Shown here: piece after piece, positions 1 to 37,850 of the stretch
Position numbering within the stretch: the first letter of the stretch is position 1
Layout of the letters: every line of letters starts with the position of its first letter
Assembly: GCF_026586675.1 (NCBI RefSeq)
Contig: NZ_JAODIX010000028.1
Span: forward strand, 29,021-66,870
DNA: 37,850 nt
Direction: 5' to 3'
Origin: Halorubrum yunnanense
GTDB taxonomy: Archaea; Halobacteriota; Halobacteria; Halobacteriales; Haloferacaceae
The notes under the pieces: generated by a model
The model's input: only the letters and a program-made list of their open reading frames with translations
Databases searched by the model: none
Told to the model about the DNA's origin: nothing
Translations under genes and position numbers: made by a program

Positions 1-920
1 TCGCCGACCTCCGCGAGCACGAAGTTCCCGGCCGACTCGACCGTGGGCGCGTCCAGCTCCTCCGCGATGTACTCCCGGGCCCACCGCGCCGACTCGATCG
101 ACTCGTCGACGTGGCCCTCGTCGTCGAGGGCGGCGAGCGCGGCTCGGCAGGCGAGCTCGTTCGCCGCGAACGGGGTGTTGACTCGCGCGTACGCCTCGCC
201 CCACGGCTCCGGGACGACGCTGTACCCGATTCGGAGCCCGGCGAGCCCGTACGCCTTTGAGAACGTGCGGAGCACCGCCACGTCGTCGCGCCCGTCGACG
301 AGCGGGATCGCGCTGTCGACCGCGGCGAACTCCCCGTACGCCTCGTCGACGACGACGAGGGTCTCCTCGGCGGTCGCGTCCGCGATCGCCTCGATCTCGT
401 CCGTCGGCATCGTCGATCCCGAGGGGTTGTGCGGGGAGGTGACGTAGACGATCCGCTCGCCGCCGTAGGCGCGCAGGACCGTCTCCGCGTCCTGCGCGAA
501 GCCGTCGTCCGGGGAGAGCTCGTACTCCGTCACCTCGCCGTGGTGGTACCGGGCCGACATCCCGTAGTAGGCGAAGCCGGGGCTCGGCACCAGCACCTCG
601 TCGCCAGGATCCAGCGCGGCGCGCGCGAGGTAGTCGATCGAGCCGTCGGCACCGGGCGAGACCCACACCTGTTCCGTCTCCACGCCCCACTTCTCGGCGA
701 TCTTCGCGGTGAGGTCTGTGTGCGAGGACTTCGGGTACTGGTGGACCCGGTCGGAGTGCTCCCGGATCGCCTCGACGGCGGCCGGGCTGGGGCCGTGCGG
801 GTTCTCGTTCGAGGAGAGCTTGATCAGCTCGTCGGGGTCGATCCCGCGCTCGCGGGCGACCTCCTCGACGCCCCGGCCCGGAACGTACGGCGAGTGGTCC
901 GAGAGATCGCGTGGTTGCAT
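1..920 (-). CDS. hisC: Histidinol-phosphate aminotransferase, C-terminus cut off by window edge
   Basis: PLP-dependent aminotransferase of histidine biosynthesis, converting imidazole-acetol phosphate and glutamate to histidinol phosphate in the cytosol. The visible 306 codons read MQPRDLSDHSPYVPGRGVEE, then the substrate-binding stretch LSSNENPHGPSP (about residues 36-47), VSPGADGSIDYLARAAL, VTSPHNPSGS, DEAYGEF, and the PLP-lysine motif RTFSKAYGLAGLRIG near residue 230. These are typical of class I/II HisC proteins. The ATG at 918-920 was chosen because a CTTAAG box lies about 27 bases upstream on the minus strand, fitting a leaderless transcript. The reading frame is open to base 1, so roughly the last 50 residues are missing. 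The promoter region carries an unusual tandem repeat (951-1112). The general family assignment is firm. HisC as opposed to another class I aminotransferase is inferred from motif pattern. Confidence 0.93.
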   Translation of the reverse strand, partial: MQPRDLSDHSPYVPGRGVEEVARERGIDPDELIKLSSNENPHGPSPAAVEAIREHSDRVHQYPKSSHTDLTAKIAEKWGVETEQVWVSPGADGSIDYLARAALDPGDEVLVPSPGFAYYGMSARYHHGEVTEYELSPDDGFAQDAETVLRAYGGERIVYVTSPHNPSGSTMPTDEIEAIADATAEETLVVVDEAYGEFAAVDSAIPLVDGRDDVAVLRTFSKAYGLAGLRIGYSVVPEPWGEAYARVNTPFAANELACRAALAALDDEGHVDESIESARWAREYIAEELDAPTVESAGNFVLAEVG

Positions 921-950
921 GCCCGTTCGTCCGGGACGGCCGGTCTTAAG

Positions 951-1112
951 AGTGGTCTTGGGAGCCGGCCCAGATCAGTGGCGGTCTCGGGGGCCGACCG
1001 GTGTTAAGGGCGGTCTCGGGGGCCGACCGGTGTTAAGGGCGGTCTCGGGGGCCGACCGGTGTTAAGGGCGGTCTCGGGGGCCGACCGGTGTTAAGGGCGG
1101 TCTCGGGGGCCG
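951..1112. repeat. Tandem 29-bp repeat, four perfect units plus degenerate flanking copies
   Basis: Four identical 29-bp units run at 980-1008, 1009-1037, 1038-1066 and 1067-1095. They are followed by a 17-base partial unit (1096-1112) and preceded by a clearly degenerate 29-base copy (951-979). Each unit contains GGTCTCGGGGGCCGACCGG and ends in GTTAAG. On the minus strand every unit therefore starts with CTTAA, the same motif that serves as the probable TATA box of hisC (about 946-952). The array fills the hisC promoter region and runs into the 3' end of hflX: the last HflX residues (RGPRDRP) and its stop codon lie in repeat DNA. There are no unique spacers, so this is not a CRISPR array. 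Confidence 0.95.
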
Positions 1113-2524
1113 CGCGAGTCCTCGCCGTCTCCGTCACGGTCCCCGCCGCTTCCGCCTTCGCCGCCGAGCCGCCGTTCCGCCTCGGCGACGACCGCGGGGC
1201 GTCCCGCGAGCTCGATGGCGACGCCCTCGCTCCCGTACTCCGCGTCCGCGACGACACCTCGGTCGTACGCCCACGACAGCGCGGCCTGCGTGTCGCCGCC
1301 GTTCGGCGCCCGGACGGTCGCCGTCGCCGTCGGGAGCGCCTCGCTGACCGCGTCCACTAAGTCGTCGATCCCCGTCTCGTCGCGGGCGCTCACCGCGACC
1401 GGCGGCCGGAGGGAGTCGACGACCGGCGCCTCTCGGGGGTCGAGGTCCGCGACGACGGACTCGTACGCCTCGACCGCGCCGGCGAGGTCGTCGCCGACCG
1501 CGTCCGCCTTCGACAACGCGGGGATCACGGGGCCGTCGGTCGCCTCGGTCGCCGACAGGGCCGTCCGGAGCTTCCGACGGAGAGCGGCCGGATCGTCGCT
1601 CGCGTCGGTGACGAGCACCACGCAGTCGGCCCGGCGCACCGCGTCGAGGGTCGCCTCGAAGGAGCCCACCGCCTCGTGCGGGAGTCCGTCGACGAAGCCG
1701 ACCGTGTCGGTGAGGATGGTCCGGCGCCCCCCGATCGTCGCTCGACGGGTCGCGGTCGATACCGTCCCGAGGGAGCGCTCACTCGGGTCACCGGCGTCGT
1801 TGGCCGGCTCCCGGCTGTCCCCCTCTCGAGTGCCACCGTTCCTCTCTTGAACACCGCCGTCTCCCCCTTGAGCACCGCCGGCCTCGTCGGCGAGACGGCG
1901 CGCCAGCGTCGACTTCCCGGCGCCGGCGTACCCCGCGAGCGCGACTAAGTCGAACCCGGCGGCCCGGCGCTCGGCCCGACGCGCCGCCCGGTCGTCGACG
2001 ATCTCGTCGAGGGCGCGCTCCGCCGACTCGACCCGCCGTTCGAGGTCGCGCACCCGGCCGTCGCCCTCGGGCCGGAGTCGCACGGTCTCGTCGGCGTCGC
2101 GGGCGACGGTCTCGCGGAGGCGGGGGAGTTCGTACCGGAGCCGCGCCAGCTCCGACTGGAGGTCGGCCGCCCGCGAGTCGGCCGCGTCGGCGAACAGCCC
2201 CAACACGAGCCGCGGCCGGTCGATCACCGCCGTCCCGGTCGGGAGCAGATCGCCGAGCGAGAAGGTCTGTCCCGGCGACAGCCTCCCGTCGTAGATCACC
2301 GCCTCGGCGTCGGTATCGGCCGCGAGTCGCATCAGGTCCTCGGCCCTGCCGCGGCCGAGCCCGTAGGTCGGGTCCTCCCGGCGCCGCTGGGTGACCTCGC
2401 CGACGACTGCGTAGCCGGCCGCCGCGGCCAGCTCGCGTATCTCGGTCGTGTCCGGCCGCTCGTCGGCGGCTCGCGCCGCGACAACGGCCGGGGTCGCGTC
2501 TGAGGACGCGTCGTTTCGTGACAT
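1091..2524 (-). CDS. hflX: HflX-type GTPase
   Basis: Predicted 477-residue translational GTPase of the HflX family, which binds the large ribosomal subunit and in bacteria splits stalled ribosomes. The N-terminal HflX domain includes YGLGRGRAEDL and VIYDGRLSPGQ (about 54-85). A basic coiled segment follows (about 120-190), then the G domain with Walker A GYAGAGKST (198-206), G3 DTVGF (273-277) and G5 VSARDETG (378-385). Three features are unusual. A low-complexity Gly/Glu/Asp-rich insert of about 35 residues (217-250) follows Walker A. The G4 motif reads SKAD instead of NKxD (338-341). The extreme C-terminus is encoded by the 29-bp repeat array. The ATG at 2524 gives the expected HflX start. 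It lies 175 bases downstream of the FAH gene on the same strand, with no strong TATA box, so co-transcription is possible. Confidence 0.9.
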   Translation of the reverse strand: MSRNDASSDATPAVVAARAADERPDTTEIRELAAAAGYAVVGEVTQRRREDPTYGLGRGRAEDLMRLAADTDAEAVIYDGRLSPGQTFSLGDLLPTGTAVIDRPRLVLGLFADAADSRAADLQSELARLRYELPRLRETVARDADETVRLRPEGDGRVRDLERRVESAERALDEIVDDRAARRAERRAAGFDLVALAGYAGAGKSTLARRLADEAGGAQGGDGGVQERNGGTREGDSREPANDAGDPSERSLGTVSTATRRATIGGRRTILTDTVGFVDGLPHEAVGSFEATLDAVRRADCVVLVTDASDDPAALRRKLRTALSATEATDGPVIPALSKADAVGDDLAGAVEAYESVVADLDPREAPVVDSLRPPVAVSARDETGIDDLVDAVSEALPTATATVRAPNGGDTQAALSWAYDRGVVADAEYGSEGVAIELAGRPAVVAEAERRLGGEGGSGGDRDGDGEDSRGPRDRP

Positions 2525-2699
2525 TGGCTTCTGTTCGCGTTCGGTGGGGGTCGCGTCGGCCGCACCCCGTCGGCGACCCCGGACGAGCGGACGTCTCCGC
2601 GACGTTCGGGCCGCCCGGCGAGACGGTCCGCGTTCATCGGAAACCCGGTGTGCGACCGGGGCGCAGGGAGCGCCGGACGGCGAGCGTTCAGTCGCTCGC

Positions 2700-3443
2700 T
2701 CAGGGGATCCGCACGTCGTGTTCGAGCGCCCCGACGCCCTCGATGTCGACTTCGACGGTGTCGCCGTCGGAAAGCGCGCCGACGCCTTCCGGGGTCCCGG
2801 TCGCGATCACGTCGCCGGCCTCTAAGGTGAGGTAGGTCGTGATCTCCTCGATCAGGGTCGGGACGTCGAAGATGAGGTGCCCGCGGTCGCTCGACTGCTT
2901 CGTCTCGCCGTTCACCCGGAGCTCGACGCTCGCGTCCGCGGGGACCTCGTCCGGCGTCGCCATCACGGGGCCGAGCGGCGCGGCGTTGTCGAACGCCTTG
3001 CCGCGCACCCAGTTCTGCTCTCGGTTCTGGTCGTCGCGGTTCGAGACGTCGTTCATGCAGGTGAAGCCGGCGACGACGTCCATCGCGTCGTCCGCGTCGA
3101 CCGCCTTGCACTGCTCGCCGATCACGACCGCCAACTCCGCCTCCCAGTCGATCCGGTCTTTCCCCTCGGGGACGGTGACCGTGTCGCCGTGGCCCGCCAG
3201 CGCGTTCGGCGGCTTCAAGAAGAGGAGCGGGCGGTCCGGCACGTCGTTGCCGAGCTCCGCCGCGTGGTCGGCGTAATTGCGCCCGATACAGACGATCTTC
3301 GTCGGGTCGGCCGGCGGGAGCACGTCGATCGCGGGGTCGTCGAGCGCGTACTCCTCGCCGCCGAAGGCGACGGCGTCGCTCTCGGGGTCGTACGTCCCCT
3401 CGCGGATCGAGCCGGCCGGGTCGCGGAACCGTGCGTGGTGCAT
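2700..3443 (-). CDS. Fumarylacetoacetate hydrolase (FAH) family protein
   Basis: 247-residue soluble enzyme of the FAH superfamily, metal-dependent C-C hydrolases, decarboxylases or isomerases acting on 2-oxo acids or acylpyruvates. Family landmarks are KIVCIGRNYADHAAELG (about 49-65), PLLFLKPPNALAG, the metal-binding glutamates in DWEAELAVVIG (about 99-109), the loop FTCMNDVSNRD (about 127-137) carrying the metal-binding aspartate, and the tail GDVIATGTPEGVG. Length matches the short single-domain FAHD1-like members. The ATG at 3443 is supported by a CCTTTTTAAGC box at about 3461-3472 (27 bases upstream). The exact substrate cannot be told from sequence; oxaloacetate decarboxylase or acylpyruvase activity would be typical of close relatives. 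Lies upstream of hflX on the same strand. Confidence 0.9.
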   Translation of the reverse strand: MHHARFRDPAGSIREGTYDPESDAVAFGGEEYALDDPAIDVLPPADPTKIVCIGRNYADHAAELGNDVPDRPLLFLKPPNALAGHGDTVTVPEGKDRIDWEAELAVVIGEQCKAVDADDAMDVVAGFTCMNDVSNRDDQNREQNWVRGKAFDNAAPLGPVMATPDEVPADASVELRVNGETKQSSDRGHLIFDVPTLIEEITTYLTLEAGDVIATGTPEGVGALSDGDTVEVDIEGVGALEHDVRIP

Positions 3444-3652
3444 GTGGGCCCAATCGGGCGGGTGCTTAAAAAGGGTTGCCGGACGGCGCCGGGCGGCTCA
3501 CTCCCGCTCTCGGTCCCCTCGGAAGGCATTACGGATCGGTTCGGTCGGAGCGGTGTTGATTCCCATTCGCTGACGACCCGGACGACGCCGCGCGAGCGCG
3601 GTTCCGCGGCGTCGACTTTTATTACGGCTCGCCGAGAGCATCGGGACGTACC

Positions 3653-4378
3653 ATGGAACTCACCTGGCACGGCCACTCGACGTGGCACGTTGTCGTCGAC
3701 GACACGGAGCTGCTGATCGATCCGTTCTTCGACAACCCGAAAACCGACGTCGACCCGGAGGCGCTCGACCCCGACTACCTCCTGCTCACGCACGGCCACA
3801 GCGACCACATCGCCGACGCCGGCAGCTACGAGGACGCGACCGTGGTCGCCACCCCCGAGCTGACGGCCTACGCCCAGGACAACTTCGGCCACGAGGACGC
3901 CGTCGGTGGGATGGGGATGAACATCGGCGGGACCGCCGAGTGCGGCGACGCGTGGGTGACGATGGTCCGCGCCGACCACTCGAACGGGATCGACAACGAC
4001 CCCGACTACTCCGCGGGGATGCCCGCCGGCTTCGTCATCGGCGACAAGAAGCCGACTCAGGAGTCGGACCCCGACTGCACGACGTTCTACCACGCGGGCG
4101 ACACCGGCCTGATGTCCGAGATGGTCGACGTGATCGCGCCGTACCTCGAGCCCGACGCCGCCGCGATCCCCGCGGGCGACCACTTCACGATGGGACCCGC
4201 GGGCGCCGGCATCGCCGCCGACTGGGTGGGCGCCAACGTCGTGTTCCCGATGCATTACGACTCGTTCGGAGCGATCGAGATCGAGACGCAGGAGTTCGTC
4301 AACGAGGTGAAGGCCGCGGGCGCCGCCGCCGAGCCCGTCGTCCTCGAAGGCGACGAGACGTACACGCTGGAGCCGTAG
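3653..4378 (+). CDS. UPF0173-type metal-dependent hydrolase, metallo-beta-lactamase fold
   Basis: 241-residue cytosolic protein of the metallo-beta-lactamase superfamily, resembling the UPF0173/YtkL-like hydrolases. It begins [11 protein letters not shown], has the HxHxDH zinc motif HGHSDH at 47-52, further metal or active-site candidates in RADHSNG, HAGDTGL and AGDHFTMGP, and the closing MHYDSF motif near residue 200. All expected ligands are present, so it looks active, but physiological substrates are unknown for this family. A TTTTATTA box at 3617-3624 precedes the ATG by about 30 bases. It is a single gene with its own promoter, divergent from the FAH gene. Confidence 0.9.
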
Positions 4379-4474
4379 CCGGTCTTCGGTCCGCCCGCCC
4401 TTCCGAGTGCGACCGCCAACGCGGAGTCGGCTGATGGCAACCTTTAGGCCGGGGCGAGCCGTCCGTCGAAGCGT

Positions 4475-4873
4475 ATGCCACACATCGAGACGTCCACGGT
4501 CTCCGAAGAGGGGTACGCCTGCACGAGCCAGGTCGGCGAGTTCGACCTGCAGATCGACGCGACCGACGAGACGGGCCCGAACCCGAACGCCGCGCTCGTC
4601 GCGACGTACGCCTCCTGTTATCTCCCCGCCTTCCGGGTCGGCGGGAGCCAGCGCGGCGAGGAGGACCTCGGGAAGATCCAGATCGACGCGAGCGCCGCCC
4701 TCGACGAGGACGACGACCTGGAGGCGGTCTCCTTCGACGTCCACGTCGAGGCCGACCTCGACGACGAGACCGCGTCCGACATCGCCGAGCGCGCCGAGGG
4801 GATCTGCCACGTCCACAGCGCGCTGCGTGAGGGGCTCCACGCCGACGTCAGCGTCTACCCCGGCGCGTTCTGA
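4475..4873 (+). CDS. OsmC/Ohr family protein
   Basis: 132-residue protein of the OsmC family, thiol peroxidases that reduce organic hydroperoxides through two reactive cysteines. The expected cysteines are Cys48 in ATYASCYLPAF and Cys111 in EGICHVHSAL. A third cysteine (Cys16) lies in the N-terminal strand. Size matches the short OsmC class. The start is supported by a CTTTAGG box at 4442-4448. The peroxidase function is inferred from family; no redox partner gene is adjacent. Confidence 0.9.
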   Translation: MPHIETSTVSEEGYACTSQVGEFDLQIDATDETGPNPNAALVATYASCYLPAFRVGGSQRGEEDLGKIQIDASAALDEDDDLEAVSFDVHVEADLDDETASDIAERAEGICHVHSALREGLHADVSVYPGAF

Positions 4874-4988
4874 GGCGCCTCTTCTCTCACCCTTCGTCCG
4901 ACGGCGACTCCGATACCCTCGGGTCCGCGACTCTGACTCGTTTCGGTCGACCGGGATCGACCCTCGACACGGCGACCGTTCCGGTTCG

Positions 4989-5174
4989 TCACCCGCCCGC
5001 GTACTCGACGACCGCGCTCGACGCGACGTAGCCCAAGGCCGCGACGACGAGCCCAGCGGCGATCGCGGTCGCGAACATCCCACCGATCGCGTACGCGAGG
5101 AGGAATCCGACAATCCCGGCGCCGTTCGCGCACAGCAGCCGGAGCGTTCGGTAGGACGGCTCGCGAGGAGGCAT
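4989..5174 (-). CDS. Small membrane protein, 61 residues
   Basis: Unrecognised small protein with a short basic N-terminus (MPPREPSYRTLRLL) followed by two hydrophobic segments (about 16-32 and 33-55) rich in Ala, Gly and Val. It is predicted to be a two-helix hairpin in the membrane. An open frame extends upstream, but the ATG at 5174 was chosen because a GGCTTTTGAG box lies at about 5195-5206 on the minus strand, 27 bases away. It is divergently arranged with the next small membrane gene. No enzyme motif is visible. Confidence 0.7.
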   Translation of the reverse strand: MPPREPSYRTLRLLCANGAGIVGFLLAYAIGGMFATAIAAGLVVAALGYVASSAVVEYAGG

Positions 5175-5265
5175 ACGCCCCTTACGCGGTGTCGGCTCAA
5201 AAGCCCTCGCCGACGCCTCCCCGGCGGTCCCGAGCTTTAGGAGCGATACCGGGGCCAGCGCCCCC

Positions 5266-5520
5266 GTGCGACGGAGCGAGAGACGGAAGGGCGGAGCGCG
5301 ACGATCCAACACGCCGGGACGGGCTCCCCCGCATCGAGCCGCCCGCGGCGCTCTCGGCGCGGCTGCGGCGGCTCTCGTGACGGCGACGGGAGTGTTGACG
5401 GCGGTAGCCGGCCCCCGGCCCATCGCGGTCTCGCTCGCCGCTGTGACCGCGTTCGCGGCGTGCTGGCTGTGCGTGCTCGGCGCGGCCCACGGCCTCGCTC
5501 GGCTGCTCGCGCATCGATGA
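5266..5520 (+). CDS. Small membrane protein, 84 residues
   Basis: Unrecognised protein with an Arg-rich N-terminal 28 residues followed by two Ala-rich transmembrane segments (about 29-49 and 53-80). The GTG start at 5266 is supported by a GCTTTAGG box at 5234-5241, the usual distance for a leaderless archaeal transcript. Positive residues before the first helix suggest a cytoplasmic N-terminus. No partner or function can be named. The sequence lies between two other tiny membrane-protein genes. Confidence 0.6.
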   Translation: MRRSERRKGGARRSNTPGRAPPHRAARGALGAAAAALVTATGVLTAVAGPRPIAVSLAAVTAFAACWLCVLGAAHGLARLLAHR

Positions 5521-5566
5521 CCCGCCGCGGAACCGTTTTACGCCGCCCCCCGTCCAGGGGGTATCC

Positions 5567-5773
5567 ATGAGCGACGGATCCGGTCGGACGATGTTCGTTG
5601 AAGCGTACGTGGTTCCCATCGCGGGACTGATGTCGCTGTGTTTCGCCCTGATGGCGGGACTGACCGCCGGCCGCGCGCTCTCCGGTGACCCCGCCGACGC
5701 GGCGCTCCCGGTCGCGTTGGTCTTCGGGGCGCTCGCCACACTTCGGATCCGTCAGCGGTACGCCGCCGACTGA
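5567..5773 (+). CDS. Small membrane protein, 68 residues
   Basis: Unrecognised protein, MSDGSGRTMFVEAYVVPIAG followed by a first hydrophobic helix (about 12-34), a short loop GRALSGDPAD and a second helix (about 44-59) that ends in the basic tail RIRQRYAAD. A CGTTTTACG box at about 5533-5541 supports the ATG. It lies 46 bases after the preceding small membrane gene but appears to have its own promoter. Confidence 0.72.
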   Translation: MSDGSGRTMFVEAYVVPIAGLMSLCFALMAGLTAGRALSGDPADAALPVALVFGALATLRIRQRYAAD

Positions 5774-5827
5774 AGCGGGTTCCCTCGCCGTCGGCGCCGA
5801 CCGAGCCCCGGGGATTCCGGCGCGGTC

Positions 5828-5888
5828 GGTATATAAGTCGTGCGTGGCCGAATCGCACACGGGCGACGGGATCAGAACCCTTAACAGT
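5828..5888 (+). promoter_or_regulatory. Two TATA-like boxes upstream of the initiator tRNA
   Basis: A strong GGTATATAAG box lies at 5828-5837 and a second CCCTTAACAG box at 5879-5888. The second sits 22-31 bases before the first tRNA base and would start transcription near the mature 5' end. The first would give a transcript with a leader of about 50 bases. The spacing is read directly; their use is inferred. Confidence 0.55.
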
Positions 5889-5909
5889 CGCACGGGGTTT
5901 TACTCTGAT

Positions 5910-5984
5910 AGCGGGATGGGATAGCCAGGAGATTCCGCCGGGCTCATAACCCGGAGATCGGTAGTTCAAATCTACCTCCCGCTA
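5910..5984 (+). tRNA. Initiator tRNA-Met (CAU)
   Basis: 75-nt tRNA that delivers methionine to the start codon. The acceptor stem pairs AGCGGGA (5910-5916) with TCCCGCT (5977-5983), with discriminator A5984. The anticodon stem CCGGG (5938-5942) and CCCGG (5950-5954) encloses the loop CTCATAA with anticodon CAT at 5945-5947. The T arm is GGTAG-TTCAAAT-CTACC (5960-5976). The A1-U72 pair and the run of three G-C pairs next to the anticodon loop identify it as the initiator, not the elongator. No intron is present and CCA is not encoded. A CTTTT run follows at 5986-5990 and may terminate transcription. Confidence 0.97.
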
Positions 5985-6041
5985 TCTTTTGTCGACGACA
6001 GTGAACGCCGAGCGGAGCGAGGTGTGAAAGCGTCGTCGACG

Positions 6042-6117
6042 AGATAGCCCCGGAGGAGATTTGAACCAGGGAACGGAGCGAAGCGGAGTGACCGTGGTTC
6101 AAATCTCCCTCCCGCTA
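6042..6117. repeat. Pair of inverted tRNA-3'-end-like fragments downstream of tRNA-iMet
   Basis: Bases 6095-6117 match the T arm and acceptor end of the upstream tRNA (5962-5984) at 21 of 23 positions, including CTCCCGCTA. Facing it on the minus strand, 6042-6068 reads TGGTTCAAATCTCC followed by TCCGGGGCTA, again like a tRNA 3' end. The two share a perfect 14-bp inverted repeat (6055-6068 and 6095-6108) around a 26-base spacer containing GGAGCGAAGCGGAG. A further 9-bp inverted repeat GTCGACGAC/GTCGTCGAC (5991-5999, 6032-6040) lies between tRNA and fragments. Duplicated tRNA ends are typical attachment-site scars of integrating elements. Confidence 0.75.
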
Positions 6118-6780
6118 CTTCTCTTCGACACCTAGGTGCCGACTGATTTCCGTGCGCTCCGCTCTCCGAGAGTCAGAACTCGGCATGACTCGTACGGCGA
6201 GAGCCCCTCACAGAGTCAGACGCACGGAGCGGGCGGGATCTCAGAATCCCGCCCGACAGGTAAGCGAGATGGTCCGATTCCCCGTGTCCCCGAAGACGAC
6301 CGCCCCGACGTCGAGGCGGCCGTCGGCCGACGCGGACGCGTCCGAGACTCGGCCCGAACGAACGTCGGCGGGTCGCAAGCGGCCGAGACCGACGAGCTCC
6401 GGGTGAAACACGCGCGCAACGAGCGGTTCGACGTTCGACTCACGGTGACCGACACGAACGGACTCGCCGTCTCGGAGATTCGGACCGTGCCGCCTGAGCG
6501 GTCGCCGGCGAGGGACGCGCCACAGGCGCTGTCCCGGGGCCTCCCGGAACCGCCAGCCGAAGGAGGTGAACCAGAAGCCGCACGACTTCCGGGCGTCCGA
6601 GAGGTTCAGCCACCGTCTCGCGTGCGTCCGTGAGGAATACGGCGTCGGTCTCGGAGCCGAGTCGGAAGCGCACGGACGTCTCAACAGAGCTCTCGTCCGC
6701 TCTGGGTTCCGGACGCGTAGATCCGAAACGCCAGTAATTTGCGACGAGCGGACTGGTATTCCGATATTAACGCGGTACCA
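6118..6780. other. Stretch with no convincing gene
   Basis: About 660 bases between the tRNA-like fragments and the next promoter. Frames on both strands stay open for 80-165 codons, but their products are rich in Arg, Pro and Ser and lack recognisable domains. A minus-strand frame ending at 6241 finishes in a beta-rich stretch (RLDVGAVVFGDTGNRTISL) that faintly resembles a haloarchaeal pilin C-terminus, but no pilin signal or N-terminus is present. It may be decayed DNA left after integration at the tRNA. Confidence 0.5.
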
Positions 6781-6818
6781 CAGGTATAACTAACCGTAAC
6801 GCACCTGTCGTTTGGCAC

Positions 6819-7013
6819 GTGGCCGATAGGGAAACGAGAGGTGACAAGACGGAGCCGGCTTGGAGCCGCGCGTCTCTACCGGAGGCGCACCGATTGCTTT
6901 CGGAGCGCGTCCCCGGTATGGCGCCCAACGCGCCGAAGCGGAACGTGCTCGCAGTGCTCGGTGTGCTACTCGGAATCGCCCTCCTTGTCGCTATGGTCGC
7001 GTCTGTCCTGTAA
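6819..7013 (+). CDS. Small single-helix membrane protein, 64 residues
   Basis: Unrecognised protein with a charged N-terminal half (DRETRGDKTEPAW) and one C-terminal hydrophobic helix (about 42-64, VLAVLGVLLGIALLVAMVAS), suggesting a tail-anchored topology. The GTG at 6819 is favoured because GGTATAACTAA lies at 6783-6793. A shorter start at the ATG at 6918 would encode only the helix. It precedes the aIF2-beta gene by 81 bases on the same strand. Confidence 0.55.
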   Translation: MADRETRGDKTEPAWSRASLPEAHRLLSERVPGMAPNAPKRNVLAVLGVLLGIALLVAMVASVL

Positions 7014-7094
7014 CGCGGACTCGACTGAGAGCGCACCCGCGGTGCCGCTTCGGAACCCGGAAGCGATTTCCGTCGCCCCGGCGTTCCGTCGGGT

Positions 7095-7706
7095 ATGGAT
7101 TACGAATCGAGCCTCGACCGCGCAATGGAGGAGGTACCGGACCTCGGCGGCTCCGACGAGCGGTTGTCGGTGCCCGACCCGGAGACGCAGAAGGACGGCG
7201 CGTTCACCCGACTGACGAACCTCTCGGCGATCGCCGACGCCCTGAGCCGCGAGCCCGAGCACGTCCACTCGAAGATCCAGCAGGAGCTGGGGACCGCGGG
7301 CCAGTACGAGTCGGGACGCGCCCGCTACAGCGGGAACTTCCGCGACCGCGACTTCCAGGCCGCGATCGACTCGTACATCGAGTCGTTCGTCACCTGCTCG
7401 GAGTGCGGCCTGCCGGACACTCGGCTGGAGACCGAGAACCGCACCCCGATGCTCCGGTGTGAAGCCTGCGGGGCCTTCCGACCGGTCGCGAAGCAGAACA
7501 CCTCGAACACGCAGCGCCAGGAGGAGGCCATCGAGTCGGGCAAGACGTACGAGCTCGAGATCGTCGGCACCGGGCGCAAGGGCGACGGCGTCGCCGAGCG
7601 CGGCGAGTACACCGTCTTCGTCCCCGGCGCACAGGAGGGTGAGACGGTCAAAGCGTACATCAAGAACGTCTCGGGCAGCCTCGCGTTCGCCCGCCGCGAG
7701 AACTGA
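7095..7706 (+). CDS. Translation initiation factor aIF2 beta subunit with TRAM domain
   Basis: 203-residue beta subunit of the heterotrimeric aIF2 complex that carries initiator Met-tRNA to the small ribosomal subunit. It has the aIF2-beta core (about 1-95, with TRLTNLSAIADALSREPEHV), the C4 zinc ribbon C101-x2-C104...C122-x2-C125, and a C-terminal TRAM domain (about 148-202, GKTYELEIVGTGRKGDG...VKAYIKNV) that binds RNA. Typical archaeal aIF2-beta is about 140 residues; the TRAM extension is characteristic of haloarchaea. It lies about 1.1 kb downstream of the initiator tRNA gene on the same strand, a functional pairing that may be coincidental. The ATG at 7095 matches the family N-terminus. 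Confidence 0.95.
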   Translation: MDYESSLDRAMEEVPDLGGSDERLSVPDPETQKDGAFTRLTNLSAIADALSREPEHVHSKIQQELGTAGQYESGRARYSGNFRDRDFQAAIDSYIESFVTCSECGLPDTRLETENRTPMLRCEACGAFRPVAKQNTSNTQRQEEAIESGKTYELEIVGTGRKGDGVAERGEYTVFVPGAQEGETVKAYIKNVSGSLAFARREN

Positions 7707-7742
7707 GCGGACTGACGCCACCGTTTTACCGGCTGTACCGTT

Positions 7743-7809
7743 CCGCTACCCACGGTTCGTCCGAACGTCCGCGAACCGTGAGCGGGGGTCGGCCGGCCGC
7801 GAGGCCGGC
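7743..7809. terminator. Two hairpins between convergent genes
   Basis: A 9-bp inverted repeat CACGGTTCG/CGAACCGTG (7751-7759, 7772-7780), extended outward by CCGCT/AGCGG, is followed by a 7-bp GCCGGCC-GCGA-GGCCGGC hairpin with a GNRA-type loop (7792-7809). They fill the gap between the aIF2-beta stop (7706) and the minus-strand stop at 7812. Termination is inferred from position; no long T run follows. Confidence 0.45.
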
Positions 7810-7811
7810 GG

Positions 7812-7970
7812 CTACTTGACTCGTCCGACGACGACTTGGTGGCCGGTCTCCTTGGCGTGTTCGAGCTTCGCCGCCGCCGCGTCGTCCGCGCTCTCGAACA
7901 GCTTCTCGACGACGCACTCCCGACAGACGACGTGGTACTGGCGGTCGGCCCGCGATCGCTGTGAACTCAT
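7812..7970 (-). CDS. C2H2-like zinc-finger microprotein, 52 residues
   Basis: Very small soluble protein with a single putative zinc-binding unit, Cys16-x2-Cys19-x18-His38-x5-His44 (CREC ... LEHAKETGH). Haloarchaea encode many conserved zinc-finger microproteins of this size, most of unknown role; RNA, DNA or protein binding is possible. The ATG at 7970 was chosen over an upstream in-frame start because TAACTAAT lies about 27 bases upstream (about 7994-8001). It is convergent with aIF2-beta and 73 bases downstream of the helicase stop on the same strand, but has its own promoter. Confidence 0.8.
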   Translation of the reverse strand: MSSQRSRADRQYHVVCRECVVEKLFESADDAAAAKLEHAKETGHQVVVGRVK

Positions 7971-8043
7971 ACCCCAGTTACCGTCCTCACCGGGATTAGT
8001 TACGACGTGCATACCGCCTCGCTCGGAGCGGTAGCCACTGCTT

Positions 8044-10407
8044 TCAGTCGCTCCCGGCGCTCCGCTCGAAGCGGTCGAGCGCGAGGCCGAGCATGTCCGG
8101 GCTCACGGGCTGGTACTCCTCGCGCTCGTGTTCGGGGAGGTACTCGCGGACCCCGTTCCACGAGTCGCGTGCGTACCGCGCGTCCAAGAGGACCCGAACC
8201 CCGCGCTCGTCGGGCCCGCGGATAACCCGACCGACGGCCTGTCGGGCCTTCCGGACCGCCGGCACCGTGAGCGCGGTCTCGAACCCGGACTCGAACCGCC
8301 GGTCGTACGCCGTGATGACCGCTCGCGTCCGGGGGCGCGCGGTGTTGATGATCGGGACCCCGCAGACCACGGCTGCGGACAGGCGGTCCCCGCGGTAGTC
8401 GACGCCCTCGGTGAGCGTCCCGCGGAGGCTGGTCACGAGGACCTTCCCGTCGCCCGCGAAGAAGTCGTCTTTCAGCGACTCCGTGGCGCGGTCACCCGAG
8501 GACTCGTCGAGTAAGACCGGCTTCTCCAGCCGCTCCGAGAGCGACTCGGCCATCCACGTCGCCTCCGCGTAGCTCGGCGTTCCGACGAGCACGTTCCCCT
8601 CGCGGCCGGCGACCGCCGCGGTCGCGTCGAGGTGCGCCAGTCGCGTGTCGTTCCGCTCGCTGGGCGCGCCGCGGTTCTGGTGGGTGAACTTCGGCGCGTC
8701 GACCGCGAGGCCGGCGCGGTTCTCCTCGGGGAACGAGAGCCCGTACGTCCGCTCGACGACCGGCCGCCCCTGCGCTTCGAGGTGGTCGAGCCCGGTCACC
8801 TCGCGGAACACGTCCATCGGTTCCAGCGTCGCGCTCATGAGGACGCCGCCGCCGAACTCCGCGAGCCGGTCGCCGATGGGCTCGCTCGGGAGGCAGTTGT
8901 ACAGTGCGAGGCTCGCGTTGTACGCGCGCCGCCACGAGTCCGGCGGTGCCGTCTCGTCCCAGGTCCGTTCGAGGTCGATCGCCCGGAAGAACTCCTCGTG
9001 GTCCTCGCGGTACCACGCGTTGAGGGTGCGGCCAACGCCGGGCGCGGCGCGTTTCTTGTCCTCGTCCTCGAGCGAGTCGAGGACGCGCTTGACGACCGCG
9101 CCGACCTGCTCCGCGCGGGCCCAGACGCGGTCGCCGTACCCCTCCCGCTTCGCCCACGCCGTGATCTTGTCTTCCGCGGGCTCCTCCGGGTCGCGGAGCG
9201 CGATTTCGTCGTCGTCGAGCTCGCGCATCGACGCCCGCCAGTCGGGCCGCTCGCGGTCGAGCCGCTCGGTCACCCGACGGTCGAGCTCGCCGCGGAGGTC
9301 GGCGTAGAACTCGCGGACGGACTCGATCTCTTCGACGGTCACGTCCGCGTCCTCGAGCTCGCCGCGCACGAGCTCGGCGTCGTCTGACTCCGCGCCGGCC
9401 GTCTCGAAGGAGAGGGGCTGGACGACGCGAGTGAGCTCGTTCTCGGCGTCGCGGAGGCTGGCGTCGGCGACCGCGTCGCTGACGAGGTCCCGGACGCGCG
9501 GTTCGAGCATGTGCGCCTCGTCGCAGACGACGAACGTCGAGTCGTCCAGCAGCGCCCCGGTGAACGTCCCGGTCGTCACGGGGTCGAACGCGTGGTAGTA
9601 GTTCCCGATCACGACCTCGACCTCGGGGACGAGCGCCCCCATGATCGAGTGGGGACAGGAGCCGTGGCCGGCCGCGAGCCGGACGAGTTCGGCCGGGTCG
9701 ACGTGGCCGAGCTCGGTCACGTCGAACGGGACCGCCTCCGCGGGGTCGCCGTCCTCCGGGAGGTCGTCGAGGAAGCCGGCGTAGAAGGGACAGAACTCGG
9801 TCCCATCGTACTCTTCGGTGTCCGGTCGGTACGGCGTGGGCTCGCCGTCGACAGCGAGGTAGTCGGCGGCGCCCGAGCCGCCTCCGGTCGATCCGGTCCC
9901 GCTCCCCGAGTCCATGAGCCCTACCTGCTGGCTCTGTGCCTCGCTCACGAGGTTCGACGTCGTCGTCGCGCCGCCGTCGCCGACGAGGTTCCGGGTGCGC
10001 TCCCGGAGCCCCTCGCAGCGCTCGTACACGTTCTCGCGGTCGATCCCGCCGCGGTTCTCGCGGGCGTACGGGCAGACGTCGGCCTTACCGACCAGGGTGA
10101 GCCCGGAGACGGGGTCGTACTCGTCGGGGAGGTCCGCGTTGATCGTGTCCAAGTCCGTCTCGAACTGGCGGAGCTGCTGTTTGACGCTGGTGAGGACGAA
10201 GACGCGCTCGAACTCGGAGTCGGGGTCGCGGACGCGGTCGAGCCCGGCGGTGAGCGCGAGCATCGTCTTCCCGGTCCCGCACGCGCCCTCCAGCGCGAGG
10301 AAGCCGCCGTCCTCGGCGGCGTCGATCGCGGCGTCGATCCCGTCGGCCTGCTCGGGGTACGGCTCTGCGTGGCCGAAGATGTCGGCCCACGGCGGGGGGT
10401 TCGTCAC
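8044..10407 (-). CDS. Rad3/XPD/DinG-related Fe-S DNA helicase
   Basis: 787-residue superfamily 2 helicase, predicted to unwind DNA 5' to 3' in repair or replication. Visible elements are Walker A GACGTGKT (41-48), four cysteines suited to a [4Fe-4S] cluster (Cys112, 131, 206, 251), the DEAH box CDEAH (295-299), the motif GVLMSATLEPMD in the second motor domain, TSLRGTLTEGVDYRGD, and the arginine-finger motif VI QAVGRVIRGPDERG. A Gly/Ser-rich stretch (DSGSGTGSTGGGSGAAD, about 166-182) splits the Fe-S region between Cys131 and Cys206. The GTG start at 10407 is supported by AGCTTTAACTC about 27 bases upstream. Haloarchaea carry several paralogues of this family, so XPD versus DinG-like naming is uncertain. 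Confidence 0.92.
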   Translation of the reverse strand: MTNPPPWADIFGHAEPYPEQADGIDAAIDAAEDGGFLALEGACGTGKTMLALTAGLDRVRDPDSEFERVFVLTSVKQQLRQFETDLDTINADLPDEYDPVSGLTLVGKADVCPYARENRGGIDRENVYERCEGLRERTRNLVGDGGATTTSNLVSEAQSQQVGLMDSGSGTGSTGGGSGAADYLAVDGEPTPYRPDTEEYDGTEFCPFYAGFLDDLPEDGDPAEAVPFDVTELGHVDPAELVRLAAGHGSCPHSIMGALVPEVEVVIGNYYHAFDPVTTGTFTGALLDDSTFVVCDEAHMLEPRVRDLVSDAVADASLRDAENELTRVVQPLSFETAGAESDDAELVRGELEDADVTVEEIESVREFYADLRGELDRRVTERLDRERPDWRASMRELDDDEIALRDPEEPAEDKITAWAKREGYGDRVWARAEQVGAVVKRVLDSLEDEDKKRAAPGVGRTLNAWYREDHEEFFRAIDLERTWDETAPPDSWRRAYNASLALYNCLPSEPIGDRLAEFGGGVLMSATLEPMDVFREVTGLDHLEAQGRPVVERTYGLSFPEENRAGLAVDAPKFTHQNRGAPSERNDTRLAHLDATAAVAGREGNVLVGTPSYAEATWMAESLSERLEKPVLLDESSGDRATESLKDDFFAGDGKVLVTSLRGTLTEGVDYRGDRLSAAVVCGVPIINTARPRTRAVITAYDRRFESGFETALTVPAVRKARQAVGRVIRGPDERGVRVLLDARYARDSWNGVREYLPEHEREEYQPVSPDMLGLALDRFERSAGSD

Positions 10408-10498
10408 TGTGGCGGCGTAGCTCCCGATCGGAGTTAAAGCTTGAGAGAGCGGCGTCGGTGGGTGTCGTCGCCGCGACCGGCGGCCCCGCGTCCCGCTC

Positions 10499-11155
10499 TT
10501 ACCCGATAATGTCGTGCAGGTCGGAGAGCCGCTCGATCTCCCAGGTCGGCCAGACGTTCAGCTCCCAGTCGCGGCGGTGGGGGCGGCGGATGAACGCGGA
10601 GTCGATGCCGGCGTTCTCGGCCGCGCGGACGTCGGACTCGTTGTCGCCGACGAAGAGGGCGTTGCCGGCGTCGAGGTCGCCGAGCGCCTGCTCGATGTAG
10701 TGCGGGTTCGGCTTGCGGAGCTGGAGGGAGTGGATCGTGGGCTCACGGCCGTACGCGGCGCCGAACCGCTCGAAGCCGTCGAAGTGATCGACGAGGAAGT
10801 CGACCGTCGCCTGCTGGTTCGACGAGACGATCCCCATCTCCACGTCGAGGCTCTGGAGCTCGTCGAGGTCGTCGTAGGGGGTCTTCCGCCCCTCGCGGGC
10901 CTCCTGCTGTTGGGCCTTCGAAACCACGTCGTCGCGAGTCCGCCAGAACGACCCCGGATCGAGATCGTACGTCTGACAGACGGTCCCCACGCTGCCGGGG
11001 GTCGCACCGATGGTCATGCGCTCTACGTCGTCCGGATCGGGCTCCTCGATACCGCACTCCTCGAACGCGTCCCGGGTCGCATCCCGGAGCACGTCGAAGC
11101 GCGTGCGGCCCACGAGGACACCGTCGTTGTCGAACACGACGGTATCGTACGTCAT
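10499..11155 (-). CDS. HAD-superfamily hydrolase, phosphoglycolate phosphatase-like
   Basis: 218-residue phosphatase of the haloacid dehalogenase superfamily. Motif I is DNDGVLV (9-15, nucleophile Asp9 and acid/base Asp11), motif II is the VSSN serine near 111, motif III is Lys148 in LRKPNP, and motif IV is VGDNESD (169-175). A helical cap occupies about 20-95. The family dephosphorylates small sugar phosphates or nucleotides; the substrate is not evident. CCTTTTAAG at about 11177-11186 supports the ATG at 11155. It is divergent from the LOG-like gene, sharing a 94-base promoter region. Confidence 0.87.
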   Translation of the reverse strand: MTYDTVVFDNDGVLVGRTRFDVLRDATRDAFEECGIEEPDPDDVERMTIGATPGSVGTVCQTYDLDPGSFWRTRDDVVSKAQQQEAREGRKTPYDDLDELQSLDVEMGIVSSNQQATVDFLVDHFDGFERFGAAYGREPTIHSLQLRKPNPHYIEQALGDLDAGNALFVGDNESDVRAAENAGIDSAFIRRPHRRDWELNVWPTWEIERLSDLHDIIG

Positions 11156-11249
11156 AGGGAGTGTCGACGCCCAGCACTTAAAAGGGTTTCACCAAGGGCG
11201 CGGCGATATCGCCGGCTCTTTTATATGCATCCGCCGCCCGTCCCGCGGT

Positions 11250-11699
11250 ATGCGCGTCAGCGTTATCGGCGGCAGTTCGGTTTCGTCCGCAACGGCGGCG
11301 GTCGCCGAGGAAGTTGGGGCACAGCTCGCGAACCGCGATCACACGGTCGTCTGCGGCGGTCTCGGCGGCGTGATGGAAGCGGTCTGTCGCGGAGCGCGCG
11401 AGGCCGGCGGGGAGACGATCGGGGTCCTGCCGACCGACCGCCGGTCGGACGCGAACCCGCACGTCACCGTCCCTATCGCGACTGGGATGGGTCACGCCCG
11501 CAACGCGCTCGTCGTGGCGAACGGCGACGCCGCGGTCGCGGTCGACGGCTCGCACGGCACGCTCTCGGAGATCGGGCTTGCGCTCGCGCACGGCCGACCG
11601 GTGGCGGGGCTTGACACGCACGACGTGGCCGGCGTGGAGGCGGTGGAGACGCCGACCGAGGCGGTCGACTACGTCGAGAGCGCGGTCGGCGGAGAGTAA
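11250..11699 (+). CDS. LOG/TIGR00725-like protein with Rossmann fold
   Basis: 149-residue protein resembling the small nucleotide-binding LOG (lysine decarboxylase-like) group: MRVSVIGGSS at the start, CGGLGGVMEAVCRGAREAGG at 35-54 (the conserved GG-GGxMEA-GA motif), IGVLP, RNALVVANGDAAVAVDG and HGTLSEI at 102-108. In most relatives the second motif is PGGxGTxxE; here it is DGSHGTLSEI, keeping the glycine, threonine and glutamate. The biochemical role is uncertain; relatives cleave cytokinin nucleotides or bind nucleotides. TTTTATAT at 11219-11226 fixes the ATG at 11250. It converges on dph2, stops 16 bases apart. Confidence 0.85.
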   Translation: MRVSVIGGSSVSSATAAVAEEVGAQLANRDHTVVCGGLGGVMEAVCRGAREAGGETIGVLPTDRRSDANPHVTVPIATGMGHARNALVVANGDAAVAVDGSHGTLSEIGLALAHGRPVAGLDTHDVAGVEAVETPTEAVDYVESAVGGE

Positions 11700-11715
11700 G
11701 GGAACGGACGGGCGG

Positions 11716-12759
11716 CTACCAGGTGTCGTGGAACGTGTCGAACTCGATCGAGTCGAGCGGCTTCTCGCCGATCGCGGCCTCGTACTCGCCGGGGGTCAAC
11801 ATCGGCTTGTGGAACCGGGGCCCGTCGTCGGTCGTGATACGGGGGCAGCCGGTGTTGACGAACGCGTCCATGTCGAAGTTGCGGAGGCGGTCCGGCGTCA
11901 CCTCGTCCATCGTGATCAGGTAGGCGTTCTCGTTGTTCTCGACGATCTCTTGGGCCGTCTCCCACCGGCCCTGCCCGATCTTCGTGCAGAAGATGACGCC
12001 CCACTTCTCGGCGCCCATCGCCTTGTGGACCGAGGCGTACCGCTGTTTGAGGAACTGGTCGTGCTCGGCGACCGAGACCGCGTTATTGACGGGGTCGGCG
12101 ATGACGACGCGCTTCTCGGGGTGCTCCATCGCGAGTCCGACCGGGTGGAACTTCCCGCCGCCGACGTACAGCACCTGCTCGGCGTCGATGTCCGCGGAGG
12201 CGTAGTTGCAGCCGAGCACCTGTCCCTCCTTGGTGAGCCGGTCGTCGCCCCGGCGGGTGTGGACCTCGTAGCCGCGCTCCTCGAGCCAGTCGGTCATCTC
12301 CTCGAACCGGTTCATATGCTGAGCCGTGGTGACGAGCCCGACGTCGGGGTTCTCCTCGGGGTCGTCGAGCTCCTCGTCCAGTGCGTCCTCCATGATCGGG
12401 AACGGGTCGACGTTCGAGAAGAGGGGGACGTAGACGATGCTGTCGGACTCCTTCATCGGCGTGTGGCCGAAGTGGACGAACACGTCCGTCCGGCGCATCA
12501 GGTACGTGTCGAGGTCGCAGGCGCCGTAGCAGGGTTGTCCGGACAGCATGAAGGTGACGTCGTCGGGCGCGACCTCGCGGAGGTCGTCCGCGACCTTCGG
12601 GCCGCGGCGCTTCAGTCCCTCGGGGAACTGGAGGCCGACCTTCGTGGCGTCGCGCTCCTCGATGGCCTCGACGATCCGGTCGATCTCGTAGTCCCACTCG
12701 CGGTCGTGTTTCAGGGCCATCCCCGTTTTCGTGAGGTCGCCCTCCGTGGAGCCGCTCAT
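11716..12759 (-). CDS. dph2: Diphthamide biosynthesis enzyme Dph2, Fe-S 3-amino-3-carboxypropyl transferase
   Basis: 347-residue enzyme that starts diphthamide synthesis on the histidine of elongation factor aEF2. An Fe-S cluster cleaves S-adenosylmethionine to give a 3-amino-3-carboxypropyl radical that is moved to histidine. The three cluster cysteines are present, one per domain: in SGQPCYGACD (Cys81, with Cys77 nearby), LGCNYA (Cys184) and NTGCPRI (Cys305). Other family blocks are VGLQFPEGLK (41-50) and HFGHTP (96-101). Length agrees with archaeal Dph2. CCGTTTAACC at about 12780-12790 supports the ATG at 12759. Dph6, the last enzyme of the pathway, is encoded at 20450-21166. Confidence 0.95.
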   Translation of the reverse strand: MSGSTEGDLTKTGMALKHDREWDYEIDRIVEAIEERDATKVGLQFPEGLKRRGPKVADDLREVAPDDVTFMLSGQPCYGACDLDTYLMRRTDVFVHFGHTPMKESDSIVYVPLFSNVDPFPIMEDALDEELDDPEENPDVGLVTTAQHMNRFEEMTDWLEERGYEVHTRRGDDRLTKEGQVLGCNYASADIDAEQVLYVGGGKFHPVGLAMEHPEKRVVIADPVNNAVSVAEHDQFLKQRYASVHKAMGAEKWGVIFCTKIGQGRWETAQEIVENNENAYLITMDEVTPDRLRNFDMDAFVNTGCPRITTDDGPRFHKPMLTPGEYEAAIGEKPLDSIEFDTFHDTW

Positions 12760-12927
12760 GGAGTCGATTTACGCGGGGGGACGGTTAAACGGCGCGCTCG
12801 GCGGTAACTCTCGTGATCGTTCGGGATCGAGTACGGCCCGGTCGGGGGGTGTCGCCCGTCGCGGCCTCCGACGCCCGCGCTGCCGCGGCCGACGGATACA
12901 ACCCACGAGCCGACGAACCGAGGAGGC

Positions 12928-13581
12928 ATGCCCGAGATTCCGCTCGACCACGTCCACGTCGCCCCCGACGACGACCCCGAGAACGCCCCCGCGGTCTTCG
13001 TCCTCCACGGCCGCGGCGCCGACGAGGAGGACCTGCTGCCCGTCGCGCGGCATCTGCCCGACGACCTCCACGTGATCAGCCTTCGGGCGCCCGATCCGCT
13101 GCAGGGGGGGTACACCTGGTACGAGCTCGACCTGTCGGCCGGCGGCTTAGAGGAGAGCCAGCCCGACGCCGCCGACTTCCGGCGCAGCCTGGACCTGGTC
13201 GCCGAGAGCGTCGAGGCCGCGGCCGAGGCGTACGACCTCGACGCCGACCGAGTCGGGTTACTCGGCTTCAGCCAGGGGGCCATCACGAGCCTCTCGCTCG
13301 CCTTGGAGGAGCCCGACCGATACGCGTGGGTCGTCGCCCTCCACGGCTACCTCGCGGACGCGCACGCCGATCGCGGCCCCGACGGGATTGAGGGGAAGCC
13401 CGTCTTCGTCGGCGCCGGGACGGGCGACCGCGTGATCCCCGAGTCGCGATCGGTCGCGGCCGCCGACCGCTTCGAGGCGATCGGCGCCGACGTCACCCGC
13501 GGCAGCTACCCGGGCGGCCACGGGATCGGGCAGGAGGAGCTGGCCGATCTCGTCGCCTTCGTCGAGTCACAGACGGCGTGA
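12928..13581 (+). CDS. Phospholipase/carboxylesterase-type alpha/beta hydrolase
   Basis: 217-residue serine hydrolase of the Abhydrolase_2 (acyl-protein thioesterase-like) group. It has VFVLHGRGADEED as the oxyanion region (24-36), the nucleophile elbow GFSQG with Ser115, Asp167 in GAGTGDRVIP and His198 in YPGGHGIG, giving a complete catalytic triad. No signal peptide is visible, so it should act in the cytosol on small esters or thioesters. GATACAACCC at about 12893-12902 precedes the ATG by about 27 bases. Confidence 0.92.
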   Translation: MPEIPLDHVHVAPDDDPENAPAVFVLHGRGADEEDLLPVARHLPDDLHVISLRAPDPLQGGYTWYELDLSAGGLEESQPDAADFRRSLDLVAESVEAAAEAYDLDADRVGLLGFSQGAITSLSLALEEPDRYAWVVALHGYLADAHADRGPDGIEGKPVFVGAGTGDRVIPESRSVAAADRFEAIGADVTRGSYPGGHGIGQEELADLVAFVESQTA

Positions 13582-13695
13582 GCCCTCCGCGCTCAAGCGA
13601 GCCCCGTCCCGCGGCGACTCCGGGGTCGGCGGGCGATCGCGGCGCGCGACCGCGACCTCCGGCAGGTTGAAACCGCTCGGAACCGAAGAACAGTT

Positions 13696-14088
13696 ATGAG
13701 CGTTGAACAGGCCTCCCCCGACGAACAGGCCTCGATCGAGGACCTCGGTCGCGAGCTCGGCGAGCGGATCGCCCGAACCCCCGAGTACGAGCGCTTCGAG
13801 GCGGCGCGCGAGGCGGTACAGCGCGACGAGGAAGTCCAGGCGAAGATCGACGAATTCGAGCAGCTACGCGCGGAGTTCATGCAGGCCCGCGAGACCGGAC
13901 AGGCGACGAACTCCGGGCTCCAGAAGGTCCAGTCGAAACAGGACGAGCTCCACTCGATGCCCGTCATGCGGGAGTTCCTCGACGCGCAGGACGAGCTGAG
14001 CGACACCCTCGAAACGGTCAACGAGATCATCTCCGAGCCCCTCGCGGTCGACTTCGGCGGCGAGGCCGGCGGCTGCTGTCAGGACTGA
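13696..14088 (+). CDS. YlbF/YmcA-like helical protein with terminal cysteine pair
   Basis: 130-residue all-helical protein of the YlbF/YmcA family. The central region (about 25-110, heptad-rich, EYERFEAAREAVQRDEEVQA, SMPVMREFLDAQDELSDTL) forms the expected coiled-coil hairpin. The C-terminus ends GGEAGGCCQD, a cysteine pair that could ligate a metal or Fe-S cluster. In Bacillus, YlbF, YmcA and YaaT form an Fe-S-containing complex affecting mRNA maturation; this role cannot be assumed for archaea. GGTTGAAACC at about 13664-13673 gives a promoter for the ATG at 13696. The MinD-like gene follows after 39 bases on the same strand. Confidence 0.85.
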   Translation: MSVEQASPDEQASIEDLGRELGERIARTPEYERFEAAREAVQRDEEVQAKIDEFEQLRAEFMQARETGQATNSGLQKVQSKQDELHSMPVMREFLDAQDELSDTLETVNEIISEPLAVDFGGEAGGCCQD

Positions 14089-14127
14089 CTCGGCGCGGCC
14101 GACCGGTCCGTTTCCGTCCCGTTCCTT

Positions 14128-14835
14128 ATGACCGAGAGCGACGCAACCCACCCCGTGATCGCAGTCGCCGGCGGCAAGGGCGGGAGCGGGAAGACGACCA
14201 CGACCCTGGGGCTCGCGCGGGCCCTGTCTCGGCGGGGCGCGGCCGCGGTCGCAGCCGACGCCGACTGGGACCTCCCGAACCTCGCCCCGCTGGCCGCCGA
14301 GGTAACTGACGGAGCCGGCGCAACCGGAGAGCGCGACCGCCGCACCGTCGTCGACGCGGCCCGCAACCGCGGTACGGTTTCGCCGGGCCGAGCGGCGCCC
14401 GCGGTCTTCGCCGCGCCGGACGACCCCGAAGCCGTCGATCCCGCCCCGACGTTCGAGGCCCTCCGGAGCGCGATTCCCGACGACGCCCCGACGCTTCTCG
14501 ACTGTCCGGCTGGGGCGTCCCCGGACGCGGCGGCGCCGCTCCGCGCGGCCGACCGGTCGCTCCTCGTGACGCCGCTCCGGCGGTCGGCCCTTCGCGACGC
14601 CGCCAAGACGGCCGCGATCGCGCGTCGGTTGGACTGCCCGCCGCTGGGCGTCGTCGCCGTCCGCGCGTCGTCCGTCCCGGATCCGGTCGCCGACTTGCTC
14701 GGTTGCCCGGTACTCGGACGGATTCCGGCCGCGGCACCGTCGCCGCTCTCCGACCCGGCGGTCCGGTCGGCACACGACGACCTCGCGAGGCGGCTCGCCC
14801 GCGGGTACGGCGCGGAGCGATGGCTGGTCGCGTGA
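14128..14835 (+). CDS. MinD/ParA-like P-loop ATPase
   Basis: 235-residue ATPase of the SIMIBI MinD/ParA/CobQ class. The deviant Walker A is GGKGGSGKTT (15-24) with the signature lysine. AADADWDLPNLAPL (43-56) is the switch I-like strand and LLDCPAGASPDAAAPL (about 128-143) is the switch II/Walker B region. There is no obvious C-terminal amphipathic membrane-targeting helix as in MinD. It is shorter than typical MinD (about 260), Pro- and Ala-rich, and a likely orphan of the haloarchaeal MinD paralogue group. It is probably co-transcribed with the YlbF-like gene 39 bases upstream and perhaps the Rad55-like gene 74 bases downstream. Function unknown; polar placement, scaffold loading and Fe-S assembly roles exist in the family. 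Confidence 0.85.
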   Translation: MTESDATHPVIAVAGGKGGSGKTTTTLGLARALSRRGAAAVAADADWDLPNLAPLAAEVTDGAGATGERDRRTVVDAARNRGTVSPGRAAPAVFAAPDDPEAVDPAPTFEALRSAIPDDAPTLLDCPAGASPDAAAPLRAADRSLLVTPLRRSALRDAAKTAAIARRLDCPPLGVVAVRASSVPDPVADLLGCPVLGRIPAAAPSPLSDPAVRSAHDDLARRLARGYGAERWLVA

Positions 14836-14909
14836 CCGTCGATCCCGCTGCCCGGTCACCGTTCGGCGGGCACCGACAGAGCCAAACCTCCGGAGACGGC
14901 AGCGTTCGT

Positions 14910-15518
14910 ATGGAGCCGCTCCCGACGGGAATCTCCGTGCTCGACAGGGAGTTCGGCGGCGGCATTCCCAGCGGTAGCGTCGTCGCGCTGAAGGCCGAAC
15001 CCGCCAGCCAGTCGGAGCTCATTCTGGACCGCTTCTCCCGGGTTCGGGAGTGCCGGTACCTGACGACGGTCCGGTCGGCCGACGCGGTGGAAGCGAGCCT
15101 GGCGCCCGGCGACGACGGGACGATCGTTCGGGACGCGACGGGCGACGACCCGCTCGCGACGGTGTTGGACGCAGCCGCGGCTCTACCCGACGGCGGGACG
15201 GTCGTCGTCGATTCCGTCGGCCCGCTGGAGGCCGGCGAGGGCTACGGCGAGTTCCTCAGCGACCTCCGGCGGCGCGTCGCCGACGCCGGCGGGCTCGTGG
15301 TGCTCCACGCCCTCAAAGCCGGAGCGCCCGACCGCAATCGGATCGTCACCGAACAGGTCGCGGACGTCGTCTTCGACCTCCGGACCACGGTGACCGGCAC
15401 GGAGATAGCCAACCGGCTCGTCGTGCCCAAGTTCCGCGGCGGCGCGGCGTTAGAGGAGCCGCTCAAGCTGAAGCTCACCGACTCCGTCTCGGTCGACACG
15501 AGCCGCGATATCGCCTGA
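14910..15518 (+). CDS. RecA/Rad55-family protein lacking Walker A
   Basis: 202-residue protein with the KaiC/RadA-type entry motif LPTGISVLDREFGGGIPSGS (4-23), strand VVALKAEPASQSELIL where a Walker A should be (24-39), Walker B-like TVVVDS (97-102) and a closing basic segment NRLVVPKFRGG...KLKLTDSVSVDTSRDIA. The P-loop GxxxxGK[ST] is replaced by AEPASQSE, so ATP hydrolysis is unlikely although the fold is retained. Haloarchaea have many Rad55-like and KaiC-like paralogues, some acting as regulators. The ATG at 14910 fits the family start. An in-frame ATG at 14820 would add 30 poorly conserved residues and overlap the MinD-like gene. Confidence 0.78.
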   Translation: MEPLPTGISVLDREFGGGIPSGSVVALKAEPASQSELILDRFSRVRECRYLTTVRSADAVEASLAPGDDGTIVRDATGDDPLATVLDAAAALPDGGTVVVDSVGPLEAGEGYGEFLSDLRRRVADAGGLVVLHALKAGAPDRNRIVTEQVADVVFDLRTTVTGTEIANRLVVPKFRGGAALEEPLKLKLTDSVSVDTSRDIA

Positions 15519-15550
15519 GTTAGCCGTTCTCTGTCTCTGCGTTTCGGGGC

Positions 15551-15811
15551 CTACAGCGCCGCGCTGGCCGCGACGACGACCGCGCCGGCGAGCACCGCCG
15601 CGGCCGCCCAGTTCCGCGGCTCGTCGAGCGACCCGTACGGGCCGCCCTTCCGCGAGAAGAGGTAGACCGCGTACACCGCGAGCGGAGCGAGCGTCGGCAG
15701 CGTCTCGACTCGGACCAGCCCGGCGACGCCGGACAGCAGCGCTATCCCGATCGTCGTCGCGCCGGCGCTCGCGGCGACGACGACGTCGTCGCGCGCACGT
15801 TCGACCTCCAT
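15551..15811 (-). CDS. Small membrane protein, 86 residues
   Basis: Unrecognised protein with three hydrophobic segments (about 9-31, 37-51 and 67-86) and a conserved-looking polar loop SRKGGPYGSLDEPRNWA between the last two. The ATG at 15811 has a GGAGG Shine-Dalgarno site (15821-15825) 9 bases upstream. The nearest TATA-like sequence (15881-15890) is about 75 bases away, so the message appears to carry a leader of about 46 bases holding a 14-codon open frame. It converges on the Rad55-like gene. Confidence 0.7.
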   Translation of the reverse strand: MEVERARDDVVVAASAGATTIGIALLSGVAGLVRVETLPTLAPLAVYAVYLFSRKGGPYGSLDEPRNWAAAAVLAGAVVVAASAAL

Positions 15812-15812
15812 C

Positions 15813-15857
15813 TCAGTCGCCCTCCGCGTCTCTCGCTGTCGCCCGATCGCCTGCCAT
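15813..15857 (-). CDS. Possible 14-codon leader peptide
   Basis: An ATG at 15857 lies 27 bases from the CCCTTTTGAA box (15881-15890), the usual leaderless position. It opens MAGDRATARDAEGD and stops at 15813, leaving one base before the ATG of the membrane protein. It may be a translated leader coupled to the main gene, or only a 5' leader. Composition gives no help on so short a frame. Confidence 0.35.
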   Translation of the reverse strand: MAGDRATARDAEGD

Positions 15858-15928
15858 GTCTCTGAGTGGGTCGAGCGTCGTTCAAAAGGGATCGGTTCGT
15901 CGTTCGACCGGGGCGCCGCGGACGGGGG

Positions 15929-16855
15929 TTACTCCTCGTCGAGCTCGTCGACGATCTCGTCTGCGTCGACGTCGACGTCCTCGAGCGCGTCCTCGATGTC
16001 GCCCGCGCCGCCGCCGCCCATCATCCCACCGAGACCGCCCATGCCGCCGCCCTCGATGACCTCCTCGACCACGACGCGGTCGAGGTCGAGCCGGCTCATG
16101 AGGTCCTGCGCGATCTGCTGTTTCTGGAACATCCACTGCTGGTTCATCTGCATCGCCTGGGTGGCCGTCACGTAGAGGACGTCCTTCTCGACTTCGTCGG
16201 TCTCGACGGTCTCCTCGCCGTCGTCGTCCTCTGTGACCGTCTCCTCTTCTTCCGTAACGGTCTCGATGCGGACCTCGGGCGCCTCTTGGAGGTGCATCCC
16301 GAGCATGCCGGCGGCCTGCTGCTCGCGGTCGTCGATCGCTTCGAGGATCTCGTACTCGTACTCGAGGTCTTCGCCGGCCAGCGGGTGGTTGAAGTCGACG
16401 CGGGCGCGGCCGCCGATGATCGTCTCGAGGTACCCCTGCTGATTGTCGATCTGGACCTGCGCGCCGGGGTAGCGGCTGTCCTCGGGGATCTTGTCGGCCT
16501 TGACGGTCTCGACCTCGTCCGGGTCGTACGCGCCGAACGCGTCGTCGGCGGGCACGTCGACGACGCCCTCGTCGCCGACCTCCGCACCGACGAACGCCTC
16601 GTCGACCGCCGGGAACACGTGGCCGGCGCCGAGCGCGATGACACGCGGCTCGAACTCGTGCTCCTCGGTGTCGATCTCGGCCTCCTCGGCGACCTCCTCG
16701 TCGGTGGTGTCGATGACACGGTCGTCGTCGGCCGTCCGGATCGTGTACGCGACACGCACGAAGTCGCCGTCCGCCAGTCCGGCGCTCTCGGTCTCGGCTT
16801 CGGTCTCGGCCTCGTCGGCGTCCTCGGCCGCGTCCGCTTGCTCCTGATCGCTCAT
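15929..16855 (-). CDS. Long FKBP-type peptidyl-prolyl isomerase, SlyD-like
   Basis: 308-residue cytosolic chaperone and prolyl isomerase of the archaeal long FKBP type. After an acidic leader (1-28) come the FKBP core (about 30-110 and 155-175, with GDFVRVAYTIRTADD, IALGAGHVFPAVDEAFVGAEVGD and FNHPLAGEDLEYEYEILE) and the inserted IF domain (about 110-155). A C-terminal domain includes an acidic stretch (199-225, TEEEETVTEDDDGEETVETD) and VLYVTATQAMQMNQQWMFQKQQIAQDLMSRL. The tail carries a Gly/Met-rich run (269-284, GGGMGGLGGMMGGGGA) before a final acidic helix, similar in style to chaperonin and Hsp70 GGM tails. GCCTTAAGGG at 16879-16888 supports the ATG at 16855. It is divergent from the CYTH gene. 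Confidence 0.93.
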   Translation of the reverse strand: MSDQEQADAAEDADEAETEAETESAGLADGDFVRVAYTIRTADDDRVIDTTDEEVAEEAEIDTEEHEFEPRVIALGAGHVFPAVDEAFVGAEVGDEGVVDVPADDAFGAYDPDEVETVKADKIPEDSRYPGAQVQIDNQQGYLETIIGGRARVDFNHPLAGEDLEYEYEILEAIDDREQQAAGMLGMHLQEAPEVRIETVTEEEETVTEDDDGEETVETDEVEKDVLYVTATQAMQMNQQWMFQKQQIAQDLMSRLDLDRVVVEEVIEGGGMGGLGGMMGGGGAGDIEDALEDVDVDADEIVDELDEE

Positions 16856-16969
16856 ACCCTGAACGTCACCTGTTACACCCTTAAGGCGCACGGTTCGGTC
16901 CGGCGGAGCCTCGGATCCGGGAAATCCGCGTCCCGCGGCGCTTAAGAACGCCGCCGCCGGAATCCGACT

Positions 16970-17581
16970 ATGTTCGAGGTCGAGATCAAGGTCCCGGCCG
17001 ACGTCGACGCGGTCCGCGACCGCCTCCGCCGGGCCGGCGCCGAGCGCGTCGACGCGCGTCGCCAGCGCGACGCCTACTACGACGCGCCGCACCGCGACTT
17101 CGCAGAGACCGACGAGGCGCTCCGGATGCGTCACGAGACGCCGCTTCCGGGCGGGAGCGGAGCTACCGACGCGGCGGGCGGAGAGCCCGGATCGAGCGGT
17201 TCCGAGACGACCAAGATCACTTATAAAGGCCCGCTGCTCGACGAGGAGTCGAAGACCCGCGCGGAACACGAGACCGAGGTGGCCGACTCCGAGGCGGCGG
17301 CCGGCGTCCTCTCCGGGCTCGGCTTCGAGCCGGCGGCGACCGTCGAGAAGCGGCGCGAGTTCTGGGCGTACGACGGGTTCACGGTGACGCTCGACGCGGT
17401 CGACGGGCTCGGCGAGTTCGTCGAGATCGAGCGGGCGGTCGACGACGAGTCCGCGATCGAGGCGGTCAGGGACGACGCCCTCGCCGCCCTCGACCGGCTT
17501 GGGCTCGACGGCGCAGAGCAGGTCCGCACCTCATACCTCGGGCTGTTGCTGGCGGGCGAGGACGCGAGCGACGCGAACTGA
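16970..17581 (+). CDS. CYTH-domain protein, class IV adenylate cyclase/thiamine-triphosphatase-like
   Basis: 203-residue triphosphate-binding tunnel enzyme. The signature ExExK is EVEIK at 3-7; further charged beta strands are ALRMRHET, KITYKGPLLD, VEKRREFWAYDGFTVTLDAVDGLGEFVEIE and a C-terminal helix ending TSYLGLLL. An acidic Gly/Ser-rich insert (about 60-78) interrupts the barrel between strands. Members hydrolyse inorganic triphosphate or thiamine triphosphate or make cAMP; archaeal members are commonly annotated as class IV cyclases without proof. GCGCTTAAGAA at about 16938-16948 supports the ATG at 16970. Confidence 0.9.
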   Translation: MFEVEIKVPADVDAVRDRLRRAGAERVDARRQRDAYYDAPHRDFAETDEALRMRHETPLPGGSGATDAAGGEPGSSGSETTKITYKGPLLDEESKTRAEHETEVADSEAAAGVLSGLGFEPAATVEKRREFWAYDGFTVTLDAVDGLGEFVEIERAVDDESAIEAVRDDALAALDRLGLDGAEQVRTSYLGLLLAGEDASDAN

Positions 17582-17593
17582 GTCCCGCCCCGG

Positions 17594-18061
17594 CTACTCG
17601 CCGTCCGGCCGCTTTTTCGAGAGCGCGGTCCGGTCGAACTCGCAGACGAGGATGTCGTCGCCGTCCGCGACCAGCTTGAACGCCTCGACGTGCATCGTGA
17701 CGACCCCGCGCTCCCCGTCGCTCGTCTCCCGCTTGTCGGTGACGGTCGACTCCGCGCGGATCGTGTCGCCGTGGAACACCGGGTTCGGGTGCTCGACGTC
17801 GTCGTACGAGAGGTTCGCGACGATGGTGCCGTCCGTCGTCTCCGGGATCGACACGCCGACCGCGAGCGACATGGTGTACAGCCCGTTGACGAGGCGCTCG
17901 CCGAACTGGGTCCCCTCGGCGAAGTCGCCGTCGAGGTGGAGCGGCTGCTGGTTCATCGTCATGTCGCAGAAGCGCTGGTTGTCGGCCTCGCTCACGGTCC
18001 GCCGCCGCGCGTGTTCGATCGTCTCCCCGACCGCGAACTCCTCGTAGTAGCGTCCGGTCAT
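17594..18061 (-). CDS. MaoC-like (R)-enoyl-CoA hydratase
   Basis: 155-residue single hot-dog-fold protein of the MaoC family, which adds water across 2-enoyl-CoA double bonds. The hydratase motif is recognisable in SEADNQRFCDMTMNQQPLHLD (catalytic Asp and His), followed by FGERLVNGLYTMSLAVG and HPNPVFHGDTIRAESTV. The ATG at 18061 (MTGRYYEEFAVG) is favoured over an earlier start at 18088 because the CGATTTGACC box falls about 27 bases upstream. It is divergent from a CitE-like lyase across a 109-base gap. That pairing is also seen for mesaconyl-CoA hydratase and methylmalyl-CoA lyase, but the substrate here is an inference. The known mesaconyl-CoA hydratase is longer. Confidence 0.87.
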   Translation of the reverse strand: MTGRYYEEFAVGETIEHARRRTVSEADNQRFCDMTMNQQPLHLDGDFAEGTQFGERLVNGLYTMSLAVGVSIPETTDGTIVANLSYDDVEHPNPVFHGDTIRAESTVTDKRETSDGERGVVTMHVEAFKLVADGDDILVCEFDRTALSKKRPDGE

Positions 18062-18170
18062 GGACCGACCGTCGACCCGCCGGGTCAAATCGGTACCGCT
18101 CCGGTCTCCGAGCGCGTCCGCGACACCGGACGCCCCGGTTCTTTATAAGCGACCGCGAGGAGTCCCCGAC

Positions 18171-19058
18171 ATGGCCCGACGAAGCCTCCTGTTCTCCCCC
18201 GGCGACCGCCCGGAACTCATGCGGAAGGCGCCGGCGACGGGCGCGGACGTGATCTGTTTCGACTTGGAGGACGCTGTCGCGCCCGGCCGCAAAGACGAGG
18301 CCCGCGCCGCCGTCCGCGGCGTGATCGCCGACCCCGACTTCGACCCCGACGCCGAGGCGTGCGTCCGGCTCACGGCGACCGACCCCGCTGCCGACCTCGA
18401 CGCTCTGGTCGGGGGAGACGCGCCGGCCGCGCCCGAGGGCGACGCCGACCCGCCCGTCCGACTCGACGCGGTCATGCTCCCGAAAGTCGAGGACGCGGAC
18501 CGGGTCGAGGACGCGGCCGCGCTGTGTGCCGACCGCGGGCTCAACCCCGCGGTGTTCGCGCTCGTCGAGACGGCGGGCGGCGTGCTCGCCGCCGAGTCGA
18601 TCGCCGACGCGACGGCGACCGACGCGCTGGTCTTCGGCGCCGAGGACCTCGCGGCCGACCTCGGCGCGACGCGCACCGACGAGGGGACCGAGGTGCTGCA
18701 CGCTCGAGAGCACGCCGTCATCGCGGCCAGCGCCGCCGACGTCGACGCGCTCGACACGGTGTACACGGACTTCTCCGACACCGCGGGGCTCCGCGAGGAG
18801 ACGGCGTTCGCGCTCGGACTCGGCTACGACGGCAAACTCGCGATCCACCCCTCGCAGGTCGGTCCCATCAACGAGGCGTTCACGCCCGATCCCGACGAGA
18901 TCGAACGCGCGTCTCGGATCCTCGACGCCCGCGACGAGGCCGAGCGCGAGGGGCGCGGCGTGTTCAGTGTCGACGGCGAGATGATCGACGCCCCCCTCGT
19001 CGCGCAGGCGGAGCGGGTCGTCGAGCGGGCCGCGGCCGCCGGGCTTGATCCGCGGTAG
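18171..19058 (+). CDS. HpcH/HpaI aldolase/citrate lyase family (CitE-like) protein
   Basis: 295-residue TIM-barrel lyase of the CitE-like group, which splits or forms C-C bonds in malyl-, methylmalyl- or citramalyl-CoA type substrates with Mg2+. Landmarks are RRSLLFSPGDRPELMRKA (3-20), CFDLEDAVAPGRKDEAR (29-45), VMLPKVEDADRVE, ALVETAGGVLAAESIA with the metal-binding glutamate, ALVFGAEDLAADLGA with the metal-binding aspartate, and GYDGKLAIHPSQV near the end. TTTATAAG at 18142-18149 fixes the ATG at 18171. Malate synthase of some haloarchaea is a relative, but that enzyme is longer. Beta-methylmalyl-CoA or citramalyl-CoA lyase is the most plausible reading given the MaoC neighbour. Confidence 0.88.
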   Translation: MARRSLLFSPGDRPELMRKAPATGADVICFDLEDAVAPGRKDEARAAVRGVIADPDFDPDAEACVRLTATDPAADLDALVGGDAPAAPEGDADPPVRLDAVMLPKVEDADRVEDAAALCADRGLNPAVFALVETAGGVLAAESIADATATDALVFGAEDLAADLGATRTDEGTEVLHAREHAVIAASAADVDALDTVYTDFSDTAGLREETAFALGLGYDGKLAIHPSQVGPINEAFTPDPDEIERASRILDARDEAEREGRGVFSVDGEMIDAPLVAQAERVVERAAAAGLDPR

Positions 19059-19163
19059 CGACCACCACGGTGATACCGCCTCCGATCGCCGGGGCTCCGA
19101 GCCGATTCCCGGCCTCGCGGATCGTCCGTCACAATTAACCTCCGTCCCCGGGGACATTTTCCC

Positions 19164-20417
19164 ATGGCTGATCAGGCGAACCCGTTCGAGACTCTGCAGG
19201 AACAGGTCGACGACGCCGCGGCGCACCTCGACGCGCCGCCGGGAGTGCTCACCCGGCTGAAGAACCCCGAGCGACTGCTGGAGACGAACCTCACGTTCGA
19301 ACTCGACGACGGGACGCTCGAGACGGTCCGCGCGTACCGGTCGCAGTTTAACGGCGACCGCGGCCCGTACAAAGGCGGGATCCGGTACCACCCCGGCGTC
19401 ACCCGCGACGAGGTGAAGGCGCTGTCGGGCTGGATGGCGTACAAGTGCGCCGTCGTCGACGTGCCGTACGGCGGCGGGAAGGGCGGGATCGCTGTCGACC
19501 CCGGAGAGTACTCGGAGAGCGAGCTGGAGCGGCTCACGCGCGCGCTCGCGACCGAGCTCCGCCCGATCATCGGCGAGGACCGCGACATTCCGGCCCCGGA
19601 CGTCAACACCGGTCAGCGGGAGATGAACTGGATCAAAGACACCTACGAGACGCTGGAGAACACCACCGCGCCCGGCGTCATCACCGGGAAGGCGCTCGAC
19701 TCCGGCGGCAGTGAGGGCCGCGTCGAGGCGACCGGTCGCTCCACCGCCCTCGCCGCGCGCGAGACGTTCGACTGGCTCGGCCGCGACCTCGCGGGCGCGA
19801 CGGTCGCAGTACAGGGGTACGGCAACGCCGGGTCGGTCGCGGCCGCCCTCATCGACGACCTCGGCGGGGACGTGGTGGCCGCCTCCGACTCCTCCGGCGG
19901 AATTCACGACCCGGACGGATTCGATCCGCGAGCGGTGAAAGACCACAAGTCCGAAACGGGCGCCGTCGACGGCTACGGCGACGCCGCGTCGATCACGAAC
20001 GAGGAGCTGTTGACGCTCGACGTCGACCTGCTCGTGCCCGCGGCACTGGAGAACGCGATCGACGGCGACCTCGCCGCCGACGTTGAGGCCGACGTGATCG
20101 CCGAAGCCGCGAACGGGCCCCTCACGCCGGAGGCGGACGACGCGCTGGCCGACCGCGACGTGACGGTCGTCCCCGACATCTTCGCCAACGCCGGCGGCGT
20201 CACCGTCTCGTACTTCGAGTGGGTCCAGAACCGACAGCGGTTCAGCTGGACGGAGGAGCGCGTCAACGAGGAGCTCGAGCGCGTGATCACGGACGCGTTC
20301 GACGGGATCATCGACGCCTACGAGAGCCGCGACGTCCGCGACCTCCGCACCGCGGCCTACGTCGTCGCCATCGAGAGGATCGTGAACGCCTACGAGCAGG
20401 CTGGTAGCTGGCCGTAA
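19164..20417 (+). CDS. Glutamate dehydrogenase
   Basis: 417-residue Glu/Leu/Phe/Val dehydrogenase interconverting glutamate and 2-oxoglutarate plus ammonia with NAD(P). The glutamate-binding domain shows [13 protein letters not shown] (Lys70), [21 protein letters not shown] (Lys94, catalytic Lys106) and DIPAPDVNT. The Rossmann domain has [14 protein letters not shown] (about 213-226) and the tail has [10 protein letters not shown] and [15 protein letters not shown]. Full length for a hexameric GDH. CAATTAACC at 19132-19140 supports the ATG. Haloarchaea often have several paralogues with different cofactor use, so no gene letter is assigned. It follows the CitE-like gene by 105 bases. Confidence 0.95.
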
Positions 20418-20449
20418 CGGCCGTCTCGCTCCGAGATTCCACCGATTAA

Positions 20450-21166
20450 TTACGCCAGTCGCGCGTCACGGACTTCGACGCGGCCGCGGTCGCCCTCCCA
20501 CACCGCGTCGCCCTCGAACTCGATCCGGCGGTCCATGTGCGGCCCGTCGACGACGTACGTCTCGAACTCCCCGCCCTCGCCCAGCGGGTGGACGCCGTAC
20601 TCGGCTCGCAGTTCGAGCAGCTCCGCCAGCGCGCCCGCGTCGTAGCGCCGGCCGAGCCACGATTCGTCGAGCCCGTAGGCGGCCACCTGCACGATCCGGA
20701 TCTCGAAGCCGGCGTCGAACATCGCCTCCGCGAGCGCGACTGGGTCCTCCCGCCACAGCGGCGCGAAGAGATCGATCCCGAGCCGGTCGCACATCCCTTG
20801 GATACGGCTTGTCTGGAACTCGCTCTCGACCGCGCCCGCGGTGACGCCGGCGAGGTCGACGCCGTCGCTCGCGCCGATCTCCCGGAGCGCGGCCTCCATC
20901 GGCTCCAGCTCGGCGTCGCCCTGCGCGCCCGCGTCGGCGACGTCGTCCGCGCCGAAGTCGTCGGGCGAGACCTCGACGAGATCGACCCCGACGCTCTCGG
21001 CCGCGAGTCCGGCGAGCTCCGTCGCCGGCGTGTGGTACATGTACGAGTCGCCCGCGGGGTGGACCGTCAGGAGCCGCGAGACGTCGAGGCCCTCCTCCAG
21101 CGCGCGGTACAGCGCCCATGAGGAGTCCTTCCCGCCCGAGAAGAGGCTCACCCAGTCGTCGGTCAT
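20450..21166 (-). CDS. dph6: Diphthine--ammonia ligase, Dph6/MJ0570-like ATP pyrophosphatase
   Basis: 238-residue N-type ATP pyrophosphatase that amidates diphthine on aEF2, the final diphthamide step. The PP-loop SGGKDS is at 10-15. Other family blocks are LLTVHPAGDSYMYHTP, DGVDLAGVTAGAVESEFQTSRI, PLWREDPVALAEAMFDAGFEIRIVQVAAYGLDESWLGR and HPLGEGGEFETYVVDGP. Single-domain archaeal length is right. The ATG at 21166 was chosen over a long upstream open frame because it begins the family sequence and CGCTTTACG lies about 27 bases upstream. It converges on glutamate dehydrogenase. Confidence 0.92.
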   Translation of the reverse strand: MTDDWVSLFSGGKDSSWALYRALEEGLDVSRLLTVHPAGDSYMYHTPATELAGLAAESVGVDLVEVSPDDFGADDVADAGAQGDAELEPMEAALREIGASDGVDLAGVTAGAVESEFQTSRIQGMCDRLGIDLFAPLWREDPVALAEAMFDAGFEIRIVQVAAYGLDESWLGRRYDAGALAELLELRAEYGVHPLGEGGEFETYVVDGPHMDRRIEFEGDAVWEGDRGRVEVRDARLA

Positions 21167-22015
21167 TGGCGGGCTAACGCCCGGAGCGCGTAAAGCGTCG
21201 GCGGTCCGCGGGGGAGCCGCCCGCCGCGGGAGTGAGAGGGACCGGTACGGTCGGTCCACTCCGTGAGCCCCGACAGAGAGCGTCGCGCTCACACGGACTC
21301 CGCTCCCGAGGCGATTCCCGTCGGCCTTCCCGGTCCCGCGCACGCGGTTTCCGCTGACCCCGTTCGGCCGTCCGTCTGGAGGAGGGCCGTCCTTAACATC
21401 CTCTCCGCCCTGAAGAGAAAAGATTCCCACGGCACCGCACCGCTGGGTTGGGACGTTGAAGCTTTGTAGACGCCTCGATGACGGCTACTGGCTGTGCCAA
21501 CCAGCCGTCACTCCTATCGCGGCACGGGATTCGGAGGTACTTCTGACTGCCTACACCCTATTTCGGCACGGAAGAGGGTGTTTCCGCCTGAAATGAGGGA
21601 ATCCCGATATTGTCCGATTAGTGGGGCGGAGAGACCGCCTCGGTTAACTTTAAATATGTCTCAGATTAATTAAAGCATTCTTTCGGCACGTCGAACGTGG
21701 TTTGTGTAGGGTTTGTCGGATTCATGCCCCGGTGAACGGCGGGGCTTTCTCCTTGCACTTCCGTAACCGGCGCGTATCGAGCGACGCGGCCCCCGGATCG
21801 GGAGTTCGACGCACGCCGCCGTCTCCGGCTGGGCTGGGGTTTCTAACGCGGGACTCCGACCGCCACCCGTCGGACGTCACCGACGAGACGTTCCGCCTCT
21901 GCGTCCGACGGCGACCGGCGCGGAGCGCTCTCGCCGGGTCGAGGGACGACGCACCGAGTTGGGACTACCGGTCTCGATGCGGTCCGCAGACGAAATACAC
22001 ACCGCCGCTACGGCG
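21167..22015. other. 849-base interval with no intact gene, holding an IS relic
   Basis: The first 220 bases hold the dph6 promoter and sequence without coding character. An insertion-sequence relic occupies about 21393-21753. Within it, 21642-21676 is a strikingly A/T-rich island (TTAACTTTAAATATGTC and AGATTAATTAAAGC). The last 260 bases, up to the stop of the next gene, hold open frames only as antisense shadows. No RNA gene was recognised. Confidence 0.7.
21393..21753 (-). mobile_element. Decayed IS200/IS605-type relic
   Basis: The left edge (21393-21427) reads TTAACATCCTCTCCGCCCTG followed by a broken hairpin arm and GATTCCCACGG. This resembles the right end of haloarchaeal TnpB elements, where a GGGCGGAGAG arm would complete the stem. 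Inside, TACTGGCTGTGCCAACCAGC, CGTCACTCCTATC and GGAGGTACTTCTGAC align with the relic at 26530-27033. The minus-strand reading IGVTAGWHSQ parallels IGVTASWHGQ there. The right edge has a GCCCCG/CGGGGC hairpin (21726-21731, 21740-21745) then CTTTCTCCTTGC. No transposase frame survives. Confidence 0.6.
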
Positions 22016-22585
22016 TCAGTCGCTGATGAACTCGTTGTCGCGCCAGTTGACGCCGCCGTCGCCGTCGCCGGCGCCCTGCGGGCTCTCGACGACCTCGATG
22101 CTCGCGGGACGCGGCTCACCCTCGACGATCCGGGTCGCCTCGAGCTTGTCGTCGGCCTCGGTGATCGCGGTAAGCGTCCCCTTCTCCGAGAGCTGCGCCA
22201 GCTCGCGGAGCACGAGAAACATGGGGTACTGGAGCGCGGAGTTCTGGAGGACGGTCTCCCGGTCGCCCTTGAAACAGGCGAACTCGACGAGCTCGGAGGG
22301 GATCTCCTCCTCCTCGTCGTCCATCCACTGCGGGCCGCCGGCGCGCGGCGGCTCCTCCTCCCAGACGCGCGTCTCCGTGACGGAGGCCTTCAGCTGGGCG
22401 GTCGGCGTGTACTTACTGATCGACTCGTCGTCGGACAGGGCCTTGATAATGAGGGTGTTGTTTCGACGCGTGATGTCGATATCGTCGATCTCCGCCGGGA
22501 GGTCGGGGTCTTCTTCGAAGTACGTCTCCACGTCTTCGAGGGGCAGTTCGAGCGTCGAATGAAGTCTGAACACGCGGCCTGTCAT
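22016..22585 (-). CDS. Conserved haloarchaeal protein of unknown function
   Basis: 189-residue acidic soluble protein starting MTGRVFRLHSTLELPLEDVE. It contains DDIDITRRNNTLIIKALSDD, an acidic segment WMDDEEEEIPSELVEFACFKG (about 92-112) and ALQYPMFLVLRELAQLSEKGTLTAITEADDKLEATRIVEG, which has the look of a small alpha/beta domain. It ends in a Gly/Asp linker, VNWRDNEFISD. No catalytic motif is evident. The ATG at 22585 begins the well-ordered sequence. The TATA box (22662-22669) is about 80 bases upstream, implying a leader of about 50 bases. A GTG at 22648 is too close to the TATA to be used. An inverted repeat sits between TATA and the expected transcription start. Confidence 0.75.
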   Translation of the reverse strand: MTGRVFRLHSTLELPLEDVETYFEEDPDLPAEIDDIDITRRNNTLIIKALSDDESISKYTPTAQLKASVTETRVWEEEPPRAGGPQWMDDEEEEIPSELVEFACFKGDRETVLQNSALQYPMFLVLRELAQLSEKGTLTAITEADDKLEATRIVEGEPRPASIEVVESPQGAGDGDGGVNWRDNEFISD

Positions 22586-22638
22586 TGTTGGTTGGGTGAG
22601 GTGGATCGAGGCGGTCAGCACGGCGGCAGCAGCTTCGT

Positions 22639-22669
22639 CTACGGTCACATAGGGACCGTAGGTTTATAT
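22639..22669 (-). promoter_or_regulatory. TATA box with 8-bp inverted repeat at operator position
   Basis: ATATAAAC on the minus strand (22662-22669) is the TATA box for the gene ending at 22016. Directly downstream, CTACGGTC (22639-22646) and GACCGTAG (22654-22661) form a perfect 8-bp inverted repeat with a 7-base spacer. It spans the interval between TATA and the predicted transcription start, where a repressor would block polymerase. It could also be a hairpin at the RNA 5' end. Confidence 0.55.
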
Positions 22670-22730
22670 GGGCTGCCCTTCGATCCACGGGATTAGGGCG
22701 TCGCTACGGGCGGGGCGTACGTCGCACGGC

Positions 22731-23075
22731 CTACTCGGCGCCGAGCTCGGCGGCCAGCTCGCCGCGCTCCTCCAGCTCCCCGAGCACGTCGCTTCCCCCG
22801 ACGAACTCGCCGCCCACGAACGTCTGGGGAATCGTCTCCCATCCGCTCTCGGCCTCCAGTGCCTCTCGGTAGTGGTCCAGCGCGGGCAGCACGTCGACGG
22901 TCTCGAACTCGTCGACGTGCTGGCCGATCAGCTCGACCGCGCGCTGGGAGTAGCCGCACTGGGGCATCAGTCGGTTCCCCTTCATGAACAGGACCACGTC
23001 GTTCTCGGCGATGGTCTCCTGTACGCGCGCTTCGATCTCGTCGGACTCGGCCTCGGACTCGGGCTGGAACGTCAT
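22731..23075 (-). CDS. Monothiol glutaredoxin (Grx4/GrxD-like)
   Basis: 114-residue monothiol glutaredoxin, the class that binds a [2Fe-2S] cluster with glutathione-type thiols and passes it on in Fe-S biogenesis. It has VVLFMKGNRLMPQCGYSQRAVELI with the CGYS active site at 40-43 (CGFS in most relatives), WETIPQTFVGGEFVGGSDVLGEL near the end (TIPQ cis-proline and GG-D motif). Haloarchaea use gamma-glutamylcysteine in place of glutathione, so the partner thiol would differ. CCATTTGTCG at about 23098-23107 fixes the ATG at 23075. Confidence 0.92.
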   Translation of the reverse strand: MTFQPESEAESDEIEARVQETIAENDVVLFMKGNRLMPQCGYSQRAVELIGQHVDEFETVDVLPALDHYREALEAESGWETIPQTFVGGEFVGGSDVLGELEERGELAAELGAE

Positions 23076-23160
23076 AGGCCACAGTACGCGCCGCCGCGAC
23101 AAATGGGTTCCGCACGGTATCGGGAGGGCGACGTCTCGACAGCGTCGGCCTCGCGGTCGG

Positions 23161-23796
23161 CTACCCCTCGCGGTCGACGCGGACGACGTCGACGAGCGAG
23201 TAGACGGGGACCTCGTCGATCTCGTCGTACCCCTTCTTGTCGACGAGCACGACGCAGGCGACGGGCTCGCCGCCCTGCTCGCGGATCGCGTTGATCGACT
23301 CTCGCATCGTCGTCCCCGAGGTGATGATGTCGTCGACGACGTAGCAGTCGCGGTCGCGGATCGCCGCAAAGTTGCGCGAGAAGCCGCCCCCCTGCTCGTC
23401 GATGTCGCCCTCCTCCCACTGGTGTTTTGCGGGCGCGTACGTCCCCAAGTCGGTGTTGAGCCGGTCCGCGACCGCGGTCGCGAGCGGCGCGCCGGCCTTC
23501 TCGATCCCCACCGTCAGGTCGACCGCCTCGCCCTGCTTCGCGAGCAGGTCCGCCATCGCGCTCGCGGCGTACCCGAGCCGCGTCGAGTCCCGACCCAGCG
23601 CCGACCAGTCGACGTGGATGTCGGCCGTCGACCCCGCGGGCGGGGTCTCGGCCGCCGCGCTGCTACCACCGCCGCGCTCGACGAGCCAACTCGCGGTCTC
23701 CCGGGAGACGTTCAGTTCGTCGGCGATCTCGCCCTTCGAGAGACCGTGTTCCGCGAGCTCGGCCGCGCTGTCTATCAGGTCGTCAACGTTCTTCAT
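23161..23796 (-). CDS. gfcR: GfcR-like sugar catabolism transcriptional regulator (HTH plus phosphoribosyltransferase-like domain)
   Basis: 211-residue regulator combining an N-terminal helix-turn-helix (about 1-42, LSKGEIADELNVSRETASWLV) with an orotate phosphoribosyltransferase-like domain including DLTVGIEKAGAPLATAVADRL and the PRPP motif CYVVDDIITSGTTM (151-164). In Haloferax volcanii the homologue GfcR activates genes of glucose and fructose breakdown by the semi-phosphorylative Entner-Doudoroff route. Here it overlaps the glucose dehydrogenase 3' end by 14 bases. A CTATTAAAAC box at about 23820-23829, inside that upstream gene, gives it a separate promoter 27 bases before the ATG. The overlap and adjacency support control of glucose oxidation. 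A pyrE role is unlikely because of the HTH. Confidence 0.9.
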   Translation of the reverse strand: MKNVDDLIDSAAELAEHGLSKGEIADELNVSRETASWLVERGGGSSAAAETPPAGSTADIHVDWSALGRDSTRLGYAASAMADLLAKQGEAVDLTVGIEKAGAPLATAVADRLNTDLGTYAPAKHQWEEGDIDEQGGGFSRNFAAIRDRDCYVVDDIITSGTTMRESINAIREQGGEPVACVVLVDKKGYDEIDEVPVYSLVDVVRVDREG

Positions 23797-24853
23797 ATGA
23801 GTCGAATTCGACCGCCGTTTTAATAGTCGTGTCGTCATCCGCGAACGCAGCCTCGAACTCGTCGAGCCCGTAGACGCCGGTGACGAGGTCGTCGAGGAAC
23901 CCGTCGGAGAACCGCGACAGCGACTCTGCGGCGGCCTCGAAGTGCTCGTAGCCGGAGTTGACGCTGCCGACGAGCGCCTTGTTGTGCAAGACGAGCTCGC
24001 GGTGGAGCCGCCCGCCGTCGACCTCGAACTCCCAGTCGCCCGGCACGCCGAGCAGCGCGCCGACGCCGTTGGGGGCGAGCGCCTCGATGGTCTCGAACGC
24101 GTGCGGCGCGTGGCCGGTCGCCTCGAAGACGAAGTCCATCGGCTCGTGCGCGTCCGGCACCGACGGCACCGGCGTCTCATTGGAGTTGACGTAGGTCGCG
24201 CCCAGCGACTCGATGATCTCGATCGTCGGGTCCGGCCGCTCGCGGCGACCGAGACAGTAGATCCGGTCGAACTCCTCGTCGAGCGTCGCCACCGTGAGCA
24301 ACCCGAGCGAGCCGTTGCCCAGCACCAGCGCGGACTCCGGCTCCCAGTGGAACGCCGACCGGCTGGCGTAGGCGTGTTCGACCGCCTTCTCCGTGATCGA
24401 GACCGGCTCGACGAGGAACCCCCACTCGGCGAGCGCGGGCGGGATCTCGACGAGGAACTCCGCCGGGCTGGTGACGTACTCGGCCATGAAGCCGTGGGCG
24501 CCGACGATGCCGCGTTCGTGGTACCGGCCCTCCGGCGCCATGTCGGGCTCGCCCCGGGCGAAGTACTCGTTCGCGCCGTTGGGCGGGCGCCGGACCGTCG
24601 GCACCACGACGTCGCCGACCTCGAACGGCGTGTCGTTCGGGTCCTCCACGACGCCGACCGCCTCGTGACCCAGCACGTGGTGGTCCTCCCCCTCTGGCGC
24701 GCCCCCGTGCCCGCCGGCGATGACCTCGTGGTCCGTCCCGTCGACGCCCACCCGGAGCGTCCGGACGAGCGCCTCCCCGGGCGCCGGTTCCGGTCGCGGC
24801 TTCTCTGTCACGACCGGTTCGTCGGCGCCCTCGTACACGGCTATCGCCTTCAT
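23783..24853 (-). CDS. gdh: Glucose 1-dehydrogenase, zinc-dependent MDR type
   Basis: 356-residue medium-chain dehydrogenase oxidising glucose to gluconolactone with NAD(P), the entry step of the haloarchaeal Entner-Doudoroff pathway. It starts MKAIAVYEGADEPVVTEKPR. Zinc and substrate residues Asp38 (VGVDGTDHEV), His63-Glu64 (LGHEAVG) and Glu149 (LVEPVSITEK) match the Haloferax mediterranei enzyme pattern. The cofactor loop is ALVLGNGSLGLL. Length equals the family's. The ATG at 24853 has AATCTTTTGG about 27 bases upstream (24877-24886), and an inverted-repeat cluster abuts that box. The gfcR regulator overlaps its 3' end. Confidence 0.93.
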   Translation of the reverse strand: MKAIAVYEGADEPVVTEKPRPEPAPGEALVRTLRVGVDGTDHEVIAGGHGGAPEGEDHHVLGHEAVGVVEDPNDTPFEVGDVVVPTVRRPPNGANEYFARGEPDMAPEGRYHERGIVGAHGFMAEYVTSPAEFLVEIPPALAEWGFLVEPVSITEKAVEHAYASRSAFHWEPESALVLGNGSLGLLTVATLDEEFDRIYCLGRRERPDPTIEIIESLGATYVNSNETPVPSVPDAHEPMDFVFEATGHAPHAFETIEALAPNGVGALLGVPGDWEFEVDGGRLHRELVLHNKALVGSVNSGYEHFEAAAESLSRFSDGFLDDLVTGVYGLDEFEAAFADDDTTIKTAVEFDSYEER

Positions 24854-24878
24854 ATACGACCCGACGTGGTCAGTCACC

Positions 24879-24907
24879 AAAAGATTTCTTTTACTATGAG
24901 TAAAGAA
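24879..24907. promoter_or_regulatory. Overlapping inverted repeats upstream of glucose dehydrogenase, putative operator
   Basis: Two inverted repeats overlap here: AAAAGA-TT-TCTTTT (24879-24892), and TTCTTTTACT-ATG-AGTAAAGAA (24887-24907; the left arm has one extra T). They overlap the gdh TATA/BRE (24877-24886) and lie within the 105-base gap between divergent gdh and the NRDE gene. The segment is almost pure A/T in a GC-rich genome. GfcR is the obvious candidate ligand, by proximity and known biology; binding is inference. Confidence 0.55.
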
Positions 24908-24958
24908 TCTCACCTCCCGACCGCGGGTTTTTCCTCCCTCTCGCCCGCAGGGAAGGTC

Positions 24959-25777
24959 GTGTGTACCCTCGCCCTCGCGTGGCGGGCGTTCGGCGACGCT
25001 CCGATCGCGCTCGCCGCCAACCGCGACGAGGCGCTGGACCGGCCCGCGGAGCCGCCGGCCGTGCGCGAGCCCGACAGCCCCGACGGCGTCCGGTACGTCG
25101 CCCCGCGCGACGCGGAGGCCGGCGGGACGTGGATCGGCCTCTCCGAGCCGGGCGTCGCCGTCGCGGTCACCAACCGCTGGCTCGATGCTGACCGCGAGGG
25201 AGACCGCTCGCGGGGGCTCCTCGTGCGGGACTGCCTGGAAGCCGACTCGGCCGAGGCCGCGGTGCGAGCCCTCGAGCGCGAGCTCGGATCCCGGTCGTAC
25301 GACGGGTTCAACCTCGTGCTCGCCGACGAGGCCGCCGCGTTCGTTCTCGCGTACGACGGGCACCTCGCGGTCACGCGGCTCGACCCCGGCGTCCACGTCG
25401 TCGGCAACGTCGGCGGCGTGGTGAACGGCGCCGAGTCCTTCGCGGTCCCGGAGCGTCGCCGGGAGTTCGGCGCGGAGCGCGCCGACAGCGCCCGCCGGAT
25501 CGCGGCCGAACTGCTTCCCGAGCCGGGAGAGGCGGGCGCGGCGTGGCTCGATCGAGCGAGCGGCGTCCTCGGCGACCACGCGTACGGCGCCTGCCTCCAC
25601 GGCGACGGGTTCGGGACGCGGTCGTTCACCCGGGTCCGGACGACCGGCGACCCGGAGGTCGCCCCCGAGTTCGCGTACGCCGACGGCCCGCCGTGCGAGA
25701 CGCCCACGGATCCGGTGTCGCTCCCGGCGGGCTTCGGAGGGGGCGAAAAGAGAGTAGAGGACGGCGACAGCGCGTGA
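24959..25777 (+). CDS. NRDE/TANGO2-family protein
   Basis: 272-residue protein of the NRDE (TANGO2-like) family. It begins with the conserved Met-Cys (MCTLALAWRAFGDAPIALAANRDEALDRPA), carries the name-giving NRDE motif at about 21-24, then GGTWIGLSEPGVAVAVTNRW, SYDGFNLVLAD and VVGNVGG. Cys2 resembles an N-terminal nucleophile residue. Animal TANGO2 affects lipid and haem handling; archaeal function is unknown. The GTG at 24959 was chosen because it places Cys at position 2. An in-frame ATG at 24896 lies inside the operator palindrome and would add 21 residues. A GGGTTTTTCC stretch at 24925-24934 could be its TATA. Confidence 0.87.
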   Translation: MCTLALAWRAFGDAPIALAANRDEALDRPAEPPAVREPDSPDGVRYVAPRDAEAGGTWIGLSEPGVAVAVTNRWLDADREGDRSRGLLVRDCLEADSAEAAVRALERELGSRSYDGFNLVLADEAAAFVLAYDGHLAVTRLDPGVHVVGNVGGVVNGAESFAVPERRREFGAERADSARRIAAELLPEPGEAGAAWLDRASGVLGDHAYGACLHGDGFGTRSFTRVRTTGDPEVAPEFAYADGPPCETPTDPVSLPAGFGGGEKRVEDGDSA

Positions 25778-25849
25778 GCCGTCGCGGTTCCTCCGGGCTC
25801 GACGGCGCGGAAAGCCAGTTTTAAGCGACTCGCGGGCAGGTGTTACAGC

Positions 25850-26203
25850 ATGAGCGTGTCCGAACTCGAGGCCGACCTGTCGGAGGACGAGCACGCCGGC
25901 CTCGAACTCATCCGCGAGACCGGTGGCATCCACCAGAGCGACTTCTGGAAGGAACTCGACGTCTCCTCGCGAAAGGGGAGCCGCATCGCGGAGGCGCTGG
26001 AGGGATCTGGGCTCATCCAGCGGACGGACACCGTCTACGACGGCCACAACACGTACTATCTGGAGCCCGCGCCCCGCGACCTGGACTTCGCCCTGCTGAT
26101 GGCCGGCGACATGCTGTCGCCGTTCATCGGCGAGGAGGAAGTCGACGCACAGGCCGACGCCTTCTCGCAGTGGATGATGAACCTCGCGTACGAGGAGTAC
26201 TGA
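25850..26203 (+). CDS. Winged helix-turn-helix DNA-binding protein
   Basis: 117-residue probable transcription factor. The N-terminal half (about 10-72) is a winged HTH: AGLELIRETGGIHQSDFWKELDVSSRKGSRIAEALEGSGLIQRTDTVYDGHNTYYL, that is, three helices followed by a wing. The C-terminal half (DLDFALLMAGDMLSPFIGEEE...FSQWMMNLAYEEY) is helical and hydrophobic, probably for dimerisation. It is MarR/ArsR-like in style, but I cannot place it in a named family. AGTTTTAAGC at 25816-25825 fixes the ATG. No ligand or cysteine site is visible. Confidence 0.8.
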   Translation: MSVSELEADLSEDEHAGLELIRETGGIHQSDFWKELDVSSRKGSRIAEALEGSGLIQRTDTVYDGHNTYYLEPAPRDLDFALLMAGDMLSPFIGEEEVDAQADAFSQWMMNLAYEEY

Positions 26204-26260
26204 GCCCCCGCAGCGTCGAGGCGGTCGCACCGCATCGAGGCCGTCACGCGTCTCGTGCGG

Positions 26261-26503
26261 TCACGCCGCCTCGCCGACCTCGTCTCGGATCGTGACGTAG
26301 ATGAGTAGCCCGAGCAGCCCGGGGACAAGCCCGAACAGGAACAGCAGCCCGATACCGACGCCCCACTGCCAGGCCCAGTCGCTCCCGCGGGACTTCGCGT
26401 CTCGGTACACCCATCGACCGACGAGACCGAAGGCGAGCAGCAGGATGACGAGGAGGATGAGCAGCTCGGGGCCACCGGGTACCTGTAGCGGTTGGAGGGA
26501 CAC
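26261..26503 (-). CDS. Small two-helix membrane protein, 80 residues
   Basis: Protein with two hydrophobic helices (about 12-32 and 48-70) joined by the loop YRDAKSRGSDWAWQWG, ending YVTIRDEVGEAA. The arrangement resembles the N-terminal PLDc_N/cardiolipin-synthase-type hairpin found alone in many haloarchaeal small proteins, but the function is unknown. The start is a GTG at 26503. Its expected promoter position (about 26530) coincides with the end of the IS relic, so expression signals may be borrowed or damaged. Confidence 0.7.
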   Translation of the reverse strand: MSLQPLQVPGGPELLILLVILLLAFGLVGRWVYRDAKSRGSDWAWQWGVGIGLLFLFGLVPGLLGLLIYVTIRDEVGEAA

Positions 26504-26529
26504 ACCCGAACCGGGTGACGGACCGGAAT

Positions 26530-27033
26530 TGACATTCTCCTCCGGGTAAACGCGGAGGAATCCCGAGCGGTGGGAGTTTCAGGTCTGTAGTCCAATCACC
26601 GGACTACCAGCCCTTTCGGGCACGGGTAGTCCCACAGCGTCGGACTGGTGGACTGCTGGCCATGCCAACTGGCCGTTACCCCTATCCTCGGTCGTGTACG
26701 GCGTCTCAGTGTTGTTTTTGCCACAGGGACGCCAGCAGGCGTCAGCGGACTTGGAGGTACCTTCTGACCCGCTTTGAGCAGTCGGCACAGACACACTCTT
26801 CTGGAATGTGCGTTCACCGACTACCCTTTCGGATACTGTCTCATTGCGCGGGTGGACAGGCCACCTCCGAAGGACGGCTCGGAATCCGCTCCGTTCCGAC
26901 CGATTCCTACCTATTGACAGAGTTTCCTGTCGCTTAAACGCCAGTATTCTGAAACTCAAAGTGCTGTCGAACGTGGATACTTTCCCCAAGTGACGGCGCG
27001 TATCCACGGCGTGAACGCCGTGGTATTGCGCCT
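26530..27033 (-). mobile_element. IS200/IS605-type relic with hairpins at both ends, PATE/MITE-like
   Basis: About 500 bases with no intact transposase. The left end has TTGACATTC followed by the hairpin TCCTCCGGG-TAAA-CGCGGAGGA (26538-26559), the standard right-end hairpin of haloarchaeal TnpB elements read on the minus strand. The right end has a perfect 8-bp hairpin CCACGGCG-TGAA-CGCCGTGG (27004-27023). Inner minus-strand frames give fragments such as ECVCADCSKRV and IGVTASWHGQ, broken by stops. Shared blocks with the relic at 21393-21753 show the two derive from related elements. Paired terminal palindromes without a gene fit the palindrome-associated elements described in haloarchaea. 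Confidence 0.7.
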
Positions 27034-27129
27034 GTTCAGGGTATAAACTTTCTCACCCGAAGTCGCTCGGTCTCAGTGACGACCGGTCACCGTCAAATCG
27101 CGTCCGAAAACGGGGGTACAGCGACTCCA

Positions 27130-27139
27130 ATTTATAAAT
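27130..27139. terminator. A/T palindrome just after the Mnh operon
   Basis: ATTTATAAAT, a perfect A/T palindrome, lies 6 bases beyond the last stop codon (27145) of the nine-gene operon. Its A/T richness downstream of a long operon suggests a terminator; on the plus strand it could equally serve as a TATA box. No plus-strand gene follows. Confidence 0.35.
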
Positions 27140-27144
27140 CCCGC

Positions 27145-28935
27145 TCAGCCGAGCAGGAACGCGAACAGCGCGACGCCGGCCGCGAGCGTTAAGAGGAGGA
27201 CGCTCCGGCCGATCCCCGTCCGAATCTCGACGTCGACGCCGAGTTCCGAGACGACCGCCCGCGGGTGCATCGCCGTCCGCTTGATACCGGCGACCAGCCG
27301 CATCACCAGGCGGTCGACGGCGCCCCACAGCTCCGTCACGGCCCAGACGGCCCCCCGACTCAGATAGAACGCGGCCGGATACGTCACCGCGTCGACGTCG
27401 CGCATGCGGTGGGCGAGCCAGCCGAGCGGTCGCTTCAGCGCGAAGAACCCGACAAAGCCGGTTACGAGCAGCGCCGCGCTCTCCGTCAGGTGGCTCTCGC
27501 TGTACGGCTTGAAGTAGACGTCCTCGCTGAGGATGAGCTCCGTAAACGGCATCAGCTCGATCAGCTGGGTGTAGAACACCCCAAAGAAGATACAAGCGCC
27601 GCCCGCGAGCAGCATGCCGGCGGTCTGGAACGGCGTGGCGTCCTTCGGCGACAGCGTCGCCGACCCGTGGAAGAACATGTAGTAGCCGAGCTTGATAAAC
27701 GACATGAACGTCCCGACGCCGCCGAGGATCAGCAGCCACCAGAGGAGTCCGCTGTCCAACAGGAGCACGTAGTTGTGGACCTCATGTGCGGAGTCGATCA
27801 CCATCCCCTTCGAAATGAACCCGTTGAACCCCGGGACGGCGGTAATCGAGGCCGCGCCGACGACGTAGAGGAGGAAGGCAACGGGCATCTCCCGCCAGAG
27901 CCCGCCCATGTCCCGGATGTCCTCGACGCCGGTGCGGTAGATCACCACGCCGACGGTCATGAACAGGAGGCTCTTGTACAGGACGTTGTTGAACAGGTGC
28001 GCGAAGCCGCCGGTGACAGCGAACTCACCGACGTACGTCGCGAGTCCGAAACCGGCCAGCATATACCCGAGCTGCGCCTGGATGTGGTACGAGAGGAGCC
28101 GCCGCGGATCGTACTGCAGCAGCGCGAAGAACGCGCCGTAGACGGCCATGAACCCCCCGAGGTACGCGAGCCACATGCCGCCCTCGGGGAACGTCCGGTA
28201 CATCACGTACGCCGCCGTCTTCGTCGTGAACACCGAGAGGAACACCGACGCCGCGACGTGCGGGCGCGGGTAGGTGTCCGGGAGCCACGTGTGCAGGAAG
28301 ATGAACCCGCAGTTGACCCCGACGCCGATCGCGGCGAGCACGGTCGCGCTGGCGTGGATCCCCGTCGTCGACGAGAAGAGGAAGATCTCGGCGGCCGGCA
28401 CGCTGCCGAGCATCGACGCGCCGTGGACGACCACCGCCCCGAGGAAGACCGTCCCGCCGATCCCGTGGAACAGCGCGTAGCGGTAGCCGGCCCGCACCGC
28501 CGCGCCGCCGTACTGCCACACCAGCAGCGTCGATGTGACGGCCATCAGCTCCCAGAAGAAGATCAGGGTGAGCCAGTCGCCGGCGTAGATCGTCCCGAGC
28601 GTCGAGGAGACGTACGCCATCGCGAACGCGGTCACCCACTTCGGAGCCTCGGTGCCGTACGCGTACAGCACCGCCGCGGTCGCGAGGAAGCCGACGACGA
28701 CGCCCATCAGCAGCGAGAACTGGTCGACGTTGAACAGGACCACGTCGAAGCCGAACAGCCGCGTCGCGAGGTGGGTTCCCGTGCCGCCGTCGCCGAGCAG
28801 CACCGCCTGGGCGAAGACGAACGCCGTCGCCAGCGCGGCCGCCGCGTGGCCGGCCCGGCGCGGGAGCCCGAGCACGAGGAACGCCGCCGCCGCGAGCACG
28901 ACGTACGGCGGCAGGGAGGTGAGGACCGGGTTCAC
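27145..28935 (-). CDS. Mrp/Mnh antiporter, third D/A-type membrane subunit
   Basis: 596-residue NuoL/M/N-like proton-pumping membrane protein, last gene of the antiporter operon. About 14 helices are evident. The helix-5 glutamate lies in FFWELMAVTSTLLVWQ (Glu129). The helix-7/8 region is GVGVNCGFIFLHTWLPDTYPRPHVAAS, in which the usual lysine of the GxKxxxxPxHxWLP motif is replaced by Asn-Cys, so proton relay may differ. GFISKGMVIDSAHE follows. A C-terminal extension (about 510-596) ends in another helix. The GTG at 28935 overlaps the previous stop as GTGA and has GGAGGTG 8 bases upstream. Confidence 0.9.
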   Translation of the reverse strand: MNPVLTSLPPYVVLAAAAFLVLGLPRRAGHAAAALATAFVFAQAVLLGDGGTGTHLATRLFGFDVVLFNVDQFSLLMGVVVGFLATAAVLYAYGTEAPKWVTAFAMAYVSSTLGTIYAGDWLTLIFFWELMAVTSTLLVWQYGGAAVRAGYRYALFHGIGGTVFLGAVVVHGASMLGSVPAAEIFLFSSTTGIHASATVLAAIGVGVNCGFIFLHTWLPDTYPRPHVAASVFLSVFTTKTAAYVMYRTFPEGGMWLAYLGGFMAVYGAFFALLQYDPRRLLSYHIQAQLGYMLAGFGLATYVGEFAVTGGFAHLFNNVLYKSLLFMTVGVVIYRTGVEDIRDMGGLWREMPVAFLLYVVGAASITAVPGFNGFISKGMVIDSAHEVHNYVLLLDSGLLWWLLILGGVGTFMSFIKLGYYMFFHGSATLSPKDATPFQTAGMLLAGGACIFFGVFYTQLIELMPFTELILSEDVYFKPYSESHLTESAALLVTGFVGFFALKRPLGWLAHRMRDVDAVTYPAAFYLSRGAVWAVTELWGAVDRLVMRLVAGIKRTAMHPRAVVSELGVDVEIRTGIGRSVLLLTLAAGVALFAFLLG

Positions 28936-31091
28936 GGCCGCATCACCTCCTCGGGGAGCCGCGTGTCGACGATGAGCTCGATCAGCTCCAGGAAGCCCAT
29001 CTCGTAGGGGATCACGCCGAGCAGCACCGCGAGGCTCATCGCGGTGAGAATCGGGCCGAGCGTGAACCACGTCGACTCGCGCCCGCGGAGGGCGTCGAGT
29101 CCGTCGATATGTCGCCACCCGCCAGCGGGCGGGCCGCCGGTGTGGCCGTGGTCGTCGTGGGCGTCCCCGTGACTGTGGTCGTGGTCGACAGCCGCGCTGT
29201 CGTCGTCGCCGTGGTCGGCTTCGGGATCATCGCCGTCGCTCTCGTCGCCGTCGGCCCGCTCCACCGCGGTCCCGTCCCCGTGCCCGACGCCGAAAGGCAC
29301 GTCAGCGTCGGAGGGGCGCGAGTCGACCGCGTAGTCCCCGGTGTCGACGCGCTCGGCCGGCTCGGAGAAGTCGCGATCGCTCGTGTTGAACTCCGGGCGG
29401 ACGACGCCCTCCCCGTCGGTCGGCAGGTCATCGAGCTCCGCGTCGGGGATGTCGGAGTCGTCCGGGACTTCGGCGTCGTCGCCGGCGGGCGTGCCCGCGT
29501 CCTCGGTCGGCGCGTCGCCCTCTGCGCTCTCGACGACGTCGTCGACGTCGGTGTCGTCGCCATCCGTTTCCTCACCGGCTTCGACGTCCTCGTCCTCGGG
29601 CCGGCCCCCGTCGGTGGCCGCGTCGTCAACTGCGCGACCACCGTCGGTCGCCGGCAGCGTCGACCGCGACTCCCCGCCAAGCCGGAAGTCGACGAGGGGT
29701 TTCGCGTCGTGGGCGTCCTCCGCCTCGAAGAAGGCGGTATAGATCACTGGCCAGAAGTAGGCGATGTTCAACACCCCGGAGAGCAGCAGCGCGCCGACGA
29801 GGTAGTAGGCGACCGGCGTCAGCTCGGCGCCCATCCGGATCCCGCCGATCAGCATGTAGTACTTGCTGACGAAGCCGGCCAGAAGCGGGATCCCCGCCAT
29901 CCCGAGCGAGGCGACGGTGAACGCCCCCATCGTCAGGGGCATCCGCTTCCCGATCCCGGCCATCTCGGAGATGTAGTCGGTGTGCGTCGAGACGTGGAGG
30001 TTCCCGGCGCAGAAGAACAGGGTGAGCTTCATGAACGCGTGCGCCGGGATGTGGAGCAGCGCGCCGACGAGCCCGTACCAGCCGAACAGCCCGAGCCCGA
30101 GGATGATGTAGCTCAGCTGGCTCACCGTCGAGTACGCGAGCCGCTGTTTCAGATGGTCCTTCCGCAGGGCGATGAGGGAGGCCGCGGTCAGCGTGATCGC
30201 GCCGATAGTCGAGAGGACGAGCCCGGCCGAGAAGCCGAAGGGCAGCGAGAGGTCGAAGACGAGTTCCGGGCCGAACACGTCGAGGACGACCCGCGAGACG
30301 CCGAACGCCCCGGACTTGACGACCGCGACCGCGTGGAGCAGCCCGGAGACGGGCGTCGGCGCGACCATCGCCTCGGGGAGCCACTGGTGGAGCGGCATGA
30401 TGCCGGCCTTCACGCCGAACCCGATCGCGAGCAGGAAGAACGCGAGCATCGCGAGCCCGGGGTCGGCGTTCGCGAGCTCTTGAATCCCGCCGGCGGTGAA
30501 CGAGACGTTGCCGGCGATCATGTAGACGAGGGCGGTGCCGGCGAGCACGAGCACGCCGCCGCCGAACATCGTGTACGCGAGGTACTTCCGGCCCGCCGAG
30601 CGCGCCTCCGCCGTCTCGTCGTGGGCGACGAGCGGGTACGTCGCGATCGAGAGGATCTCGTAGAAAACAAAGATCGTCACGAGGTTGGCCGCGAACGCGA
30701 TCCCCATCGTCGCCGACAGCGACACCGCGAACGCGGCGAAGTACCGGGTCTGGTTCGTCTCGTCGTTCCCGCGCATGTAGCCGATGCTGTAGAACGAGGT
30801 GACGATCCAGAGCCCGCTCGCGAGGAACGCGAACAGCATGCCGAGCGCGTCGGCGCGCAGCGCGAACTCGACGCCGGGCAGGAACGCCCCGAGCGACCAC
30901 TCGAAGACGGCGCCGCCGAGGACGGCCGGGAGCATCGAGGCGACGATCCCGAACTTCGCGAGCGACGCGACGACCGTCCACCCCTCGCGGACGTTCGGGG
31001 AGCGGTGCGACGCGACGATGAAGAACGCCGCGACGAACGAGACGAGGACGGCCAGTAGGGGTCGTGGGTCAGAGACGAGTGCGTCAGTCAT
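28932..31091 (-). CDS. Mrp/Mnh antiporter D-type subunit with large acidic, His-rich loop
   Basis: 719-residue antiporter-like subunit. The first 457 residues form the membrane core with the key acid Glu145 in FVFYEILSIATYPLV and Lys228 in GVKAGIMPLHQWLPEAM, then GFVSKYYMLIGG. Residues about 458-665 form a hydrophilic insert extremely rich in Asp and Glu, containing the histidine cluster VDHDHSHGDAHDDHGH (636-650). A final helix (TLGPILTAMSLAVLLGVIP, about 677-695) follows. Normal MnhD is about 500 residues. The loop could bind cations or regulate, by inference. The ATG at 31091 overlaps the previous stop (ATGA) and has GGAGGTG 5 bases upstream. Confidence 0.92.
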   Translation of the reverse strand: MTDALVSDPRPLLAVLVSFVAAFFIVASHRSPNVREGWTVVASLAKFGIVASMLPAVLGGAVFEWSLGAFLPGVEFALRADALGMLFAFLASGLWIVTSFYSIGYMRGNDETNQTRYFAAFAVSLSATMGIAFAANLVTIFVFYEILSIATYPLVAHDETAEARSAGRKYLAYTMFGGGVLVLAGTALVYMIAGNVSFTAGGIQELANADPGLAMLAFFLLAIGFGVKAGIMPLHQWLPEAMVAPTPVSGLLHAVAVVKSGAFGVSRVVLDVFGPELVFDLSLPFGFSAGLVLSTIGAITLTAASLIALRKDHLKQRLAYSTVSQLSYIILGLGLFGWYGLVGALLHIPAHAFMKLTLFFCAGNLHVSTHTDYISEMAGIGKRMPLTMGAFTVASLGMAGIPLLAGFVSKYYMLIGGIRMGAELTPVAYYLVGALLLSGVLNIAYFWPVIYTAFFEAEDAHDAKPLVDFRLGGESRSTLPATDGGRAVDDAATDGGRPEDEDVEAGEETDGDDTDVDDVVESAEGDAPTEDAGTPAGDDAEVPDDSDIPDAELDDLPTDGEGVVRPEFNTSDRDFSEPAERVDTGDYAVDSRPSDADVPFGVGHGDGTAVERADGDESDGDDPEADHGDDDSAAVDHDHSHGDAHDDHGHTGGPPAGGWRHIDGLDALRGRESTWFTLGPILTAMSLAVLLGVIPYEMGFLELIELIVDTRLPEEVMRP

Positions 31092-32722
31092 GCGAACACC
31101 TCCGTGAGGAACGGACCGAACCACTCGGCCAGCGCGAACCCGGCGAAGCCGAGCGCGACCGTGACGAGCGCCGTGACGAGGAGCACCGCCAGCGACGCCG
31201 GCGGCACTCGATCGGGCACCAGCGACGGTCGCGGCGCGCCCTCGACGGGAGCGACGGGCGCGTCGCTGTCGTCGGGGGCATCGCCCTCGGGCGCGGCGTC
31301 GTCGTGCCCGCCGTCGGCGGCCACCCCGGCCGGGTCGTCACCGCGGCCGCCGGTCGCGTCGTCGCCGTGACCGTCCGGGAGCCCGACGCCGGCGAAGTAG
31401 AACCGCTCGATCAGCCGCGCGACGTACGACAGCGTGAACAGGGTGCTGACGAAGATCACGACGGCGATCCCGATCCCGGCCGGCCCGGCGCCGGCCATGC
31501 CGGACTCGACCGCGCCGAGGCCGATGTACCACTTCCCGAGGAACCCGACCGACGGCGGGATCCCGACCAGCCCCAGGCCGAGCAGGGCGATCGCCCCGGC
31601 CGTGAAGGGGGCCTCCCGCGCAGCGCTCGCGGCGTCTTCGATCCGACGGACGCCGTAGCCGAGCGCGAGGGTGCCGACCCCGAGGAACAGCCCGAACTTC
31701 AGCAGGCCGTGGCCGATCAGGTGGACGATCCCACCGAGCAGCGCGGTCTCGTTCGCCAACGCGACCGCGGCCCCGATCATCCCGAACTGGGCGACCGAGG
31801 AGTACGCGAACATCCGTTTGAGGTCGGACTGCATCGCCGCGAGCGCCGAGCCGGCGAGGATCGACGTCCCGGAGACGACGAGCATCGCCGTCGTGATCGC
31901 GTCGTTGGCGGCGAGGAAGTCGACGGTGAAGACGGTGTACGTCACCCGGATCAGCGCGTACGCGCTCGTCGTCGACACGAGCGCCGCCACGACCGCCGTG
32001 ACGGCGTCGGGCGCGCGCTGATAGGCGTCCGGCTGCCAGGTGTGGACCGGGAACAGGGCGATCTTCAGCGCGAGCCCGGCGACGATCAGCGCGTAGCTCG
32101 CCTGGATCAGCGGGTCGCCGTACCCCGCCTGCGCGAGGATCTGCTCGCGCATGTCGACCATGTTCAGCGTCCCCGTCGCGAGGAACGCGTAGCCGACGCC
32201 CACGAGGTACAGCGAGGCGCCCACCGTCCCGACCACGAGGTACTTCAGCGAGGCGTAGGCGCTCGCGCCCGAGCGGTCGGCCGCGATGAGCGCGTACGTC
32301 GTGATCCCGACGATCTCGAGGAAGACGAACATGTTGAACAGGTCGCCGGTGAGCGCCATCCCCGAGAGGCCGCCGACCAGCAGCAGGTACGCGCTGTAAA
32401 AGGGGTTCCCGCGGGGGCCGGCCACTCGCGAGAAGGCGAGTGTCGCCAGCGAGACGACCGCGATCAGCGCGAGCACCGCGGCCGACAGCTCGTCGGCCAC
32501 CAGCTCGATCCCGATCGGCGGCTGGTAGGTGCCGACCGCGTGGTCGAACCGCCCGCCGACGGCGACTTCGGTCGCGATCGCGGCCGCGATACCGACCACC
32601 GCGGTCGTCGCGACCGCGGCGATCGGCCAGCCGACGTCGTCGAACCACAGGCCCAGCGCGATCGGCAGCGTGGCCGCCACGATCGGGACGGCGATCGCCA
32701 GCGGGAGGAGCACGTCAGTCAT
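31088..32722 (-). CDS. mnhD: Mrp/Mnh Na+/H+ antiporter subunit D
   Basis: 544-residue NuoN/MnhD-like membrane subunit, the most canonical of the three. It has Glu136 in FNMFVFLEIVGITTYALIA, the lysine motif in ALKIALFPVHTWQPDAYQRAPDAV, then YSSVAQFGMIGAAVAL and GIPPSVGFLGKWYIGLGA. A shorter acidic loop (about 450-500) separates the last helix from the core. It overlaps mnhC by 8 bases and has a GGAGGTG site 7 bases before the ATG. Confidence 0.93.
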   Translation of the reverse strand: MTDVLLPLAIAVPIVAATLPIALGLWFDDVGWPIAAVATTAVVGIAAAIATEVAVGGRFDHAVGTYQPPIGIELVADELSAAVLALIAVVSLATLAFSRVAGPRGNPFYSAYLLLVGGLSGMALTGDLFNMFVFLEIVGITTYALIAADRSGASAYASLKYLVVGTVGASLYLVGVGYAFLATGTLNMVDMREQILAQAGYGDPLIQASYALIVAGLALKIALFPVHTWQPDAYQRAPDAVTAVVAALVSTTSAYALIRVTYTVFTVDFLAANDAITTAMLVVSGTSILAGSALAAMQSDLKRMFAYSSVAQFGMIGAAVALANETALLGGIVHLIGHGLLKFGLFLGVGTLALGYGVRRIEDAASAAREAPFTAGAIALLGLGLVGIPPSVGFLGKWYIGLGAVESGMAGAGPAGIGIAVVIFVSTLFTLSYVARLIERFYFAGVGLPDGHGDDATGGRGDDPAGVAADGGHDDAAPEGDAPDDSDAPVAPVEGAPRPSLVPDRVPPASLAVLLVTALVTVALGFAGFALAEWFGPFLTEVFA

Positions 32723-33215
32723 GGCTCACACCTCCCTCGGTCGCGGCATCGTCGCCCTCGGCCGTTGGACCGGCCGGGATCGACCCCTCGTCCCGCATCA
32801 ACTCGCGGAGGGTGTCGGTGCGGAGCGTCCCGTACTCGTCGTAGATGCGGATACAGAGCGCGAGCCCCACGGCGGTGAGACTCACGCCCACGACGATGGC
32901 GGTGAGTACGATCACGTGGGGGAGCGGGCTGACGAACGTCTCGGTCGCCGCTTCTCCGGAGGCGACGATCGGGATCGCGCCGCCCTCGACGTACGCCGAG
33001 GCGATGAACAGCAGGAAGATCGCCGTCTGGAACAGGTTGAGTCCGATGATCTTCTTCACGAGGTTGGGGTTCGCTATCATCATGTAGAGACCGACGCAGA
33101 GCAGCAGCGCGAACGCGACGTAGGCGTGCCGCGTGGCGAGGATGTCGAACGCTCCCGCCGAGGCGACGGCGGCGTCGACTCCCGCGGTCGCGACGACGGC
33201 GGCGAGACCCGTCAT
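32715..33215 (-). CDS. mnhC: Mrp/Mnh Na+/H+ antiporter subunit C (NuoK-like)
   Basis: 166-residue three-helix subunit homologous to NuoK. Helices are at about 29-48, 55-75 and 97-122 (HAYVAFALLLCVGLYMMIAN, LVKKIIGLNLFQTAIFLLFI and PHVIVLTAIVVGVSLTAVGLALCIRIYDEYG). The IIGLNLFQTA stretch is the usual family signature. An acidic C-terminal tail of about 40 residues is longer than bacterial MnhC. ATG at 33215 overlaps the mnhB stop by 4 bases. Confidence 0.93.
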   Translation of the reverse strand: MTGLAAVVATAGVDAAVASAGAFDILATRHAYVAFALLLCVGLYMMIANPNLVKKIIGLNLFQTAIFLLFIASAYVEGGAIPIVASGEAATETFVSPLPHVIVLTAIVVGVSLTAVGLALCIRIYDEYGTLRTDTLRELMRDEGSIPAGPTAEGDDAATEGGVSHD

Positions 33216-33901
33216 CGCTCACCCCCGTCGGCGGCCGCGGTGCGGTCCGACGTCTCCGGCGCGTCGAGGTCGCTCGCGGCGTCGTCCCCGGCGTCGTCGA
33301 CGGAGCCGGTGTCGCCGAACCCGCTCCCGTCCGAGTCGAAGCCCCTTGCGAGGAGGAAGAACAGGCCCATGAGCACGCCGCTCACGATGGCCGCGATGCC
33401 GAAGATCTCGACGCTCTCCAGGCCGTACTTCACCGGGACCGGGAGGAGGTCGTACTGGAGGAACGCGCCGCCGCGCGCCACCGGGATCAGCCCGATGCCG
33501 GCGAACGCCAGCGCGCCGCCGACCGCGAGCCCGACGACGACGGTGTTGGCGAGCCAGTCGCGCGTCGCCTCGATGCCGAACGCGAACGCGATCATGAACA
33601 CGACCGCGGCCATGATCGCCCCACCCTGAAACCCGCCGCCGGGCGAGCCGCTGCCGTGGAAGGTGATGAACAGGCCGTAGGTGAACGCGAACGGCGCCAC
33701 GATCTTCACCGTCGGCATGATCACCTGACTCTCCGTGTACGGGGTCCCCTGGCGCTGCTCGGAGTCGATCCGCCCGGACCTGGAGCGCGCCCGGTGGGCC
33801 GGGACGTCCGACTCGGCCTCCGCGGCCGATTCGGCGGCCTCGACGCCCGGTGCGTCGCTATCGCCACCACCCCCCTCGTCGTCGGGGCGAGCGTCGCTCA
33901 T
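33212..33901 (-). CDS. mnhB: Mrp/Mnh Na+/H+ antiporter subunit B
   Basis: 229-residue subunit with an acidic N-terminal extension of about 55 residues, then the MnhB domain: TESQVIMPTVKIVAPFAFTYGLFITFHGSGSPGGGFQGGAIMAAVVFMIAFAFG (about 56-109), whose GHxxPGGGFQGG-like motif (HGSGSPGGGFQGG) is diagnostic. Two more helices and an acidic tail follow. The ATG at 33901 overlaps the upstream stop and carries GGAGGTG five bases before it; the 16-base junction is identical to that in front of the gene starting at 31091. Confidence 0.93.
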   Translation of the reverse strand: MSDARPDDEGGGGDSDAPGVEAAESAAEAESDVPAHRARSRSGRIDSEQRQGTPYTESQVIMPTVKIVAPFAFTYGLFITFHGSGSPGGGFQGGAIMAAVVFMIAFAFGIEATRDWLANTVVVGLAVGGALAFAGIGLIPVARGGAFLQYDLLPVPVKYGLESVEIFGIAAIVSGVLMGLFFLLARGFDSDGSGFGDTGSVDDAGDDAASDLDAPETSDRTAAADGGER

Positions 33902-34476
33902 GCGAACACCTCCCGGTGGAGCACGATGAGGGCCGCGATCCCGCCGGCGAGGACGACGACCGCCTCGCCGAAGGTGTCGAATCCACGGAACGCCGCCAAC
34001 ACGGCCATCACCGTGTTTTCGACGCCCGTCTGGGCGTACGACTCGCTGAGGTACCACTGGCTCACGTCGGGGTTCGACCACACCGGGGCCTCGGGCGACC
34101 CGACCGCCGGGATGTCTCCCATCGTGAGCAGCAGCCCGCCGAACAGGACCCCGACCGCGCCGACGGCCGGGAGGTTCACCGACTCGAAGACGGCGTCGTG
34201 GTCGATCCGGGTCGTCTTCGCGAGGGTCAAGAGGAGGAGGACGGTGGTCACGCCCGCGGAGATCGCCGCCTCCGTCAGCGCGACGTCCGGCGCCCGGTAG
34301 AACGTGTACAGCGCGGCCATCCCGAGGCTGTACGCCCCGAAGACGATGACGGCCGCGAGCACGTCGCGCGCCAGCGCCGTCGCCAGCGCAGTCAACACGA
34401 CGAACGCGAGCAGGCTCGCCTCGATGGCGGTGACCTGGGCGACGACGGGCGCGGCGAGGGAGCTCGCTCCCGTCAT
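33898..34476 (-). CDS. DUF4040/MnhA-C-terminal-like subunit
   Basis: 192-residue membrane protein corresponding to the C-terminal part of bacterial MnhA/MrpA (DUF4040, MbhD/MbhE-like). Helices lie at about 17-35, 38-60, 66-84 and 102-117. LARDVLAAVIVFGAYSLGMAALYTFYRAPDVALTEAAISAGVTTVLLLLTLAKT is the DUF4040 core, with the conserved acids in APDVALTEA. The second part (FRGFDTFGEAVVVLAGGIAALIVL) matches MbhE. Its presence as a separate gene means MnhA is split in this operon. ATG at 34476 overlaps the mnhG stop by 4 bases. Confidence 0.9.
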   Translation of the reverse strand: MTGASSLAAPVVAQVTAIEASLLAFVVLTALATALARDVLAAVIVFGAYSLGMAALYTFYRAPDVALTEAAISAGVTTVLLLLTLAKTTRIDHDAVFESVNLPAVGAVGVLFGGLLLTMGDIPAVGSPEAPVWSNPDVSQWYLSESYAQTGVENTVMAVLAAFRGFDTFGEAVVVLAGGIAALIVLHREVFA

Positions 34477-34808
34477 CGCCGGTCATCCCCTTCGGTCCAC
34501 GGGACGATCCCTTCCTCGAAGGCGGCCCGGGCGATCGCGTGGGCCGCCGTCGGATTCGTCACGAAGATGAAAAACAGCAGGAGCACCGTCTTGAACCCGG
34601 CGCCCTCCCAGCCGACTGCGAGGGCGACGGCGGCGAGCCCGAAGCCGGCACCGAGCGTGTCGGCCTGGGAGGCGGTGTGGGCCCGCGAGTAGACGTCCGG
34701 GAGGCGGAGCACGCCCGTCATCGAGACGAACGAGAAGAACAGCCCGAGCAGGGTGAAAACGACGATCAGCCCCACCCGGAGCGTCCCGAGCGTTCCGGCG
34801 GCGTCCAT
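34473..34808 (-). CDS. mnhG: Mrp/Mnh Na+/H+ antiporter subunit G
   Basis: 111-residue three-helix subunit: LIVVFTLLGLFFSFVSMTGVLRLPDVYSRAHTASQADTLG carries the family motif GxxRxPDxYxRxHxxxxxxTLG, followed by helices GFGLAAVALAVG and TVLLLFFIFVTNPTAAHAIARAA. The ATG at 34808 overlaps the mnhF stop by one base (TGATG) and was preferred to the GTG codon immediately before it. Confidence 0.93.
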   Translation of the reverse strand: MDAAGTLGTLRVGLIVVFTLLGLFFSFVSMTGVLRLPDVYSRAHTASQADTLGAGFGLAAVALAVGWEGAGFKTVLLLFFIFVTNPTAAHAIARAAFEEGIVPWTEGDDRR

Positions 34809-35113
34809 CACAGCACACCACCCCGCTCGACGGTGAACTTCGAGATGGCGATCGCCATCAGGAAGTTCAACAGCGCGTACACCAGGGCGATGTCGAGGAA
34901 CGTCGGCTCCGAGAGCGCCGCGGCCAGGATCGCGAGGATGACGACGGTGTTCGTCCCGAGGACGTTCACCGCGAGCACCCGGTCCTGCATCGTCGGACCC
35001 CGCACCGCCCGGTACAGCATCCCGATCGCGAGCAGCGTGAAGCCGGCGGCCGCGAGGAGCAGGAAGTCCGCGACCGTGTAGCCGGCGGCGACCCCGGCGT
35101 CGACGAGCGTCAC
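34808..35113 (-). CDS. mnhF: Mrp/Mnh Na+/H+ antiporter subunit F
   Basis: 101-residue three-helix subunit with the MnhF signature LYRAVRGPTMQDRVLAVNVLGTNTVVILAIL (about 33-63, RxxxGPxxxDRxxAxN) and the final helix FLDIALVYALLNFLMAIAISKF. The GTG at 35113 forms a GTGA overlap with the mnhE stop and has a GGAGGTG site upstream. Confidence 0.93.
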   Translation of the reverse strand: MTLVDAGVAAGYTVADFLLLAAAGFTLLAIGMLYRAVRGPTMQDRVLAVNVLGTNTVVILAILAAALSEPTFLDIALVYALLNFLMAIAISKFTVERGGVL

Positions 35114-36342
35114 GCGTCGGTCACCTCCTCCTCGGCTCCACCGGCGGTATCGGTGGCCTCAGCGTCCTCCACGTCGGTCTCGCCGCCGTCCGCGGCGGCG
35201 ATGGGCAGCTCTTCGGTCGCGTCCGGGCCCTGGAGAACTGCGTGGTCGCCGCGCTCGCGGGGCGTCGGCAGCCGGGCCGCAGATCGGCCGTAGTAGACGA
35301 AGCGCGTCCACCGCTCCAGCCCGCCGTCGAACAGCCCCTCGCGGGCCCACGGGAGCAGCGAGTGGACGTAGAGGTCGCTGTCGCGGGCGCGGACCGTCAG
35401 GGTCCCCGGTGTCAGCGTGATCGAGTTCGCGAGCGTCATCAGCGGGAGCCCGCTGCCGACGATCACGCGCATCCGGTTCATCGACGGCTCGATCGGGAGT
35501 CGCGGGTCGAGTATCACGCGGGCGACCACCAGGTTCGCCACGAGGATCTCGTACAGCAGGACGGGGACGTAGATCGCGCCGCGGACCAGCCGCATGGGCG
35601 TCCGCGGGACCGCCGGGTCGGCGTCGAGGCTGATCCGCGAGAGGGTGATCGAGACGATGGCCGCGGTGGCGACGCCCGTGACCCAGTCGAACCAGTAGAG
35701 CGGGTCGCCGAGCACGAAGTAGAAGGCGAGCGAGAGCCCGAACATCGCCGCGAACCGCACGCCCGTCGCCTCGCTCCGGAGGCGCTCCGGCCGGGTCGGC
35801 CGACCGACCGGGGCCGTCCGGACGGTGAGCGAGGTGTTCGAGAGCGCGAACTCCAGCGGCTGGAGCAGGGTCGTGTTGCCGACCGGGGTGTACTCGGGGT
35901 CAAGCAGGACCGTGTCGGCGTCGTGCTCCTCAGCGTACTCCGCGAGCACGTCGACGTAGTCGTCCGGGCCGAACAGGTACTCGTCGGCGCCGATAAGCGC
36001 CGAGACGACCGCCACGTCGTCGCCGGCGTCGCCGTCGGCGTCGTCGAGGTCGGCCTCCGCCCACGCGACCACCCGCTCGAGGACGCGCTGGGCCTCGGCG
36101 GTGCGGTCGTCGGAGCCCGGGTCGCCGTCGCGCCACGAGGCGATCTCGACGAAGTGGAGCGCGGAGAACTCGCCGTCGGTCGCGGCCTCGACGACGTGCG
36201 CGACCGTCGCGCGGAGGGTCGGCGACGGCTCGACCGGGACGACGACCGTCGGTCGGGTCTCCGACCCGGCGTCGACCGCGTCGCCAGCGCTGTCGGCGTC
36301 GACCGCATCGTCCGTGACGCTCTCAGCGGCGTCGTCAGTCAC
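35110..36342 (-). CDS. mnhE: Mrp/Mnh antiporter subunit E with universal-stress-protein-like N-terminal domain
   Basis: 410-residue first gene of the operon. Residues about 25-185 look like a soluble alpha/beta domain of the universal stress protein type (TVVVPVEPSPTLRATVAHVVEAATDGEFSALHFVEI ... VLAEYAEEHDADTVLLDPEYTP). The MnhE domain proper follows (about 195-345): FAAMFGLSLAFYFVLGDPLYW, RLVRGAIYVPVLLYEILVANLVVARVILDP, GLPLMTLANSITLTPGTLTVRARDSDLYVHSL. An acidic tail closes the protein. Bacterial MnhE has about 160 residues. The GTG at 36342 was chosen over an earlier GTG at 36351 because GGAGGTG (36349-36355) lies six bases upstream. A promoter is likely at about 36390-36440 (A/T-rich CAAAACAGTTTGTATC). 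Confidence 0.9.
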   Translation of the reverse strand: MTDDAAESVTDDAVDADSAGDAVDAGSETRPTVVVPVEPSPTLRATVAHVVEAATDGEFSALHFVEIASWRDGDPGSDDRTAEAQRVLERVVAWAEADLDDADGDAGDDVAVVSALIGADEYLFGPDDYVDVLAEYAEEHDADTVLLDPEYTPVGNTTLLQPLEFALSNTSLTVRTAPVGRPTRPERLRSEATGVRFAAMFGLSLAFYFVLGDPLYWFDWVTGVATAAIVSITLSRISLDADPAVPRTPMRLVRGAIYVPVLLYEILVANLVVARVILDPRLPIEPSMNRMRVIVGSGLPLMTLANSITLTPGTLTVRARDSDLYVHSLLPWAREGLFDGGLERWTRFVYYGRSAARLPTPRERGDHAVLQGPDATEELPIAAADGGETDVEDAEATDTAGGAEEEVTDA

Positions 36343-36498
36343 CCACCACACCTCCGACGGGTCCGGGGTCCACCGTCTCTGTGCACATGGGTATCACTAC
36401 CGGGATCGTTTTCCTACCGCCTCAAAACAGTTTGTATCCCGGTCGATGGGGACGGAACGGCGGCGGCTGTATCCCTCTCTCGTCGCGATCGAGGACCG

Positions 36499-37674
36499 CT
36501 ACGCCCCGTCGCCTCGCCCGAGGGCGACCGTGAGCCGGTCGGCGATCCGCCCGGCGACCCGGTCCTTCGGGCCGGCCGCCTCCTCGGGCTCCGTTCCCTC
36601 GTCGCCGACGAGGAGGACGCGCGTCTCGTCGCCGCCCATGACGCTCGCGTCGTTGGCGACGACGAACGCGAGGTCGACGCGGTCGCGGATCCGCTCGGCC
36701 TCCGCGACCATCGTGTCGTCGTCGCCCGACGTCTCGGCTTTGAACCCGACGATCGGCAGGTCCGGGTACGCGTCCCGCACCGAGTCGATGAGCTTCGGGG
36801 TGGGCCGGAGGTCCACGGAGAGCGGCGACCCCGACCGGATCTTCTCGTCGACCGCGTCGGCGGTGAAGTCGGAGATGGCGGCCGCCGAGACCAGCGCGTC
36901 CGCCGTGGCCGCGGCCCGGCGGCACGCCGCCATCATCTCGTCGGCGGTCTCGACGGCGACGACGTCGGCGTAGGGGACGGCCGGGCCGTCTCGGACGAGC
37001 GTCACCTTCGCGCCGCGGACGTAGAGCGCGCGGGCGACCGCTCGGCCGGTCTTCCCCGACGCGCGGTTCGTCAGGATGCGGATCGGATCGATCCGCTCTT
37101 TCGTCGCGCCCGCGGTGACGACGACGTGGGCGCCAGACAGCGTCTGCGGTGTGGTCGCGCGGGCGACCTCGGTCACGATCTCGGCCTCCGCCGCGATCTT
37201 CGCCTTCCCCTCCTCGATCCGGGGCTCCGCGAACGTCACGCCCCACGCCTCCAGCCGGTCGAGCGCCTCCAGCACGCCCGGGTGGTCGTACATCGGCTCG
37301 TGCATGGCCGGCGCCATCACGACCGGGACGTCCGCGCCGAGCGCGGTCGTCGCGCAGGTCGTCACGGGCGTGTCGTCCACCGCGGCGGCGACCTTCCCCG
37401 CGGTGTTCGCGGTCGCGGGCGCGAGCAGGAGCGCGTCGGCCCACCCCTCGCGGCCGCAGAGCTCGACGTGTTCGACGTCGCCGGTTATCTCGGTGACGAC
37501 GGGCTCGTCGGTCGCGAAGTCGACCGCCCACGGGTGGACGATGTTCGTCGCCGCCGGGGACATGACGGCGCGCACGCTCGCGCCCTGCCGGCGCAGTTCG
37601 TGGGCGAGTTCGACGACCTTCACCGCCGCGATGCTCCCCGAGACGCCGAGCGCGACGTTGACCCCCTGTAGCAT
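36499..37674 (-). CDS. coaBC: CoaBC, phosphopantothenoylcysteine synthetase/decarboxylase, archaeal type
   Basis: 391-residue bifunctional enzyme for two coenzyme A steps: ligation of cysteine to 4'-phosphopantothenate, and FMN-dependent decarboxylation to phosphopantetheine. The CoaC half (1-175) has LGVSGSIAAVK, active-site His47 in VHPWAVDF, LAPATANTAGK and the substrate motif APAMHEPMY (121-129). Its flap reads EEGKAKIAAEAE, without the cysteine of bacterial CoaC, as is usual in archaea. The CoaB half (about 180-391) has VVVTAGATKERIDPIRILTNRASGKTG and AAISDFTADAVDEKI. GATATAAGCC at 37701-37710 fixes the ATG at 37674. Confidence 0.95.
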   Translation of the reverse strand: MLQGVNVALGVSGSIAAVKVVELAHELRRQGASVRAVMSPAATNIVHPWAVDFATDEPVVTEITGDVEHVELCGREGWADALLLAPATANTAGKVAAAVDDTPVTTCATTALGADVPVVMAPAMHEPMYDHPGVLEALDRLEAWGVTFAEPRIEEGKAKIAAEAEIVTEVARATTPQTLSGAHVVVTAGATKERIDPIRILTNRASGKTGRAVARALYVRGAKVTLVRDGPAVPYADVVAVETADEMMAACRRAAATADALVSAAAISDFTADAVDEKIRSGSPLSVDLRPTPKLIDSVRDAYPDLPIVGFKAETSGDDDTMVAEAERIRDRVDLAFVVANDASVMGGDETRVLLVGDEGTEPEEAAGPKDRVAGRIADRLTVALGRGDGA

Positions 37675-37758
37675 TACCGAGACCGTTCCGCCCCCGGCGG
37701 CTTATATCGTGCCGTTGCGGAACGAGATCGATACGGGAGTCTCGGCGATCCCTCTGGG

Positions 37759-37770
37759 GAGTTATTTATA
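37759..37770 (+). promoter_or_regulatory. Strong TATA promoter near right edge
   Basis: GTTATTTATAAG at 37759-37770 is one of the best TATA boxes in the window. Transcription would start near 37790 to 37796 going right. No ATG or GTG occurs in the expected leaderless position or before the window ends, so it probably serves an RNA gene or a message with a leader. Confidence 0.6.
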
Positions 37771-37789
37771 AGCAGAAGCTGCGGCGGCG

Positions 37790-37850
37790 CGCGCCTCCGA
37801 GCGGGCCACCGGCCCGCGAGGAGCATCGCGCGAGGGAGTCGCGGGGGGGG
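37790..37850 (+). ncRNA. Possible start of a structured RNA, cut by window edge
   Basis: After the strong TATA box the sequence is extremely GC-rich and contains a perfect hairpin GCGGGCC-ACC-GGCCCGC (37801-37817) followed by GAGGAGCATCGCGCGAGGGA and a run of eight G at the end. A stable RNA (for instance RNase P or SRP RNA) is possible, but too little is present to recognise one. Confidence 0.3.

Follow-up and report, generated by a model that had tools for sequence, protein, structure and literature searches.

What do three small, closely spaced genes in a haloarchaeal genome do together, and which of them form a working unit? The genes in question encode a helical YlbF-family protein, a MinD-type ATPase and a RecA-fold protein of the DUF7125 family, and lie within a stretch of 37,850 nucleotides from Halorubrum yunnanense (RefSeq assembly GCF_026586675.1, contig NZ_JAODIX010000028.1, positions 29,021 to 66,870), hereafter the window. 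An earlier note, made from the DNA letters, had proposed the trio as an uncharacterised system; that description suits the system as a whole but not the ATPase, which corresponds to an already named gene, minD3.

Genes, starts and promoter-like elements

The three open reading frames (ORFs) were recovered on the plus strand where the earlier note had placed them, with gaps of 39 and 74 bp, and their family matches (Com_YlbF, CbiA/MinD/ParA and DUF7125; Table 1) mark them as genuine genes. They follow dph2 (minus strand, 11716–12759) and an Abhydrolase_2 esterase gene (12928–13581), and an FKBP-type gene lies on the opposite strand beyond DUF7125. The nearest relatives of the DUF7125 protein in the window come from Halorubrum. 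This layout of the trio is kept throughout Haloferacaceae and is therefore not a product of chance.

As an ORF, the MinD gene spans 14128–14835 on the plus strand (235 aa from the ATG at 14128). The start is probably the GTG at 14155 instead, because GTG occupies that place in all 37 Halorubrum orthologs and ATG does so in other Haloferacaceae, and because the ATG at 14128 falls within a conserved TATA-like element; the product is then 226 aa long and the first gap 66 bp. Automated minD3 starts across Halorubrum may be wrong (14128–14157 in the window). For the DUF7125 gene, the conserved start is at 14910, although another ATG in the same frame lies upstream at 14820.

Anchored alignment revealed a conserved A/T-rich or TATA-like element 24–30 bp before the conserved start of each of the three genes, the position seen in leaderless haloarchaeal genes. 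The element is strong for YlbF and for MinD3 (A/T fraction 0.7–1.0 at −30 to −24 across 37 Halorubrum loci), while that of DUF7125 is weaker in Halorubrum and clear in other Haloferacaceae. Since each gene has an element of its own, the genes are likely to be transcribed independently, at least in part, with some co-transcription possible. Upstream of YlbF, CTCCGGCAGGTTnAAaCcG is kept in all 35 Halorubrum loci and is near-identical in 21 other Haloferacaceae loci. The conservation of CTCCGGCAGGTTnAAACCG (13656–13675) across the family exceeds the needs of a bare TATA box, and this stretch could be the site of a regulator.

Table 1. Positions of the features discussed, in window coordinates unless a locus label (L) precedes them.
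Feature	Position	Strand	Evidence
Promoter-like element of YlbF gene, CCTCCGGCAGGTTGAAACCG, 21–40 bp before ATG	13656–13675	+	Conservation
YlbF/YmcA-family helical protein, 130 aa	13696–14088	+	PF06133 (Com_YlbF) E 8.5e-26, 90.9 bits (gathering cut-off 23.9); AF2 pLDDT 90
Cys127–Cys128 in C-terminal tail FGGEAGGCCQD	14074–14079	+	Both Cys invariant in 27 non-redundant orthologs
TATA-like element CTTATGA, 24–30 bp before GTG of minD3	14125–14131	+	Conservation in Halorubrum
MinD3, deviant Walker-A ATPase, 226 aa from probable GTG start	14155–14835	+	CbiA/MinD/ParA E 7e-13; PDB MinD E 2.6e-12; synteny with HVO_1634
Deviant Walker A GGKGGSGKTT of MinD3	14170–14199	+	Both Lys and Walker B Asp invariant
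DUF7125, KaiC/ArlH/RadA-paralog fold without P-loop, 202 aa	14910–15518	+	PF23442 E 3.4e-58, 196.6 bits (gathering cut-off 29.1), positions 1–207 of 207; AF2 pLDDT 90.7
AEPASQSE replacing P-loop of DUF7125	14994–15017	+	A-x-P-A-S-Q-S-E-L across the family; Ser33 and Glu36 invariant in 78/78
Second MinD-like gene beside fusion	L335:1056–1994; L339:1043–1951; L340:1446–2204; L341:3891–4622; L345:4033–4764

MinD3, DUF7125 and their fusion

The deviant Walker A motif claimed for the ATPase is present in the ORF, and among 82 MinD3 sequences (motif KGGxGKT) both Walker A lysines and the Walker B aspartate are invariant, so an active ATPase is to be expected. The protein does not reach the cut-off of TIGR01969, the archaeal MinD equivalent (72.9 versus 201.75 bits), and we class it on sequence as a divergent MinD with archaeal MinDs as its closest solved relatives. 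Haloferax volcanii has MinD1 (HVO_0225), MinD2 (HVO_0595), MinD3 (HVO_1634) and MinD4 (HVO_0322) (PMC11588486). In Haloferax-like genomes the order is dph2–esterase–YlbF–MinD–DUF7125–FKBP, with a MinD that begins MLAIAGGKGGSGKTT; as dph2 is HVO_1631 (PMC3017900, PMC8305020), the fourth gene falls on HVO_1634. From this shared syntenic place and from its rank among the four MinDs, we infer that the trio ATPase is the MinD3 ortholog.

An assignment to MinD2 was rejected, as the MinD2 fingerprint of K16 (AAG) and D117 (GAT) (PMC11621097) fits another locus (L103) and is absent from the trio MinD. MinD2 is likewise a MinD-type ATPase and its gene, too, precedes that of a small partner, HVO_0596; AlphaFold 3 predicts contact between the two proteins (PMC11588486). 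This partner is a different protein from DUF7125: HVO_0596 orthologs (~194–233 aa, overlapping the end of minD2; L103, L107) do not resemble DUF7125, so MinD2 and MinD3 appear to have different partners. For MinD3 itself, which is merely named in the MinD2 paper, the literature searched reported no phenotype, function or partner. The quadruple minD deletion shows a motility defect no greater than minD2/minD4 (PMC11621097), with normal growth and division (PMC11588486), and for this reason no process has yet been tied to MinD3.

DUF7125 reads AEPASQSE where SSO2452 has GEPGTGKT, in agreement with the P-loop replacement first described. The Walker A pattern GxxxxGK[ST] is absent and the P-loop Gly, Lys and Thr are lost in all 78 non-redundant sequences, in which Walker B Asp101 and a C-terminal DTSRDIA are also conserved. 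The AF2 model adopts a RecA/KaiC fold, for which Foldseek returned SSO2452 as the best match (2w0m, E 1.9e-13), then KaiC and FlaH/ArlH (TM 0.77–0.78); a profile search agreed on these nearest solved relatives. The likeness consists in the fold and the retained Walker B Asp, but unlike KaiC, ArlH and SSO2452 every DUF7125 member is without the P-loop Gly, Lys and Thr.

A profile built from 40 MinD3 sequences was searched against 195 genomes of the order, 113 of which carried a strong MinD3. DUF7125 lies directly downstream on the same strand in at least 86 of these (gap 29–296 bp, median 47.5 bp). The two are fused in 16 genomes, 14 of them beyond the 86, which brings adjacency or fusion to at least 100 of the 113; among the other 13, several have DUF7125 matches outside those listed and one (G273) is a likely fusion. 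First spotted as MinD3 matches of ~200 bits inside ORFs of 430–560 aa, the 16 fusions are single ORFs of 425–537 aa, with MinD3 N-terminal and DUF7125 C-terminal. Pfam searches on two of them found both domains (DUF7125 4e-59 and CbiA 6e-14 in L332; likewise in L340). Their MinD3 domains group as a single clade (support 1.0), and 15 of the 16 retain the dead loop in the form S-Q-[STA]-E. Most of the fused genes share their genome with a stand-alone DUF7125; G251 and G278, which belong to the same genus, have no DUF7125 match besides the fusion.

The pairing of an active MinD with a dead RecA-fold partner, as the earlier note had it, is thus supported by the intact MinD3 motifs, the lost P-loop, the adjacency and the fusions. 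Because the genes adjoin, and fuse in 16 genomes, MinD3 and DUF7125 probably work as one machine, and their pair is the robust part of the trio; even so, fusion and linkage fall short of proving that the two proteins bind. Patterns of presence and absence say little about the pair, since DUF7125 is found nearly everywhere regardless of MinD3: 152 of 157 good genomes have it, a much wider distribution than that of MinD3, and it stands without an adjoining MinD3 in five families (f7, f10, f13, f14 and f15) and in part of two others (f4 and f5). It must therefore have a role independent of MinD3.

In several genomes a second MinD-like gene, convergent and of ~240–310 aa, adjoins the fused gene (Table 1).

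YlbF and its Cys-Cys tail

The AF2 model of the YlbF-family protein is a helical bundle with a disordered tail, and its best PDB folds are SP1372, RicA and RicF. The cysteine pair with which the protein was said to end is present, but stands near the end (residues 127–128 of 130, ...GGEAGGCCQD). Across Haloferacaceae the tail hardly departs from FGGEAGGCC[QHN]D, and orthologs of other families carry FGxxAGGCCxD and close variants. The Bacillus Ric complex (RicA, RicF, RicT) shares the YlbF fold and C-terminal cysteines, which in RicF/RicA ligate a [4Fe-4S] cluster (PMC6751060). In the haloarchaeal protein, by comparison, the tail is CCxD in place of the RicF spacing, and none of 20 haloarchaeal genomes searched has RicT/PSP1 (B. 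subtilis control positive). With this partner missing from those genomes, the Ric complex cannot be transferred as such, and a Ric-like complex with RNase Y specificity was rejected.

Another relative with a Cys-Cys tail is HcsL of haloarchaeal ars operons, likewise of the YlbF family and beside a deviant-Walker ATPase. HcsL ends in GGGCC and follows ArsA, whereas the trio protein has the tail CCQD and scores 64.6 bits against the HcsL cut-off of 140 (NF041416), so it was not assigned there. The genome from which the window comes has three arsD-arsA-hcsL operons on other contigs (L236:6977–9705, L237:2986–5732, L238:5738–8553), in which arsD precedes arsA and the GGGCC protein (NCBIfam halo-CC-star HcsL) begins at the arsA end; this arrangement suggests that a Cys-tailed YlbF serves in arsenic resistance as an extra metallochaperone or thiol subunit. 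A role in anti-phage defence was discarded, PADLOC having returned only weak coiled-coil or P-loop matches.

Proposed mechanism and rival explanations

The best explanation, to which we give somewhat better than even chances, is a two-part MinD3–DUF7125 module with YlbF added in Haloferacaceae. MinD3 would be an active deviant-Walker ATPase switching between an ATP-bound dimer and a monomer, and DUF7125 its dedicated partner, an adaptor or effector that has lost nucleotide binding. In such a complex, changes in the ATP state of MinD3 would determine the place or time at which DUF7125 and its binding target, or cargo, are engaged, much as other haloarchaeal MinDs position chemotaxis arrays, archaella and CetZ1. 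The conserved function probably resides in DUF7125, because this protein is near-universal in haloarchaea and often occurs without MinD3, and MinD3 would regulate it. The addition in Haloferacaceae, YlbF with its invariant Cys-Cys tail, may be a thiol- or metal-binding subunit like RicA/RicF.

The main rival for the placement of YlbF is that it belongs with Dph2, its tail supplying iron, electrons or cluster repair to [4Fe-4S] Dph2, and that the trio consists of two unrelated units. In eukaryotes, such a supply to Dph2 is the task of Dph3. A search of 20 haloarchaeal genomes found no Dph3-type CSL zinc ribbons. Outside Haloferacaceae, YlbF is not beside MinD3; in 85 of 90 genomes it and dph2 run divergently at most 7 kb apart, with 48 of the pairs under 1 kb (e.g. 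L314; L298–L317), the pair takes opposite orientations relative to the flanking genes in different families, and the Cys-Cys tail is retained. To this can be added the [4Fe-4S] binding by the tail cysteines of RicF/RicA (PMC6751060) and the action of yeast Dph3 on Dph1–Dph2 (cited in PMC11048331). Yet dph2 is present in 157 of 157 good genomes against 113 of 157 for YlbF. The region is itself generally syntenic, so linkage to dph2 was not accepted as proof of shared function. Moreover, dph2 is far away in six Haloferacaceae genomes, in all of which YlbF has stayed beside the MinD3/DUF7125 locus. On balance we think a Dph2 role unlikely. YlbF is treated here as a Haloferacaceae-specific companion of the MinD3–DUF7125 module, and a looser member of it: in that family it lies within 2.5 kb of DUF7125 in 27 of 29 genomes, and in other families it is linked to dph2 and not to MinD3. 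As one system, then, the trio holds up within Haloferacaceae but not elsewhere, where YlbF goes with dph2 and DUF7125 is often without MinD3. Scattered genes with separate promoters, which the earlier note had regarded as telling against a common system, are in part what we found: scattering in other families, and a promoter-like element for each gene.

A tighter association, in line with the earlier note's Fe-S suggestion, would unite the three proteins in an obligate Fe-S or thiol complex with YlbF as its metal-binding subunit; this seems improbable. The trio persists in Haloferacaceae despite changed neighbours, the cysteines are invariant, and the GGGCC-tailed paralogs come directly after ArsA, an ATPase of the same broad class; against this, in four of the Haloferacaceae genera sampled YlbF and DUF7125 are kept while no MinD3 adjoins them, one genome (G005) keeps YlbF–MinD3 with no DUF7125 match, the trio is unlinked outside the family, and the Ric partner RicT is absent from the 20 genomes. 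We give no greater credence to a DNA-based reading, in which DUF7125 would be an antirecombinase-like RadA paralog in repair or segregation and MinD3 its ParA-like partner on DNA. MinD/ParA families do include DNA segregation ATPases, and SSO2452, a RadA-paralog-type RecA-fold protein, is the closest solved structure by fold and by profile, but similar scores go to KaiC and FlaH/ArlH, neither of which acts on DNA, and among the neighbours checked (dph2, esterase, FKBP, CYTH) no recombination gene stood out. Still less probable is that the genes are packed neighbours without a shared function: separate promoter-like elements and the separability of the components across families would fit, and for YlbF this is possible, but the fusions and the adjacency or fusion in at least 100 of 113 genomes make it unlikely for MinD3 and DUF7125.

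Haloferax has four MinDs, two with roles, and a MinE-like partner is yet to be named in archaea (PMC11621097); the conserved and naturally fused DUF7125 is a concrete binding-protein candidate for MinD3. MinDs with dedicated partners are already known; a naturally fused, P-loop-less KaiC-fold partner is, to our knowledge, new, and the fusion and the MinD3 assignment likewise look new. Nothing was found on DUF7125, HVO_1633 or HVO_1635 in the literature searched. The pairing offers a possible function for DUF7125, a haloarchaea-wide protein and a clear case of a RecA fold that has lost ATP binding yet remains under strong selection. The linkage of YlbF to dph2 in turn makes it a candidate Dph3-like helper, and hints at a way in which Dph2 might be maintained in aerobic archaea that lack Dph3. 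A bolder combination, which we regard as a long shot, would make the nucleotide-dead KaiC/RadA-fold protein an obligate MinD effector, with YlbF adding an Fe-S or thiol switch in Haloferacaceae and serving Dph2 elsewhere in place of Dph3; MinD3–DUF7125 would then be a hybrid of two P-loop superfamilies, redox-responsive in Haloferacaceae.

At three loci the minD3 frame appears broken or shifted while YlbF and DUF7125 are intact (L158:8643–10723, L217:4556–6565, L233:5908–6549); these split frames may be errors or pseudogenes.
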